Positions 1 to 64,000 of a stretch of 64,000 nt of DNA are shown here, in pieces. The notes beneath the pieces are model-generated. The model was not told the DNA's origin. It did no database searches and saw only the letters and a program-made list of their open reading frames with translations. This stretch comes from Methanocaldococcus sp. FS406-22 (GTDB lineage: Archaea; AGJL01; Methanococci; Methanococcales; Methanocaldococcaceae), in assembly GCF_000025525.1 (NCBI RefSeq), contig NC_013887.1, forward strand, positions 1,250,729 to 1,314,728. The letters run 5' to 3'. A program made the translations under genes and the position numbers. The stretch's first letter is position 1; each line of letters opens with the position of its first letter.

Positions 1-3000
1 CTAAAACTAACAAAATACACCTTAGAGGACGTTGTTTATAACTTATTTAGCATTGAGAAGCTAAAAATTCCTCATACAAAGATTGTAGAGTATTGGGCAA
101 ATAACGATGAAATATTAATTGAATATTCATTGCAAGATGCAAAATACACATACAAAATAGGGACTTACTTCTTTCCATTGGAGGTTATGTTCTCAAGGAT
201 TGTTAATCAAACCCTATTTGAGATTACAAGGATGACATCTGGACAGATGGTTGAATATCTCTTAATGAAAAATGCATTCAAAGAAAATATGATTGTTCCA
301 AACAAACCAGATGAAAAAGAGTATAAAATGAGAGTATCAACCACTTATGAAGGAGGATATGTTAAAGAACCAGAAAAGGGGATGTTTGAGGACATAATTA
401 GCATGGACTTCAGATGCCATCCAAAAGGAACAAAGGTTGTTGTTAAAGGAAGAGGCATAGTTAATATTGAGGAGGTTAAGGAAGGAGATTGTATATTGGG
501 CATTGATGGTTGGCAGAGAGTAAAGAAGGTTTGGGAGTATGATTATGAGGGAGAGCTAATTAATGTGAATGGGTTAAAATGCACTCCAAACCATAAAATC
601 CCATTGAAATATGACTATTTAATAAGAGACATATACGCAAAATCTCTATTAAATAAATTCAAAGGAGAGGGGAAACTAATCAGATGTAAGGACTTTGAAC
701 TCATTGGAAACTATGAAAAATATATTAATGACATAGATGAGGACTTTATCTTAAAAAGTGAGCTTATTGGCATTTTATTGGCAGAAGGACATTTATTAAG
801 GAAAGATATTGAATACTTCGATTCTTCAAGAGGAAAAAAAAGAATCTCCCACCAATATAGAGTTGAAATTACTGTTAATGAAGATGAAAAAGACTTTATT
901 GAGAGAATAAAATACATATTTAAAAAACTGTTCAATTATGAATTGTATGAAAAGAGAAGAAAGAACTCAAAGGCAATAACACTTGGTTGTGCTAAAAAAG
1001 ATATTTACTTGGAGATTGAAGAAATTATGAAAAACAAGGAAAAATATCTCCCAAATGCAATATTAAGAGGATTTTTTGAAGGAGACGGTTATGTAAATAC
1101 AGTAAGAAAAACAATAGTTGTAAATCAAGGAACAAATAACTACGAGAAGATTAAATTTATTGCCTCACTTCTTGACAAATTGGGAATAAGATACAGTTTC
1201 TACGAATATAATTATGAAGAAAGAGGAAAAAAACTAAAAAGATACATTATTGAGATTTTCTCAAGAGGGGATTTAATAAAGTATTCAGTTTTGGTTGGCT
1301 TTATTAGTAAAAGAAAAACCGACTTGCTGAATGAAATTATAAGACAAAAAACCTTGTATAAACTTGGAGATTATGGATTTTATGATTTAGATGATGTTTG
1401 TGTATCAGTTGAGCATTATAAAGGAAAAGTTTATGATTTAACCCTCGAAGGAAGACCATATTACTTTGCAAATGGCATTTTAACCCACAATTCTTTGTAT
1501 CCTTCAATAATCATATCCTACAATATAAGTCCAGACACCTTAGATTGCGAATGCTGTAAAGATATTAGTGAAAAAATCTTAGGACATTGGTTCTGTAAGA
1601 AGAAAGAGGGATTAATTCCCAAAACTTTAAGGAATCTAATAGAAAGAAGAATCAACATTAAAAGGAGGATGAAAGAAATGGTTAAAATTGGAGAAATTAA
1701 TGAAGAATACAACCTATTAGATTATGAGCAAAAGTCATTAAAGATTTTAGCTAACAGCATTTTGCCAGATGAATATTTAACAGTAATAGAGGAGGATGGT
1801 GTAAAGATAATAAAAATTGGTGATTACATAGACGATTTAATGAGAAAGCACAAAGACAAGATTAAATATGATGGGCTAAGTGAAATCCTAGAGGTTGATA
1901 ATCTAAAAACCTACTCATTCAACAGAAAAACCAAAAAATGCTCAATAAATAGAGTTAAAGCTTTAATTAGGCATCCATATTCTGGAAAAGCTTACAAAAT
2001 AAAACTAAGGTCTGGTAGAACAATAAAAGTAACAGAAGACCACAGCTTATTTAAATTTGAAAAAGGAAGGCCTGTATGTGTCAGAGGGGATGAGATACAG
2101 CCTGGTGATTTAATTGTAGTCCCAAGAAAGCTAAAGTTTGTTAATAAAAAGGATGTTATCATAAATATTCCAAAGAGGTTAGTTGATGCTGATGAGGAAG
2201 AACTTAAAGATTTAACCATAACAAAACATAAAGACAAGGAATTTTTAGTTAGATTGAGAAAAACACTTGAAGATATTAAAAATAATAAGTTAAAAATTAT
2301 ATTTGATGATTGTATTTCATATTTGGAAAACCTTGGACTAATAGACTACAGCATTATTAAGAAGATAAACAAAATTGATATAAAGATATTAGACGAGGAA
2401 AAATTCGATGCTTATAAAAAATATATTGACACTTTCGTAGAGTATGGGACGTTTAGAAAAGACAGATGTAACATCCAATACATAAGAATTAAGGATTATA
2501 TACCAAATATTCCAGATAAAGAGTTTGAAGATTGTGAGATAGGAGCATATAGTGGAAAAATAAATGCTCTTTTAAAATTAGATGAAAAATTGGCTAAATT
2601 TTTAGGATACTTTGTAACAAGGGGAAGATTAAAAAAACTAAAAATTAAAGGAGAAACAGTCTATGAAATCTCAGTATATAAATCCCTACCAGAGTATCAG
2701 AAGGAAATTGCTGAAGTATTTAAAGAGGCGTTTGGGGCTGGTTCTATAGCTAAGGACAAGGTTACAATGGATAATAAAATCATCTATTTAGTATTAAAAT
2801 ACATATTTAAATGTGGAAATAGAGACAAAAAGCATATTCCCGAGGAGATATTTTTAGCAAATGAAAATATTATAAAAAGCTTCTTAGAAGGATTTTTAAA
2901 GGCAAAGAAAAACTCTCATAAAGGAACTACAACATTTATGGCTAAGGATGAGAAATACTTACATCAACTAATATTATTATTCAGCTTAGTTGGAATCCCT

Positions 3001-5565
3001 ACGAGATTCACCCCAGTTAAAAATAAGGGTTATAAATTAACGTTAAATCCAAACTATACAATAGTTGAAGATTTAATGCTTGATGAAGTTAAAGAGGTCG
3101 AAGCATTTGATTACACTGGCTATGTCTATGATTTAAGTGTAGAAAAGTATGAAAACTTCTTAATTAATAACATTTATGCACATAACAGCTCTGTTTCTGA
3201 AATTGATAACATTAGGGAATTATACAATCTATTGGATTACGAGCAAAAATCTTTAAAGATTTTAGCTAACAGCATTCTACCTAACCAATGGATGCCGATA
3301 GTGGAAGACAACGATATAAAATTTGTCAAAATTGACAATTACATAAACCAATTAATGGATAGGAATAAATATAAAATTAAATTTGATGGAAATAGTGAAA
3401 TCTTAGAAGTTGATAATTTAAAAGCATTTTCATTTAATAGACAAAGTAAAAAATGTGAAATAAAGAGGGTTAAGGCATTAATTAGACATAAATACTCTGG
3501 AAAAGCTTACAAAATAAAATTAAGGTCTGGAAGAGAGATAGAGGTTACAATGGGACATAGTTTATTTAAATATGAAAATGGAAAAATTGTAGAGGTTAAA
3601 GGGGAGGATGTAAAAGTTGATGACTTAATTGTAGTGCCAAAAAGTATTGTAGCTATTGAAGAAGATATAACGATAAATATTCCAAAAGTGTTAGCTAAAC
3701 TTGATGATGACTCTTTAATCTTAGAAATTCCAAAAGAAAAAAGAAATGAGATTAAAAAGAAGATTAGCACAATTAAAGATAAATCTCTACGTAAATTCTA
3801 TGAGTTGATATTGAAGCATTCTAAATACACAAAAAACGGTAACTATATTATTAAATTGTCAAAAGTAAAGGATATTATCGACTATATTCCAGATAAAGAA
3901 TTTATCAACTTTAAAATTGGGACACGTGGGGGGAAGAGGATAAATGCAATAATAAAACTTGATGAAGATGTTGCAAAGTTTTTAGGGTACTATGTAAGTG
4001 AGGGCTATGCAAGATGTTCAAAAAACCAGAAAAATGGCTACAGTTATGAAATCTATATTGCAAATCATGATAAAGACATCTTAAAAGATATGGAAAGAGT
4101 AACAACTAAAATCTTTGATAAATGTAAGGTTTGTAAAGATAGAGTAAGAGTAATGTCAAAAATTGCATATCTGTTTGTTAATTATGTTGTCCCTTGTGGA
4201 ATAAAGGCAGAAAATAAACAAATTCCAGAGATTATATTCAAAGCAAAAAAATCTATAAAATTGGCATTCCTTGAAGGGTATTTTATTGGAGATGGGGATA
4301 TACATCCTTCTAAGAGATTAAGATTATCTACAAAAAGTGAGAAATTGGCATATCAGTTAATGTTTCTTTTAAACTCTTTGGGTATATCTGCAGTTAAAAT
4401 AGGATTCGACAGTGGAGTTTATAGAGTTTATATAAATGAAGATTTGCCATTCATAACAACAAATCGAAAAAGAAATAAGTATTACTCTAATGTGATACCA
4501 AAAGAAATTTTAGAATATATATTTAACAAAAAGTTTCAGAACAATATGAGCATAGACAAATTCAAAGAGTTCATTAAGGACAAAGATATAAATGGTTTTG
4601 AATGGTTGTTAAATGGAGATATAACCTTTGATAGAGTTAAAGAAATTGAAGAGTTTGATTATAATGGATATGTATATGATTTAAGCGTTGAAGATAACGA
4701 AAACTTCTTAATTAATAACATTTATGCACATAATAGCGTCTATGGCTATTTAGCTTTTCCAAGGGCAAGATTTTACAGCAGAGAGTGTGCAGAGGTCGTT
4801 ACATACTTAGGGAGAAAGTATATCTTAGAAACAGTTAAAGAGGCAGAAAAATTTGGATTTAAAGTTTTATACGTCGATACTGACGGTTTTTATGCAATTT
4901 GGAAAGAAAAGATTAGCAAAGAGGAGTTAATAAAAAAAGCTATGGAATTTGTTGAATACATAAACTCAAAACTCCCTGGCACTATGGAGTTGGAGTTTGA
5001 AGGCTACTTTAAGAGAGGTATCTTTGTAACTAAAAAGAGATATGCCCTAATTGATGAGAGTGGGAGGGTTACAGTTAAAGGGCTGGAGTTTGTTAGGAGA
5101 GATTGGTCTAACATAGCAAAGATAACGCAAAGAAAGGTCTTAGAGGCTTTATTGGTTGAAGGTAGTATAGAGAAAGCTAAGAAAATAATTCAAGATGTTA
5201 TTAAGGATTTGAGAGAAAAGAAGATAAAAAAAGAGGATTTAATAATTTATACTCAACTAACAAAAGACCCTAAGGAGTATAAAACCACAGCCCCACATGT
5301 TGAGATAGCCAAAAAATTGATGAGAGAAGGAAAGAGAATTAAAGTTGGAGACATTATTGGCTATATAATCGTCAAAGGAACAAAATCAATAAGTGAGAGA
5401 GCCAAACTTCCAGAAGAGGTTGATATTGAGGATGTGGATGTGAATTACTATATTGATAATCAAATTTTACCTCCAGTTTTAAGGATTATGGAGGCTGTAG
5501 GAGTTTCAAAAAATGAGTTGAAGAAAGAAGGAGCTCAATTAACTTTAGATAAGTTTTTTAACTAA
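1..5565 (+). CDS. polB: Family-B DNA polymerase (PolB) with three inteins, 5' end outside window
   Basis: Replicative/repair DNA polymerase of family B. The frame is open from base 1, so the N-terminal and part of the exonuclease domain lie upstream of the window; the first internal ATG at 130 is not the start. Host motifs seen: motif A SLYPSI (from 1492), motif B LKILAN/SVYGY (split by inteins at 1755 and 4735), motif C YVDTDG (about 4870-4887, no intein there). The C-terminus ends QLTLDKFF, a PCNA-interacting PIP box. Extein segments are 1-414, 1492-1755, an extra 84-nt duplicated piece 3187-3270, and 4735-5565. It converges on rfcL with only 6 nt between them. M. jannaschii PolB is known to carry two inteins; the third, in tandem with the second, is unusual. 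Confidence 0.97.
415..1491 (+). other. PolB intein 1 (359 residues, motif A site)
   Basis: Intein inserted between DFR and SLYPSI of motif A. It begins with Cys (CHPKGTKV) and ends GILTHN before extein Ser+1. Block B shows TPNH in [12 protein letters not shown]; block F is [13 protein letters not shown]; block G is THN. Two LAGLIDADG-type motifs look intact: [10 protein letters not shown] (about 763-792) and [10 protein letters not shown] (about 1063-1092), each with its acidic residue, so the homing endonuclease may be active. It corresponds to the M. jannaschii Pol-1 intein, which I remember as slightly longer. Confidence 0.95.
1756..3186 (+). other. PolB intein 2 (477 residues, motif B site, degenerate endonuclease)
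   Basis: Intein directly after LKILAN of motif B. Splicing residues are present: Ser1 (SILPDEYL), block B TEDH in KVTEDHSLF, block F VYDLSVE, block G IYAHN, then Ser+1. The endonuclease motifs are degenerate: FLGYFVTRG (2599-2625) lacks the acidic residue expected in LGYYVSEG, and [11 protein letters not shown] (2881-2913) lacks the GDGD aspartates. It should splice but not cut DNA. Its length matches the M. jannaschii Pol-2 intein as I remember it. It is homologous to intein 3 but clearly diverged. Confidence 0.93.
3187..3270 (+). repeat. 28-codon duplicated extein segment between inteins 2 and 3
   Basis: An in-frame 84-nt stretch lies between the C-terminal HN of intein 2 and Ser1 of intein 3. 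Its last part, [16 protein letters not shown], repeats the host sequence just before intein 2. The two copies differ at several synonymous positions (for example tat/tac, tta/ttg, aag/aaa), while 24 nt across the junction (1738-1761 and 3253-3276) are identical. The upstream part, [12 protein letters not shown], does not match the local extein (KIGEINEE), which suggests a foreign polB donor rather than a fresh local copy. If both inteins splice separately, these 28 residues remain inside motif B. Confidence 0.93.
3271..4734 (+). other. PolB intein 3 (488 residues, motif B site, intact LAGLIDADG endonuclease)
   Basis: Second intein at the motif B junction, followed by the real C-extein SVYGYLAF. 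Splicing residues: Ser1 (SILPNQWMP), block B TMGH in EVTMGHSLF, block [13 protein letters not shown], block G IYAHN, Ser+1. The endonuclease motifs FLGYYVSEG (3979-4005) and [10 protein letters not shown] (about 4270-4299) keep both acidic residues. The sequence around them (IHPSKR.RLSTKSE) resembles the Thermococcus Pol inteins that encode I-TliI/PI-PspI, as I remember them. It is probably capable of both homing and splicing. Confidence 0.94.
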
Positions 5566-5571
5566 AATTAT

Positions 5572-7119
5572 TTATTTGAAGAATGCATCTAACGTTAATT
5601 GCTTACCTTTATCTTCTTTCTTTTTCCTCTCTTTCTTTTTCTCTTTTTTAGTTTTTTCTTTTACTTCTTCAACCTTTGGTTTTTCCTCTATCTTTTCTTT
5701 AATCTCTTCTTCCTTCTTCTCTTCTTCTATTTTTTTCTCTACTTCAGCTTTTATTTCCTCTTTTTCTTCAACTTCCTTAGGTTGTATAATTGGTTGTTCT
5801 TCCTTAGCTTCTTCTTTCTTTTTTTCTTTCTCTAATTTCTCTTTTTCTTTTTTCTTTTTCCTCTCTAATTTTTTCTTTTCTTTCAATATCTTTAAGATTT
5901 CTGAAGCTAACTTATCTCCAACCAAAACTTTTAGCTCATCTTCCTTTATTTCAAAATAATCAACTAAATCAGCAGCTATAGAAGGATTTTCTTTAGCTAA
6001 GATTTTAAGCATCTGCAAATCAAACCTTGCCCTCTTTGATGATGTATGGGTTTTTTCTCCTATCTTTTTTAATATTTTATTTAATATCTCTCTCTCAGCT
6101 TTTGTTTGAGTTAATAATCTAAAAATCTTTGGATAGCTGTAAGGTGTCCATTTTCTATACTTTTCATGCTTTGATAAGGCTACCCCAGCAGTCATTAACG
6201 TTGTTGCATACTTCCAAAAACTGTAGTTCTGCCTTCTCATAACTCTGCCTAAATATCTATCTGCCTTTGAGAGGTATTCAAAAGCTCTTGCAACTTCTTC
6301 TGGCTTCTCATACTCTTTTGGAACGTTTTCAGCTATCCACTCTATAACGACATCTGGTGTTTCATCCACATTCATTAAAGCAGTTGTAGCTATCCCATAG
6401 TGGGTAGTTTTTAAAATAACCCTTAAAGCATCAAATATATTTGCCTCTCTCTTCCTATCCGGCAATTTTTGGGCTGCCTCATAACTCAAATCTCCAGATA
6501 ATGCTAAAGCCTCTAAGTCATTTATTGCACTCCTCAAATCTCCAGCTGAATGCTGGGCAATCATCTTTAGCGTTTTGTCATCCACATCAAGCCCCTCTTT
6601 TTGTGCTATCTTTTTTAGAACTTTATAAACAGAGTTTGTATGGACTGGGTTTAGCTGGATTACCTCAACATAAGGGAGGAGATTTCTTATTGCTGGAGCG
6701 TAAGCATCATTTGCAGTTAAAATTATTGGGTTCTTTGCCTTCTTTATAACTTTTATTAGCTCAGAAACCCCTCCGGCATCCTCCTTTCCAGAGATTCCGT
6801 CAACCTCATCCAGTATAATTAAAAATTTTTTTCCAAAGATAGATGATGAAGTAGCAGCGTGTCCTACAACCTTTTTTATGACTGAAGCACTTCTTTTATC
6901 ACTCGCATTTAGTTCAATAACTTCAAATCCGTAATCGTTTGCTAATGCATAAGCTAACGTTGTCTTTCCACAACCTGGAGGCCCCACCAATAAAATTGGT
7001 TTTGGATGCTCCCCTTTTAAATAACTCTCAATCCATGTTTTTAGCTTTTCTTTAACTTTATCATGCCCAGCAACTTCTTTTAAAGATTTTGGTCTATACT
7101 TCTCTACCCAACTTAACAT
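5572..7119 (-). CDS. rfcL: Replication factor C large subunit
   Basis: Large subunit of the archaeal clamp loader, which opens PCNA and loads it on primed DNA. 515 residues. The AAA+ core shows Walker [10 protein letters not shown] near residues 46-54 and Walker B LIILDEVD near 100. After about residue 400 comes a long Lys/Glu-rich linker, then a C-terminal PIP box QLTLDAFF that contacts PCNA. No intein is present (inteins are known in the small subunit of M. jannaschii). ATG start at 7119. It is convergent with polB and just downstream of trm5 on the same strand (16-nt gap), so probably cotranscribed with it. Confidence 0.96.
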
Positions 7120-7134
7120 AGATTATCCCAATTG

Positions 7135-8145
7135 TTATTTTTTATTAATTTTAAAGTCCAAAGCTAATATATATTCTCTTGGTGCATAGCTCTTTACTAT
7201 TCTTTTTTCTAAAACTTCACAATCACACTTTTTTTCAAATAATTTTATTGCATCATTAAAATCTTTTCCAATCGTGTAATAGTGTATAACTCCTCCTTCC
7301 TCTACAATATCTAATGCCTTATCAACAAATTCATGGGCATATTTTGGTAGATTCATTATAACCCTATTCCCCTTAACGTCAACTTCTCTTACATCACTCA
7401 ATATAGGTATTATCTTATGTTCCAACTTATTTAACTTTATGTTTTTCTTTAAAAGCTCTATGGCATGAGGGTTTATATCTATGGCATAGATTTTTTTGGC
7501 ATTTTTGCAAGCTATTGAGAAAGGCCCAACACCGGCAAACATATCAACAACCACGTCATCCAAAGAGACCTTTTTCATGATCCTTGCTCTCTCTCCACTT
7601 AATCTTGGTGAGAAATAGACCTTTGCAATATCAACATAAAGCCTATAGCCGTTTTCTTTGTGGATTGTTAAAGTTCTATTCTCCCCAGCTAAATGCTCCA
7701 ACTCCCTAACTCTAAACTCTCCTTTAACTTCACTCTTCCTCCTAAAAACTCCCTTGCATGGAATTAATTTATAGGCAAGTTCTCCAATCTCCTTTCTTGT
7801 TTTTTCATCAATCTCATCTGAAATTTGCAGTATTACCAAATCACCAATAACATCATAGGAGAGAGATATTAATCCCTCATCAACTTCCTTTCTATATTTT
7901 TTTGATATTATTTCTCTAAAACTTGGTTTTTTAATGATTTTTTTCTCTTCAAGGTCTTTTTCAACTAACTCAAACTCAATATCTAAGATGCTCTTTAAAA
8001 TCTCCTCATCAATATGTTTTATTGGTAGATATAGGTAGTTTCCTTCAGATATTATTTTATAATCTTTGTTTAATAGGTTGTTTTCTATCAGTATTCTTCT
8101 TGTTTTTTCTCCATGTTTTTTATCTATTTTTAGGCATAATGGCAT
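7135..8145 (-). CDS. trm5b: tRNA (guanine37-N1)-methyltransferase Trm5
   Basis: AdoMet-dependent enzyme that makes m1G37 in tRNA and so prevents +1 frameshifting. 336 residues, nearly identical over long stretches to what I remember of M. jannaschii MJ0883, whose structure is known. AdoMet site DMFAGVGPFSIA near residue 197; catalytic-region motif NLPKYAHEF near 265 (NLPK is diagnostic of Trm5). The N-terminal D1/D2 domains give it the full Trm5b-type length. ATG at 8145 is preceded by GGTGATTCT. It lies between a second methyltransferase (8160-8753) and rfcL, all on the minus strand with short gaps. Confidence 0.96.
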   Translation of the reverse strand: MPLCLKIDKKHGEKTRRILIENNLLNKDYKIISEGNYLYLPIKHIDEEILKSILDIEFELVEKDLEEKKIIKKPSFREIISKKYRKEVDEGLISLSYDVIGDLVILQISDEIDEKTRKEIGELAYKLIPCKGVFRRKSEVKGEFRVRELEHLAGENRTLTIHKENGYRLYVDIAKVYFSPRLSGERARIMKKVSLDDVVVDMFAGVGPFSIACKNAKKIYAIDINPHAIELLKKNIKLNKLEHKIIPILSDVREVDVKGNRVIMNLPKYAHEFVDKALDIVEEGGVIHYYTIGKDFNDAIKLFEKKCDCEVLEKRIVKSYAPREYILALDFKINKK

Positions 8146-8159
8146 AGAATCACCAAATC

Positions 8160-8753
8160 TTATAATTTTTTACTCTTTAAAACCCTATAACCTCCTTTTA
8201 TTGTAACCGTCTCAACGTTCCCAAAAACTTCTTCCATAAACTTTGCTAATGACTTAGCCCCTTGCTTTGTTTGAATAACTACCCAAATCTCTCCCCCTTC
8301 TTTTAAAATCTCCTTCCCTTCTTTGATAATTTTATGCAAAACCTCCTTTCCAGCTCTTATTGGTGGGTTTGTTATAATCTTATCATACTCTCTATCTCTA
8401 ACATTTTCATACAAATCACTATGAATTACTCTAATGTCATAACCCTCCAAGTTATTCAGCTTTATATTCTCCTTAGCTAACTTTATAGCTCTTCTGTTTA
8501 TATCAGCCATTGTAACGGATTTAACCTCATCAGCTAAAGCTATTCCAATAACCCCATAACCACAACCCAAATCTAAGATGTCATCATCTTTATCAACTAT
8601 AACATTCTCAACTAAAATTTTTGTTCCCTTATCAACCTTTCCATAAGAGAAAACTCCAGCATCTGTTTTAAATTTCAATCTCTTCCCTCTTAAAATGTCT
8701 TCAACAATTTTTATATCTGATTTGGTTGTTGGCTTTTCAGAGAAATAGTGCAT
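8160..8753 (-). CDS. RsmC-like class I methyltransferase (MJ0882 family)
   Basis: Small AdoMet methyltransferase of 197 residues. Motif I DLGCGYGVIGIALA near residue 61 and motif IV NPPIRAG near residue 129; the NPPxR signature is typical of N-methylation of guanine or adenine in RNA (RsmC/RlmG group). The M. jannaschii orthologue has a solved structure but, to my knowledge, no proven substrate, so the RNA target is inference. ATG at 8753 follows GGTGATAAA. First gene of the minus-strand group methyltransferase-trm5-rfcL; divergent from argF. Confidence 0.88.
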   Translation of the reverse strand: MHYFSEKPTTKSDIKIVEDILRGKRLKFKTDAGVFSYGKVDKGTKILVENVIVDKDDDILDLGCGYGVIGIALADEVKSVTMADINRRAIKLAKENIKLNNLEGYDIRVIHSDLYENVRDREYDKIITNPPIRAGKEVLHKIIKEGKEILKEGGEIWVVIQTKQGAKSLAKFMEEVFGNVETVTIKGGYRVLKSKKL

Positions 8754-8860
8754 TTTATCACCAAAATGTTTATAACTAAGTTTAAATTAAAATAACAACT
8801 TATTTAAAATTTAGCTGGCAGAATAGATTATATTAATCATGCCAATTTATAGGTGGTAAC

Positions 8861-9778
8861 ATGCATCTCTTAGATTTGGATGTATTAAGTAGAGAGGATG
8901 TATTAAAAATTATTGAATATGGTATGTACTTCAAAAAAAACAGAAGAAAACATGAAAAAATCTTAGAGGGGAAGAGTGTAGCAATTCTGTTTGAGAAACC
9001 CTCAACAAGGACAAGGATGAGTTTTGATATTGCAGTTTATGAGTTAGGAGGGCATCCACTAATAATGAATCAGAATGAAATACACTTAGGAAAGAAAGAA
9101 TCTACAAAAGACACTGCAAGGGTTATGAGTAGATATGTAGATGCAATAGTGGCAAGGGTTTATAAGCATAGAGATTTAGAGGAGATGGCTAAATACTCAT
9201 CAGTTCCAGTTATAAATGCATTGAGTGATTTAGCTCATCCTTGCCAAATATTGGCTGATTTGATGACTATAAAAGAGTATAAAGGCAAATTTAAAGGATT
9301 AAAGATAGCATACTTAGGAGATGGAAACAACGTCTGCAACTCCTTAATCTTAGGTTCTGCATTAGTAGGAATGGATATTTATGTAGCAACACCAAGAGGT
9401 TATGAGCCGAATGCTAAAGTTGTATTAAAAGCTAAGGAGATTATTGACAGCTATGGAGAAGGCTCATTAACATTAACAAACAACCCAATAGAGGCTGCTG
9501 AAGATGCTGATATATTATATACTGACGTATGGATTAGTATGGGAGATGATAAAAGCAAAGAAGAGGTTTTAAAAATCTTCCCACCATTCCAAATCAATAA
9601 TAAACTCTTAGAATATGCTAAAGATGATGTCATAGTTATGCACTGTCTCCCAGCAAATAGAGGGTATGAGATAACTGATGATGTTATTGATGGAGAGCAT
9701 TCAGTTGTCTATGATGAGGCAGAGAATAGATTGCACGTTCAGAAAGGAGTATTTAAGTTTATATTTGAGAGAGACTAA
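8861..9778 (+). CDS. argF: Ornithine carbamoyltransferase
   Basis: Makes citrulline from ornithine and carbamoyl phosphate in arginine biosynthesis. 305 residues, the usual length. Carbamoyl-phosphate motif [12 protein letters not shown] near residue 45; HPCQILADL near residue 127; ornithine-binding [10 protein letters not shown] near residue 262, with the catalytic Cys. ATG at 8861 is preceded by AGGTGGTAAC. Monocistronic by context: divergent from the methyltransferase upstream and convergent with the membrane protein at 9784. Confidence 0.96.
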
Positions 9779-9783
9779 TTTAT

Positions 9784-10710
9784 CTAAAGCACCAAAATAA
9801 GCAATAAAATCAGCAGTATCTTAACCATAACACTCACAGCATAATTTATCATTGCCAACTTTAATCCAAATCTCCCAAATAAAGCTATGTAAGTTCCAAT
9901 GGAGTGTTTTAAATAAATCATTGTAACTCCAATGATATTGGCAATTAATAAAACTATTAGAGCTTGCTTCTCGTTTAAAATGCCATTTTTTATTAAAATA
10001 TCAACTGTGGCATATCCAGCAGAGAAGTGAGCAAGGTTCGCAATTAAAACAGCTATTGCCTCACCTGGCAAATCAAGAATCCTAAATACTGGGCTAAATA
10101 TCCCTCTAACAACATCCATTAAACCAAGTTTTATTAGGTAGTTTATTAATATAGTAAAGATAACAATCATTGGAATAACCTTTTTTAAAATTTTTAAAGA
10201 TTTTTTAAAGCCTTTAATTATAACCTCCCTATTAAATACTAGTTTTTCATTGTTATCATTGTTTATCTCTATCTGTCTTCTTTTAAAGAATATGTTTGCA
10301 TACAAAATCCCTATTAAAGCCTGCAAAAACCCAGAGATAACGTTGAGAGAGACATAGATAAGCCCCAACTTGTAGCCCAAGATAACAACAGCTAACGGCA
10401 GTTGAACCCTGAAAATGCTCTCTCCTAAGATTGTAGGTAGAGGGCTGATTATTGTAGTTACTATAACCTCCTTTTCATTGATTTTATTTTCTTTATAAAA
10501 CCCAGCTAACATTGACTTTCCGACAGTTGGATTTATAAAGTTACCTAATAAAGATAAAACACACTCTTCTGGAAGATTAGATATTAAGCAGATTGGCTTA
10601 GTTATCCTTTTAATTTTGCTTATTAAATTAGTTTCCTCAATAATACTTGCAACTATAATCCCAATGGATGATAAAGCTATTATTTTAAATAAATATTGAA
10701 GTATATCCAT
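9784..10710 (-). CDS. GATE-domain (nucleoside-recognition) membrane protein, paralogue 1
   Basis: Hydrophobic protein of 308 residues with about eight predicted membrane segments and the nucleoside-recognition (GATE) type repeat. FINPTVGKSMLAGFYKENKINEKE in the first half (about residues 57-80) and the AHFSAGYATVDILI region in the second half suggest an internal two-fold design. A homologue sits at 18356-19300 (F.SPTVGYSILAEG.KENKINEKE). Function is unknown; related proteins are annotated as transporters or gates. ATG at 10710 lies 12 nt downstream of the cfbC stop, so the two may be cotranscribed. Substrate cannot be inferred. Confidence 0.75.
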   Translation of the reverse strand: MDILQYLFKIIALSSIGIIVASIIEETNLISKIKRITKPICLISNLPEECVLSLLGNFINPTVGKSMLAGFYKENKINEKEVIVTTIISPLPTILGESIFRVQLPLAVVILGYKLGLIYVSLNVISGFLQALIGILYANIFFKRRQIEINNDNNEKLVFNREVIIKGFKKSLKILKKVIPMIVIFTILINYLIKLGLMDVVRGIFSPVFRILDLPGEAIAVLIANLAHFSAGYATVDILIKNGILNEKQALIVLLIANIIGVTMIYLKHSIGTYIALFGRFGLKLAMINYAVSVMVKILLILLLILVL

Positions 10711-10721
10711 ACTATCACAAA

Positions 10722-11561
10722 TTATTCTTTAACACTCTCCTTTAACAGTACATCAATCTTTTCAGTAATTTCATCCAACTCCTCCTCTGATAACGGATTT
10801 GGGACAACTCTACTTTCATTTTCATATATTGCCCTTGCAATCTCTCTAAATATATTTGCTATCTCACTGTCTGGGGCATATTCAATAACTGTCTTTTTGT
10901 AAATCTCTGCCTTTGTTATTAAATTACTCATTGGGATTTTTCCAATAACTTGAGTTCCAATTTTTTTGGCAAATTCTTCAACAATCTCTGGGGCATCTAT
11001 AACACTCCTTCCATTGTAAATTATTCCTCCCAGTGCAATCTTTCCTCTGCTTGCAAACCTCTTTATCCCCTTGCATATATTGTTTCCCGCATAGATTGCC
11101 ATTGGGTCGCAAGTGGTTACAATATAAACATCATCAGCCAAGTGCTTTTGTAAAGGCATTGCAAAGCCACCACAAACAACATCTCCCAGAATATCATAGA
11201 TAACCACATCTGGCTTTAGTTCTTCAAAAACCCCTAATCTATTTAGCATATCAACTGCCGTTATAACTCCCCTCCCAGCACATCCTATTCCAGGTTCAGG
11301 CCCTCCAGATTCAACACAATAAACTCCACCAAAGCCTTCAAAAACAATATCTTCCAATTCCATATTGTCCGGCCCTTTTTTTCTAAAGACATCTAAGACA
11401 GTTGGAATCTTCCTCCCTACTAAGTTTCTTGTTGTATCTGCCTTTGGGTCACAGCCAACAACCAAAACCTTCTTTCCATCCTCTGCCAAAGCTGCTGCTA
11501 TATTACTCACCGTAGTGGATTTTCCAATTCCTCCCTTTCCATAGACACAAAATTTCCTCAT
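10722..11561 (-). CDS. cfbC: CfbC, NifH-like Fe protein for coenzyme F430 synthesis
   Basis: Group IV NifH homologue (NflH/CfbC), the ATP-dependent electron donor of the Ni-sirohydrochlorin a,c-diamide reductive cyclase that makes the F430 precursor. 279 residues. P-loop GKGGIGKST near residue 9, GCDPKAD near residue 37, and the two cluster cysteines in CAGRGV (about 95) and VVCGGF (about 130), which bind a [4Fe-4S] at the dimer interface. No nifD/K/E/N lies next to it, which fits CfbC rather than true nitrogenase NifH. The assignment follows the known M. jannaschii protein MJ0879. ATG at 11561 after GGTGGAATT. Confidence 0.9.
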
Positions 11562-11885
11562 AATTCCACCAAATTTTTATTATTTAATATTACGTCCTAC
11601 AATAATGTTAATAATCTTTTCAGTTAAATGAACTTTCTATAGTCTATTTAAATTTTTTAGATTTTATTCCTTATACAGTCAATTAAATCTTATTACATGA
11701 ATTTGGAGTTTAAATTATGTATTCTGCTCAGAATTATAATCATAAAAAACACTTTGACATAAAATTTAAAGTGAGGTCTGAACACATCATCAACATCCAA
11801 TAATAACACTTTAAATATTTTTCTCCTGTTCTTGTTTATAATACTGCAAAAAATAGCACAAAAAATAATAGAACAAGTACTTTGG

Positions 11886-13133
11886 TTATTTAGCAATAAA
11901 TGGAGTTGCAGTGTTATTCTCTATGTTGTATTTTAGGAAAAAGTGTGTTTTTCTTCCTTTGAATGCTTCTGGGTGTAATATAGTTGCTAAGTCCATTATA
12001 ACCTCATCAGTTTTCATTAATCCTAACTGCCAGTAATCATCACTTGTACAAAATACTCTTCCATTTTTCACTGCTTTAAATGTCTCATATCCTGGATTGT
12101 CTTTTTTAAATGTTGATAACCATGTTGTTGATGATGGAATAATCCAGACATCAGCATCTTTTGCTCTCTCAGCGAATGTTTCATAATCTATTTTTACACT
12201 ACCTGTTCCGTTGAGATCTTTAAAGAGATAATCTCCATTACAGTAAAACATTATTTCTTTAGCAACGTAGGAATCTTTTCCTGGAACATAACATCCCCAT
12301 TGGGAGTTGTAACCCCATACAACTGAAACTTTTGGGTAATCTTTGGTTTTATTTATAACTGCTAAACAGTTACTTTCAACTTTATTAAAGTATTTCTTTG
12401 CTTCAGGCTCCTTATTGTAAAAGGCGGCAAACATCTTAACCCATTCACATCTACCAAGCGGGTCGTTTTCTAAATACTCTGCGTCAGCAACATACGTTAT
12501 TCCTAACTCCTTACATTTTGCTATAATTTTATCCCCATCGTAACCTGGATAAACAAATATAACCTGTGGATTGATTTCAATAATTTTGTCCCAGTTTGGG
12601 TTTGAAGGGGAACCAACATCAATTATTGAACCATTTTTAAGACCCTCTTCTATATTTCTAAAGTACCATTTGTATTGACCACCCCACATAATCCCCTTTA
12701 CAGAACCAATAACTGAACCATCATCATTTAACGGCTCCATTAATGCGATTTGGGTAGAGCTCATGACAATAACCTTCGTTAAAGGCACATTTATAACTTT
12801 AAAGTCATCCCCCAGTTTCTTTTTTGCCCAACTTGGGACTGGGTCATCTTTATTCTTTAATAAAAACTTCTGCCCTGTTGCATCAACAAAGACCTTATAT
12901 TTCCACTTGTCTCCATTGGTGTAGGGATTCACAGGATTACCATTTTCATCGTAATATGTTAAATTCATTCTCTTGGCATATTTGGCAACATCTAAGGTAG
13001 TAGTTGTAGTTGCGGAAATATGGGATATGACGGTTTTATTAACCTCTTCAACTTTCTGCTCATTTACACATCCAGCTATCATAACTGCAACTAGCATTAT
13101 AGAGAATATTCCAGCAACCAAAAACTTTCTCAT
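11886..13133 (-). CDS. Lipoprotein substrate-binding protein of a metal-chelate/corrinoid ABC importer
   Basis: 415 residues. The signal peptide with lipobox MIAGC (Cys about residue 22) implies a membrane-anchored lipoprotein. A BtuF/FhuD-like two-lobe domain follows, with NPQVIFVYPGYD and DADVWIIPSSTTW typical of the helical-backbone periplasmic-binding fold. It is divergent from the permease pair at 13415-15520 across a 282-nt intergenic region and has a homologue at 17145-18320. Ligand (iron complex, cobalamin or other) is not readable from sequence. ATG at 13133 after GTGATATC. Confidence 0.87.
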   Translation of the reverse strand: MRKFLVAGIFSIMLVAVMIAGCVNEQKVEEVNKTVISHISATTTTTLDVAKYAKRMNLTYYDENGNPVNPYTNGDKWKYKVFVDATGQKFLLKNKDDPVPSWAKKKLGDDFKVINVPLTKVIVMSSTQIALMEPLNDDGSVIGSVKGIMWGGQYKWYFRNIEEGLKNGSIIDVGSPSNPNWDKIIEINPQVIFVYPGYDGDKIIAKCKELGITYVADAEYLENDPLGRCEWVKMFAAFYNKEPEAKKYFNKVESNCLAVINKTKDYPKVSVVWGYNSQWGCYVPGKDSYVAKEIMFYCNGDYLFKDLNGTGSVKIDYETFAERAKDADVWIIPSSTTWLSTFKKDNPGYETFKAVKNGRVFCTSDDYWQLGLMKTDEVIMDLATILHPEAFKGRKTHFFLKYNIENNTATPFIAK

Positions 13134-13414
13134 GATATCACCACTTAGCTAATTAAAGGAAATTTTATAAAATTTTCGGTAATGTTTAATTTTTAATTTT
13201 AGAAGGAGTATATATAAGTTATTGTAACTGTTAAGAACGCAACAGGTGTGAATAAGGGGCTGTTCATTGCGAATATTTGCATAGTTTGGATATCTCTCAA
13301 GATACTACTTTTATATTTTTGTTAAACTTATTATCAAAAATTATGATTAAAACAAAATATTTATGAATCATTGCAGCCACATAAAATGAGTAAATCCAAG
13401 TTAAGGTGATACTA
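13134..13414. promoter_or_regulatory. Divergent regulatory region of the importer genes
   Basis: Intergenic, 281 nt. A clear plus-strand TATA box, AGTATATATAAG at about 13206-13217, would start transcription near 13240. That would leave a leader of roughly 170 nt before the permease, long for this genome and containing no convincing small gene. The minus-strand promoter of the binding protein must also lie here, in the AT-rich part next to 13150-13200. I could not define an operator. Confidence 0.45.
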
Positions 13415-14461
13415 TTGAAACTTAAAAGATTTTTAGCCTTATCAATAATTCTAAGTATTTTGTTAATGATTTCTTCAATTTACAGCATTACTCTGGGAAC
13501 TATTCCCATAAAAAATAAAGAATTGACTGATTATCTACTAAAAGGCACTACTGGAAATAAAATAAAGGATAAAATCATCTTCAAGTTGAGATTGCCGAGA
13601 ACTATTGGAGCAATTGTTGCTGGAATTGCCATAGCATTAGCTGGGATTTTAATGCAAGGCTATTTTAGAAATCCACTGGCAGACCCCTACTTAATGGGGG
13701 TTGCAAGTGGAGCATCGTTAGGGGTTGTTTTATACATCTTCACCTACATGCTCTTCAAATTGGGAATCCCACACAACATTTATGGATTTATAATCTCAGC
13801 TTATATTGGAGCATTTGTGACAATGTTTGTTGTAATAAATATTGCAAGGGTTGTTAAGCAAGTATCAACATTATTAATTTGCGGTTTAATGATTGGAGCA
13901 ATTGCTTCTGGATTTTCTACCATTATTATTTACTTGGGAGATTACATTGGTGAAGAAAACAGTAATCTCTCTGGCTTTTTGATGTGGGAAATGGGTTCAG
14001 TAAATAATCTAACATGGGACATGATTACTATAATGGCCCTAATTATAATCCCGCTTTCAATTTTAACTTACATTTTCCTTTCAAAAAAATTGGACGCAAA
14101 TTTGTTAGGAGAAAAGTATGCAATCAGTGTGGGAGTTGATATCAAATCATTAAGAACATGGCTTATTATTCTCTCATGCGTTTTAACTGCGACAGTTGTA
14201 GCATTTACAGGGCCGATAGCGTTTGTTGGAATAACGTGCCCAATAGTTGCACGAATGATTTGTGGAACTTCCAAGCATATTTATGTAATTCCAGTAACCA
14301 TGCTTTTGGGGGCTGTGTTTTTAGTTATTGCAGATATCTTAACAAGACCAGGGGTTTTGATACCCTCAACCAACGTTCTCCCTCTGCTTTGTCCATTATC
14401 AATAATAGGAGCTCCAATAGCAATTATAATATATCTAAAAATAAGAAAAATGGGGATTTAA
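13415..14461 (+). CDS. FecCD/BtuC-type ABC permease 1
   Basis: Integral membrane permease of the iron-siderophore/vitamin B12 importer family, about 348 residues with 9-10 hydrophobic segments. The conserved stretch [20 protein letters not shown] and the [15 protein letters not shown] loop that contacts the ATPase are present. I choose the TTG at 13415 because GGTGAT (13405-13410) lies four bases upstream; the in-frame GTG at 13406 would overlap that site. Its stop is directly abutted by the next permease gene (no spacer), so the two are translationally coupled and likely form a heterodimer. Confidence 0.9.
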
Positions 14462-15520
14462 ATGAACAGAATAGGGATTTTATTAATTTTATTCATCCTC
14501 TCATTAATATTGCCTTTTACTGCATTATACATTGGTGGAAATGCAAAATCAATAACATTGGAGGATGTGAGTAATTTTTTATTGAAGGGAACTACTGGAA
14601 ATGAGTTTAAAGATATGTTGTTGAGAGATATTAGACTGCCTCCAATAATTGGAGCGGTTCTTATTGGATTAACTATATCTGCAGCAGGTTTAATGCTTCA
14701 AACGTTATTTAGGAACTTATTAGCATCTCCATACACAACTGGAATATCGTCTGGAGTTTTGATGGTTGTTGCATTGGTTATATTTATAGATTCTCTCTCA
14801 CATCTGTTTGAGATTTTTGGAGAAAATAGCATTTTAGTTGCTGGTTGGTGTGGAGGAATTTTTTCAATGATTTTGCTAATTATCATTGCCTTGAGAGTTA
14901 GAGAAGCGAATGGAGTCATAATTGTTGCTTTATTGCTAAGCTATTTCTTTATGGGTTTGAGGGCATATCTCATCGCAAATGCTGAAGAGTTGAAGATTCA
15001 AGAGTATTGGGGATTTACAATTGGTTCTTTATCTAAGATAACTTTGGGAGACATTATGCCAATGACAATCTGCTCAATCATATTTATTATTGGAGTTATG
15101 TTTTTAATAAAATCTTTAAACGCTCTATTGTTTGGAGAGCAGTATGCGAAAAGTTTTGGGTTAGATATAAAAAAGACGAGAATTTTAATTTTATTCTTTG
15201 CATCATTTATAACTGGAGCTATAATTCCTTACGTAGGTTTAATTGCATTTATTGGGATAATTGCCCCATATTTAGCACGACCCTTAATAAAAACCTCTGA
15301 CCATAGATATTTAATGCCAGCAACAATGCTTTTAGGCGTTATTTTAATGGTTTCATGTCATATCCTTTCATTGAAATACTATCTTCCAATCCACTACATC
15401 TATGGAATAAATAGACCTGCCTCTCCTCTTCCTATTGGAGCAGTTTTAGATATATTAGGAGGTTTATTGGTTGTATATTTAGTCTATAAAGGAGAAAAGA
15501 AAATAAAGATTGACCATTAA
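14462..15520 (+). CDS. FecCD/BtuC-type ABC permease 2
   Basis: Second permease subunit, 352 residues, with the same family features: IRLPPIIGAVLIGLTISAAG near the N-terminus and GLIAFIGIIAPYLARPL near residue 265. The ATG follows the stop of permease 1 immediately. It probably pairs with permease 1, the ATPase at 15857-16981 and the lipoproteins at 11886-13133 and 17145-18320. A stable hairpin (15531-15552) begins about ten bases after its stop and may end the transcript. Confidence 0.9.
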   Translation: MNRIGILLILFILSLILPFTALYIGGNAKSITLEDVSNFLLKGTTGNEFKDMLLRDIRLPPIIGAVLIGLTISAAGLMLQTLFRNLLASPYTTGISSGVLMVVALVIFIDSLSHLFEIFGENSILVAGWCGGIFSMILLIIIALRVREANGVIIVALLLSYFFMGLRAYLIANAEELKIQEYWGFTIGSLSKITLGDIMPMTICSIIFIIGVMFLIKSLNALLFGEQYAKSFGLDIKKTRILILFFASFITGAIIPYVGLIAFIGIIAPYLARPLIKTSDHRYLMPATMLLGVILMVSCHILSLKYYLPIHYIYGINRPASPLPIGAVLDILGGLLVVYLVYKGEKKIKIDH

Positions 15521-15529
15521 TTATTAACA

Positions 15530-15808
15530 AGCTCCGGTGCTTTAGCACGGAGACAAATATTTATCGCAAGTGTTCAAGTCCATATCAATTTCTAAACCGA
15601 AGTTCGGGCAAATGAAGATTTCTCATGCCATTATATCCTAACGACCGAAAAGTTCATGAATAAGAAGTAGCATACAAACTTTTCGAAGGCCACCTGACCT
15701 GGCCTGATGAACATAACCTGCCCGATGACTCCTCGGCGACGGGGACGGGAGGGTGTTCCCTAGGGGAACCTCCGCCCTTTAGGCAGAGAGGAGGTCAGTA
15801 ACAGAGCT
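15530..15808 (+). mobile_element. Decayed IS605/TnpB-like relic or structured GC-rich RNA
   Basis: A 336-nt intergenic region far richer in G+C than its surroundings, especially 15690-15800. Two hairpins with a CTTTAG centre are visible: CTCCGGTGCTTTAGCACGGAG at about 15531-15552 and CCGCCCTTTAGGCAG near 15772-15786 followed by GAGGAGGTCA, which resembles right-end/guide-RNA hairpins of archaeal IS605 elements as I remember them. A third stem, GTTCCC/GGGAAC, lies near 15754-15768. Plus-strand frames, with stops and frameshifts, give TnpB-like pieces such as VRANEDFSC, NDRKVHE and TGTGGCSLGEPPPF. The minus strand near 15620 also reads CPNFGLEIDMDLNT, zinc-ribbon-like, so orientation is uncertain. 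No intact transposase remains. An unrelated stable ncRNA is possible. Confidence 0.5.
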
Positions 15809-15856
15809 TATGCACTTTATATGATTTGAAATATATTTATCACTACAGAAATCCAC

Positions 15857-16981
15857 TTAAATTTCCTTTAAAACTGAAATATCATCTTTGTAAAAAATCA
15901 TTCTCTTTTTTAATTTTTTTGCCTCTTCAATAAGGTTTAAATTTAATTCATTCATCTCACCAATTGGAAAATTCGTATAAACAACAACATCTGAATTTTT
16001 TAATTCTCTCAGTGCCTCTTCAAATTTTTCTTTTGATATCTTTTTATATGCCTCCTCCTCAATTATCCTAACTCCCATCGCCTCTGCTATAAAGTAGTCG
16101 GCATCATTTTTATGCAAAATACCAACAACAACCTCATACCTATTTTTAACCAAATATCTCAAAACATTTGCTCCTGTTCCTCCTCCACATATAACAAATA
16201 CTTTTTTATTTTTTATTGGATTGCTCTTTAATTCAAAGTAACCAATCACCCTACTATAATTGGCATTTTTTAAGTCGTATAGATCATTAACTATCTCCCT
16301 TTTCATAACATTCTCAGGATATCCGTAGGCTATAACCTTGTGATTCTTTATTAGAGCCATCTTGTCAGCAATTCTTAAAGCAAGTTCAATATCATGTAAG
16401 GTAACAACGATGGCCAAATTTTTTTCATCTGCTAACTTTCTCAGCAATAAAGTTAATTCAATTTTATGCTTGGCATCTAAGAATGATGTTGGCTCATCCA
16501 AGATTAAAACCTTTGGCTCTTGAGCTAAAGCCCTTGCTATCATTATCTTCTGCCTCTCCCCATCACTCATTTCAAAAAAATTCTTCTCCAATAAATATTC
16601 TGCATTAACTGCCCTTGCCGATTCGATTATAATTTCTTTATCTTTTTCAGTCAATCTACCAAATAAATCAGTATATGGATGCCTTCCAATTGCTACAACA
16701 TCAAAACCTGTCATATTTCCCGGATTAACCCTCTCTGTTAAAACAACAGCCATCTCCTTTGCTAAGTCTTTTGGCTTTAAATCATGAATTTTTTTTCCAT
16801 TTAAATAAACTACTCCTTTCTTTGGTTTTAAATAGGTCGCTATCGTTTTTAAGAGCGTTGATTTCCCTGCTCCATTCGGACCTATAATACACAAAATCTC
16901 CCCTTCGTTTATATCCAAATTTATGCCCTCAACCACGATATAATTTCCATAACCAACAGATAGATTTTCTGCTTTCAACAT
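15857..16981 (-). CDS. ABC importer ATPase with extra C-terminal Rossmann-like domain
   Basis: ATP-binding subunit of a FecE/BtuD-type importer, about 374 residues. N-terminal domain: Walker A GPNGAGKST near residue 34, signature SDGERQKIMIARAL (the canonical SGGE is SDGE here), Walker B VLILDEPTS, switch His in VTLHD. After about residue 245 comes an additional domain starting KKVFVICGGGTGANVLRYLVKN, a dinucleotide-binding GxGxxG-like start that ordinary importer ATPases lack. ATG at 16981 is chosen because AGTGAT lies just upstream; GTG at 16990 is part of that site. It is transcribed opposite to the permeases and divergently from the second lipoprotein. Confidence 0.9.
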   Translation of the reverse strand: MLKAENLSVGYGNYIVVEGINLDINEGEILCIIGPNGAGKSTLLKTIATYLKPKKGVVYLNGKKIHDLKPKDLAKEMAVVLTERVNPGNMTGFDVVAIGRHPYTDLFGRLTEKDKEIIIESARAVNAEYLLEKNFFEMSDGERQKIMIARALAQEPKVLILDEPTSFLDAKHKIELTLLLRKLADEKNLAIVVTLHDIELALRIADKMALIKNHKVIAYGYPENVMKREIVNDLYDLKNANYSRVIGYFELKSNPIKNKKVFVICGGGTGANVLRYLVKNRYEVVVGILHKNDADYFIAEAMGVRIIEEEAYKKISKEKFEEALRELKNSDVVVYTNFPIGEMNELNLNLIEEAKKLKKRMIFYKDDISVLKEI

Positions 16982-17144
16982 TACTATCACTCAAAGGATT
17001 TTTAAATAAAATAAGGTTTTTCTGAATTTATACTTTACGATATGCTTAATAGTCCTCAAAATGATAGTAAAATTTATATTAGACAATCCTTATAGTCCTA
17101 AATGTTATTAAATTTTTTTAATAAAATATGTATTAGGTGATATT

Positions 17145-18320
17145 GTGAGGAAATTCTTCCTACTGTCAATTTTGATGATTGGAGTTATAGTTGCATTTGC
17201 AGGATGTGTTGAGGAAAGTAAAACTACAACTCAACCTCAGCAAACTACTCAATCTGAACCACAAAAAGCTGAAACTCAGGTAAAACTAGGTATCAATGTA
17301 GTTAGATATGCAGAAACATTTAAACTCTATCCTCATTGGGATGACGGCTATTGTGTGGTTGTCGATTCTGTAGGTAACAAGTTTGTTTTGGTTGAAGGAA
17401 ATGCTAAAGCTCCTAACATTCCAGATGCAAAAGTAATAAAAGTTCCTGTAAAAAGAATCGTTACAGATTTCTACTGTCCAATTATATCAACAGCAGATAT
17501 ATTGAACGCTTATCATGAAACTATAGTTGGAGCTCCAAAATATGCTATAGAGGACTCACCAAAACTTAAAGAATTATTTGAAGAAGGAAAGGTAGTAAAT
17601 ATAGGAAGTCCTGGTAGAGGGGTAAATTATGAATTAATAGCAAACTTAACACCGGATATAGTCTTCTTAAGTGACTGGAGTAGTGAAGACAAAGTTGAAG
17701 AAAAACTAAAAGAGTTGGGTATAACCGTTTCAAGATTCTATACCTACAAAGAACCAACATACATGGGAAGGATAGAGTGGATAAAATTTGCCGCTGCATT
17801 CTGGGGAAGTGACGCTTACAGAAAGGCTAATGAATGGTTTAAAAATGTAGTCAAAGTAAGAGAAGGCATCCTAAAAAAAGTTCAAAATACAACAACTGAG
17901 CCAACAGTTGTTATTTTTGGCTGGTCAAAAACTCTAAATATGCCCGGAATTTATGGAAATGACCACTATTACAGCAAAATGATTTCTGAATTTAAAGGTA
18001 AAAATATCTTTGCTGATTACAATGGGACATATCAACGCATAGATAAAGAAACATTCTATGAAAGGGCAATAAACGCAGATGTTGCAATACTGATATGGTT
18101 CTATGGAGATGTTAAGACAAAAGAGGATTTATTAAAAATAAACCCAGAGTTTGCCAAATTTAAGGCATTCAAAACAGGAAGATTCTACGTATCCCATCCT
18201 GACTATTATGTATGGGAGGCGAGAGACCCTGCTGGCTATATGATGGACTTTGCAAAGATGCTTCACCCAGAGTTGTTTGGAGGAGACGATGATTTAAAAT
18301 ACTTCTATAAAATCAAATAA
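17145..18320 (+). CDS. Second lipoprotein substrate-binding protein (BtuF/FhuD-like)
   Basis: 391 residues. N-terminal MRKFFLLSILMIGVIV followed by lipobox AFAGC (Cys about 21), then a Thr/Gln-rich linker and a two-lobed binding domain (LTPDIVFLSDWS, INADVAILIWFYGD). It shares start, linker and overall plan with the lipoprotein at 11886-13133, although their pockets differ considerably; they may bind different ligands through one transporter. GTG start at 17145 with GGTGAT three bases upstream. It ends 36 nt before the convergent GATE-domain gene. Confidence 0.87.
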   Translation: MRKFFLLSILMIGVIVAFAGCVEESKTTTQPQQTTQSEPQKAETQVKLGINVVRYAETFKLYPHWDDGYCVVVDSVGNKFVLVEGNAKAPNIPDAKVIKVPVKRIVTDFYCPIISTADILNAYHETIVGAPKYAIEDSPKLKELFEEGKVVNIGSPGRGVNYELIANLTPDIVFLSDWSSEDKVEEKLKELGITVSRFYTYKEPTYMGRIEWIKFAAAFWGSDAYRKANEWFKNVVKVREGILKKVQNTTTEPTVVIFGWSKTLNMPGIYGNDHYYSKMISEFKGKNIFADYNGTYQRIDKETFYERAINADVAILIWFYGDVKTKEDLLKINPEFAKFKAFKTGRFYVSHPDYYVWEARDPAGYMMDFAKMLHPELFGGDDDLKYFYKIK

Positions 18321-18355
18321 ACTTTAATTAAATCTTTTTTATTTTTAAATAAACT

Positions 18356-19300
18356 CTAAGCTAATAAAAGCCCGGCTATTATGATAATATCCAACAACAA
18401 AGTGATAACTGCGTTAATCATAACTATTTTAGTCCCCAATTTAGCTCCAAATAGGGAGATATGCAAAGGGAGAGAGTGCTTAACATATCTTGTTGAGAAC
18501 GTTAAAACATTCCCAATAATTAATCCAATTAAAACCTCTTTTGAACTCAAAATACCTTCATTTAAAAACCCACCAGCCATAACTATCGCTGCCTGCACAT
18601 TCATAATCTCTGTCAGTGCTAAGATGCCAACATTGGGATTTAAATTTAACAGATTGGTTATTGGCTTAACGAATCTCTCAACATAATCAAAGAATCCAAC
18701 TTTAGACAGATAGATAACCAATGTCATCATAAGGAACAGTATTGGAATCAACCTTTTGGCAAACCTAAGTGTGCTTTTAAAAGATTTCTTTGCATTTTCT
18801 TTTTTGTTCAATTTATTTATATCTGGCATTTCAAAGGAGTAATCTTTTGATATGATTGATAGGTAAGTAAATCCAATTATTGTCTTTGCTAAAGCAACTC
18901 CTAACCTTATTAAGACATATAAAACTCCCGTCCAACCTAATATAGGAACAACAACTGGAATAAAGAACGTAAATGTATGTGATAAAACTGAAGGGAATGA
19001 ATTTGCTAAAGAAGTTCCTATAATCTCCTTCTCATTTATCTTATTCTCCTTTAATCCCTCTGCCAAGATAGAGTAACCAACAGTTGGGCTGAAAAAGCAG
19101 GCTAAGGTAGATGATATTGAAAGAGGGTTTATTCTCAACCTCCTCAAAATTGGAGATAGTAAGTTGCTCAACTTCTTCATAACACCAGTGTTCATGATAT
19201 AATTAACAATAAATACCGTTGTTAAAACAATAATGGATATTTTTATTGTGTAATAGGCAGAGATTTTTATACTCTCCACTAATGGAGCTATATAATCCAC
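18356..19300 (-). CDS. GATE-domain (nucleoside-recognition) membrane protein, paralogue 2
   Basis: About 314 residues, eight or so hydrophobic segments. The FSPTVGYSILAEGLKENKINEKE motif near residue 70 and HSLPLHISLFGAKLG near the C-terminus mirror the paralogue at 9784-10710. I prefer the GTG at 19300 (valine-coding, fourth codon of the longest frame), because GGTGAT at 19305-19310 sits four bases before it and would be inside the longer frame; the ATG at 19306 is the alternative. Divergent from the PadR gene across a short palindromic promoter region. Function unknown. Confidence 0.72.
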   Translation of the reverse strand: MDYIAPLVESIKISAYYTIKISIIVLTTVFIVNYIMNTGVMKKLSNLLSPILRRLRINPLSISSTLACFFSPTVGYSILAEGLKENKINEKEIIGTSLANSFPSVLSHTFTFFIPVVVPILGWTGVLYVLIRLGVALAKTIIGFTYLSIISKDYSFEMPDINKLNKKENAKKSFKSTLRFAKRLIPILFLMMTLVIYLSKVGFFDYVERFVKPITNLLNLNPNVGILALTEIMNVQAAIVMAGGFLNEGILSSKEVLIGLIIGNVLTFSTRYVKHSLPLHISLFGAKLGTKIVMINAVITLLLDIIIIAGLLLA

Positions 19301-19310
19301 AACCATCACC

Positions 19311-19331
19311 TATATATACCATGTATATAGA
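19311..19331. promoter_or_regulatory. Palindrome between GATE gene and padR
   Basis: TATATACCATGTATATA forms a 7-bp inverted repeat (TATATAC/GTATATA) with a CAT centre in the 60-nt divergent intergenic space. It overlaps where both promoters must lie. PadR-type regulators usually sit next to their own operator, so this is a reasonable autoregulatory site, but TATA boxes are often symmetric by chance. Confidence 0.35.
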
Positions 19332-19370
19332 TATGTCTAAAGATATAGTATAAAAAACTTTGGTGAAAGT

Positions 19371-19826
19371 GTGAAACATGAGCATATAAGAGGTTCTTTA
19401 AAGCTTCTCATTCTATATCTCTTAGATAAAGAAGAACTGCATGGCTATGCATTGATGCAGAAGTTAAAAGGAATATTTGTCTATTATAAACCAAGTTCTG
19501 GAGTTATTTATCCAACACTGCAGAGTTTAAGGAGAAGTGGATATATCGAGGTAGTAAAAGCAGAAGACGGAGACAAAAAACTCTATAGAATAACTGATAA
19601 GGGAAGAGAATATTTAAAAGAAAATGAGGAAAAATTGAAAAAGATATTCTCCCATATTGAGGCAGTTAGGGGCTTTCATGAGCTTGGAGGAAAGGAATTG
19701 AAGGAATCAATTAAATTGGTTATAAAAAACTTTCAAAACCTTAATGATAAGCAAAAAGAGGAGCTTAAAAAGATTTTAAAAGAAACATCAAGAAAAATTA
19801 ACCTAATTATCTTTGGGGGAGATTAG
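19371..19826 (+). CDS. PadR-family transcriptional regulator
   Basis: 151 residues. The N-terminal winged-helix of the PadR type reads RGSLKLLILYLLDKEELHGYALMQKL, with SSGVIYPTLQSLRRSGYIEV for the recognition and wing region, followed by a helical dimerisation part. GTG start at 19371 with GGTGAAAGT upstream. The ATPase gene begins one base after its stop, so it is cotranscribed with the ABC exporter at 19827-21571. In such operons PadR proteins usually repress the transporter and respond to a small toxic ligand; the ligand here is unknown. Confidence 0.9.
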   Translation: MKHEHIRGSLKLLILYLLDKEELHGYALMQKLKGIFVYYKPSSGVIYPTLQSLRRSGYIEVVKAEDGDKKLYRITDKGREYLKENEEKLKKIFSHIEAVRGFHELGGKELKESIKLVIKNFQNLNDKQKEELKKILKETSRKINLIIFGGD

Positions 19827-20813
19827 ATGGAGTATGTTATTGAAGTTGAAAATTTAACAAAAAAATTTGGTGATTTTTATGCTGTAAGAGAAATTAGCTT
19901 TAAAGTTAAAAAAGGAGAAGTTTTTGCCTTTTTAGGACCTAATGGAGCTGGGAAGACTACAACAATAAATATGATTACAACCTTGTTAAGGCCAACATCT
20001 GGGACAATAAGGGTTGCCGGCTATGACGCAATTAAAAATCCAAATGAGGTTAGAAAAAGGATTGGGATAGTGTTTCAAGACATGACATTGGATAGGGAGT
20101 TAACTGCCTATGAAAACCTCTATATCCATGGGAGGATTTATGGCTATAAAGGAGAAGAGCTAAAAAGAAGGATAGAAGATATGCTGAATTTCGTTGAACT
20201 CTATGAGCATAGAAATAGGGTAGTTAAATACTTCAGCGGAGGGATGATAAGGAGATTGGAGATTGCAAGGGCTTTGATTCATAAACCAGAGATACTGTTC
20301 TTGGATGAGCCAACCGTTGGTTTAGATCCTCAAACAAGGGTGCATATTTGGGATTATATTAAGGAGATGAAGAAAGAGCATGATATGACCATTTTTTTAA
20401 CAACCCATTATATGGAGGAGGCTGAGAACTTAGCCGATAGGATAGCAATTATAGATAATGGAAAAATCATTGCCATTGGAACTGTTGATGAGCTAAAATC
20501 CATAGTTGGAGATGATATAGTTTATTTAAAATTTAAAAACAGTTATTATAAGAAGATAGAAAACATTTTATCACAATTTGGTAACTGCAAAATAGTAGAT
20601 GGAGTTTTTGAGCTAAAGGTTAAAAATGCCTCTGAAACAATCCCAAAAATCTTTGAAATTGCTCTAAAAAACAACTTAGAGATTTTAGAGGTTAGCTATA
20701 GGAAACCAACATTAAATGATGTCTTTATCCATTTAACTGGAAAATCCATTAGGGATGAAGGGGGCAGATTTGACCTTAGAAAGGTTATTTTAAAAAAGAG
20801 GGGTTTTGCATGA
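19827..20813 (+). CDS. ABC exporter ATPase (DrrA/NodI type)
   Basis: 328 residues. Walker A GPNGAGKTT near residue 38, Q-loop FQDMTLD, signature YFSGGMIRRLEIARALI, Walker B EILFLDEPTVGLDPQ, and H-loop TTHYMEEAE, all matching the daunorubicin-resistance/NodI subfamily, including the DrrA-like C-terminal accessory domain after residue 220. Overlaps the permease gene by four bases (ATGA), so the two subunits are coupled. Exports an unknown substrate. Confidence 0.92.
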   Translation: MEYVIEVENLTKKFGDFYAVREISFKVKKGEVFAFLGPNGAGKTTTINMITTLLRPTSGTIRVAGYDAIKNPNEVRKRIGIVFQDMTLDRELTAYENLYIHGRIYGYKGEELKRRIEDMLNFVELYEHRNRVVKYFSGGMIRRLEIARALIHKPEILFLDEPTVGLDPQTRVHIWDYIKEMKKEHDMTIFLTTHYMEEAENLADRIAIIDNGKIIAIGTVDELKSIVGDDIVYLKFKNSYYKKIENILSQFGNCKIVDGVFELKVKNASETIPKIFEIALKNNLEILEVSYRKPTLNDVFIHLTGKSIRDEGGRFDLRKVILKKRGFA

Positions 20814-21571
20814 ATGTGATTATAACAATGGCTTATAGGCAGATTTTAAGATTTTTAAGGGCAAGGTCAAGAGTTGTTGGAACTATACTGCATCCAATAA
20901 TTTGGATTGCATTCTTTGGATTAGGTTGGAGTAGGGCTTTAAATTTCCCTCAAGCAAGGGAGATATTTGGAGGAGTTGATTACCTCACATACTTAGTTCC
21001 AGGTATAGTTGCTATAACAATATTTACAACAAGTTTTATGAGTGGTGTATCTGTTATTGTTGATAAAGACTATGGATTTTTGAAAGAGATTTTAGTTGCT
21101 CCAGTCTCAAGGAGTAAGGCAATATTTGGAAGGATTTTGGGGGATTCAGTAACTTCTCTGTTAAGAGGGATGATTATATTAACAATTTGCATGTTCATTG
21201 CTTCAATAAACGTCTCTGCCATAATTCCAGTTTTAATACTTGGAATTTTATTAGCTTGGACGTTCTCATCAATTGGTATAACGTTTGCCTTAAGAATGTC
21301 AAGCTTAGAGGGGTTTGGTTTGATAATGAACACTCTAACTCTTCCATTGATGTTTTTGAGTGGAGCTTTTTATCCAATAGATGCGTTACCTTCATGGATA
21401 AAAATCTTTTCATATATAAATCCTTTAACCTATGCAGTTGATGGGATGAGATACTTTTTAATTGGGACTTCAAAATTTTCCATAGTTGTGGATTTTGCTG
21501 TCTTAGTGGTTTTGTGTGCTGTCTCTTTATTAATTGGTATGCATTCCTTTGAAAAGGCAACAATTGAGTGA
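20810..21571 (+). CDS. ABC-2 type exporter permease (DrrB/NodJ type)
   Basis: 253 residues with six predicted membrane segments. The family hallmark EILVAPVSRSKAIFGRILGD (about residues 90-110) precedes the third segment, and PLMFLSGAFYPIDALPSWIK is the conserved ABC-2 loop. It is the membrane partner of the ATPase immediately upstream and the last gene of the padR-ATPase-permease operon, about 135 nt before the chelatase gene. Confidence 0.9.
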   Translation: MNVIITMAYRQILRFLRARSRVVGTILHPIIWIAFFGLGWSRALNFPQAREIFGGVDYLTYLVPGIVAITIFTTSFMSGVSVIVDKDYGFLKEILVAPVSRSKAIFGRILGDSVTSLLRGMIILTICMFIASINVSAIIPVLILGILLAWTFSSIGITFALRMSSLEGFGLIMNTLTLPLMFLSGAFYPIDALPSWIKIFSYINPLTYAVDGMRYFLIGTSKFSIVVDFAVLVVLCAVSLLIGMHSFEKATIE

Positions 21572-21706
21572 TTAATTTATTATTTTTTACAAAAAACTTT
21601 ATATATTATTAACATTACCTAAATTTTTAATAATAGTTCAAAACATTCTAAACATCCTAAATATTCTAAACTATAACCTCAATTAAAAAATAATGCAGTG
21701 ATACAC

Positions 21707-24700
21707 ATGGTAGATAAAAAAATAAAAATCCTTCTCATTTCAACTGTTGTAAATAGAAGCATTGTAAGGGCAATTGAGAATGTTAAAGATTATGCAGATG
21801 TTAAATTAATATTTGCCCATGAGATGAACAAATACAACCTTCAAGAACTTATTGATTGGGCAGATATTGTTTTAATTGATGTTAGAGGAGATGCATTAGC
21901 ACTTACTGAACTTGATTATAAAGATAAGGATGTTATTGCATTGGTTGGAGGTTCATCTTTATTTTCCATTGCAAAACTTGGCAGTTTTAGGATGAGTAGA
22001 GTGAAAGGAGCTAATATGTCTTATGGAGGAAATCCAGAAAGCGTAAAGAAATGGATAAATAGAATGCAGAAGATTATAGAAACTGCTGGGAAGATTTTGC
22101 CTTTTGGTGTCTTTAAAGATGCAAGAAATTATATTAGAATTGTAAGATACTGGGCAAATGGGGGCTATGAGAATTACAAAAACATGTTTCTATTTATTTG
22201 CAAAATAAAAGGAGTTAAAGTTAAAGAGAAAATTAAAGACCCAATAGAATACCCAGAAATTGGCTTATATCATCCAGATTACGGCTATAATTATAAACCC
22301 AAAATCGACCCAAATAAACCAACTGTTGGAATAATCTTTTACGGTGGGATGCATTTAGAGTCTTGTGAGCCAACATTAAAAGAGATTATAGATAAATTAG
22401 ATGCAAATATCATTCCAGTCTATTCTGATGGGATTGTAAATTTAAAGGCAATGAGAAAATACTTTAAAGGCAGAGATTTAGATGCAATAATTAGTTTGTT
22501 GTGGTTTAGGTTGAATGGAGGGCCGTTAGGAGGAAATTCAGAACCAACAATTGAGCTTTTAAAGGAGATGAAGGCAAAGCTATTCTGCCCAGCAATGATG
22601 ATAATGCAAGAGATAGAGGACTGGGAGAGAAGTGAGAGGGGATTAAACATCCTTCAAACAATAACTACCGTTGAGATGCCAGAGATGGATGGTGGAGTTG
22701 AACCAATTCCTGTTTGTGGTGTAGAAGGTTGTGATGTTATTCCAATAATGGATAGGGTTGATAAATTTGTTAGTAGGGTTGAGAGATGGATAAATTTGAA
22801 GAGAAAACCAAATGCAGATAAAAAAATAGCAATCATTATTTATAACTACCCTCCAGGGGAGGAAAATCTGGGAAGTGCGGCATATATAGATACGTTTGCA
22901 AGTGTTGAAAGAATCCTTGAAAGGTTAAAGGAAGAAGGCTATAGAGTTGAAAAAACCAAAAACATAAAGGATTTATTTGTAGAGAAAAAGCTATTCAATC
23001 CAAAACTTTATCCACCAGAGAAAATTGAATGTCCAAGGATGAGTGTTGATGAATATTTAAAATATTTCAATGAACTACCAGAAGAGTGCAAAGAAGAGGT
23101 TATAAAGTATTGGGGAGAACCACCAGGAAACATAATGGTTGATGATAAGGGCATTTTAATTCCGGGAGTTGTTTTAGGAAACATCTTCATTGGTGTTCAA
23201 CCTTCAAGACCTCCATTAGGTAATGAGGATATAAATTCAGCAATACACGACCCAACTAAGCCTCCTCATCATCAATATATAGCATTTTACAAGTGGATTG
23301 AGCATGTTTTTAAAGCTGATTGCATCATTCATCTCGGAACTCATGGATTGGCAGAGTTTATGAAGGGGAAAGAGGTTGGATTGAGTTCAAAATGCTTCCC
23401 AGACATTTTAATTGGAACTATGCCGCATCTCTATGTTTATCATGTTATCAATACCTCAGAGGCAACGATAGCAAAGAGACGGCTGTATGGGACATTAATA
23501 AGCTATAACTCTCCTCCTTACACAACATCTGGGCTTTATGATGAATATGCAAAACTTGAAGAGCTTTTAAATGAATATAGAGATGCATTAATAAAAGATA
23601 AGCCAAGGGCTGAGATAGCAAAGAAAAAGGCATTAGAGCTTGCAGAGAAGTTGAATCTTGGAGATGATTTGGATGAAATAGAGGCAAAGATTTATGAATA
23701 CAAGAGGGCAATAATCCCAAAAGGTTTGCATGTAGTTGGAGAGAAATACAGTTTAGAGGATTTAGAGGAATTTATAGCCATTATAGCAAGATACGATAGA
23801 GGGGAAATAAAATCACTAAATAGACTAATTGCTGAAAAGAAGGGATTAAAATATGAAGAACTAAGTCCAAAAGAACTTAAAGAAATTGATGAAGAAGCAA
23901 AAGAAATTGTAAAAAAATTCTTAAAAGGAGAAAGATTCCCAGAATATGAAAAAACATTAAAATATGCCTATGATGTTGCTAAAAAATATGCAGATAACAG
24001 CTTAGAGCTTGAAAATTTAATTAATGGGCTAAATTCATTATATATAGAGCCGTCTGTTGGAGGGGATGTTATAAGAAACCCAGAAGCATTGCCAACTGGA
24101 AGGAACATATATGCATTTGATCCATTAAAAATTCCAACAGAGGCAGCAGTTGAAAGAGGGAAGTATATAGCCAAAAAAACCATTGAGGAGTATTTAAAAA
24201 GGCATAACAAATATCCAGAGTCCGTTGGTGTGGTTCTTTGGGGATTTGAAACTGCAAAGACCTATGGGGAGACAATTGCCCAAATCTTGGAATATATTGG
24301 AGTTAGAGTTATTCACAAAACTCCTTGGGAGAAAGAGCTTGAGATAATCCCACTTGAAGAACTTGGAAGGCCAAGGATTGATGTTGTTGTTACAATCTGC
24401 GGTTTCTTTAGAGAGATGTTCCCAAATGTTATGGACTTGCTTGATAAGGCATTTAGAATGGTTGCTGAATTAGATGAGCCAGATGATATGAATTTTGTTA
24501 AAAAACATGTAAAAGATATGGCCAATTATGGAGATTTAGCTAAAGCAAGGATTTTCGGCCCAACAGCAACAGAATACAACACAAGGGTTTTAGAACTTGT
24601 TGAGGACAGTGCTTGGAATGATGAGAAAGATTTGGCTGAAGCTTATGTATCATCAATGTGCTATGCATACACAAAGGGGTATTATTCAAAAGAGGCGAGA

Positions 24701-25261
24701 GGAGTTTTTGAAAATTTATTGAAGAGTGTTGAGCTTGTCTCACAAGTTAGGGACTGCCATGACTATGAGATAACTGACTTAGATCACTACTATGAGTTCT
24801 TTGGAGGCTTATCAAAATCAGTAGAGATTTTGAGAGGAAAGAAGCCAGAGATGCTCATAGCAGATACTACAAAGGAAGTTGTGAAGGTTGAGAGTATCAA
24901 AGATTCAATAGAAAGGGGGACTATAACAAGAACCTTAAATCCAAAGTGGATTAATGAGATGTTAAAGCATGATTTCCATGGAGCCCAAAAGATTGCTGAA
25001 AGGATAGAAAACCTCCTTGGATTGGCAGCAACAACTAATGCCGTTGAAAATTGGATTTGGGACAGAGTTGCTGAAAGACTGGTTTTTAATGGAGAAATTT
25101 TTGAGAGATTGAGAGAAAACAACATCTATGCAACTAAGGAAATTCTTGAAAGACTTATAGAGGCAGAGAGAAGAGGGTATTGGAAGACAGATAAGGAAGT
25201 GATTGATAAAATAATTAGAAAGTATCTTGAGTTAGAGGGGATGTTGGAGGAGGACATATAA
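21707..25261 (+). CDS. CobN/BchH-type metal-chelatase large subunit
   Basis: Large ATP-dependent chelatase subunit that binds the tetrapyrrole and inserts the metal (CobN for cobalt, BchH for magnesium), about 1184 residues. Recognisable CobN/BchH stretches include GNIFIGVQPSRPP, HLGTHGLAEFMKGKEVGLS, PTGRNIYAFDP and FGPTATEYNTRVLELVED. The ATG at 21707 is chosen because AGTGAT lies four bases upstream; GTG at 21698 would overlap it. No small ATPase partner (CobS/BchID) is adjacent. In methanogens relatives may serve cobalamin synthesis, or F430 in early hypotheses; the metal here cannot be fixed from sequence. Proximity to the corrinoid-type importer and cfbC is suggestive. Confidence 0.88.
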   Translation: MVDKKIKILLISTVVNRSIVRAIENVKDYADVKLIFAHEMNKYNLQELIDWADIVLIDVRGDALALTELDYKDKDVIALVGGSSLFSIAKLGSFRMSRVKGANMSYGGNPESVKKWINRMQKIIETAGKILPFGVFKDARNYIRIVRYWANGGYENYKNMFLFICKIKGVKVKEKIKDPIEYPEIGLYHPDYGYNYKPKIDPNKPTVGIIFYGGMHLESCEPTLKEIIDKLDANIIPVYSDGIVNLKAMRKYFKGRDLDAIISLLWFRLNGGPLGGNSEPTIELLKEMKAKLFCPAMMIMQEIEDWERSERGLNILQTITTVEMPEMDGGVEPIPVCGVEGCDVIPIMDRVDKFVSRVERWINLKRKPNADKKIAIIIYNYPPGEENLGSAAYIDTFASVERILERLKEEGYRVEKTKNIKDLFVEKKLFNPKLYPPEKIECPRMSVDEYLKYFNELPEECKEEVIKYWGEPPGNIMVDDKGILIPGVVLGNIFIGVQPSRPPLGNEDINSAIHDPTKPPHHQYIAFYKWIEHVFKADCIIHLGTHGLAEFMKGKEVGLSSKCFPDILIGTMPHLYVYHVINTSEATIAKRRLYGTLISYNSPPYTTSGLYDEYAKLEELLNEYRDALIKDKPRAEIAKKKALELAEKLNLGDDLDEIEAKIYEYKRAIIPKGLHVVGEKYSLEDLEEFIAIIARYDRGEIKSLNRLIAEKKGLKYEELSPKELKEIDEEAKEIVKKFLKGERFPEYEKTLKYAYDVAKKYADNSLELENLINGLNSLYIEPSVGGDVIRNPEALPTGRNIYAFDPLKIPTEAAVERGKYIAKKTIEEYLKRHNKYPESVGVVLWGFETAKTYGETIAQILEYIGVRVIHKTPWEKELEIIPLEELGRPRIDVVVTICGFFREMFPNVMDLLDKAFRMVAELDEPDDMNFVKKHVKDMANYGDLAKARIFGPTATEYNTRVLELVEDSAWNDEKDLAEAYVSSMCYAYTKGYYSKEARGVFENLLKSVELVSQVRDCHDYEITDLDHYYEFFGGLSKSVEILRGKKPEMLIADTTKEVVKVESIKDSIERGTITRTLNPKWINEMLKHDFHGAQKIAERIENLLGLAATTNAVENWIWDRVAERLVFNGEIFERLRENNIYATKEILERLIEAERRGYWKTDKEVIDKIIRKYLELEGMLEEDI

Positions 25262-25324
25262 TAATTTAATTATCTTTATATATTTAGATAAATAAATTTT
25301 AGTAATCTATTTTATAGCAATATT

Positions 25325-25459
25325 ATCAAAAAATATAAATACACATTTGGGGGAAATTTATATGTGCGTAATTCATGCACACATTAGTAAGTTTTATATA
25401 TAGTTAGGTTAAATAGCATTAAAGTGTGAGTGATACAATCACACATTTCAGGTGAAAAA
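25325..25459 (+). promoter_or_regulatory. fsr promoter region with repeated CACATT motifs
   Basis: TATA box GTTTTATATATAG at about 25390-25402. Around it are two inverted repeats: TGTGC/GCACA near 25362-25380 and TGTGA...TCACA near 25425-25445. CACATT occurs at about 25341, 25379 and 25442. The arrangement brackets the promoter and could be an operator for sulfite- or sulfur-dependent control of fsr. No regulator is identified. Confidence 0.4.
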
Positions 25460-27319
25460 ATGTACGAGTGGAAGTTAAATGAGATAGTCGATAGCGGAAT
25501 ATGTGCAAGATGTGGGACCTGTACAATAGTATGTCCTAATAGTATATTAACTTTTGATGAGAGACCTAAATTAATAGAAGAATGTTTAAGAAAAGGTCAT
25601 GGAATGTGTTATGATGTTTGTCCAAGAGTTTCATCAGGAAAATATCAAATAAAAATAAGAGAGAAGTTTAAAGAAGAATATTACTATGGAAAAAGTGATA
25701 TTGAAGGGCAAGATGGGGGAGTTGTAACTGCATTCCTAAAATACTTATTAGAAAATGGAAAAATTGACGGGGCAATTGTTGTTGGAGATGAATGCTGGAA
25801 ACCAGTTTCATTAGTTGTCCAAAATGCAGAAGATTTATTAAAAGCTGCAAAATCAAAATATGCAATATCAACATTAGATGCATTAAGAAAAGCTGGAGAA
25901 ATGGGTTTAGAGAAGGTTGCAGTTGTTGGTTTGCCATGCCAAATTAATGGGTTAAGAAAACTGCAGTACTTCCCATACTTAGCAAAGCATGATGGAGAAC
26001 TTGGCAAGAACGGAAAACCAGCTAAATTACCAAAAATTGAATACTTAATTGGTTTATTCTGTACTGAGAAATTTAGATACGACAACATGAAGGAAGTTTT
26101 AGCGAAGCATGGAATAGATATTGAAAAAGTTGATAAGTTTGATATTAAGAAAGGGAAACTTCTCGTTTATATAAATGGAGAGAAGAAAGAGATTGACTTA
26201 AAAGAGTTTGAAATCTGCCCAGGATGTAAGATGTGTAGAGACTTTGATGCTGAGCTTGCGGATGTTTCAGTAGGATGTGTTGGAAGTCCAGATGGTTACT
26301 CAACAGTTATCATAAGAACTGAAAAAGGGGAAGAGATTAAAAATGCTGTTGAATTAAAAGAAGGAGTTGATATTGAAGCAATTGAGAAGTTAAGACAGAT
26401 GAAATTGAAGAGATTTAAAAAAGAAATTGAGAGAAGAAAAGAAAATAACGAATATATCTCATTCTACTGGACTGCTGATTATGGGGGAATTGGGAAGAGG
26501 GCAGATGGAACTTATTTCATAAGAATTAGGGCAAAACCAGGAGGATGGTACACTGTTGAAGAAATAAAAGAAATCTTAGATATTGCAGAAAAATACAATG
26601 CTAAGATAAAAATAACTGATAGGGCTGGTTATGAACTTCATGGCATTAGTGGATTTGATGTGGAAGACATTGTTTTAAGGTTGAGAGAAAAAGGACTCAT
26701 AACAGGTTCAGAGGGGCCGTTAGTTAGGGCAACATTGGCATGTCCTGGAGCTGGAAACTGTAGCAGTGGTTTAATAAACACAACGGAACTTGCCAAAATC
26801 ATTGAAGATAAGTTTAAAGAAAGGCCAGCTCCATATAAGTTTAAGATTGCAATTAGCGGATGTCCAAATGGATGTGTTAGGCCACAAGTGCATGATATTG
26901 GAATAGCAGGGGTTAAATTCCCAGCTGTCAATGAAGAAAAATGTAATGGCTGTGGAAGATGTGCTGAGGTTTGTAAGGTTGAGGCAATTGATGTTAGGGG
27001 AGAAATCTCTTACACCAACTACAACGTATGTGTTGGTTGCGGTAAGTGTATTAAAAACTGTCCAAATGAGGCGAGAGAGGTTAAAGAAGAGGGATACATG
27101 GTTTATGTTGGTGGAAAGACAGGAAGGGAGGTTGTTGAAGGAATTAAAATGAAGTTAATGAGTGTTGATGAAATTATAAACTTCATTGATAAGGTGTTAG
27201 TTGTTTATAGCAAATATGCTAAAAAACCACAAAGAGAGAGATTAGCTGCTGTTATGAAAAGAGTAGGATATGGGAAGTTCTTAGAAGAAGTTATGGAATT
27301 GATGGAGAATAAGGATTAA
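25460..27319 (+). CDS. fsr: F420-dependent sulfite reductase (Fsr)
   Basis: Reduces sulfite to sulfide with F420H2, detoxifying an inhibitor of methyl-coenzyme M reductase and supplying sulfur. 619 residues. N-terminal half: ferredoxin-like CARCGTCTIVCP and a second Cys set, then an FpoF/FrhB-type F420H2 dehydrogenase domain. C-terminal half: dissimilatory-type sulfite reductase with siroheme/[4Fe-4S] ligands in CPGAGNC (Cx5C) and SGCPNGC (Cx3C), and an inserted ferredoxin pair CNGCGRCAEVC and CVGCGKCIKNC. ATG at 25460 with GGTGA nine bases upstream; the upstream in-frame start at 25430 would lie in the palindromic region. Experimentally characterised in M. jannaschii (MJ0870). Confidence 0.96.
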   Translation: MYEWKLNEIVDSGICARCGTCTIVCPNSILTFDERPKLIEECLRKGHGMCYDVCPRVSSGKYQIKIREKFKEEYYYGKSDIEGQDGGVVTAFLKYLLENGKIDGAIVVGDECWKPVSLVVQNAEDLLKAAKSKYAISTLDALRKAGEMGLEKVAVVGLPCQINGLRKLQYFPYLAKHDGELGKNGKPAKLPKIEYLIGLFCTEKFRYDNMKEVLAKHGIDIEKVDKFDIKKGKLLVYINGEKKEIDLKEFEICPGCKMCRDFDAELADVSVGCVGSPDGYSTVIIRTEKGEEIKNAVELKEGVDIEAIEKLRQMKLKRFKKEIERRKENNEYISFYWTADYGGIGKRADGTYFIRIRAKPGGWYTVEEIKEILDIAEKYNAKIKITDRAGYELHGISGFDVEDIVLRLREKGLITGSEGPLVRATLACPGAGNCSSGLINTTELAKIIEDKFKERPAPYKFKIAISGCPNGCVRPQVHDIGIAGVKFPAVNEEKCNGCGRCAEVCKVEAIDVRGEISYTNYNVCVGCGKCIKNCPNEAREVKEEGYMVYVGGKTGREVVEGIKMKLMSVDEIINFIDKVLVVYSKYAKKPQRERLAAVMKRVGYGKFLEEVMELMENKD

Positions 27320-27410
27320 AATATTCCTATTTTTTATTTTTAATTTTAAATTAAAATTTAAAAATCATTAATTGTTAATTTTCATCAAAAAATTTATATT
27401 ATATTTTGGG

Positions 27411-28373
27411 TTAGTCATGAATTCCCTTTTCAGTTATTCTAAACATTGCCTCAGCATCTGGTAAATGAGGAGAGTCATAAAGCTTGGCAACTCTTTTATC
27501 TCCTTTTGCCTTTCTTAAGAATATCCTAAAAGTTGCAGCGTGCCCAACTATGTGCCCTCCAATTGCCTGTTCTGAAGGTCCAAATAAAGCATCCGGTCTT
27601 GCTGCTACTTGGTTTGTTACTATAACAACACAGTTGTATAAATCAGCTAATTTATTGAGGGTAGCCATGTGCCTACCTAACTTTTGCTGTCTCTCTGCTA
27701 ATTTACCCCTACCAATGTATTCAGTTCTGAATGTTGATGTTAATGAATCAACTATAATCAGCTTTATATTATGCCCCTCTCTTATCAAATTCTCTACATT
27801 TTCAGCATATAGCATCTGCATATCTGAGTTGTAAGCCCTTGCAACAAAGATGTTGTTTAAAACCTCCTTTCCATCCAAGCCTAAAGCTTCTGCCATCTGA
27901 ATAATTCTTTCTGGTCTGAATGTCCCTTCTGTGTCAATATAGACTGCCTTTGGTTCATTTAAAATCTCATCTTTTATTGAGTCATCAGCTATTATCCTAT
28001 CTGGGCATTGGAGATTAACGCATGCTTGATGAGCTATCTGGGTTTTACCAGAACCAAACATTCCAGCAAACTCTGTAACTGACTGGCTCTCTAAACCTCC
28101 TCCTAATATTTCATCTAAGTTTTTACTTCCAGTTGATAACTTCCACATATTCTTTCTTTGTGATAGAACTTCAGTTCCACTCTTAAATCCTAAATTACAT
28201 AGTTCTCTTGCAGCCTCAATAATTTTAGCTGCAGCTTTCTCACTAATTCCATCTATTTCTGTTAGCTCACCAATTGATGCAGTTGCGATTTTCATAAAGT
28301 CAGTATAACCAGCCTCTTTTAACTTTTCTGCAGTTGTAGGACCTACACCAGGTAGTTGAGTTAAGTCATCCAT
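27411..28373 (-). CDS. radA: DNA repair and recombination protein RadA
   Basis: Archaeal Rad51/RecA orthologue that forms filaments on ssDNA and catalyses strand exchange. About 320 residues. N-terminal helix-hairpin-helix domain [16 protein letters not shown]; Walker [10 protein letters not shown] near residue 110; Walker B LIIVDSLT near 220; the ATP-cap region GPSEQAIGG near 300. The ATG at 28373 follows GGTGATAATA; upstream in-frame codons up to 28469 have no ribosome site. Convergent with fsr. No intein is present. Confidence 0.96.
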
Positions 28374-28415
28374 TATTATCACCATAAGCATGAATTTATA
28401 ATTGTTAATATATGA

Positions 28416-28601
28416 ATAAATTGGGAGGTAATAGATGATATTGCTAAAGAAATATATGAAGATTATCATACATCAATTGTCATATTTGACTATATAAAGA
28501 TTTTGGTTTATAACTATAGTGTTTTTCAAAACATTTTGAAAGAAGCTTTTAGTAAAAGGTTCTCGAACAACCTATATTTTGTAAAAATGGCAGTTACATA
28601 A
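28416..28601 (+). pseudogene. Possible gene remnant upstream of the CBS gene
   Basis: The 383-nt gap between radA and the CBS gene contains a 62-codon open stretch without a usable start ([18 protein letters not shown]... then FDYIKILVYNYSVFQ). A ribosome-binding-like GGGAGG lies inside it, but the ATG it serves opens only a 20-codon frame. The residues look protein-like, with an amphipathic start. A chance open frame in AT-rich DNA is a serious alternative. The rest of the gap holds only AT-rich promoter-like DNA (TTTAATATATAAA near 28663). Confidence 0.2.
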
Positions 28602-28756
28602 AGATTTCGAAAAAATAAATGTTTTATTGCTAATGGGCATTCTTTGGATGTCTAAATTCTAAATTTAATATATAAACTGCGGAAGTTCTAATATAAAATA
28701 ATAAAAATAGATAAAAACCCATAAAGAGATAACTATAATTGTTAGGGGGTGTAAAT

Positions 28757-29140
28757 ATGATATCAAAGTATTTGGTTAGAGATGTAATGAAAAAGGGAGT
28801 CGTTGAAGTAACCTTAGATACAAAATTAAGTGAAGTTATTAAAACAATGGCAAAATATGACATATCTTCTGTTGTAGTTTCTGATGGAGAGAGATTTTGG
28901 GGGATTATAACCGATACAGATGTATTAAAACACTATCAGGAATTGGATAAAACTGCAGAGGAGATAATGACAGTTAATCCAGTAACTGTAAGTCCTGAAG
29001 CTCCATTAGAGAAGGCTATTGAGATTATGGCTGAAAAAGGCATACATCACCTATATGTTAAATCACCATGTGAAGATAAAATTGTTGGTGTTTTAAGCTC
29101 AAAAGACATTATAAAACTATTTTCTGATTTAATTGGATAG
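28757..29140 (+). CDS. CBS-domain pair protein
   Basis: 127 residues made of two CBS repeats (about 5-60 and 70-125), with [12 protein letters not shown] and [25 protein letters not shown] typical of each repeat start. Such stand-alone pairs bind adenine nucleotides and act as sensors; it was once annotated as an IMP-dehydrogenase-related protein because IMPDH carries the same domain, but there is no IMPDH barrel. ATG at 28757 with GGGGGTG upstream; the TTG at 28739 would precede that site. Partner unknown. Confidence 0.9.
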
Positions 29141-29252
29141 GTTTATAAACTTAATGCCTTAATTTTATTTTTTGCTTTTTTAGTAATGATTATAAGTAGT
29201 ATAACATAAAAATTTAAATATATGATTATATAATTTATATTGTGGTGATAGC

Positions 29253-30500
29253 ATGAAAGTTTATGTTGAAGGTTATGGATGTGTTTTAAACACTGCCGAC
29301 ACTGAAATCATAAAAAACTCTTTAAGAGAGCATGGATTTGAAATAACTGAAGATTTAGAAGAGGCTAATATAGCAATAATAAATACCTGCGTTGTTAGAT
29401 TGGAAACAGAAAATAGAATGATTTACAGAATAAATGAACTTAAAAATTTAGGAAAAGAGGTTGTTATTGCTGGATGTTTACCAAAGGCATTAAAAGAGAA
29501 AGTTAAAGGATTTCTACATATATATCCAAGAGAGGCTCATAGAGCTGGGGAGATATTAAAAGATTACATTGAAAAACACTACAGAATGCCTTATATTGAA
29601 GAGGATATTAATAAAACACTCTACAAAAAGTTGGATTATCTAACACCATCTTTAATCTCTCCATTACCAATATGTGAAGGGTGTATAGGAAACTGCAGTT
29701 ATTGCATAGTTAAGATAGCAAGGGGAAATTTAATATCTTATCCAAGAGAAAAGATTGTAAATAAAGCCAAAGAATTGATAAACAAAGGAGCTAAATGCTT
29801 ATTAATAACTGCCCAAGATACTGCATGCTATGGATTTGATATTGGAGATAATTTAGCTAATCTATTGAATGATTTAACTCAGATAGAAGGAGAGTTTATA
29901 ATGAGAGTTGGAATGATGCATGCTAAGAACGCTGAGTTGATATTGGATGAGCTTATAGAGGTTTATAAAGATGACAAGGTTGGAAAGTTTCTGCATTTAC
30001 CTTTACAGAGTGGAGATGATGAGATTTTAAAGAGAATGAAAAGAGGTTATACAGTAGACGAATTTAAAGACATTGTAAATGAATTTAGAAGAAAAATTAA
30101 AAATCTCTGCTTTACAACAGACATAATAGTTGGATTTCCGGGAGAGACAGAGGAGCAGTTTCAAAATACCTTAGAGGTTTTGAAGGAATTGAAGCCAGAC
30201 TATATCCATGGAGCTAAATATTCCCAAAGAAAAGGAACTGAAGCGGCAAAGATGAAGCAGGTTGATACAAAAATTAGAAAGCAAAGAAGTGAAATCTTAG
30301 ATAAATTGAGGAGAGAGTTGAGCTATCTAAACAATAAAAAATATGTTGGAAAGACAATGAGGGTTTTAATTTTAGATGAGGGTAAAGGTTATACTGACAA
30401 CTTTAAAGTTGTTAAATTTGAGGGAGGAGAAATAGGAGAGTTTAGAAAAGTGAAAATTACAGATGCCAAGACATTTGGGTTAAGGGGGGAAATAATATAG
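29253..30500 (+). CDS. Radical-SAM methylthiotransferase (MiaB/CDKAL1 family) for tRNA t6A37
   Basis: 415 residues. N-terminal MTTase domain begins VYVEGYGCVLNTADTE; radical-SAM cluster CEGCIGNCSYC near residue 142; a TRAM-like RNA-binding tail ends the protein (MRVLILDEGKGYTDNFKVV). The archaeal/eukaryal subgroup (CDKAL1, e-MtaB) converts t6A to ms2t6A at position 37 of tRNAs reading ANN codons. ATG at 29253 after GGTGATAGC. An AT-rich hairpin follows the stop. Confidence 0.92.
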   Translation: MKVYVEGYGCVLNTADTEIIKNSLREHGFEITEDLEEANIAIINTCVVRLETENRMIYRINELKNLGKEVVIAGCLPKALKEKVKGFLHIYPREAHRAGEILKDYIEKHYRMPYIEEDINKTLYKKLDYLTPSLISPLPICEGCIGNCSYCIVKIARGNLISYPREKIVNKAKELINKGAKCLLITAQDTACYGFDIGDNLANLLNDLTQIEGEFIMRVGMMHAKNAELILDELIEVYKDDKVGKFLHLPLQSGDDEILKRMKRGYTVDEFKDIVNEFRRKIKNLCFTTDIIVGFPGETEEQFQNTLEVLKELKPDYIHGAKYSQRKGTEAAKMKQVDTKIRKQRSEILDKLRRELSYLNNKKYVGKTMRVLILDEGKGYTDNFKVVKFEGGEIGEFRKVKITDAKTFGLRGEII

Positions 30501-30521
30501 AACAATTTATTTTAAATTGTT
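30501..30521 (+). terminator. Inverted repeat after the methylthiotransferase gene
   Basis: Perfect 8-bp arms AACAATTT and AAATTGTT around a 5-nt loop begin directly after the stop codon of 29253-30500. The stem is AT-only apart from one G-C pair, so it would be weak at high temperature. The downstream 30540-30620 stretch is T-rich, as in archaeal terminators. Confidence 0.35.
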
Positions 30522-30639
30522 AATGAATATATTGTCAAGTAAAATTTGATTACTTTTAAACTAAATTACTTTACTTTTTTATAGTAATTAAGTTTTTAAT
30601 AGGTAAGGAAATTTACTATTTATATTTTACTATTTAATT

Positions 30640-30807
30640 TAAATCATAATATATATATAGGAGTTTTACTTATTATATTTATGAAAAATGATAAGGGCGT
30701 TAAAAGATGTATTAAAACACTCTTTAAAAAATTTAAAAATAGTTGGCGATGATGCCCTTTATAGGGCGGAGCCAATAAGGACAGTAGAACCACTAAAGGG
30801 TGGCATT
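30640..30807 (+). promoter_or_regulatory. Promoter and leader hairpin of the secreted-protein gene
   Basis: A TATA-like ATAATATATATATAG lies near 30646-30660. The stretch 30681-30807 is transcribed and locally GC-richer, with a hairpin GCCCTTTATAGGGC at about 30757-30770. In-frame codons run upstream of the chosen start to 30688, but they lack a ribosome site and do not look like a signal peptide. A 23-codon ORF from ATG 30681 is too weak to call. Confidence 0.35.
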
Positions 30808-31695
30808 ATGAAACTATGGTGTAAGGGAATATTTAAAATTTTTGCCCTATTGGCTATACTATGCGTTGTAGGAAGTGCCTTTGCCACATCAACAAGTTTG
30901 TCAGAGGCAAGTAAAAAACCAGTTGAAGTGGAGAAAATAGATAAAAAGGTTAAAATATATAAAAATAAAATTGAAATCAATAATTTAGTTGGAAGTACAA
31001 AAATTAAATCGACAATCTCAAAAGATTTTTCCATGATGAATGTTATTTTATCTGACGATAAATATAACTTAAAAAAGAAATATACTATTAAAGTTAAAAA
31101 AAGTAAGAAAGGATATATCGTATTTGTATACGAAAATAATAAATTAAAAGAGGTTAAAACAACAAATATAAACCCTATCGAAATAGCCGCACATCGTATC
31201 ATATTACTATCAAATTCAAACTTATCAGAAATCCAAAAGTCATCGATTAGGAGCATAATCCCAGTAACTCCAAGAGCCAATATTGAACTTGATTTACCAA
31301 GTTATATTGGTCACGTAGGGGACTCAGAATACCTTACAGTATCTGTAGAAGGTAGATATAATCTTTTAACTATGGTGTTTATTGGATATTACGTTAGATT
31401 GCCTAGTGGAGTAGAATATACTTGTGGAGGTGAAAATCCAACTGTAATTAGGTTATCTGCGGGAGAATCTCGTAAGTTACCATTGAAGTTAGGAACTGTT
31501 AAAGGCCCATGCACTATATTACTTTGGACAGCTTTTGATATATTAGGAGATGGATATTCCGAAATTCGTAAACCTGTGATAACATACGTGAACACTGGAA
31601 AAAAAGAAATTTCATCAAAAGTTGTCTTTAATATAATTGGAGACTCATATTGGTATGCTTGGGATACCTGCACAATATATAAATACATAAAATAG
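30808..31695 (+). CDS. Secreted protein of unknown function
   Basis: About 295 residues. Starting at the ATG at 30808 (after AAAGGGTGG) gives a clear signal peptide: MKLWCKGIFKIF, a hydrophobic core, then GSAFA as a type I cleavage site. The mature part is Lys-rich at first, then beta-rich (IELDLPSYIGHVGDSEYLTVSVEG, TCGGENPTVIRLSAGESRKLPLKLG), suggesting an immunoglobulin-like or CARDB-type extracellular domain with a Cys pair. I do not recognise a family. It lies between the methylthiotransferase and a small membrane protein on the same strand. Confidence 0.7.
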   Translation: MKLWCKGIFKIFALLAILCVVGSAFATSTSLSEASKKPVEVEKIDKKVKIYKNKIEINNLVGSTKIKSTISKDFSMMNVILSDDKYNLKKKYTIKVKKSKKGYIVFVYENNKLKEVKTTNINPIEIAAHRIILLSNSNLSEIQKSSIRSIIPVTPRANIELDLPSYIGHVGDSEYLTVSVEGRYNLLTMVFIGYYVRLPSGVEYTCGGENPTVIRLSAGESRKLPLKLGTVKGPCTILLWTAFDILGDGYSEIRKPVITYVNTGKKEISSKVVFNIIGDSYWYAWDTCTIYKYIK

Positions 31696-31741
31696 GACTC
31701 CATTCCCTACTATATTATTAAAAGCTATAATTCAGTGAAAA

Positions 31742-32113
31742 ATGGAAAATCTAAATAAAGAATATATTTTAGCTGCCTTATCTTATCTTTCATTTTTTGT
31801 ATTTCCGGTATTTGCTCCATTAATTTTTATAATTATTTTTAGTAGGAGCAAATTTATCTTATTCCACTCAATCCAAGCATTTTTTATCCAACTAATATTC
31901 TACATTATTGCAATAGAACTTCTAACAAATCAGGAATATATCCTAAGATATCTTATAGAAAATGGAAACTTTGATTTATTTGTCTATATTACAAGTTTTG
32001 GATTTATAATATTCTTAGCATCCCTAATATTTGGAGCTTACAAAGCATCCATTGGAGAAAAGTTTAGATTCCCAATAATAGGAAAAATAGCCGAAAAAAT
32101 AGCAAATCTTTAA
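31742..32113 (+). CDS. Small membrane protein, DUF4870-like
   Basis: 123 residues with three hydrophobic segments (about 8-32, 45-65 and 80-102). The pattern LAALSYLSFFVFPVFAPLIF..., RSKFILFHSIQAF and a C-terminal GAYKASIGEKFRFPIIGKIA matches the DUF4870/Tic20-like small membrane proteins. ATG at 31742 after CAGTGAAAA. The stop is three bases from the end of the convergent HIT gene. Function unknown. Confidence 0.75.
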   Translation: MENLNKEYILAALSYLSFFVFPVFAPLIFIIIFSRSKFILFHSIQAFFIQLIFYIIAIELLTNQEYILRYLIENGNFDLFVYITSFGFIIFLASLIFGAYKASIGEKFRFPIIGKIAEKIANL

Positions 32114-32116
32114 AAA

Positions 32117-32506
32117 TTAATCCTTAATCTCCCTTAAAACTTCATCCAAATCAACTTTTTTAACCTCACCAAATTTAACAACCTCTCCATCTCCCTCATA
32201 CCTTGGGATTATGTGGAAATGGACATGATTAACCTCTTGCCCAGCTACTCTGCCATTGTTATTAACTATGTTATAACCATCAAATCCAAGCTTTTTTAAC
32301 ACTTCAACAGTCTTTTTAACTCCTTTTATAAAATTGCAAAGCTCATCATCTGGCATTTCATCAAATCTTTCATAATGCTTCTTTGGAATAACTAAAGTAT
32401 GCCCTTTATTTCTTGGGTTTATATCTAAGAAAGCCAAAACATGCTCATCCTCATAAACAACCTTTGCTGGAATCTCCCCATTAACTATCTTACAGAAGAT
32501 ACACAT
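32117..32506 (-). CDS. HIT-family nucleotide hydrolase
   Basis: 129 residues. The histidine triad HVHFHII (about residues 95-101, HxHxHxx) and N-terminal zinc-type CIFCKIVNGEIPAKVVYED place it in the HIT/Hint branch that cleaves nucleotide phosphoramidates or dinucleoside polyphosphates. ATG at 32506 with GGTGGGAAA. It lies just downstream of the duplicated 3' end of the radical-SAM gene, with which it was probably cotranscribed. Confidence 0.93.
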   Translation of the reverse strand: MCIFCKIVNGEIPAKVVYEDEHVLAFLDINPRNKGHTLVIPKKHYERFDEMPDDELCNFIKGVKKTVEVLKKLGFDGYNIVNNNGRVAGQEVNHVHFHIIPRYEGDGEVVKFGEVKKVDLDEVLREIKD

Positions 32507-32519
32507 TTTCCCACCAAAA

Positions 32520-32577
32520 TTATTTTTTTAGCAATAACTCTTTATACTTAAACAATAAATCCGTTATAACCCTTCCA
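32520..32577 (-). pseudogene. Displaced original 3' end of the radical-SAM gene
   Basis: Read on the minus strand this is VITDLLFKYKELLLKK followed by TAA, in good agreement with the current C-terminus AITDLLFRYKGKF of the upstream gene (32628-33941). About 38 nt (32540-32577) match 32639-32676 with five mismatches at a 99-nt offset. The stop falls 14 nt before the HIT start. The simplest reading is that the gene once ended here and an insertion gave it a new, shorter tail. Confidence 0.6.
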
Positions 32578-32627
32578 TAGGGCTATTGCCCTATTGGTAT
32601 ACCCAGAGCGGGGCTTTCAGCCCCACT
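32577..32627 (-). repeat. Double-hairpin insert between the duplicated ends
   Basis: Two perfect stems lie in the DNA separating the two copies: ATAGGGC/GCCCTAT with a TATT loop (32577-32594) and GGGGCT/AGCCCC with a TTC loop (32610-32624), the latter three bases beyond the stop codon of 32628-33941. They are strikingly GC-rich for the region. They may now act as the transcription end of that gene or may be the body of a tiny inserted element. Confidence 0.55.
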
Positions 32628-33941
32628 TTAAAATTTACCTTTATATCTAAACAATAAATCCGTTATGGCTCTTATATCTTTCCCTTGCATCCTTGCCTCA
32701 TTTAAATATAGGTTATAGAGTTGAGGAGTTAAAGGTCTCGGCATAGATTTCCACATCTCAGCATGGATTAACAAATCAAAGCATCTTGCTTCAGCCTCAC
32801 TCAATCCAAGATGTTTATACTCTCCCTCATGAGCTTTATATAACAGATTATCCTCTTTAGGCATAGATAAGACTAAATCACACAACTCCGTTGTTGGTAT
32901 AGGCTCAGCAATAGAGACAAAGACATCATCCAACTCAGCATCTACAATAAAATCTTTTGTTAGCAGATAATCCATATCTGTCTCTGTTGGATATGCAACT
33001 ATAAAGCTTCCTGCTACTTTAACTCCACAATCCTTTGCCAATTTTATTGCATCTAAGTTTTTTTCTCTGTTAGTTCCTTTCTTCATATCTTTTAAAATTT
33101 TATCACTTCCACTCTCAATCCCATAAAACACCCATCCAATTGTATAGTTTTTTATAGCCTCCAATATATCCTCATCAACATAATCAACTCTCATATCTGG
33201 AACTGATAAGTTGTTTTTACCAACAACTTCAGATACCTTCTCTAAAAGTTCAAAAAACTTCTCCCTATTTACTGATTTTTTAAAGGCATATAAACTCCCA
33301 GTTCCACCACTAATTGCTATCCTCTTAGCTCCAGCTCTTTTAAATGCCTTAACCTCCTCAACAACATCCTCAACTTCCCTACTTCTAATGGTCTTACCAA
33401 AAAACTTTGGAACTTGGCAGAATGTGCAGTTTCCTAAGCAACCTCTGTGGGTTTCAATATAAACGTTAGCCCCTCTAATTGACTGCTGTCCAATGTCCTT
33501 TGGTATCAGTGGGAGGGGATGATTTAAATCTGGCCTCTCCTTTGGGTAATTTACTACTATCTCATCTCCTTCTCTATAGGCTAAGCCCTCTTTATCCCCC
33601 TCAATAATTCTTGGGGTGGTTATCTCTCCCTCTCCAACTATAACTCCATCTACATTTAGTTCATTTAAAATAATCTCTGGATATGTTGAGATGCATCCAG
33701 CAATATAGACTTTGGTTTTATTTTTTCTAACTTTTTTTATAAAGTCTATAGCCTCTCTGATATTTTTGTTCAATATATGCAAAGTTGAATATAAGCTAAA
33801 AATAACAACATCTGACTTTAAAAATAGTGTTTTATCAATCTTTCTAACTAAATAAACATTATAACCCTTATGTTTTAAAATCCCACCAATAAGCATAGAG
33901 CCATAGGTATAAACTCCTGGGCTGTAAATTGTAATCCTCAT
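32628..33941 (-). CDS. B12-binding/radical-SAM protein, MJ_0865 family
   Basis: 437 residues. N-terminal cobalamin-binding-like Rossmann part (SPGVYTYGSMLIGGILKHKGYNVYLVRKID), then radical-SAM cluster CLGNCTFCQV near residue 168 and a TIM-barrel portion (AISGGTGSLY, WVFYGIESGSDKILKDM). This corresponds to the archaeal family named after MJ_0865, probably acting on a methanogen-specific substrate that is still unknown. The C-terminal codons are duplicated downstream at 32520-32577, so this protein probably ends a few residues short of its ancestor. ATG at 33941. Confidence 0.88.
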   Translation of the reverse strand: MRITIYSPGVYTYGSMLIGGILKHKGYNVYLVRKIDKTLFLKSDVVIFSLYSTLHILNKNIREAIDFIKKVRKNKTKVYIAGCISTYPEIILNELNVDGVIVGEGEITTPRIIEGDKEGLAYREGDEIVVNYPKERPDLNHPLPLIPKDIGQQSIRGANVYIETHRGCLGNCTFCQVPKFFGKTIRSREVEDVVEEVKAFKRAGAKRIAISGGTGSLYAFKKSVNREKFFELLEKVSEVVGKNNLSVPDMRVDYVDEDILEAIKNYTIGWVFYGIESGSDKILKDMKKGTNREKNLDAIKLAKDCGVKVAGSFIVAYPTETDMDYLLTKDFIVDAELDDVFVSIAEPIPTTELCDLVLSMPKEDNLLYKAHEGEYKHLGLSEAEARCFDLLIHAEMWKSMPRPLTPQLYNLYLNEARMQGKDIRAITDLLFRYKGKF

Positions 33942-34115
33942 CTAATCCCCTTTAATTTTATTCAAAGGAATTTTAACTGGGAAGTCTCATACCTTTAGTC
34001 TAAATTTATCCTAAATTTTTATTTATAGCAGGGTATTATACAACTGTCTAATACCAATGCATGAGGTTTGTAGGTATTTATATAGCCATCTCCAACCTTA
34101 ATGTGAGGTGATATT

Positions 34116-34676
34116 ATGGCAGTAATAAAGTTGGATGAGGTAAATAAAAACTTTGTAAATGAGGTTATTGAGGCTGGAAAGTTAGTCTTAGGAGAGGATG
34201 TTGTAAAATCAATAAAAGCTTGCTATCAGTGTGGAACTTGCACTGGAAGCTGTCCAAGTGGAAGAAGAACCGCTTACAGAACAAGAAAAGTTTTAAGAAA
34301 GGTTTTATTAGGTTTAGATGATGTTTTAGATAGCGATGATATTTGGTATTGCACCACTTGCTATACTTGCTATGAGAGATGTCCAAGAGACGTAAAGATA
34401 ACAGAAATCATAAAAACCTTAAGAAATATGGCTGCTAAGAAAGGAAATATGGCTTTAGCACACAGAAAAACTGCATCTTATGTCTTAAGATTTGGACATG
34501 CTGTTCCAGCAAATAACCAAATTGTTGAATTGAGAGGAAAACTCGGCTTACCAGCAAAATCACCAACAGCTCAATTTAGTGAGAAAGACTTAGAGGAAGT
34601 TAGAACATTAATTAAAGAATTGGAGTTTGATAAATTAATTGGATTTGACTGGGAAAAGATGGACTTAAAGGAGTAA
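34116..34676 (+). CDS. hdrC: Heterodisulfide reductase subunit C
   Basis: Iron-sulfur subunit that passes electrons from HdrA to the HdrB catalytic site in the soluble HdrABC complex that reduces CoM-S-S-CoB. 186 residues with two [4Fe-4S] ferredoxin motifs: CYQCGTCTGSCP near residue 36 and CTTCYTCYERCP near 79. ATG at 34116 after GGTGATATT. HdrB follows 69 nt downstream on the same strand. Confidence 0.95.
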   Translation: MAVIKLDEVNKNFVNEVIEAGKLVLGEDVVKSIKACYQCGTCTGSCPSGRRTAYRTRKVLRKVLLGLDDVLDSDDIWYCTTCYTCYERCPRDVKITEIIKTLRNMAAKKGNMALAHRKTASYVLRFGHAVPANNQIVELRGKLGLPAKSPTAQFSEKDLEEVRTLIKELEFDKLIGFDWEKMDLKE

Positions 34677-34745
34677 ATCCCTAAAATTTGGGAATTAAAA
34701 CTAAATAATAAAAATTAGGGAAATAATAAAACTTATGGTGATAGG

Positions 34746-35633
34746 ATGAAATATGCGTTTTTCTTAGGATGTATCATGCCTCACAGATATCCAGGGGTTG
34801 AGAAGGCAACAAAGATAGTTATGGCAGAGTTAGGGGTTGAGTTAGAGTATATGCCTGGAGCATCATGCTGCCCTGCTCCAGGGGTCTTTGGTTCATTCGA
34901 TCAAAAAACATGGCTCACATTGGCTGCAAGAAACCTATGTATAGCTGAAGAAATGGGATTAGATATTGTAACAGTATGTAATGGTTGTTATGGTTCATTA
35001 TTTGAGGCAGCACACATATTGCATGAGAATAAAGAGGCTTTGGACTTTGTAAATGAAAAGTTAGATAAGATTGGTAAGCAATACAAAGGAACTGTTAAAG
35101 TTAGACACTTTGCAGAGCTAATCTATAAAGACATTGGAGTAGATAAAATAAAGGAGAAGGTTGTTAAGCCATTAGATGTTTTAAATGTCGCTATCCACTA
35201 TGGATGCCACTTCTTAAAGCCAAGTGAAGTTAAAAAATTAGACTCCCCAGAAAGACCAAAGTTGTTGGAGGAGATTGTTGCAGCAACAGGAGCTAAGCCA
35301 GTTATGTATAGAGACTATTTAATGTGCTGTGGAGCTGGAGGAGGAGTTAGAGCAAGATTCTTACCAACTGCACTGGATATGACAAAGGAGAAAATAAGAA
35401 ACATGCTTGCTGCAGGAGCAGATTGCACCGTCAACGTTTGTCCATTCTGCCACTTACAGTTTGATAGGGGACAAGTAGAGATAAAAGAGAAGTTTGGTGA
35501 AGAATACAACCTCCCAGTCTTACACTTAAGTCAGTTGTTAGGTTTAGCATTTGGCATGAAACCAGAAGACTTAGCTGTCAGTGTTCATGCAATTTCAGTA
35601 GACCCAGTTTTAAAGAAATTGGGCATTGAATAA
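34746..35633 (+). CDS. hdrB: Heterodisulfide reductase subunit B
   Basis: Catalytic subunit of HdrABC, 295 residues, with the two CCG cysteine-rich domains that hold the noncubane [4Fe-4S] clusters: CIMPHRYPG plus GASCCPAPG plus CNGCYG in the first half, and [10 protein letters not shown] plus CCGAGGG plus CPFCH in the second. In methanogens HdrABC pairs with hydrogenase MvhADG for flavin-based electron bifurcation. hdrA is not in this window. ATG at 34746 after GGTGATAGG. Confidence 0.95.
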
Positions 35634-35828
35634 AATTCTTTTTTTTAGTTGGTTTTAAAAAATAATCAAGGATGTTAAAAAAACATTAAAGATAGTTAGT
35701 TCTTTTGTATCTCCTTTTTTGAATGTTTACAATAAGTTAGGATAAACCTTTTTAAATATTATTCTTAATATCTATTTTCAAATTTCATTGAGCACTAACA
35801 AATAAGTTTATATATCTTTGGTGAAATT

Positions 35829-36905
35829 ATGATTAATAATAGGAATGAGATAGAAGTTAGGAAATTAGAGCATATATTTTTATGTAGTTACTGTGATGTT
35901 GAATATGAAAAAACAACACTATTAGAGGATATCGAACTAATCCATAAAGGAACCTGTGGAATAAATTTTAATGACATAGAAACAGAGATAAAACTATTTG
36001 GAAAAAAGCTCGCTGCCCCTATAATTGTATCTGGAATGACTGGAGGGCATAGTAAGGCAAAAGAAATAAATAAAAATATTGCCAAAGCTGTTGAAGAACT
36101 CGGCTTAGGAATGGGAGTTGGCTCTCAAAGGGCAGCTATTGTTAATGATAATCTGGTGGATACTTATAGCATTGTTAGAGATTATACAAATAATTTAGTT
36201 ATAGGCAACTTAGGGGCAGTTAATTTCATTGTTGATAATTGGGATGAGGAAGTTATAGATAAGGCAGTAGAGATGATAGACGCCGATGCAATGGCTATAC
36301 ACTTCAACCCTCTCCAAGAAATTATACAGCCAGAAGGTGATTTAAACTTCAAAAACATCTATAAACTTAAAGAACTCATCTCAAATTACAAGAAAAACTA
36401 TAAAAATATCCCTTTCATTGCTAAACAGGTTGGAGAGGGTTTTTCAAAGGAAGATGCAGTAATTTTGAAAGATATTGGCTTTGATGCTATTGATGTTCAA
36501 GGAAGCGGAGGCACATCATGGGCAAAGGTTGAGATTTATAGGGTTAAGGATGAAGAGCTTAAAAATTTAGCTGAAAAATTTGCCAACTGGGGAATCCCTA
36601 CTGCTGCATCAATATTTGAGGTAAAAAGCATCTATAACGGCATAGTTATTGGTTCTGGAGGTATAAGAAGTGGTTTAGATATAGCCAAATGTATAGCAAT
36701 TGGCTGTGATTGTTGCTCCATATCCCTACCAATATTAAAAGCCGCTCTAAAAGGCTGGGAAGAGGTTGTTAAAGTTTTAGAGAGTTATATAAAGGAGTTA
36801 AAGATTGCAATGTTCTTAGTTGGAGTTGAAAATATTGACGAACTTAAAAAAACTCCTTACATTGTTAAAGGAACTCTAAAAGATTGGATTTCTCAAAGAT
36901 TATAA
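35829..36905 (+). CDS. fni: Isopentenyl-diphosphate isomerase, type 2
   Basis: FMN- and NADPH-dependent isomerase interconverting IPP and DMAPP for archaeal lipid synthesis. 358 residues, a TIM barrel. Motifs SGMTGGHSKAKEIN near residue 70, MGVGSQRAA near 95, HFNPLQEIIQPEGD near 157, GSGGTSWAKVE near 218 and IGSGGIRSGLDIAKCIAIG near 277 fit IDI-2. ATG at 35829 after GGTGAAATT. It precedes RNase J and the prenyl synthase IdsA on the same strand. Confidence 0.95.
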   Translation: MINNRNEIEVRKLEHIFLCSYCDVEYEKTTLLEDIELIHKGTCGINFNDIETEIKLFGKKLAAPIIVSGMTGGHSKAKEINKNIAKAVEELGLGMGVGSQRAAIVNDNLVDTYSIVRDYTNNLVIGNLGAVNFIVDNWDEEVIDKAVEMIDADAMAIHFNPLQEIIQPEGDLNFKNIYKLKELISNYKKNYKNIPFIAKQVGEGFSKEDAVILKDIGFDAIDVQGSGGTSWAKVEIYRVKDEELKNLAEKFANWGIPTAASIFEVKSIYNGIVIGSGGIRSGLDIAKCIAIGCDCCSISLPILKAALKGWEEVVKVLESYIKELKIAMFLVGVENIDELKKTPYIVKGTLKDWISQRL

Positions 36906-37054
36906 CAATGTTGGTATTGTTAAGTGCTTTGTTATTTACTGTTAAAGTAAAATATTTTATTACCTTAGATGTATCTCTATAAATTTGAATATTTAGTTAG
37001 ATTAAACAGAGATATCCAAATATTAAAATTAAAAAACAGTGAGGAAGTGAGAGT

Positions 37055-38401
37055 GTGAAATTGGAGATTATTGCCATTGGTGGTTATGAAGAAGTTGGTA
37101 GAAATATGACAGCAGTTAATGTAGATGGGGAAATAATAATATTAGATATGGGGATAAGATTAGATAGAGTCTTAATTCACGAAGATACTGACATATCAAA
37201 GCTCCATAGCTTAGAGTTAATTGAAAAAGGTATAATTCCAAACGATACAGTTATGAAAAATATTGAGGGAGAAGTTAAGGCGATAGTTTTATCTCACGGG
37301 CATTTAGACCACATTGGGGCAGTTCCAAAATTAGCCCATAGATATAATGCCCCAATCATTGGAACTCCATATACAATTGAGTTAGTTAAAAGAGAGATAC
37401 TGAGTGAGAAGAAATTCGATGTAAGAAATCCACTAATTGTTTTAAATGCTGGAGAATCTATTGACTTAACTCCAAACATAACATTAGAGTTTATTAGAAT
37501 AACTCACAGTATTCCAGACTCTGTTTTACCAGTTTTACATACCCCTTATGGTTCTATCGTCTATGGAAATGATTTTAAATTTGACAACTTTCCAGTAGTT
37601 GGTGAGAGACCAGATTATAGGGCAATAAAGAAGGTTGGTAAGAATGGAGTTCTCTGCTTTATCTCAGAAACCACAAGAATAAATCATGAAGGTAAAACAC
37701 CGCCAGAAATTATTGCCTCTGGTTTATTGAAAAATGATTTATTGGCTGCCGATAATGACAAAAACGGCATTATTGTGACAACATTTTCTTCCCATATTGC
37801 AAGAATAAAATCAATTACAGACATAGCAGAAAAAATGGGAAGAACTCCTGTTTTATTAGGAAGAAGTATGATGAGATTCTGTGGAATAGCTCAAGATATT
37901 GGTTTGGTTCAGTTTCCAGAAGATTTAAGGATTTATGGAGACCCAAGTTCAATAGAGATGGCTTTAAAGAATATAGTTAAAGAGGGCAAAGAGAAATATT
38001 TAATTATAGCTACAGGACACCAAGGAGAAGAGGGGGCGGTATTATCAAGAATGGCAACCAACAAAACTCCATACAAGTTTGAAAAATATGACTGTGTTGT
38101 GTTTTCAGCAGACCCAATTCCGAATCCAATGAACGCAGCTCAAAGATACATGTTAGAATCAAGATTAAAGTTATTGGGGGTTAGAATATTTAAAGGAGCT
38201 CATGTTTCAGGGCACGCTGCAAAAGAAGATCATAGGGATATGCTAAGATGGTTAAATCCAGAGCATATAATCCCTTCACATGGGGATTTTAATTTAACTG
38301 CTGAATACACAAAATTAGCTGAAGAAGAGGGATATAGATTAGGAGAAGATGTTCATTTATTAAGAAATGGGCAGTGTCTGAGTTTTGAAAGAATTATTTA
38401 A
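37055..38401 (+). CDS. rnj: RNase J-type ribonuclease
   Basis: Metallo-beta-lactamase/beta-CASP ribonuclease, 448 residues. Motif 2 LSHGHLDHIGAVP near residue 79 supplies the metal ligands; the beta-CASP region includes GRSMMRF, ATGHQGEEGAVLSRMA and HVSGHA near residue 388. The archaeal group has 5' exonuclease and endonuclease activity in mRNA turnover. GTG start at 37055 after GAGGAAGTGAG. The 3' end overlaps only the non-coding upstream part of idsA, which starts 17 nt later, so the two are probably one operon. Confidence 0.93.
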   Translation: MKLEIIAIGGYEEVGRNMTAVNVDGEIIILDMGIRLDRVLIHEDTDISKLHSLELIEKGIIPNDTVMKNIEGEVKAIVLSHGHLDHIGAVPKLAHRYNAPIIGTPYTIELVKREILSEKKFDVRNPLIVLNAGESIDLTPNITLEFIRITHSIPDSVLPVLHTPYGSIVYGNDFKFDNFPVVGERPDYRAIKKVGKNGVLCFISETTRINHEGKTPPEIIASGLLKNDLLAADNDKNGIIVTTFSSHIARIKSITDIAEKMGRTPVLLGRSMMRFCGIAQDIGLVQFPEDLRIYGDPSSIEMALKNIVKEGKEKYLIIATGHQGEEGAVLSRMATNKTPYKFEKYDCVVFSADPIPNPMNAAQRYMLESRLKLLGVRIFKGAHVSGHAAKEDHRDMLRWLNPEHIIPSHGDFNLTAEYTKLAEEEGYRLGEDVHLLRNGQCLSFERII

Positions 38402-38417
38402 AAGAGGGGGTGTAATT

Positions 38418-39371
38418 ATGCTCTTTGATAAAAATATTTTACAAAAAATAGATGAAGAATTAAAAACTTATGTAGATAAGAATGATAAATTATATAATGC
38501 ATCAAAACATCTTTTATTTGCAGGTGGAAAGAGAATCAGACCATATTTAACTGTTGTAACTTATATGTTAAAGAAAGATAATATTAGAGAGGTTTTACCA
38601 GCAGCTGCAGCAGTGGAGTTAATTCACAACTACACCTTAATACATGATGATATAATGGACAACGACGATGAAAGGAGAGGAAAACCAACAGTCCATGTAG
38701 TTTATGGAGAACCAATGGCTATCTTAGCTGGAGATTTGTTATACGCTAAAGCTTTTGAGGCAGTTTCAAGAATAAAAGATAATAAAAAGGCTCATGAAGT
38801 TTTAAAAATTTTATCAAAAGCGTGTGTTGAAGTCTGTGAAGGGCAGGCAATGGATATGGAATTTGAAAACTACTACCCTACAATGGAAGAATACTTAGAG
38901 ATGATTAGAAAAAAGACAGGAGCTTTATTAGAGGCTTCTGTAGAGATTGGGGCAGTGATGGCTGATTGTAATGAGGAGGAGAGGGAGGCATTAAAAGAGT
39001 ATGCAAAAAGAATTGGGCTAACTTTCCAAATACAGGATGATGTCTTAGATTTAATTGGAGACCAGAAAAAGTTGGGTAAGCCAGTTGGGAGCGATATAAG
39101 GGAAGGAAAGAAAACCATAATTGTTATTCATGCCCTAAAAACATTAGATGAAGAGAAAAAGAAAAGATTATTAGAAATTTTAGGAAATAAAGATATTGGA
39201 GATAAAGAGATTAAAGAGGCAATTGAGATATTGAAACCATCAATTGAATATGCCAAAGAACTCATGAAACAAAAGACAGAAGAAGCTAAAGAATATTTAA
39301 AAATATTTGATAAAGATAGGAGGAAAGTCTTAGAAGATTTAGCTGATTTTATAATGAGTAGAGTTTATTAA
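38418..39371 (+). CDS. idsA: Polyprenyl synthetase (FPP/GGPP synthase)
   Basis: Trans-prenyltransferase that condenses IPP with allylic diphosphates to C15/C20 chains for ether lipids. About 317 residues. First Asp-rich motif HDDIMDNDDERRG near residue 74, second QIQDDVLDLIGD near 200; GGKRIRPYL near 36. ATG at 38418 with GAGGGGGTG eight bases upstream; the ATG at 38385 inside the RNase J frame is not used on this evidence. Functionally linked with fni two genes upstream. Confidence 0.93.
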   Translation: MLFDKNILQKIDEELKTYVDKNDKLYNASKHLLFAGGKRIRPYLTVVTYMLKKDNIREVLPAAAAVELIHNYTLIHDDIMDNDDERRGKPTVHVVYGEPMAILAGDLLYAKAFEAVSRIKDNKKAHEVLKILSKACVEVCEGQAMDMEFENYYPTMEEYLEMIRKKTGALLEASVEIGAVMADCNEEEREALKEYAKRIGLTFQIQDDVLDLIGDQKKLGKPVGSDIREGKKTIIVIHALKTLDEEKKKRLLEILGNKDIGDKEIKEAIEILKPSIEYAKELMKQKTEEAKEYLKIFDKDRRKVLEDLADFIMSRVY

Positions 39372-39390
39372 TTTTTATTGGGTGATATAT

Positions 39391-39876
39391 ATGAGAATTC
39401 CAAGATTGTACGTTGAAAATGCAGAAAAACATGAAGATAGGAAAGTAGTTATTGAAAATGATGGGAAAGTTATAAGATTTTTAGACAAAGATGAAAAATA
39501 TGAAGGAGATGGAAAGGTTTTATATCAAGTCATATACGATGATTTTGATAACTATGTATTGATGGGACAAGTAACAAGAGATATACTTATCGAATATGAA
39601 GTGGGAGGAGTTAAGCAATTAACTTACATCAAAAAAGGAACAAGATTATTAGAAATCCCTGCTGAAGGTTACAAAGTTTATCCAATTGTAGATTTTGGCT
39701 GTAGAATTTTGGAAGGACATAGAGTAGCTGCTTTGCAGAGCAGGAAGGGAGATATAAGGTTTGTCAATACTCCAGTTAATGGGATTGTGTTGTTTTTAAA
39801 AGAGGTTCCAGCAAAGAGAGAAAATTATGTATTCTATATATTACCAGAAGAAGAAATTAAATTTGAGGAAGAGTAA
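39391..39876 (+). CDS. Archaeal DUF2118-like protein with biotinyl/lipoyl-type domain
   Basis: 161 residues. The C-terminal half (RILEGHRVAALQSRKGDIRF, then VNGIVLFLKE) has the pattern of a barrel-sandwich hybrid as in biotin carriers, but no MKM lysine motif is visible, so it is unlikely to be biotinylated. It matches my memory of the archaeal DUF2118 family. ATG at 39391 after GGTGAT. Last or internal gene of the fni-rnj-idsA run. Function unknown. Confidence 0.7.
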   Translation: MRIPRLYVENAEKHEDRKVVIENDGKVIRFLDKDEKYEGDGKVLYQVIYDDFDNYVLMGQVTRDILIEYEVGGVKQLTYIKKGTRLLEIPAEGYKVYPIVDFGCRILEGHRVAALQSRKGDIRFVNTPVNGIVLFLKEVPAKRENYVFYILPEEEIKFEEE

Positions 39877-39900
39877 CTTATAATTAGTTTGAGGGATATT

Positions 39901-40203
39901 ATGGATAACGACAAAATGGAATTTGTCGCTACTCTAATATCAATATTAACTGTTAAAGAGGCATTAAATAGCGAAATGGAAAACTTTGTTAAAGTTAGAG
40001 CTGCTATTGATAAGAGAGAGTTAAATGATGAGGATAAAGTAGCAATCTTTAATATAAATTCTACAACAAGCTACCAAGTATTTTTTATAGATAAAGACAC
40101 AGATATAGAAGAGTTGAAGGAAGAGTTTAAGAAGATGAATGTTAGAATTAATTATGATAGTGAGCAAGTTCTAAAAAGATACATTGAGAGGTTAAGGGAA
40201 TGA
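39901..40203 (+). CDS. Conserved small archaeal protein
   Basis: 100 residues from the ATG at 39901 (GAGGGATATT upstream; the TTG at 39889 would include that site). Mostly helical at first (FVATLISILTVKEALNSEMEN), then a beta part (VAIFNINSTTSYQVFFIDKD) and a C-terminal helix. The stop overlaps the start of the next gene (ATGA), so the two are coupled. I know it only as a methanogen-conserved protein. Confidence 0.7.
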   Translation: MDNDKMEFVATLISILTVKEALNSEMENFVKVRAAIDKRELNDEDKVAIFNINSTTSYQVFFIDKDTDIEELKEEFKKMNVRINYDSEQVLKRYIERLRE

Positions 40204-40727
40204 AGGATGCAAGAAACTTAGATAAGCAGTGGGTTGTATTGGCTGAGTTATCAGCTGAATTGGTTAATAGGGGGGTTAAAGTTCCTGAAATTGTTTTTGA
40301 AAAGCTTAGATTAGCTAATGCTCTCCTTTCTTATTACATTTTAGACCCTCATACATCCATAAATATATTGACAAATGTTGAAAGAGAACTAAATTATGTC
40401 CAATCTCAATTATTTAGCTTATGTGACCCTGAGTTATCTGAAAAATACTTAAATAAGATGATAAAAGCCATTAGGGGAGAGATTAACGCTAAATTCCCAA
40501 TAAGTAAAAGTAACTATAATAAGGAAGTCAAAAAAAGAGGGAAAGTAGAAGCAATAAGGGTGAAGTTGCAGAGAGAGATACAGATTGAAAGATTAAGTGA
40601 CTTAGGAGAGTGGCACGGAGTTATATTTGAATACAGTGACGAGAAAGATAAAGTAATTATTGAAGGAAATATAGATAGGGTAAAAAAAGCTTTAAAGGAC
40701 TTTGCAATTATGTGGAAAGAAGATTAA
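40200..40727 (+). CDS. Archaeal DUF2096-type protein
   Basis: 175 residues, helical N-terminal two thirds (LDKQWVVLAELSAELVNRGVKVPEIVFEKLRLANALLSYY) and a small C-terminal beta-alpha unit ending IDRVKKALKDFAIMWKED. It fits the DUF2096 family of euryarchaeota. Coupled by a 4-nt overlap to the gene at 39901. Convergent with the V4R protein. No function can be inferred. Confidence 0.72.
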   Translation: MKDARNLDKQWVVLAELSAELVNRGVKVPEIVFEKLRLANALLSYYILDPHTSINILTNVERELNYVQSQLFSLCDPELSEKYLNKMIKAIRGEINAKFPISKSNYNKEVKKRGKVEAIRVKLQREIQIERLSDLGEWHGVIFEYSDEKDKVIIEGNIDRVKKALKDFAIMWKED

Positions 40728-40740
40728 ACATAAAAAAGAA

Positions 40741-41430
40741 TCAGTCCAATCTTATTGATTTTTTTGCAATAAATACACAATACGGGTCTCCAATAGCCTG
40801 ACATTTTTCTTCTGTAACTTCTACAATGTATGCCCTATTAGCCATATTTTCTAAACAGCCAGCTATAAATCCCGCCGTTAAATAGCATACTGGCTCCGAT
40901 GCCTTACAGTTTTTACATTCCTTATTATCTTTAACTACAATCGTTAAAGGTTCAGATTTTTCAATAATCACTTCCCCAAAATCTTTTTTCATAAACTTAA
41001 TCATATCGTCATATGTGTTAATTCCCAATCTAATCGCGTAATCTTTGCCAATATCATAAAAAATCCTTTTTACATTATTTCCTAAATAATATTTCCTTAA
41101 ATATTCTTTTATATAGGTGATAAGAGACACTGGACCCTCAAAAGTACAGAATTCTTTTTTCTCTTTCCCCTCCCCACTTTCAGAAGTTAGTTTAATATCA
41201 TATTCTTCTTCCATAATTTCTTTTTTTAACTCTTCTAAAGGAGGATATGCTTCCAATATAAGTTCATGAAGTCGTGTTCCTTCTGTTAATTTCAAAACTT
41301 CTTTTAGTAATTCCTTATTGTCTTTGTATTTTTCCAATAAATTTTTCATCATAGTTAATTTAATACCCATAAATTTCGCTCTGTTGTCAATAATCCTCAA
41401 CATTTCAATAATCTTCATCGCATTTGTCAT
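40741..41430 (-). CDS. V4R (4-vinyl-reductase) domain protein
   Basis: 229 residues. The N-terminal helical part is followed by a V4R domain from about residue 90 to the end, with the family's Cys pattern CKNCKASEPVCYLTAGFIAGCLENM and EKCQAIGDPYCVFI. V4R domains bind small hydrophobic ligands or metal clusters and occur in regulators and near methanogenesis genes. First ATG at 41430; a second ATG lies four codons in. A TATA-like ATAGATATATGTG lies only about 12-25 nt upstream, so the mRNA may be almost leaderless. It lies just beyond the mtr operon on the same strand. Confidence 0.82.
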   Translation of the reverse strand: MTNAMKIIEMLRIIDNRAKFMGIKLTMMKNLLEKYKDNKELLKEVLKLTEGTRLHELILEAYPPLEELKKEIMEEEYDIKLTSESGEGKEKKEFCTFEGPVSLITYIKEYLRKYYLGNNVKRIFYDIGKDYAIRLGINTYDDMIKFMKKDFGEVIIEKSEPLTIVVKDNKECKNCKASEPVCYLTAGFIAGCLENMANRAYIVEVTEEKCQAIGDPYCVFIAKKSIRLD

Positions 41431-41818
41431 TTAAACCACACATATATCTATTCTCTACAATCCCCCCACAAGTAAAATAAAAATTATTCCAACACTATTT
41501 ACAAAAATATAACTGCCCCACAAAAACTATTATATTAGATTTTAGCCATAATCCCTACTACATTCAATAATATCATAAATATTATACTATCCAAAATTTA
41601 ATTTGTTAGAAGCATTATAAATAATTTTTCAATTTTTCTATAAAAAAGTATATCATAAGATAACATATATTTAAGTTCATTGTAAAAGCTACTTCTCAAA
41701 AAATGATTACTAACATAGAACCTCCAATCAAATTGTGGGAATTTTGACACCAAAAAACTGTCAAATGCAAACTAAAATAAAAAATAAAAAGTTATCTATC
41801 AAAAATTTCAAAAATTTT
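41431..41818. other. AT-rich gap between mtrH and the V4R gene
   Basis: 388 nt without a credible gene on either strand. It holds the minus-strand T-rich 3' end of the mtr transcript (about 41755-41818) and the V4R promoter near 41440-41455. I see no repeat or stable structure. Confidence 0.5.
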
Positions 41819-42778
41819 TTATAATAATTTCTTGAATGGATGGTTATCTACTGGTTCGATTCCTAACTCTTTTGCTGCCTCTGCAATAATTGCATCAACC
41901 ATAGCTACTGCTGGGAATGTCATATATGCGTTGTCAATTGGTCCATAAAGGACAAAGTCTCCTGATGCCATAACTTGGACTAAGTTTGCCCCAATATCAC
42001 AAACATGGTGGATGTCTTTTGCTTTTTCTTTTTCTCCAGCTTCTCTTAACTGTTTTCTAAACTCTCTTAACCAGTCCCATGCTGATGGAATGTTGTGAAT
42101 ACCACTTCCTACTGGGTATCCAAACAGTGCCTTAACAGCGAATGACGCTCTAACAGCAGCTCCTGCACCATTACCCAATGGTGTTACTGCTGTATCGATT
42201 AAAGGATACTTAATACCTGCTTTTTCAGCGAGTTCTAACATTCCCTTATCTGCTGTTTTCCCACCATTTGTTAAGACATTTATTTTTCCTTCAACTGTTG
42301 GATCCATTGGGTCGAAACATAAAACTATAGATGCCTCTAAGTCACTTTCAACTAAAACTTGATATTCTTGCTCATCAATAGAAACGTTGATAGAGTTGTA
42401 AATACACTGTTTAGCATAACCTGCCTCTGTTGCTCTCTTTGCAGCAGCCATTCTTGCTTCTCCTGATGTAGAGTCCAATAACATTGGACCGTCCCAAACC
42501 TCAGCAACAAAGTCAATATAATTAACTAACGCCTCTGGGGTTCCTCCAAAGACCTGAACCAATGCTGGATTTCCAGTTATATCTTCCATCTCTGCCTGTT
42601 TGTTAATTAAATCCTCTGCTGCCGCTTTGTCAAAAATACCTTTTCTCTCGTCTTCAACAATCTTGTGTCTTGCATAGAATATAGTCCCTGCTAAAGCTGT
42701 TGGATACTCCCCTGGCTGACCTCCAATTTTTCTCCCCGCAATTTCAACGACCATCTGCTCTCTGTCAAACTTAAACAT
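41819..42778 (-). CDS. mtrH: Tetrahydromethanopterin S-methyltransferase subunit H
   Basis: Catalytic subunit that moves the methyl group from methyl-H4MPT to the corrinoid on MtrA. About 319 residues, TIM-barrel type related to methyltetrahydrofolate transferases. Starts MFKFDREQMVVEIAGRKIGGQPGEYP; the ATG at 42778 is preceded by GGTGGAAGGTT, while the longer frame to 42793 includes that site. Last gene of mtrEDCBAFGH. Confidence 0.96.
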   Translation of the reverse strand: MFKFDREQMVVEIAGRKIGGQPGEYPTALAGTIFYARHKIVEDERKGIFDKAAAEDLINKQAEMEDITGNPALVQVFGGTPEALVNYIDFVAEVWDGPMLLDSTSGEARMAAAKRATEAGYAKQCIYNSINVSIDEQEYQVLVESDLEASIVLCFDPMDPTVEGKINVLTNGGKTADKGMLELAEKAGIKYPLIDTAVTPLGNGAGAAVRASFAVKALFGYPVGSGIHNIPSAWDWLREFRKQLREAGEKEKAKDIHHVCDIGANLVQVMASGDFVLYGPIDNAYMTFPAVAMVDAIIAEAAKELGIEPVDNHPFKKLL

Positions 42779-42789
42779 AACCTTCCACC

Positions 42790-43041
42790 TCACTTAATTG
42801 TTATTTTTAAGCTTAATATTTGAATGATTTTTATTAATGCTGGAAGTATGTAAGAGAGTATTATCCCTATAACTAAACCATACAATATTCCAATATCTCT
42901 TCCAACTTTCTTTCCAGCTAATTGGAAGAGTTCAGCATTTGTGTTTTCTATTTTTTGCTCCAACTCATCCAATCTCTTTTTTAATGCCTCATAATCAGCA
43001 GGATCCATTATCACTTGTGGTAACTTTTCATCCTCTGCCAT
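42790..43041 (-). CDS. mtrG: Tetrahydromethanopterin S-methyltransferase subunit G
   Basis: 83 residues: a soluble helical N-terminal part (YEALKKRLDELEQKIENTNAELFQL) and one C-terminal membrane helix (IGILYGLVIGIILSYILPALIK). Accessory subunit of the Mtr stalk. ATG at 43041 after GAGGTGAGTTAG; gap of 11 nt to mtrH. Confidence 0.95.
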   Translation of the reverse strand: MAEDEKLPQVIMDPADYEALKKRLDELEQKIENTNAELFQLAGKKVGRDIGILYGLVIGIILSYILPALIKIIQILSLKITIK

Positions 43042-43046
43042 CTAAC

Positions 43047-43253
43047 TCACCTCATTAATAAATAAATAGCTAATGGAATACCCACCAAAACCAGAGCAGA
43101 AACTGCTCCAATTATTAATCCTTTTGTTCCAGCAGATTCAACTCCACTTTCCAAACCTCTGTTTCTTGTTATTAAGCCAACTTTGTATTCTAAATCCTCA
43201 ACATAACTTTCTATTGATGATACATTTGGTTTGTTAGATATCTCAACACCCAT
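43047..43253 (-). CDS. mtrF: Tetrahydromethanopterin S-methyltransferase subunit F
   Basis: 68 residues with one C-terminal membrane helix ([23 protein letters not shown]) preceded by a helical linker ([20 protein letters not shown]) that resembles the N-terminus of the MtrB/MtrA family plan. Five bases before mtrG. Position between mtrA and mtrG is the standard order. Confidence 0.94.
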
Positions 43254-43277
43254 TCTCCCACCCTAAAAACTTAAATT

Positions 43278-44003
43278 TTAAAACATTAAAATTCCCATAA
43301 TTAATAGCATTATGAACAGACCTGTAGCAATTCCTTGGATTTTACCATTGTAATAACCTGCCTGCCACTTTGCCAACAATCCATTATAGCACATTTCATT
43401 TCCAATCAATCTTATTCTACTTTCAATTATTGCCATTTCTGGAGTTATTGGTTTTATTACTCCTTCTTCCTCTTCTCCTCCTCCTTTTCCTCCTTCTAAC
43501 TCAATTATAAATGGATCTTCATCAATAGCCCCAGGGTCTTTACTCAAACACTCTTTTATTGCCTGTGTTATTTTACCAACATCTTCACAGTCAATCAAAT
43601 CAATAACTTCAACTATTTGTCTTTGGAATCTCTCAACAGCATCTTTACTAACATTCTCTAAGAATGGTATAGCTCCTTTAGCTCCAATAATCTGACCACT
43701 ATCATCAATACCGTTTTCCCATAATGCTTTAAAGCACTGTCCAGTTATATGCCCCTGAACCTCTGAACCGCAAAGAATCATAAATCTAATGTTTGGGTTT
43801 GATATATAGTTTGCTACAACCTTTTCAATACCCAAGTTTTCTGTGTGGCAAGGCCCTGCTATAGCTGCCCCAGCATCAATGCAAGCCTGCTCTAAACCGT
43901 GAGAACCGAGAGTTACAACTCCAACACAACTTTCTGGATTACCGACAACATACTCACCAGAGACTATTGGCCATCCTGGTGCAGGTTCTTTTTTGTTTGC
44001 CAT
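43278..44003 (-). CDS. mtrA: Tetrahydromethanopterin S-methyltransferase subunit A (corrinoid protein)
   Basis: Carries the 5-hydroxybenzimidazolyl-cobamide that accepts the methyl group; a His in the region [10 protein letters not shown] or [10 protein letters not shown] binds the cobalt. About 241 residues with a cytoplasmic domain ([18 protein letters not shown] start) and one C-terminal membrane helix ([18 protein letters not shown]). ATG at 44003 after GGTGATATTT; the longer frame to 44012 includes that site. Confidence 0.96.
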
Positions 44004-44026
44004 AAATATCACCGTAAAAAGTTATT

Positions 44027-44338
44027 TTAGAATTTTACCCCCAATATTATTGCAAGCAAAGCCATCACTCCCAAAGTTATCCAAAATCCAAAGAATGCAC
44101 TCTTGAAATATCCTGCTATTACATAAACTCCATCTCTATTTGGGAAGGAGTTAAGAGGAGCATGCCTTGGGTCTAAAGAGTTTTCATAAGCTTCAACCAA
44201 TGTTTCTAATTTTTTTATTTGCTCTTCTATTGGAGATACATCAACAAATAACAACTCTCCAAATCCTTTTGTAATAACCCCTGTCTCAACAGTATAAACA
44301 AGCGGAATGTTTTGGTCAATAAATACATAAGTCGCCAT
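44027..44338 (-). CDS. mtrB: Tetrahydromethanopterin S-methyltransferase subunit B
   Basis: 103 residues, soluble N-terminal part then one C-terminal membrane helix (FWITLGVMALLAIILGV). Starts ATYVFIDQNIPLVYT. ATG at 44338 after GGTGAGACA. Small stalk subunit of the Na+-pumping Mtr complex. Confidence 0.94.
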   Translation of the reverse strand: MATYVFIDQNIPLVYTVETGVITKGFGELLFVDVSPIEEQIKKLETLVEAYENSLDPRHAPLNSFPNRDGVYVIAGYFKSAFFGFWITLGVMALLAIILGVKF

Positions 44339-44347
44339 TGTCTCACC

Positions 44348-45142
44348 TTACTCTCCCTTCTTAGGAATTTCTGGAACATGTAATACTGCACATGCATCTT
44401 TGAATGACATCTTAACAAACTTCACATACGCAATTGCCCACAATATTATTGAAACAACCATGGAGATAATGTCTAATTTAACCACAGAGAAAACAAACCA
44501 AGTTATTAGACCACATGCAACTGCTAATGTTAATGTTCTTCTATGACTTTCATTTGGTCCTAAACATGCGTTGAAAGGATGTAATATAGCCATACCTGCA
44601 GTTATAAATGCCAAAGCCATAATTCCAGTGTTTAAAGCACCATTAATAAATGCTTGTGGTTCTAGGCTTCCAACATAAGCTGTTGTAAATCCTAATAGGG
44701 CCATTGCTCCTGCTACTGATAAATAAGTCATACTTCTGACCATGATAGGAATTTTCATCCCAACCGGGTTAACTGTTAATCTTCCTACGATATATCCAAC
44801 AACTAATGCAATAATTAATGTCAATATAGGAGCCACTAAATAGGTAATTCCCAATGCCTTTGGAATTAAAACTCCCGCTACAGCAGCTAATGTCCCCATA
44901 CCTAAACTAATCATACCAATTGATGGAACCCCAGTACCAAGACCATAAGCGGCTACTTTTCTAACAGTGTTTGCTCCTGCAACACACGCTGCTGAAACTA
45001 ATAAACCCCCAATTAACATTGACAAGTTATCTGGTAGGAAATTTGCTAAGTAAATACCTACTAATGACAAAACTACTCCAACTGCAAATATCTGGTTTTC
45101 AGGATAAAGCTCAGTTGCATGACCTCCTCCTCCATGTGACAT
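44348..45142 (-). CDS. mtrC: Tetrahydromethanopterin S-methyltransferase subunit C
   Basis: 264 residues, about seven or more membrane segments. Part of the MtrCDE membrane core through which Na+ is moved when the methyl group passes from the corrinoid to coenzyme M. Begins with a Gly/His-rich [20 protein letters not shown] at 45142 after GGTGATAAT. Confidence 0.95.
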
Positions 45143-45161
45143 ATTATCACCAAAAATTTTT

Positions 45162-45854
45162 TTATAATGCCATTGCTACTGCAATAATTCCAAATAACAA
45201 AGATGCTACTGTGGATGCAATAACACCATTTGGCATTTTCTTGAATTTTGGATCGTGGAAACCTTCAATAGTACCTCCAATGTTATACGAAGCAAGAACT
45301 GCATTTATAAAGAAGAACCCTACTGCTAACATTCCAGCAAGTGCAGGACTCAATCCCAACTTCAACATAGCAATATATGCCAAAGCCCCTCCAATTCCTC
45401 CCAATGCCGCTCCTATCAAACCACTAATAAAACAAACTGTTGGAACTCCATGCCCTGTAGTACCTGGAGTAACATAAGGTTTTTGTGGATCCTTTGTTAT
45501 TGGGTCAATTTCACACTTATCTGCAGCTGGAACAACTCCAACTCCAAATACATAAATTAATTGCCCAATCAACATTGTAACTCCAAGCATAATCATTGAG
45601 CTTATAGCCCCAGATACCAAAATCAAAGCAATGCCTGTTAAAGATAAACCTACAGTCGCCGCCATTACTGCAGCTCCCATTAATCCAGTGAAACCTGCTC
45701 CTGCCGCTAACTGGGTTGTACCAGTACCAACTCCAGTTGAAGTTGCCATTGCCGCAGGAGCTCCTCCCACAGGAATAAAATGGACGCTCGCGTTAATTAT
45801 TGCCCCTGCAATTGTCATTTCAATCAATGGAATGGCTAAACTTACAGCATCCAT
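45162..45854 (-). CDS. mtrD: Tetrahydromethanopterin S-methyltransferase subunit D
   Basis: 230 residues, six or so membrane segments, with the acidic cytoplasmic loop [26 protein letters not shown] conserved in MtrD. Component of the Na+-translocating core. ATG at 45854 after GGGTGATATTTT. Confidence 0.95.
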
Positions 45855-45866
45855 AAAATATCACCC

Positions 45867-46769
45867 TTATTTTGTATATGGTCCGTATTTGTTTCTTGCA
45901 AATACTTCAACTTTTCTATTTACTACAGCCAAAATAGCTACAATTATCAAACCAATAACAATTGAAATTACTGAAGCAGTCGTAACATTTCCGCCTTGTA
46001 GTATATTTCCTAAAATACCTCTCCATCCATCTAAGAATACAATTAAACCAAAACATAAACCAGTTAAAACTCCCCCCAATCTTGAACAGAAGTATGATGA
46101 ATCCATTCCGTTTCTTAAACCATACTCTGCCTTAACATCAATGTCCCCATGATTAGCAACTGGAACTCCTCCTCCAAATGGATATTTCTGATACTCTCTT
46201 TCAGCACCATAATGAACGTCTCCAGTTGATGAACCAATTGCCCCAACAGTAATACCGAAGATCAATGCAATCAATGGCAATGGGAATGGATTTCCTAATA
46301 TTGTGTTAGCTAAATAAGCCATTAAAACCATACAAAATACAGCAATAAAACCATGTCCAACAATTGGGCCAATGTGACTCATTACAATATCCCAATAAAC
46401 AGGTTGTCCAAAGTTTTTTGATTGTCCGACAATTCTACCCAAGTATGCTGAAATAGCATAAGCTCCATGAACAAAGGCAGCAACTCCTGCTCCTAAAATT
46501 AATGCTAAAATTGGGTTTAATCCCATTTGCATAATGGCATAAGCAACTGTTCCTGCAACTGCAACATACAAACCGTAGGAAACTGGCTCCCCTGATATAG
46601 CTTTGTTAAAGTATCTGTGTATATTCCCCATCTGAGGTGCTAACTGAACCTGTGAGTTTGGGTTTGACTGAGAACCAACATCTGATTCTAAATCTTCCGC
46701 ACAACCTGCAACTGTTGCCAATGCTCCACTCAACGCTAAAGCCCCTAGGGCTATTAGTGTTGGATCCAT
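45867..46769 (-). CDS. mtrE: Tetrahydromethanopterin S-methyltransferase subunit E
   Basis: 300 residues, six or more membrane segments. The loop GSSTGDVHYGAEREYQKYPFGGG (about residue 187 onward) is characteristic; MtrE holds a conserved Asp thought to bind Na+. First gene of the mtr operon, ATG at 46769 after GGTGATAGG, about 210 nt from mcrA. Confidence 0.96.
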   Translation of the reverse strand: MDPTLIALGALALSGALATVAGCAEDLESDVGSQSNPNSQVQLAPQMGNIHRYFNKAISGEPVSYGLYVAVAGTVAYAIMQMGLNPILALILGAGVAAFVHGAYAISAYLGRIVGQSKNFGQPVYWDIVMSHIGPIVGHGFIAVFCMVLMAYLANTILGNPFPLPLIALIFGITVGAIGSSTGDVHYGAEREYQKYPFGGGVPVANHGDIDVKAEYGLRNGMDSSYFCSRLGGVLTGLCFGLIVFLDGWRGILGNILQGGNVTTASVISIVIGLIIVAILAVVNRKVEVFARNKYGPYTK

Positions 46770-46789
46770 CCTATCACCTCATTTTTACA

Positions 46790-46822
46790 TAAGACTTAGT
46801 TTTATTAGGTTAATATATAAGG
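46790..46822 (-). promoter_or_regulatory. mtr operon promoter
   Basis: Minus-strand TATA box CCTTATATATTA at about 46811-46822, which would place the transcript start near 46788 and give a leader of roughly 20 nt before mtrE. The operon therefore has its own promoter and need not depend on read-through from mcr. Confidence 0.55.
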
Positions 46823-46979
46823 TTTTCTATTTGATTCAGCTAAAATTTTCTTAATCTCTATTTAACTTAATTAGAACAAACTATTTTTATGTAATTTATG
46901 TAATTAACACATCATGTTCTAAAACATATGTTTTAATATGCTTAACAATATCAACATAATAAAAAATTAAAGATTAAAG

Positions 46980-48641
46980 TTAGTGAGCTGGAATGATTGG
47001 GTCTCTTTCTCCAGCTGGTTCGAATTCTCTTAAAGCACCTCTAGCAAACTCTTTTCTTGGATGTGTGAAGTCAAAGACTAATGATGGATCTGCGAATGCA
47101 ACCTTAATTAATGGGTTCAATGCAAACGCATCTCCTCTAGCTGAGTGTGCTGCCTGTGTAATTCCAGCATACTCTCCTTGGTGACCAACGTTCATTGCAT
47201 AGTTTGGATAGTTAGGTCCTCTCAACTCTAATGGTGAACCTTCATCGTTTCTAAAGGATAATGAGTTAGCTGCTCCACACTGGTCTTGCAAGTCGTAACC
47301 ATAGAATCCTAATCTGCTGTGGTACTCTTTGTGCAAGATTTGACTTAAGTACCATCCGTTAAGTCCAGCGTTTGAGTTTCCTGTAGCTAATGCTGTTGTA
47401 ATACCTGCTGCAGCTGCTGTAACCCCTGCTCTTTGTGAACCTCCGAAGTGGTCTTCTAACAATGCTGGGAAGCTGTCATACTGTTCTAAACCGTATAAGG
47501 TAACTTCAGTAGCTATATCTTCAACAACATCCATTGTTGGTTTTACGCTGTTGCATCCTCCGTATTTCTTAGTTATATAGTCATATCCGTAGTATGAGAA
47601 GTCATCCAAGATGTCATCTGTATATGTTGCTGTAGCATACTGTGTGAATCCAACTCCTCCAGACATGTATCCTCCTAACCAGATTTGGTCATATAACATA
47701 GCTCCTGAAGCGACAACCTCTAATGACTGCTCAACTGGGTCATCTGAAACTCTTGATGTTTGGACGATATCTGCTAAGACTCCAAAGAATATACCTCCTG
47801 GCTCGTTTGGACCTCTTGCTCTTCTTGCTGGTAAGAATGAAGCCATTTGTATAACGTCAGCGTGCTTTGCAGCGTAAGCGAAGTCAGCAATTGCTGCTTC
47901 CCCAGCACAGAGCTTGTATGCTGTAATGAATGACATTCCAATCTGCATTGCACTCCATCTTGCAATTGTACCTCCATCACAGACTCTACCAACTAATGTT
48001 GGAACTCTTGAAACTTGGTATGTTCTTTTACCAATTGCTTTCTTGATTTGTTCTGCCTGCTCTTCTGGGAATAACTTGTTGATGTCGATTAAGAATCTCT
48101 TGTCAATCTCATCTGCTAATTCATCATCTCCAGTGAATATCTTAGCGTAACAGTCCCAGACTAATGCTGGGTGAACCTCAACCATGTGCTCCTGAACAAC
48201 TGCCCCTCCTGGGAGAGCGTGGTTAATTGTTTCCATGTATTCGTTAATTGTTTCTGGAGTAACCTCTACCCCTAACCTCTTCTCTAAGACAGCATGAGCA
48301 GTGTCTAATCCAACAATAACTGTTCTTCTTATGTCATCCCAGAACTGCTGCATTGCAGCGTTGTTCATGAAGTGTAAGTCATCTCTTTCAACAATTACAT
48401 CTGTATTTGAAACTTTATAAGGCATTAATTTTCTTTGTCCTAATGGAACCCCAATGTCTGGGTTGTAGAATGGAATTCCTCCTCTCTTTTCAATTAATTT
48501 TTGTGCTGCCTCAACAAATTCTCTCTTTCTTGCTGACTGTCTCCATCCACCAAAGACGTAGAACTTAGTGTATTTCTCTCTTGGATCTTCTTCAAACTTC
48601 TCCTTTAATGCCTTTAAGAATAATCTTTTTTCAGCATCCAT
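46980..48641 (-). CDS. mcrA: Methyl-coenzyme M reductase subunit alpha
   Basis: F430-containing catalytic subunit for the methane-forming step. About 553 residues. Sites of known post-translational modification are retained: the His in AAKHADVIQ, the Arg methylated by Mmp10 in PARRARGPN, the Gln in FGGSQRAGV, thioglycine/S-methylcysteine region [13 protein letters not shown]. Coenzyme contacts [11 protein letters not shown] and GGVGFTQYA are present. ATG at 48641 after GAGGTGAGCCCG; the GTG at 48650 lies inside that site. The mcrBDCGA set makes this MCR isozyme I. A 130-nt gap separates it from mcrG. Confidence 0.97.
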
Positions 48642-48771
48642 CGGGCTCACCTCTGTGAGGAATTTTATTATTTTTTATTTTATTGTTTTTTTATTGTTTA
48701 ATTTTACTTCAAAGCTTATATTCTTGATTATCCATGAGAAAGTGGAAGAGCTAATGGGCAAAGCCCAAAGC
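48642..48771 (-). other. Long intercistronic spacer between mcrG and mcrA
   Basis: Other genes in the mcr operon are about 10 nt apart or overlap, but here 130 nt separate mcrG from mcrA. Near 48753-48763 is a short stem GGGC-TTT-GCCC just after the mcrG stop, followed by an AT-rich stretch. It could be a processing or attenuation site; a separate mcrA promoter is not obvious. Confidence 0.4.
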
Positions 48772-49554
48772 TTAGAGTTTCTCGAAGACATCTTCAACTG
48801 GCAAGAATCCTCCTAATGTTCTTGCTCTGTGGATTCTCTTAACGACTGTTAATAGCTCTTCATCCTCTCTCATTGGAACTCCATCAATTCTGTAGATTGT
48901 TGTAATTTCTTTCAATTTTTCTTCTGGTAATGGTTCTCCAACATCTACTGGCTCATCTAATGGTCTTCCAACCTGATCTTTAACGTATAAAACGTGTCCT
49001 GTTTTCTCATCATAGACATATCTCTGGAGGGCATCGAACATTAAACCGTTTTCGTCCAATCTTAATGAGTGTCCGTGGACAGTAGCTCCTCTGATACCAA
49101 TTCTTGCTGGGTCAAAGAATGCTGTATCAATTAAGAAGTTCTTTGACAATGCTTCTAAGTCACTCTCTCTCATCTCAATAACTTGTCTTCCTGATAATGT
49201 ACCTGTATCTACTCCTCTAAATCTCCACATGTATGTTCTTGCTCTGTCGTATGGTTGAGCTGGAGCAAAGTACATTGAATCAGCGAACTGAATGTATCTA
49301 ATTCTGTGCCCTTCTTTAGCTCCGTTAATTGGCTCAACTAAGTCTCTAACATAGTCTTCTGGTAAGTCCATCTCTTCTAATGGAGGGTGAACTGTTTTGT
49401 AATCTTCTCCTGGTTGTCTGTGACCCATTATTTTAACAACATCATCATCTGGAATGTCTCTCAACTTTTCTAACTGAACATCTGGGTTCATGTGGTCTCT
49501 TCTATTTTGAGCAATTTTTGTTTGACCTGGGTAGAACTGTGGCTTGTATGCCAT
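48772..49554 (-). CDS. mcrG: Methyl-coenzyme M reductase subunit gamma
   Basis: 260 residues, the usual length. Starts YKPQFYPGQTKIAQNRRDHM and has the conserved VKIMGHRQPGEDYKTVHPPL and RVRGVDTGTLSGRQVIE-type segment (here MWRFRGVDTGTLSGRQ). Forms the alpha2-beta2-gamma2 complex with McrA and McrB. ATG at 49554 after AGGTGATTGT. Confidence 0.97.
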   Translation of the reverse strand: MAYKPQFYPGQTKIAQNRRDHMNPDVQLEKLRDIPDDDVVKIMGHRQPGEDYKTVHPPLEEMDLPEDYVRDLVEPINGAKEGHRIRYIQFADSMYFAPAQPYDRARTYMWRFRGVDTGTLSGRQVIEMRESDLEALSKNFLIDTAFFDPARIGIRGATVHGHSLRLDENGLMFDALQRYVYDEKTGHVLYVKDQVGRPLDEPVDVGEPLPEEKLKEITTIYRIDGVPMREDEELLTVVKRIHRARTLGGFLPVEDVFEKL

Positions 49555-49563
49555 ACAATCACC

Positions 49564-50166
49564 TCAATTTAGGTTTAAGTGAAGTTTTATTTTTCTTATT
49601 ATTTCATCAATTTTAGTTTGAGGACAGGATTCTCCTCTAATCACCCCGGTTACAATATCAACAACTGTCCCTTCAGTTTTAGGTTCTAAAGGCATAACAT
49701 CTCTTGTCTTTATTCCATATTTAGCAAGATCTTCCATATCTACGGGAGCTTGGCAAACAATAATTGTTGGAATTTTTACATACTTTAAGAGAAGTCCTGC
49801 CTTATAGACAATATGGCTGATAACATTTCCGAAATGAACAACGCAGAGCTTATGTCTATTTATTTGCTCTGCTTCTTCTGGCTTTATACCAAAGGTTGAA
49901 CCTAATGCTCCTCTTGGAGCGTCATGTGGAATTCCCGAACCAGCATTTAAAACTAAAACGCTTGTTTGAATCCCTGCCTCTCTTATCCCATAAGTTATCT
50001 CACAGACAGGTTTTGTTATATGCCTCCTCCCTGGTGACATCGCTACAACTACTACATCATTTTTTAATGCCTCTGCAAATGTCCCTCTCTGTGCTAATCC
50101 TCCCCCCTCTCCTAAACCCATCACTGACCTACAATCCACTATTTGCTCTCTTCTCCCTACTGGCAT
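49564..50166 (-). CDS. mcrC: Methyl-coenzyme M reductase operon protein C
   Basis: About 200 residues. Not part of the purified enzyme; McrC is known as a component of the MCR activation complex (component A3a). Starts [28 protein letters not shown]. The ATG at 50166 overlaps the end of mcrD by one codon region; the longer frame to 50196 reads Lys-rich mcrD-shadow sequence and is rejected. Translationally coupled. Confidence 0.94.
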
Positions 50167-50167
50167 A

Positions 50168-50656
50168 CTATTCCTCTTTTTCTTCTTTTTCCACAACTGT
50201 AACGGAGTTTGCCATTCTACTTCTTGGGTCGACCATTCCTATCAATCTTCTATCCATTTCATTTATTAGAAAGACCCCATCTTCACCATATTTAATATAG
50301 TCAGTAACTGTTGGTCTATCCTTTAGGAATTTTCCAACTCTTAAGTCATAGCCAAATGGAAACATTTCTTTGCATATAGCATCTAACTTGTCCAACTCAC
50401 TGTCATTGCTAAGGGTTATCCAAAACCTCCCTGCCATCACTGTTAACTCTACTGGAACTCCTTTAACATTTATTATCTTTCTCTCTGTATGATTCACTGG
50501 CAAACCTCTTGCTGGTCCATAAGTGATAACTTTAGGAAGAGGCTGACCGTGGATTACAACTCTCTCCACGGTCTTTAAATCATAGATTTTGTTAAGAAAT
50601 TTTTCAGTTGTAGAGGCTTTCAAATACCTGTGTGGAAAGATTTCGACCTCAACCAT
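50168..50656 (-). CDS. mcrD: Methyl-coenzyme M reductase operon protein D
   Basis: About 162 residues. [21 protein letters not shown] start and [20 protein letters not shown] region match McrD, proposed as a chaperone that binds unmodified or apo MCR. ATG at 50656 after AGTGATTGTTT. Follows mcrB by 17 nt. Confidence 0.94.
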
Positions 50657-50673
50657 AAACAATCACTTAAAAT

Positions 50674-52008
50674 TTAGATTTTGTCTTTAACTTCTAATGC
50701 TCCTTTTATGACATACTTCAATGGTTCTCTGAACTCATCAATTGCACTGAAGACAGTTCCAACTAATGCTGATGTTCTCTCTGGTGAGAACATCTGTGTT
50801 CCAGCGTCTAAACACATTGCAGCTGCAACTGGTGGAATAGCAAATCCTTTTGAGTGTCTTGTAACGATGTGGTTTCCGTTGAAGATTCCAGGCCCTCCTC
50901 CTCCGTAGATTGAGTGACTGAAGAATGAGAATCCAACTGCTGTACCTTCACATCTACCGAAGTCAACTCCTGGTAATCCAGTTTCGTATTCTAAGATGTC
51001 GTTGTAGTATAAAATTGTTGATGCAACATTTTGTGCTGCTCTTGCAGCTCCACAGTTTACAATGACAGCTGCAACTAAACCTGCAGCTGCATAAGCGTTC
51101 CACTTAGCAACATCAACTGGTTTGTACATTGTGAATCCTGAAGGTAGTGTTTTGTCTTCCTTAATAATTCCATCTTCTAAAGCTCTCTCAACAACTGAAG
51201 CTACTACTGTACCAACAGTTCCATTCTTACCGTTTGCTTTTACTAAGTCAATTACTAAGTTGTCTGCGTTTAATCCTTGGTAAGCTAAACCTAACAAGTG
51301 TAATCTTTCAAACAATCCTACAGCATCTCCCATTTCGAACATAGCTGTTTGTTCCATAATTGAAGCGAATGCAACTGCGTTCATAACATTTTTCTTTGTA
51401 CATGCAGCGAAGTGGTTTGCCATGATATTTCTTAACGCATAACCTGGACCTTCTAATGATAATGGGCTACCTAATAAAGCAGCGATGTTTGAACCTTTCA
51501 TTGTAACTTCGTGTGGGTAACCACCAACAACAGCTGCATGAACCATTGGAGCGTCGAACATGTCAACATCGAATGTTCTAATTATGGCCTCTTTTAATGC
51601 CTGAGCTGTGACTAAAACAGAAACTGAATACTCTGCTGCAACATCTAATCTCTTTGATGGAATTTGAACAGCCATCTGTTTTCCATCGTTAATTAATTTG
51701 ATGGATGTGTCGTCATCTTCTGAGACTCTAACAACTTTTTCAACATATTCAGCAATTGTTTCAGCATTTTCAACAATTGGCAAATCTAACTCTCTTCCTT
51801 TAATCATGCAACCTTTTCCACCAACTTGCCCAGTCCTTAAAGCGTTTTCTATTCCTGCTAAGTTAACTGCTACTGTCCTCTTAACATCTTTAACTAACAT
51901 CTGGATTGTTGGGTTGTGTAATGGACTGATAGCTTCTAAAGGAACGTTTTCTTCTACTAATTTACCTTTTTCATCATACAAGTTTATTGTGTCTTTGTAC
52001 TTTACCAT
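50674..52008 (-). CDS. mcrB: Methyl-coenzyme M reductase subunit beta
   Basis: About 444 residues. [20 protein letters not shown] start; [25 protein letters not shown] near residue 365 is the strongly conserved region close to coenzyme B. ATG at 52008 after GAGTGATTCCT. First gene of mcrBDCGA. Confidence 0.97.
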
Positions 52009-52027
52009 AGGAATCACTCCCACATAT

Positions 52028-52121
52028 TGGTTCGATATTAGTTATTCGCAGTTTATATATATCCAGTTTTTCATTTGAACGAAATCGTAACATTTATATA
52101 GTAGATGGATTTGGAATCTAC
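52028..52121. promoter_or_regulatory. Divergent mcr / mmp10 promoter region
   Basis: Minus-strand TATA box GGATATATATAAAC (52052-52065) serves mcrB, predicting a start near 52028 and a very short leader. Toward mmp10, CATTTATATAG (52091-52101) may be the plus-strand TATA. An inverted repeat GTAGAT/ATCTAC with 9-nt spacer lies at 52101-52121, placed to affect either direction. Confidence 0.5.
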
Positions 52122-52238
52122 AAGCAAACTTTTAAATTTAAAATTGATATAAACTCCAATAATTTTTGGTGAGAAAATCCATTATAAAATTTTCTCTTTG
52201 AAATTTTTTATTAAAAATATTTGTTATAGTGTGAAATC

Positions 52239-53486
52239 ATGAAAGAGGCTAATCTATTAATAGATTTAAGAGGAGAGCCAGGAATCAACTGCAATGGCTT
52301 TTGCAAGTTCTGTTATTTTAGAAAAGTTGATAAACAAAATCCTCAACCATTTGGATGTAGATATTGCCAATTTACAGTGGGCTGTGATTACTGCACTTAT
52401 TCAGTTAGAGAGATTAATGGTGATTTTATCCCTTTACCATTTGCATTGATGGAACTTCAAAGTAGTTTGCTCTTTAAAAGATACAGCAAAGTTAATTTAA
52501 CTGCTGGTGGAGATGTTAGCTGTTATCCTCAATTAGAAGAGTTATGCAAAGCTATAAGCAATATAGGTTTAAAAATACATCTTGGCTATACATCAGGAAA
52601 AGGATTTAACAAAGAGGGGATTGCAAAAAACTTGGTTGATTATGGAGTTGATGAAGTTACATTCTCAGTTTTTTCAACAAATCCAAAGCTTAGAAAGGAA
52701 TGGATGAATGATAAAAATGCTGAAACTGCTTTAAAATGCCTAAGATATTTTTGTGAGCATTGTGAGGTTCATTGTGCAATAATTGTTATTCCAGGGGTTA
52801 ATGATGGTGAAGAATTAAAGAAGACAGTTTCTGATTTAGTTGATTGGGGGGCTAAGGCAGTTATATTAATGAGATTTGCAAATAGTGAAGAACAGGGATT
52901 AATTTTAGGAAATGCTCCCTTAATTGAAGGTTTGAGAACACATACAATTGAGGAATTTAAAAATATTGTTGATGAAATCCATAATGAGTTTGGGGATTAT
53001 ATTAGGGTTACTGGCACTCCTTTACACGACCCAGTAGCTGGAACCCCATTTGCATTAGCTAAAGAAGAAAATAAAGGTATTTTAGAGAGATTAAAAGATA
53101 AAATAAATGGAGAGGCAACAATAATTACTGGAAATGTAGCATATCCATTTTTAAAAAAGATTTTTGATGAAACATCTGTAAATGTTGTTAAAGTTGATAA
53201 GGATATTGCCGATTTAATAACAGCTAAAGATTTAGAAAAATTGGATTTAAAGGATGTTAAAGAAACTGTCTTTATCCCACCAAAGGCTTTTGTGCATGAT
53301 AGGGTTGCTGAAGAGATTTTACGAAGGGATGGAGTAGATAGAATAGTTGTTAGAGGAGTTGAGCAATTAACATTAGATGGAGAGGTTAGTGGAATCTATA
53401 CAAAAGAAGAAGCATTAAAATTTGAAATTGAAGCATTTGAAGAATTAATTGGCATGATTAATTTCTTTGGAATGAAAAAACAATAA
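52239..53486 (+). CDS. mmp10: Mmp10, radical-SAM methyltransferase of McrA arginine
   Basis: B12-dependent radical-SAM enzyme that installs 5-methylarginine in McrA (methanogenesis marker protein 10). 415 residues. The radical-SAM cluster motif [10 protein letters not shown] starts near residue 20, followed at once by a second Cys-rich set [25 protein letters not shown] and [11 protein letters not shown] continue the SAM barrel; the C-terminal part (after about 290) is typical of Mmp10. ATG at 52239 follows GTGTGAAATC. It is divergent from the mcr operon encoding its substrate. Confidence 0.94.
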
Positions 53487-53505
53487 AATATTATTAAATA
53501 TTATT

Positions 53506-54489
53506 TTACTCATTTAATTGTTTTTGCAATAATTTAGCTACAGCAAAGCTTGGAGTTGCTAAAGAAACATCCTTACCATAGGTTTCTTTTATTGATATTA
53601 TATTATAGCCATCTAAAGCATCTTTTAAAATTTCTTCTCCCAAACCAGTAATAACTACATCATTTAAATTGTATCTTTTTGCAATAGCATCAACATTTTC
53701 TCTAATTAATTCTAACAGCTTATTATAAAGCCTATTAACAAAATCTATTAGCTCATTATCACTAACCATTTCTCTATCAGCACATAAAACTCTTGCTAAT
53801 CTTGTTAAGCATGAATCTCTATCCTTTCCAGCTCCATCTGGAGTATCACAGGTATAATCTTCTTCTGCAATTTTATTTAGAATTAAAGAAATATCCGCTG
53901 TAATGGCAAAGTATTCTGAGGATAAATTTGTTAATTTCCCTCTAAACATTATTTTGTTAGTTAAAAAAGTAACAGGAGTTCTTAAAGTTCCAACATAAAC
54001 TAACTGATTATTCATTAATCTATCCAAATCTGTTTTTTCAGATAGAATATTCTTATTTTTTATTGGAATTATATCTGTGGTTGTAGAACCCATATCAACC
54101 AAAATACAGCTATCTTTTATAAACTCTGAAACAAATTTGGCAGTAGCCATCCAATTTGATGCTGAAACATCTAAATAGTTTTTCTTAGCTTCTTCTGATG
54201 TCAAAAAGTTTCCATTAACATCAAACACATATATTGGACAGTCAAAGGATTTTTCAACTTTATTTATTATATCCTCAACTCCTTCTTTTTTTGTTTTGTA
54301 GCAGTCAGCTAACTCAGCAGTCATAACTAAGGCAACATAATCAACATCATTATTGTAGTTTTTTAATAAATCTTCTAATTCATCTTTTTTCTTCCACATA
54401 GGAAAATAGATATGATGGATTTTATAATTTTCTCCTTCAATCTCTGTGATTTTTGTATTAGCCCCACCAATATCTATTCCCAAAATCAT
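53506..54489 (-). CDS. mfnF: MfnF, methanofuran biosynthesis enzyme (ASKHA fold)
   Basis: Joins the furan moiety (F1) to gamma-glutamyltyramine during methanofuran synthesis. About 327 residues with an actin/hexokinase-like fold: phosphate 1 loop GIDIGGANTKI at the N-terminus and phosphate 2 loop VDMGSTTTDIIPI near residue 125. ATG at 54489 with GGTGATACA upstream; the longer frame to 54627 overlaps the priS promoter and is rejected. Assignment follows the characterised M. jannaschii MJ0840. Confidence 0.92.
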   Translation of the reverse strand: MILGIDIGGANTKITEIEGENYKIHHIYFPMWKKKDELEDLLKNYNNDVDYVALVMTAELADCYKTKKEGVEDIINKVEKSFDCPIYVFDVNGNFLTSEEAKKNYLDVSASNWMATAKFVSEFIKDSCILVDMGSTTTDIIPIKNKNILSEKTDLDRLMNNQLVYVGTLRTPVTFLTNKIMFRGKLTNLSSEYFAITADISLILNKIAEEDYTCDTPDGAGKDRDSCLTRLARVLCADREMVSDNELIDFVNRLYNKLLELIRENVDAIAKRYNLNDVVITGLGEEILKDALDGYNIISIKETYGKDVSLATPSFAVAKLLQKQLNE

Positions 54490-54572
54490 TGTATCACCGT
54501 GAAAAATTTTATAACTCTCCAAATAATTATTGTTAATTCCTAAGCCAATACTAAAAGTTGAGGGATAGATAT

Positions 54573-55616
54573 ATGAATACTTTTGTTGAGGTTCAAAAAT
54601 TGTATAGAGAATATTATAACTTCGCAATAAAAAACAATATTCTTGAAATCCCTGAAGGTATTGAATATAGGGAATTTGGATATGGTTATTTAAAAAAAGT
54701 TGATAATAGAAACCTTTCTTTTAAAAATGAGGGAGAATATAAAGATTGGGTACTAAAAAACGCACCAATGCACTTTTACAAATCTTTAGCTTATATGCTT
54801 TACCCAAACAAATCAGGTGGAGCGGCTAAAAAAGGTATATTTAGAAGAGAATTAGCGTTTGATATAGATGTGCATAAAACAAAAAAATGTAAGCACGATG
54901 AAGATTGGATTTGTAAAAATTGCTTAGAGGAGGCAAAAAATCAAGCTATTTATTTAATTGAAGAATTTTTAATTCCTGACTTTGGTTTAAATGAAGAAGA
55001 TTTAAAGATTGTATTTAGTGGAAATAGGGGCTATCACATCTATATAAAACCAAAGGATGAAAACATTAGAGATATTATTGAAAAGTTCTCAAAGGAAGAT
55101 AGAAGGTTTTTAATGGACTATATAATGGGAAAAAATTTGTATTTAGAATCGGTCGGAAGTGGTTGGAGAAGAAGACTGATAAAAGAGTTTAAAAAAGCTG
55201 GAATTGGAATAAAACAGTTTGAAAAAGAAAAAAATTGGAAAAAAATAATTGAAAAAAGAAAAAATAAGGATAAAATCTACAATATTATCGAAAAAACTAA
55301 AAATAAACTTGAATTGGATGAAAAGGTTATGGACGATGACATAAGGCTTTTGAGGGTTATAAATTCTCTACACGGTTATACTGGCTTTGTCGTTAAGCCA
55401 CTAAATGGTTTAGATGAGTTAAAGAGATTCAACCCATTAAAAGATGCCATATTTAAAGAGTTTGAAAATAAGGTGTATGAAGTTAATATATTTGATGATA
55501 GAAAATTCGAAATCGAAATTTGTGGAAAAAAATATAACAATAAAAGCAAAAAAATTACTGGCTCCGCTTTGTTATATTTATTTGGGCACAATATTAAATT
55601 TGAATTACTTCAATAA
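54573..55616 (+). CDS. priS: DNA primase small (catalytic) subunit PriS
   Basis: Archaeal/eukaryal-type primase that makes RNA/DNA primers. About 347 residues. Catalytic Asp pair in LAFDIDVHKTKK near residue 97; zinc motif KCKHDEDWICKNC directly after; nucleotide-binding FSGNRGYHIYIKP near 150; late motif RLLRVINSLHGYTGFVVKPL. ATG at 54573 after AGGGATAGAT. The stop adjoins the end of the convergent DUF166 gene with no spacer. Confidence 0.95.
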   Translation: MNTFVEVQKLYREYYNFAIKNNILEIPEGIEYREFGYGYLKKVDNRNLSFKNEGEYKDWVLKNAPMHFYKSLAYMLYPNKSGGAAKKGIFRRELAFDIDVHKTKKCKHDEDWICKNCLEEAKNQAIYLIEEFLIPDFGLNEEDLKIVFSGNRGYHIYIKPKDENIRDIIEKFSKEDRRFLMDYIMGKNLYLESVGSGWRRRLIKEFKKAGIGIKQFEKEKNWKKIIEKRKNKDKIYNIIEKTKNKLELDEKVMDDDIRLLRVINSLHGYTGFVVKPLNGLDELKRFNPLKDAIFKEFENKVYEVNIFDDRKFEIEICGKKYNNKSKKITGSALLYLFGHNIKFELLQ

Positions 55617-56279
55617 TCATGGGAGATGAATTACTTCAATGCCTTTAACTAAAATTTTTCCTGCCTTTGTTTTCTTTCCTTCTTTCTCTACAAACAACCT
55701 TATTTTTCCAGCCCTACAAAAGTGTTGAACCCTCAACCCAATATCTATTAACACTTTATCATCAAACTCTCTCCCAATAAATTCTTTTAATGTTTCAGAA
55801 GTTGAACCACATGGAGCTTCTCTTAAAACATCAATTTTCTCAATTTTGTTATTCTTAATAAATAATTTCACTTTTGGCCTTCCAAAATATTTTAGAAATT
55901 CTCTCAATTGAGGATAGTTATTTAGATAATATTTTAGCTCATCTTCGTCAATATCACACATTAAATATGGACAAAAAGCATTTCCAAAACTCTCTAACTG
56001 TTTTTTAAATCCCTCTCCTTTCCAAGCTCCAACAAGAACAAAAGCTTTATCATTAAGTTCTTTTATATTTCTAATAAGTTCATAAGTTAAGTCAGGGTTT
56101 AAGGTGTAAGTTATGAATAAATCATAATCTTTTAATTTTTCAGTTGTATCTTTGCTTATTGTTATCTCATCAAAATCTCCATAATATTTAACAATTATAA
56201 AATCACATGGAAATTTTGATTTGATTGTTTTATAAGCTCTGTCTCCATAAGCTCCATCGGTTAAAATAGCAACCTTCAC
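55617..56279 (-). CDS. DUF166 protein
   Basis: 220 residues. Starts KVAILTDGAYGDRAYKTIKSKFPCDFIIVK; later LREAPCGSTSETLKEFIGREFDD (about residue 153) contains the conserved Cys region of this archaeal family, once labelled thymidylate synthase-like without proof. GTG start at 56279 after GGTGAAA. Convergent with priS and downstream of the tRNA-Gln on the same strand. Confidence 0.82.
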   Translation of the reverse strand: MKVAILTDGAYGDRAYKTIKSKFPCDFIIVKYYGDFDEITISKDTTEKLKDYDLFITYTLNPDLTYELIRNIKELNDKAFVLVGAWKGEGFKKQLESFGNAFCPYLMCDIDEDELKYYLNNYPQLREFLKYFGRPKVKLFIKNNKIEKIDVLREAPCGSTSETLKEFIGREFDDKVLIDIGLRVQHFCRAGKIRLFVEKEGKKTKAGKILVKGIEVIHLP

Positions 56280-56332
56280 ACTTTCACCGTATATTTAAAT
56301 TAATAAATATATTCTGCTAAAAATAAAAATGG

Positions 56333-56405
56333 TAGCCCGGCGCGGATTCGAACCGCGGTCCCGGGGTCCAAAGCCCCGGATGATAGGCCACTACACCACC
56401 GGGCT
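56333..56405 (-). tRNA. tRNA-Gln (UUG)
   Basis: Cloverleaf: acceptor AGCCCGG/CCGGGCT, anticodon stem CGGGG/CCCCG with loop CTTTGGA giving anticodon TTG, T arm GCGG-TTCGAAT-CCGC. Discriminator A; no CCA is encoded. No intron. Confidence 0.96.
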
Positions 56406-56437
56406 ACATCAAACGTAAGCAATTTAGTAAATACTAA

Positions 56438-56455
56438 GAAGGGGTATATATACTT
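56438..56455 (-). promoter_or_regulatory. Promoter of tRNA-Gln
   Basis: Minus-strand TATA box AGTATATATACCCC at about 56438-56452, roughly 35-45 nt upstream of the mature 5' end at 56405. Confidence 0.55.
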
Positions 56456-56465
56456 TTCGGCGTAA

Positions 56466-56479
56466 TGTTTATATATAAG
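56466..56479 (+). promoter_or_regulatory. Promoter of tRNA-Thr
   Basis: TTTATATATAAG at about 56468-56479, near 30 nt upstream of the tRNA at 56506. Good match to the strong stable-RNA TATA boxes of this genus. Confidence 0.6.
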
Positions 56480-56505
56480 TGATAGTAATTTAACTATGCT
56501 AAGGT

Positions 56506-56582
56506 GCCTCGGTAGCTCAGCCTGGCGGAGCGCCTGCTTGGTAAGCAGGAGGTCGCGGGTTCAAACCCCGCCCGAGGCTCCA
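56506..56582 (+). tRNA. tRNA-Thr (GGU), CCA encoded
   Basis: Acceptor GCCTCGG/CCGAGGC, anticodon stem CCTGC/GCAGG with loop TTGGTAA giving anticodon GGT, T arm GCGGG-TTCAAAC-CCCGC. Discriminator T (typical for archaeal tRNA-Thr) followed by encoded CCA (56580-56582). No intron. Confidence 0.96.
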
Positions 56583-56632
56583 TTTTTTATTTTGGAATAT
56601 TATATCAATAAAATTAAATATATAAATTAGTT

Positions 56633-57382
56633 TTAATTAGATTCCTTATTCTCTAAACTTTCATTACTTTCCTCTTTTTTCTCATCTTCAGAAATTATTC
56701 CAATAGATTTTAAAATATCTTTTAAAAATTCTATAGTTTTCATTTTTCCTTCTCTACTTCTAACTTCATAAACCTTCAAAGGATTAACTGCTTTATATAT
56801 CTCTTGTTCAGAAACTCCCAAATCTCTACTTCTTGCCTGACAAACTCTCACAGCAACATCGTTAATCTTTGAATCTGCCTCATCAGCGTAATGAACTATA
56901 TATGCCTCTATAGAGTTTGGTCTTGTTGGAGAATGGTCTCCATGATGAGAGGCAACTATCTTTATAACCTCAATTGGAAAATCTCTTTTGTAGAGCTCAG
57001 CAACAGCTAATGTTAGATGGTCTAAGTTAAACATATCATAGTGGTCAAAAGTGCCGTCTTCTTTTCTTATATAGTTGTAGGGTTTCATTATATCATGTAA
57101 TAGAGCTCCAGCGATTATATAATCCCTATTAACCTCAACGCCATAAACCTCCTCCAAAACATCAGCCATCTTTAAAGCCATCTTTGTTACTGATATTGTA
57201 TGCTCTATTAAGCCACCTTCATATCTATGATGCCAATTTATACTTGCTGGAGCTTCTTCAACACTAATTCCAGTATCTACAATCCCTGGATGTGTTGCCT
57301 TAGGATTTTTTAAAAATTCAATAACCTTTTTTCTTAACTCTTCATCCTTTATTTGCTCTGCAAGTTTTATCAACCTCTCCAT
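56633..57382 (-). CDS. HD-domain hydrolase
   Basis: 249 residues. Metal-binding His/Asp pattern: HHRYEGGLIEHTIS, then GALLHDIMKPYNY (the HD pair near residue 96), SHHGDHSPTRP and HYADEADSK. This is the conserved archaeal HD phosphohydrolase class; substrate (nucleotide or 2',3'-cyclic phosphate) is unknown. The C-terminal tail is Glu/Asn-rich. ATG at 57382 after GGGGATTGAA. Confidence 0.82.
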   Translation of the reverse strand: MERLIKLAEQIKDEELRKKVIEFLKNPKATHPGIVDTGISVEEAPASINWHHRYEGGLIEHTISVTKMALKMADVLEEVYGVEVNRDYIIAGALLHDIMKPYNYIRKEDGTFDHYDMFNLDHLTLAVAELYKRDFPIEVIKIVASHHGDHSPTRPNSIEAYIVHYADEADSKINDVAVRVCQARSRDLGVSEQEIYKAVNPLKVYEVRSREGKMKTIEFLKDILKSIGIISEDEKKEESNESLENKESN

Positions 57383-57454
57383 TTCAATCCCCCTAAACTT
57401 TTAAATACATCTAAAAGTAAAAATAATATTTAAGCTATTTAAAGGTGTTGTGTA

Positions 57455-57817
57455 ATGATAGAATTAGCTAAAAACCATCTAAAGAAGGTTTTGGAAGTTT
57501 GTGGAGCTAACAGAAATTGTCCCTATTATCCTTGTCACTTTGATGGGCAAGTTTGCTTATGGTGTTACTGCCCATTCTACCCATGTGAAGATGAAGAATT
57601 AGGAGAGTATGTTGAAAGAAAAGATGGAACAAAAATCTGGAGTTGTGTGAAGTGCTTTTGGATTCATAGGGAGGATGTTGCAACTGAAATATTGAGGGAA
57701 ATTTTAAATTTAACCAAAGATAAAAGTATAGACGAAGCTCTAAAACTCTTAGATAATCATGAGTTAATGTTGAAAATAAAGGAGAAAGTTAAAGAAAAAT
57801 ATCCCCCAAATAGGTGA
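57455..57817 (+). CDS. Cysteine-rich small-domain protein
   Basis: 120 residues. A Cys-rich N-terminal domain (CGANRNCPYYPCHF, VCLWCYCPFYPCED, WSCVKCFWIH) probably binds zinc or an Fe-S cluster (PF04071-type small domain). The C-terminal part is helical. ATG at 57455 after AGGTGTTGTGTA. The prepilin peptidase gene begins five bases after its stop, so cotranscription is likely, though a role in pilus assembly is only inference. Confidence 0.78.
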   Translation: MIELAKNHLKKVLEVCGANRNCPYYPCHFDGQVCLWCYCPFYPCEDEELGEYVERKDGTKIWSCVKCFWIHREDVATEILREILNLTKDKSIDEALKLLDNHELMLKIKEKVKEKYPPNR

Positions 57818-57821
57818 AATC

Positions 57822-58841
57822 GTGGATTTACTAAGTGTAGTTTATATTATTAACTTTATTTTACTTATTTTAGCGTCAATCACTGACATTAAAGAAAGAA
57901 TAATCCCCCACAAATATACAATTGCCATGATTATAATGAACTTAGTTGTTGGCTACTACTATTTTGGATTTAATGCCATTATCGCATTTTTCTCTACTCT
58001 AATACTATGTTTAATACTAAGTGTTGGAATGGGAGGAGGAGATGTTAAGCTATTTACAGCCTTAGCTCCAATTTTTGCTTATCCAAACTCGTTTGTATTT
58101 TATATCCCAAAATATATCCTCTACCTAATAGCAATCAGCATGTTTATTGCCGCAGTTTTTCCGATGTATAAAATTTTAATGAGATATTGGAGAGATATTC
58201 TACCTTCAGCTTGTTATTTAACTATGATTCTTGGTATATTATACTATTTTACACATGCCTATAAAATTCCATATGCTTCAATAATTATATGGGTTTATAT
58301 AATAATATCCATATTCATCTCGCGAAAAATCCCGAAATATAAGGAATATACGAAAAAATTGGGATATTTATTCCCTGTTTATTTGTTATTCATATATATC
58401 ATTGATAAAACTTATTTTATTAAATATAATGTGCTATTAACCTCCATAATATACCTTTGCGAAATAGTACTGATATCTATCGTTATTTATGCACTTACAG
58501 GTGTAGAAACCTCTGACAAAAAACATATTGATGAATTGAAAGAAGGAGATATTCTAAGGGATGTTATAATTATAGATAAAGATGGTGTTGAAGTAAAAAA
58601 CTTAAATATAATGAAAAGAATAAAATTTCTATTAGAACATGAAATTAAAGACAATGAAAAAGAAATAATAATCACCGATGGAGAGGGATTATCCAATGAA
58701 GACATTCAAAAAATAAAAAAACTTTATATGGAGGGAAAAATCCCTGATAAACTAAATGTTATAAGAACCTACCCATTTGTCCCGTTTGTTGTTGTTGGTT
58801 ACTTAATAGTTCTAATATTGATGAACTCCTCTATAATCTAA
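57822..58841 (+). CDS. eppA: EppA-type class III prepilin peptidase
   Basis: Membrane aspartic protease of the A24 family, 339 residues, with several hydrophobic segments. Catalytic Asp in SITDIKERIIP near residue 22 and GxGD motif MGGGDVKLF near 72. The C-terminal soluble extension (after about 225) is longer than in the archaellin peptidase FlaK. Next to genes with QxSxE pilin signals, it is the EppA equivalent that trims type IV-like pilins. GTG start at 57822 after AGGTGAAATC. Confidence 0.87.
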   Translation: MDLLSVVYIINFILLILASITDIKERIIPHKYTIAMIIMNLVVGYYYFGFNAIIAFFSTLILCLILSVGMGGGDVKLFTALAPIFAYPNSFVFYIPKYILYLIAISMFIAAVFPMYKILMRYWRDILPSACYLTMILGILYYFTHAYKIPYASIIIWVYIIISIFISRKIPKYKEYTKKLGYLFPVYLLFIYIIDKTYFIKYNVLLTSIIYLCEIVLISIVIYALTGVETSDKKHIDELKEGDILRDVIIIDKDGVEVKNLNIMKRIKFLLEHEIKDNEKEIIITDGEGLSNEDIQKIKKLYMEGKIPDKLNVIRTYPFVPFVVVGYLIVLILMNSSII

Positions 58842-58853
58842 AGCGTGAATACC

Positions 58854-59237
58854 ATGAAAAATAAAATAACAAAACCAAAAAAAGCTCAGGTATCTCTTGA
58901 ATTCTCATTTCTATTCCTTGCTATATTGTTGGCATCTATTATAACAATAACTTATTTCCTATCACAAAATTTCTCAAAGGATGACAAAATTATAAGTGAC
59001 GTTGAAAATGCAGCAAAAACTGCTGTAATATTAGCAAATTCGGGATATAATGGAATCAACCCAAATGTTACTTTAATTTATGGAGGTATTTCATGGTCAG
59101 AGGATAAAAAAAATATATACATTTATATTTCACCAAAATCATATATTACTCCAGAAATAGAAAATTTTATTGTAGGCTACATCTATAATACCACAAAAAT
59201 AAACCAAAGCGAATACAACATAACAATAAATCCATAG
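58854..59237 (+). CDS. Class III (QxSxE) pilin-like protein 1
   Basis: 127 residues. The signal KPKKA/QVSLEFSFLF has the QxSxExxxL motif cut by EppA before the Gln, followed by a hydrophobic helix (FSFLFLAILLASIITITYFL). The rest is a small extracellular domain rich in Asn/Ile with several N-glycosylation sequons (NVT, NTT, NQS, NIT). I prefer the ATG at 58854; GTG at 58845 is possible. Confidence 0.86.
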   Translation: MKNKITKPKKAQVSLEFSFLFLAILLASIITITYFLSQNFSKDDKIISDVENAAKTAVILANSGYNGINPNVTLIYGGISWSEDKKNIYIYISPKSYITPEIENFIVGYIYNTTKINQSEYNITINP

Positions 59238-59281
59238 TTATATTTAAATTTTAATCCTTATTGATAAATTTGGGTGGTTAC

Positions 59282-60421
59282 ATGGTTGATACATCAAAAA
59301 TTAGAGCATTAAAAGAGAAAAGTAGGAGAACAGTAAAACCCAGTTTATTAAAATTTATATTGATAATATTGGTTGTTGTGATTCTTGGGTTATTGGCGTT
59401 TATCGCATACAATGAAATTAGTAACATGCAGTTTCAAGAAAAAATAAAACTTGAAAACCAGAAGAAAGCAGCTATTGAATCTATAAATCAGATGTTTGCT
59501 AAATACCCTAACGACCCACAAAAGCTAATCTATATAAACAAAATACAGATGGCAAATAGTATAGAGGAGATTAACAAAGTATTAGAAGAAGCTAAAAAGT
59601 ACATTAGTTTTAAAGATTATAAAATTGAGACTATCAACCAAATAAAAAGTATGTATGGAGAGTACTATCCTCTAAGTTTATCTGCTCAGGAATTAGTGCA
59701 TAAAATAAGTTTGGCACAATCTACTGAAGAGATTGAAAAACTATTAGAAACTGTTAATATAGAAAAAGACATTAGGGGCATTATAGAAAAACAAATAGAT
59801 CAAGTCTTAGCATCAGGAGATAAGTACTATTATGTAGAAATTGATGGAAAATCAATGTTTATGACAAGAAACGAAATCCTTAAATATAAAAATTTTTGGA
59901 CATTACCTGAGCTTAAATCTCTAAAAATAACACCAGTGTCACAATTAAGTAAAATAGCTATTGAAATATCTGCAAAACAGTGTGGTGAATTGCCACTCAA
60001 AGGAGATATAGTATCTATATATAACAAAAACGGTTCATTTATTACCTATGCAATTGTAGATTCGTCTTATGTAGTTGTATCATCAATAAGTTATAGTGAA
60101 AGTAAATCGACATCAAATAGTGTAAATGAACTTGGAGAATCATACACATCATCATCTTCATCAAGTATATCTTATTCTTTAAATAATATTCCAGGCATAT
60201 TACATGCAACGGTCATTGGTAAGTTAGACTATAATAAAATAGAAAAGATATTTGGAGAGTATGGGAAAAAATTAAATAAAATTGAGGATAAAACCCAAAT
60301 ATTTGATGGAAATGTTAATTATTTCTTAATTATGTCGATTCCTAACGATAAAGTTTCTGATGTCATAAAATTAAACTCTAAAGATATAATTATTGCAATA
60401 AATTCAAAAAATCAGAGTTAA
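59282..60421 (+). CDS. DUF515-type membrane protein of the pilus locus
   Basis: About 379 residues. Basic N-terminus, one membrane helix (FILIILVVVILGLLAFIAY, about residues 24-42), then helical repeats (NQMFAKYPNDPQKLIYINKIQMA; IKSMYGEYYPLSLSAQELVHKISLA: two similar units with A.S.EEI..LLE) and a C-terminal domain with a Ser-rich stretch. It matches the archaeal DUF515 family as I remember it. ATG at 59282 with GGGTGG upstream. Probably a pilus accessory or anchor, by location only. Confidence 0.75.
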   Translation: MVDTSKIRALKEKSRRTVKPSLLKFILIILVVVILGLLAFIAYNEISNMQFQEKIKLENQKKAAIESINQMFAKYPNDPQKLIYINKIQMANSIEEINKVLEEAKKYISFKDYKIETINQIKSMYGEYYPLSLSAQELVHKISLAQSTEEIEKLLETVNIEKDIRGIIEKQIDQVLASGDKYYYVEIDGKSMFMTRNEILKYKNFWTLPELKSLKITPVSQLSKIAIEISAKQCGELPLKGDIVSIYNKNGSFITYAIVDSSYVVVSSISYSESKSTSNSVNELGESYTSSSSSSISYSLNNIPGILHATVIGKLDYNKIEKIFGEYGKKLNKIEDKTQIFDGNVNYFLIMSIPNDKVSDVIKLNSKDIIIAINSKNQS

Positions 60422-60444
60422 ATATTTAAGTTATGGTGATTAAT

Positions 60445-61272
60445 GTGAAAAGGCTTTTAAAATTATTAATGTTAAGCCTATTATTTTCTTTATTATCTTT
60501 AAATTTTGGAGAAGAAACTATTGCAAAGATGAGCATAACTTATACACTTACTGGAGAAATAACCAATACTAATCCCTACTCAATATTTGTTGCTGTTCCT
60601 TCAAATATAACATTTGAAGAGAAAACATTACCAAAACCTAAAGATTTTTTAGATGTTAGTGTTTCCACTACACAAACTCCTGGAATTGTCTTTTATGAGA
60701 CCGTATTTAATGGAAAAAAAGGATTTTGGATTCCTCCATATACAACCATAAAGATTGGCATATATCACTATCTTCCGATAACCTATGACATAAAGGTCGA
60801 TGAATCTCAAGAAAACTATGATGTAGTTGGTCCTGCTGTAGTTAATAAAGTGGATGTCATTGATTTAAACAAACTTTTTCCTGATGCGAAGTATAAAGGA
60901 ATAAAAATCGGAAACTTCAAACTTTATGTTAGGGGATATATCGTAAAAGGAAATGACACTAAATCATTAAGTATTATTATACCTGCCCCATTGGTTATAG
61001 AAAATTATGATGAATTCTATAAAATTCTTGGAAAGGGAGATGTAGATATATGGGAGCGTTCATACAATGATTGGTATAAAAACCAGATGAAACGAAAAAA
61101 TATTAATATAGATAATAACGACCCACTAGTCCCAAAAATGGATGATAGCTTGTTATTGGATAATAACATAAATTCCGAATTTAAAATATTTGATGTTCCT
61201 ATAATGGCTTTTACAACATCATCAAGTCAGCCGATAAACTTTTATTACATAATCTATAAATATACTAATTAA
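60445..61272 (+). CDS. Secreted protein of the pilus locus, unknown family
   Basis: About 275 residues. A Lys-Arg start and hydrophobic stretch (LLKLLMLSLLFSLLSLNF) form a signal peptide or anchor; the exported part is beta-rich (ITYTLTGEITNTNPYSIFVAVPSN) with sequons. GTG at 60445 is chosen since GGTGAT (60435-60440) precedes it by four bases; ATG at 60433 would overlap that site. Conserved position between DUF515 and pilin 2 suggests a surface or assembly role. Confidence 0.7.
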   Translation: MKRLLKLLMLSLLFSLLSLNFGEETIAKMSITYTLTGEITNTNPYSIFVAVPSNITFEEKTLPKPKDFLDVSVSTTQTPGIVFYETVFNGKKGFWIPPYTTIKIGIYHYLPITYDIKVDESQENYDVVGPAVVNKVDVIDLNKLFPDAKYKGIKIGNFKLYVRGYIVKGNDTKSLSIIIPAPLVIENYDEFYKILGKGDVDIWERSYNDWYKNQMKRKNINIDNNDPLVPKMDDSLLLDNNINSEFKIFDVPIMAFTTSSSQPINFYYIIYKYTN

Positions 61273-61289
61273 CTTACTTGGGGAGTTTT

Positions 61290-61718
61290 ATGCTCAAACT
61301 TAAAAAAAATGGTCAAATATCTTTAGAATTTTCCCTATTATTTTTAGGAGTTTTACTTGCAATTGTCATTGCCGTTGGTTATCCTGGAATGTTTGGATTT
61401 AAAAAGACAGTATCTATATCTTCCATGAGTTTAGCTCACGCCGCTGTGTCCAAAATGAAGCAAAACATAGAATTAGTAGCTGCTGCAGATGAAGGAACTA
61501 CAAAGATTGTTTATATAAAATGTCCTCCAGGATATTGGGGAGCTAATAAGAATATTGTATATTTCTATCGCGATGGTGATATCAAATTCAACATAACAGC
61601 AAACTGTAATATTAATATAAACTTAAATGGAAATAAAACTGTTTCTACTGCCAAAATAATTATAGCAAACATAACAAAAATAAACGAATCTTATGTAAAT
61701 GTCACTATATGGTCATAA
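61290..61718 (+). CDS. Class III (QxSxE) pilin-like protein 2
   Basis: About 142 residues. LKLKKNG/QISLEFSLLFLG has the EppA signal QxSxExxxL followed by a hydrophobic helix. A Cys pair (KCPPGY, NCNIN) and many NxT/S sequons follow. ATG at 61290 after GGGGAGTTTT; TTG at 61278 is unlikely. Last gene of the locus, convergent with nrdD. Confidence 0.86.
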   Translation: MLKLKKNGQISLEFSLLFLGVLLAIVIAVGYPGMFGFKKTVSISSMSLAHAAVSKMKQNIELVAAADEGTTKIVYIKCPPGYWGANKNIVYFYRDGDIKFNITANCNININLNGNKTVSTAKIIIANITKINESYVNVTIWS

Positions 61719-61744
61719 ATTAGTCAAAAATAAAAAAAGATAAT

Positions 61745-64000
61745 TTAAATCCTTGGTAACCTCCTATCTTCTAACTCTTTTTGTTTTGCTTTATTCCAGT
61801 TTGATATATTTTGCAAGTATCCTGTTATTCTACTAAACTTGGCAATATCCTCAGAACCACAATTTATACATCTATCTCTTAGCCCTCCCATACTTAAACC
61901 ACATTTATTACAAACACTTAGATTTTTTGTATATGTCCAGAAACCTATATCTGTTTTCGTTATCTTTTTTGTTATATCCATCAATACATCTGGATCTGCA
62001 GCACTCTCAATATTCCAAACATGCATTATATGCCCACCATTACACAAAGGATGGAACTTCTCCTCAATTCTAACTTTCTCCCCTAAGGTTATTGGAGCAT
62101 CAACCCTAACATGGGATGAGTTTGTGTAATAAAGACTATCTACATCATTTAAGTCTCCTCTAACCACACTTATAGTCTCTTCTTTATAGTATTTGTAATC
62201 CAATCTTGCCATCCTTCCAGCACAAGATTCAGCCGGAGTTTGAGTTACTGTCCATCTTAATCCAGTCTCTTCTTTCAACTTATCAGCATATTCCCTAATA
62301 TAGCCAATAATCTTCTCACCAAACTTAACAGCATCTTTTGACTCATGCAACTCTTCTCCCAAATGATATTTAAGCATCTCATTCAATCCAACGAATCCAA
62401 AGGTTTTCGTTGTGTGTTCATACCTATAGTATGACTCTCCATCGAACTCTTGTGTTAAGAATGGCATTAAATTATCAACATATAGCCTTTCTTTTGTAAC
62501 TTCATGTTTTATTAATAAGGCCTCTTTAACTAACTCTAATCTTTCATGTAAAATTTCAAATAGCTTATCATCATCCCCATTAGCTTCATAGGCTATTCTT
62601 GGTAAATTTAGAGAATACCACTGCATATTTCCAGTTCTTAATGTATCAATCTCAGCATCTCCAGTCCAATTTCCACTTAATCTTGTTCTACAACCCATCG
62701 CATTTGTATTGGTTACTTGCCAATCTGGAAGCATATTTATAAAGTAAGGAATTCCAAATTTGGCTGATAATTGGTGAATTTTATACATAAGCTCTTTATT
62801 TTCATCTCTAAAAGCATTTTCTCTCAACTTAATTATAAAGTTCGGGAATAAGAAAGGTTTTCCCATTGCATCTCCTTCCATCATCACATCAACTAATGCC
62901 TCTAAGATTAGTTTTGCCTCTTCCTCATAATCTCCATAAGTTCCTCTTGTAGTCCCAGCCATTACTGCTGGCTTATCCTTTAAAAACTCCGGAATTTCCA
63001 ATTCTAAGTTAATGGAACTGAATATTGTATTGTGGCATAAGATACCAGTAGCTGTTATAAAGTTTTCGTTATCTTCGACACTCAAATCATATACATAGCT
63101 GTTGTAGTCAATTTCTTTAATCTCTTTTATTTCTAATTTTGATAATTTTGCTTCATCTAAGTTATCTATATTTTCAACTTTTACTAAATGTTTTAATTCT
63201 AATGGTTTAACTGCAACTAAGTTATTGTTATCATCAAAATGATATAGTGAATGGTCTTCTGTTACCGTTATTGATGTTCCATCCTTACCAATAACTTTAT
63301 AAACCTTTCCTCTTGGTTTATGTCTTGATATTGCATAAACTCTCTTAAACTCTGCCTTTCCAGTTTTAACATTAACTGATATTGTATATACTTCGGCAGT
63401 GTTATCTAAATAGAGAATTTCTGTATCTCCATCTACTACAATCTCATCTGCATATTTCTCCATGAATTCATCAATGAACTCCCCAATTTTGCAAACTTTT
63501 AAACTATCTCCTTCTTTTATGAAAATTAATTCATCTTTGCTAAGGGATTGCCCACCCCTGGCTACATACATTTGATTTAATTCATAAATAAACATCTGCA
63601 TTAATTGTTTTATCTTTTCATAGCTTAGTCCTCTAACATAAGGAGCGAGCCAAACATTAAATTCATCAATACTCTGCCCCCCACTCATGTTTGTCTGGGC
63701 TGCCATCATAACCTTAGCTGCATGCTGAATAGCAACCTCTGGATGCTTAGCTGGCTTTGAGACACTTGTATGCAATCCAGTTCCATCTACTTTCAATCCA
63801 TACATAAAGAAAGGTCTTAAATCGTGTTGCAAACAAACAGGTCTTGTTGCGGCATATTCCAAATCATGCAAGTGGATATCTCCCTTTAGGTGTGCATCAG
63901 CTATGTGTTTTGGGAAGATAGCTAATAATGCATATTGCTTCATTGTTTCATCAGCAACCCATTTATGGATTGATTCTGGATTATACATCAAATTGGCATT
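61745..64000 (-). CDS. nrdD: Anaerobic ribonucleoside-triphosphate reductase with mini-intein, 5' part outside window
   Basis: Class III ribonucleotide reductase, which makes dNTPs without oxygen. The frame is open to the window edge ([10 protein letters not shown] upstream of the first ATG), so the N-terminus lies beyond 64000. Zinc site [18 protein letters not shown] near the C-terminus and glycyl-radical motif RITGYL with the radical Gly. Formate-dependent type features ([14 protein letters not shown]) flank the intein at 63029-63547. Extein segments are 61745-63028 and 63548-64000. M. jannaschii carries larger inteins in this gene; the [11 protein letters not shown] stretch here is uninterrupted. 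Confidence 0.94.
63029..63547 (-). other. NrdD mini-intein (173 residues, no endonuclease)
   Basis: Inserted between VARGGQ and TIFSSIN. Starts Ser1 ([10 protein letters not shown]), block B TEDH in [11 protein letters not shown], block [14 protein letters not shown], block G LCHN, then Thr+1. Only a short linker (about residues 113-137) lies between the splicing halves, so the homing-endonuclease domain has been lost. It can splice but not move by itself. Confidence 0.93.

Follow-up and report, generated by a model that had tools for sequence, protein, structure and literature searches.

HgcC as the likely omegaRNA of a divergently encoded archaeal TnpB subfamily, with an orphaned solo copy in a Methanocaldococcus-like genome

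A GC-rich island between a permease gene and an ATPase gene, in a 64-kb stretch of a Methanocaldococcus-like genome (hereafter the window), is a solo copy of an element carrying the RNA gene HgcC. This element is an internally deleted, non-autonomous (MITE-like) member of the archaeal IS200/IS605 superfamily (IS605/IS1341-type). We consider it very probable that HgcC is the omegaRNA of a divergent TnpB subfamily, made from a promoter of its own, and that the window copy is a deleted orphan. HgcC as an RNA family is already known, as is the superfamily of the element, and the function of HgcC was termed 'still unresolved' in a 2017 genome paper (PMC5732400). The link between HgcC and TnpB, and a divergent guide RNA decoupled from its nuclease gene, were not found in the literature searched.

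The initial annotation had pointed to an unusual base composition, and indeed the 150-mer at 15666 has the highest GC content in the whole 64 kb (0.567 versus a mean of 0.331). It had also entertained a new non-coding RNA family and advised a scan of Rfam including the Hgc families. That scan matched HgcC (RF00062) at 15685-15811 with 90.6 bits and E 2e-19 over model positions 1-130, well above the gathering cut-off of 50 bits, and the proposal of a new family is rejected. HgcC was the single non-tRNA match in the Rfam scan of the whole window, and other Rfam families gave only chance-level snoRNA and miRNA scores at this site. The island is not a chance match, since HgcC scores E 2e-19, a second copy is 97% identical and dozens of homologues were found. 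A nifH-like gene is also present in the window.

The features of the element and its immediate surroundings are as follows, in window coordinates:

15510..15514 (+): TTGAC target motif (TNAC), in the final permease codons; the same TTGAC stands at the empty site of L060
15515..15798 (+): solo HgcC element from left to right end, 284 bp; second copy 97% identical, site empty in relatives
15532..15552 (+): left-end hairpin with CTTTAG loop, CTCCGGTGCTTTAGCACGGAG; from the sequence and homologous left-end hairpins in other copies
15560..15622 (-): tnpB 3' end remnant (zinc ribbon/RuvC-III), about 60 bp, antisense to HgcC; from tblastn and reading frame
15685..15798 (+): HgcC RNA scaffold, the proposed omegaRNA; Rfam 90.6 bits and structure analysis
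15687..15705 (+): stem 1, AGGCCA/TGGCCT; compensatory change relative to copy 2 (AGGCCG/CGGCCT)
15694..15699 (+): pseudoknot strand CTGACC, in the loop of stem 1; pairing analysis
15755..15769 (+): GUUCCC/GGGAAC hairpin, GTTCCCTAGGGGAAC; structure analysis
15770..15788 (+): right-end hairpin with CTTTAG loop, CTCCGCCCTTTAGGCAGAG, part of HgcC; two-sided changes in 6/8 pairs across copies
15793..15798 (+): pseudoknot strand GGTCAG, the final six bases of the element; pairing analysis
15799..15814 (+): putative flank-encoded guide position, TAACAGAGCTTATGCA; conservation stops here in all copies

The three hairpins listed in the initial annotation lie at 15532-15552, 15755-15769 and 15770-15788, with CTTTAG common to the first and third. 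Its limits, 15530-15808, enclose a real feature but coincide neither with the element (15515-15798) nor with the Rfam match (15685-15811).

The limits of the element were set by aligning the window copy with the second copy in the same genome (L003, C1:48546-48835), which is 97% identical over 290 bp. In the relatives G003 and G011 the insert is absent and the permease and ATPase genes abut directly, the empty site in G011 reading ...GATTGAC and then at once TATTAA.... The insertion that gave the window copy therefore took place on the 3' side of TTGAC, in the end of the permease coding sequence, and the final codon and stop of the permease gene now come from the left end of the element. The element is likewise absent at the site of copy 2 in G004 and G008, and in G004 the sequence picks up at ATTACAATCC, one base past the right end. 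HgcC homologues occur in other archaea; the insert at this site is missing from close relatives. The bases preceding the left end in 21 copies are TCAC (14), TTAC (5) or TGAC (2). About 55 bp to the right of the window element (15799-15853) and about 40 bp to the left of copy 2 (L114) are also absent from relatives, and because of this additional lineage-specific sequence just one clean junction is available per site. On either side of copy 2 lie ATTACAAT repeats, and at the same place G007 (L115) carries an unrelated insert with a flank duplication of ~30 bp. Of the nine differences between the window element and L003, HgcC holds eight and the remaining 170 bp one (Fisher p 0.003), a skew that would fit exchange or faster change of the RNA part.

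Subterminal hairpins at both ends and insertion 3' of a short motif characterise the IS200/IS605 superfamily, and this element has both; the hairpins at 15532-15552 and 15770-15788 form the subterminal pair of an element of the IS605 type. Its host genome (1.77 Mb) holds nine TnpB genes and one Y1 TnpA. The sole Y1 TnpA sits in the L009 element, whose ends resemble those of HgcC elements, and a search for a Y1 TnpA inside HgcC elements found none. The comparison with IS605 copies in this genome that had been suggested at the outset bears out the similarity of ends, but the canonical tnpB genes lie in sense orientation whereas those of HgcC-type elements are divergent.

Weak HgcC matches elsewhere were set aside. 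L051, L077 and L084 are left-end or end-only sequences and not HgcC, as is probably the match in G003:C66; L077 and L084 (1561-1615) are ~50-bp elements in which the left end runs straight into the GGTCAG of the right end and no RNA gene is present. The matches L004-L008 (G000:C1 440262, 760276, 917875, 989778 and 830948) are not further copies of HgcC and instead form a separate group of five near-identical ~340-bp MITEs, all 3' of TTAC, which hold the sense 3' end of an L009-type tnpB (VVPNPERGRDSGLGNPWRVRVLNPLLS) and, past the left hairpin, a promoter-like AATTTTTATATA. These MITEs are solo canonical omegaRNA copies.

Support for the predicted HgcC structure is comparative. Taken by itself, the window copy has an unremarkable folding energy (z -1.6), and this non-significant score was set aside as evidence. 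Across 36 aligned copies, by contrast, two-sided changes occur at 11 pairs of the structure versus a shuffled mean of 5.0, and 93% of cells are paired versus 36-55% when the structure is slid along the alignment. Examined copy by copy, stem 1 shows compensatory change in every case, the pair of copies within this genome being one of them. The CUGACC of the stem-1 loop complements the GGUCAG at the 3' end, and RNAalifold recovers this pseudoknot unprompted. The pseudoknot is 99% paired with a single two-sided change (UUGACC/GGUCAA in L137); the near-invariance of both strands, the 3' one being at the same time the transposon end, explains why there are no more. Conservation ends right after GGTCAG in all copies. 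Like an omegaRNA, HgcC has a scaffold that stops at the right end of the transposon, a putative guide position in the flank and a stem 1 with a loop-to-3'-end pseudoknot beside that position.

In other genomes HgcC adjoins a tnpB gene on the opposite strand. Locus L031, for example, runs from a left hairpin through a reversed tnpB and a promoter region to HgcC with the right hairpin. When this TnpB was used as query, every match of at least 43% identity over at least 200 residues was divergent from an adjacent HgcC; these pairs come from Methanocaldococcus, from a second family of the order and from a MAG of the Archaeoglobaceae. G003:C66 holds an 89-residue C-terminal TnpB fragment that lacks a proper HgcC. 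Further TnpBs accompanied by HgcC came from a scan of named genomes, in Methanophagales, in a MAG with a bacterial label and in an archaeal fragment. The MAG labelled 'bacterium' (AUK014, L138) holds an archaeal HgcC-TnpB pair, reflecting either transfer or a mislabelled bin. Taken together, and with the four loci of the test below included, 12 of 12 well-covered TnpBs of the subfamily (at least ~38% identical to it) are divergent from an adjacent HgcC. As an out-of-sample test a TnpB profile was run against 345 genomes from the phylum of G042, and four new loci scored at least 426 bits, followed by a gap down to 209 bits. The prediction held in every instance: an Rfam-identified HgcC lies divergent and ~50-100 bp upstream in 4/4 new TnpBs, one of them identical in sequence to the locus from Methanophagales, and the Rfam scan found HgcC beside none of 12 lower-scoring TnpBs (209 bits or less).

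The TnpBs of this subfamily, nucleases related to Cas12, retain the RuvC residues D174/E259/D338 and the zinc ribbon, match Pfam TnpB models and, in a profile search against structures, correspond to Cas12f/TnpB with Cas12f as the best PDB match (E 1.2e-36). Their dN of 0.14 against a dS of 1.5 indicates that they are under purifying selection. The HgcC family is thus linked to a TnpB with an RuvC DED triad, of which the window copy has a remnant only. No HgcC overlaps a tnpB 3' end on the same strand, tnpB being divergent in all intact elements.

The remnant in the window (15622-15560, minus strand) reads EIFICPNFGLEIDMDLNTCDK versus IFVCPKCGLEIDRDLNASINIA in intact TnpBs (tblastn E 0.003). 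The zinc-ribbon-like fragments in the initial annotation, which had also called for a TnpB similarity search, are therefore remains of a reversed tnpB: the window keeps the minus-strand 3' end of the C-terminal region, antisense to HgcC. Deletion accounts for solo copies, as one orthologous insertion with both flanks in common occurs with tnpB (L052) and solo (L033). Two HgcC insertion sites are apparently common to G004 and G013 (L032/L048 and L033/L052), and the L048 copy has decayed across its 5' half. The window copy is an orphan in its present host, because a cognate TnpB is missing from this genome, where the nearest is 30% identical. An omega-RNA-like IS605 end or orphan guide RNA, the main reading first offered for the island, is the best supported, on the strength of the ends, the TNAC insertion, the tnpB C-terminal remnant and the stem and pseudoknot beside a putative flank-encoded guide. 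The RNA is, however, most likely a separate divergent transcript at the right end and not a sense tnpB 3' end.

A TATA-like box lies at -29 to -34 of HgcC in 27/37 copies. In the window copy and its twin the box is absent at the usual place, the best match being 6/8 at -55. Because of this displacement and a fold z of only -1.6 the window copy may be silent, or it may use another start.

A full element comprises, in order, TNAC, the left-end hairpin, tnpB on the bottom strand, a divergent promoter, HgcC on the top strand, the right-end hairpin with GGTCAG, and the flank. The HgcC transcript would start at its own promoter and read through the right end into flanking DNA, which would supply the guide sequence, and stem 1 and the CUGACC/GGUCAG pseudoknot would anchor the RNA within TnpB the way their counterparts do in ISDra2. 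TnpB would then cut TNAC plus guide, that is, the empty donor site, so that the element persists; the TNAC flank of the copies is consistent with a TAM-like role. The window copy, having lost tnpB except for about 60 bp, would be movable only by TnpA in trans. The comparisons above show where the element begins and ends, its homology, the divergent linkage to tnpB, the RNA structure and the origin by deletion, while RNA binding, guided cutting and mobilisation in trans are inferred.

Could HgcC instead be a regulatory RNA, exerting antisense or translational control over tnpB or tnpA, with TnpB using a conventional omegaRNA derived from its mRNA? Adjacency and divergent arrangement would fit this as well, yet we regard it as improbable. 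The usual 3' omegaRNA is missing from HgcC-type tnpB genes, whose 3' ends show no excess structure (fold z +0.3 to -1.9) versus -2.0 to -4.6 at the 3' ends of the eight canonical TnpBs of this genome; in L031 the tnpB stop codon abuts the left-end hairpin and leaves no room for one. Moreover, HgcC lies at the right end, has the flank 3' of it and possesses the omegaRNA stem and pseudoknot. That the feature is simply a canonical IS605 right end, its sense tnpB overlap decayed beyond recognition, has next to no likelihood: canonical elements do share the right-end hairpin and their omegaRNAs give weak HgcC scores, but the orientation of tnpB, on the opposite strand in intact full-length relatives and on the minus strand in the window's own remnant, already contradicts it.

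Domestication of solo copies as host RNAs kept for a host function would account for the persistence of HgcC without a cognate TnpB in G000, G011 and G007, and for a stem 1 that stays paired while changing between the two copies here. We nonetheless judge it very improbable given that the insertion is absent at this site in close relatives, that copies decay (L048, L038) and are scattered in their insertion sites, and that the promoter of the window copy looks displaced. Solo copies greatly outnumber those bearing tnpB, so they may have some other role.

If a subfamily of TnpB does use HgcC as its omegaRNA, an orphan non-coding RNA family is explained, its solo copies are candidates for guide RNAs, and TnpB would work with a guide that does not derive from its own mRNA, which is a step otherwise tied to Cas12. 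More tentatively, and with the odds against it, HgcC elements may be RNA-guided nuclease systems whose guide has been freed from the nuclease mRNA, such that one TnpB serves in trans many guides from scattered solo copies, each set by its own insertion site. Were this multi-guide reading true, the arrangement would be of the kind expected en route to CRISPR-Cas12.

Among known systems the closest parallel is ISDra2, whose omegaRNA has a 116-nt scaffold with stem 1 at its 5' end and a pseudoknot that links the stem-1 loop to nucleotides -5 to -3, adjacent to the guide (PMC10097598). HgcC (115 nt) has the same topology, its scaffold likewise stops at the right end with the putative guide coming from the flank, and a TNAC-like motif stands at the left end where the TAM stands in ISDra2. 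A canonical omegaRNA of this genome (L009) can pair in the same manner, UGGCA with a terminal UGUCA, as judged by eye. Unlike the ISDra2 RNA, HgcC neither overlaps tnpB nor is co-linear with it and has its own divergent promoter upstream of tnpB. Elements of the IS1341 type (tnpB only) and MITE/PATE derivatives share the subterminal hairpins, TNAC insertion, presence of TnpB only and short solo derivatives, but in HgcC elements tnpB is reversed relative to the strand of the right-end RNA, unlike in IS200/IS605 and IS1341-type elements. The window sequence at 15685-15811 matches the HgcC model over its whole length, and the RNA is here the right-end RNA of TnpB elements. As in Cas12f, the proposed guide RNA is separate from the nuclease mRNA and contains a pseudoknot; unlike Cas12f, HgcC elements have no CRISPR array or tracrRNA, and the guide would come from the transposon flank.
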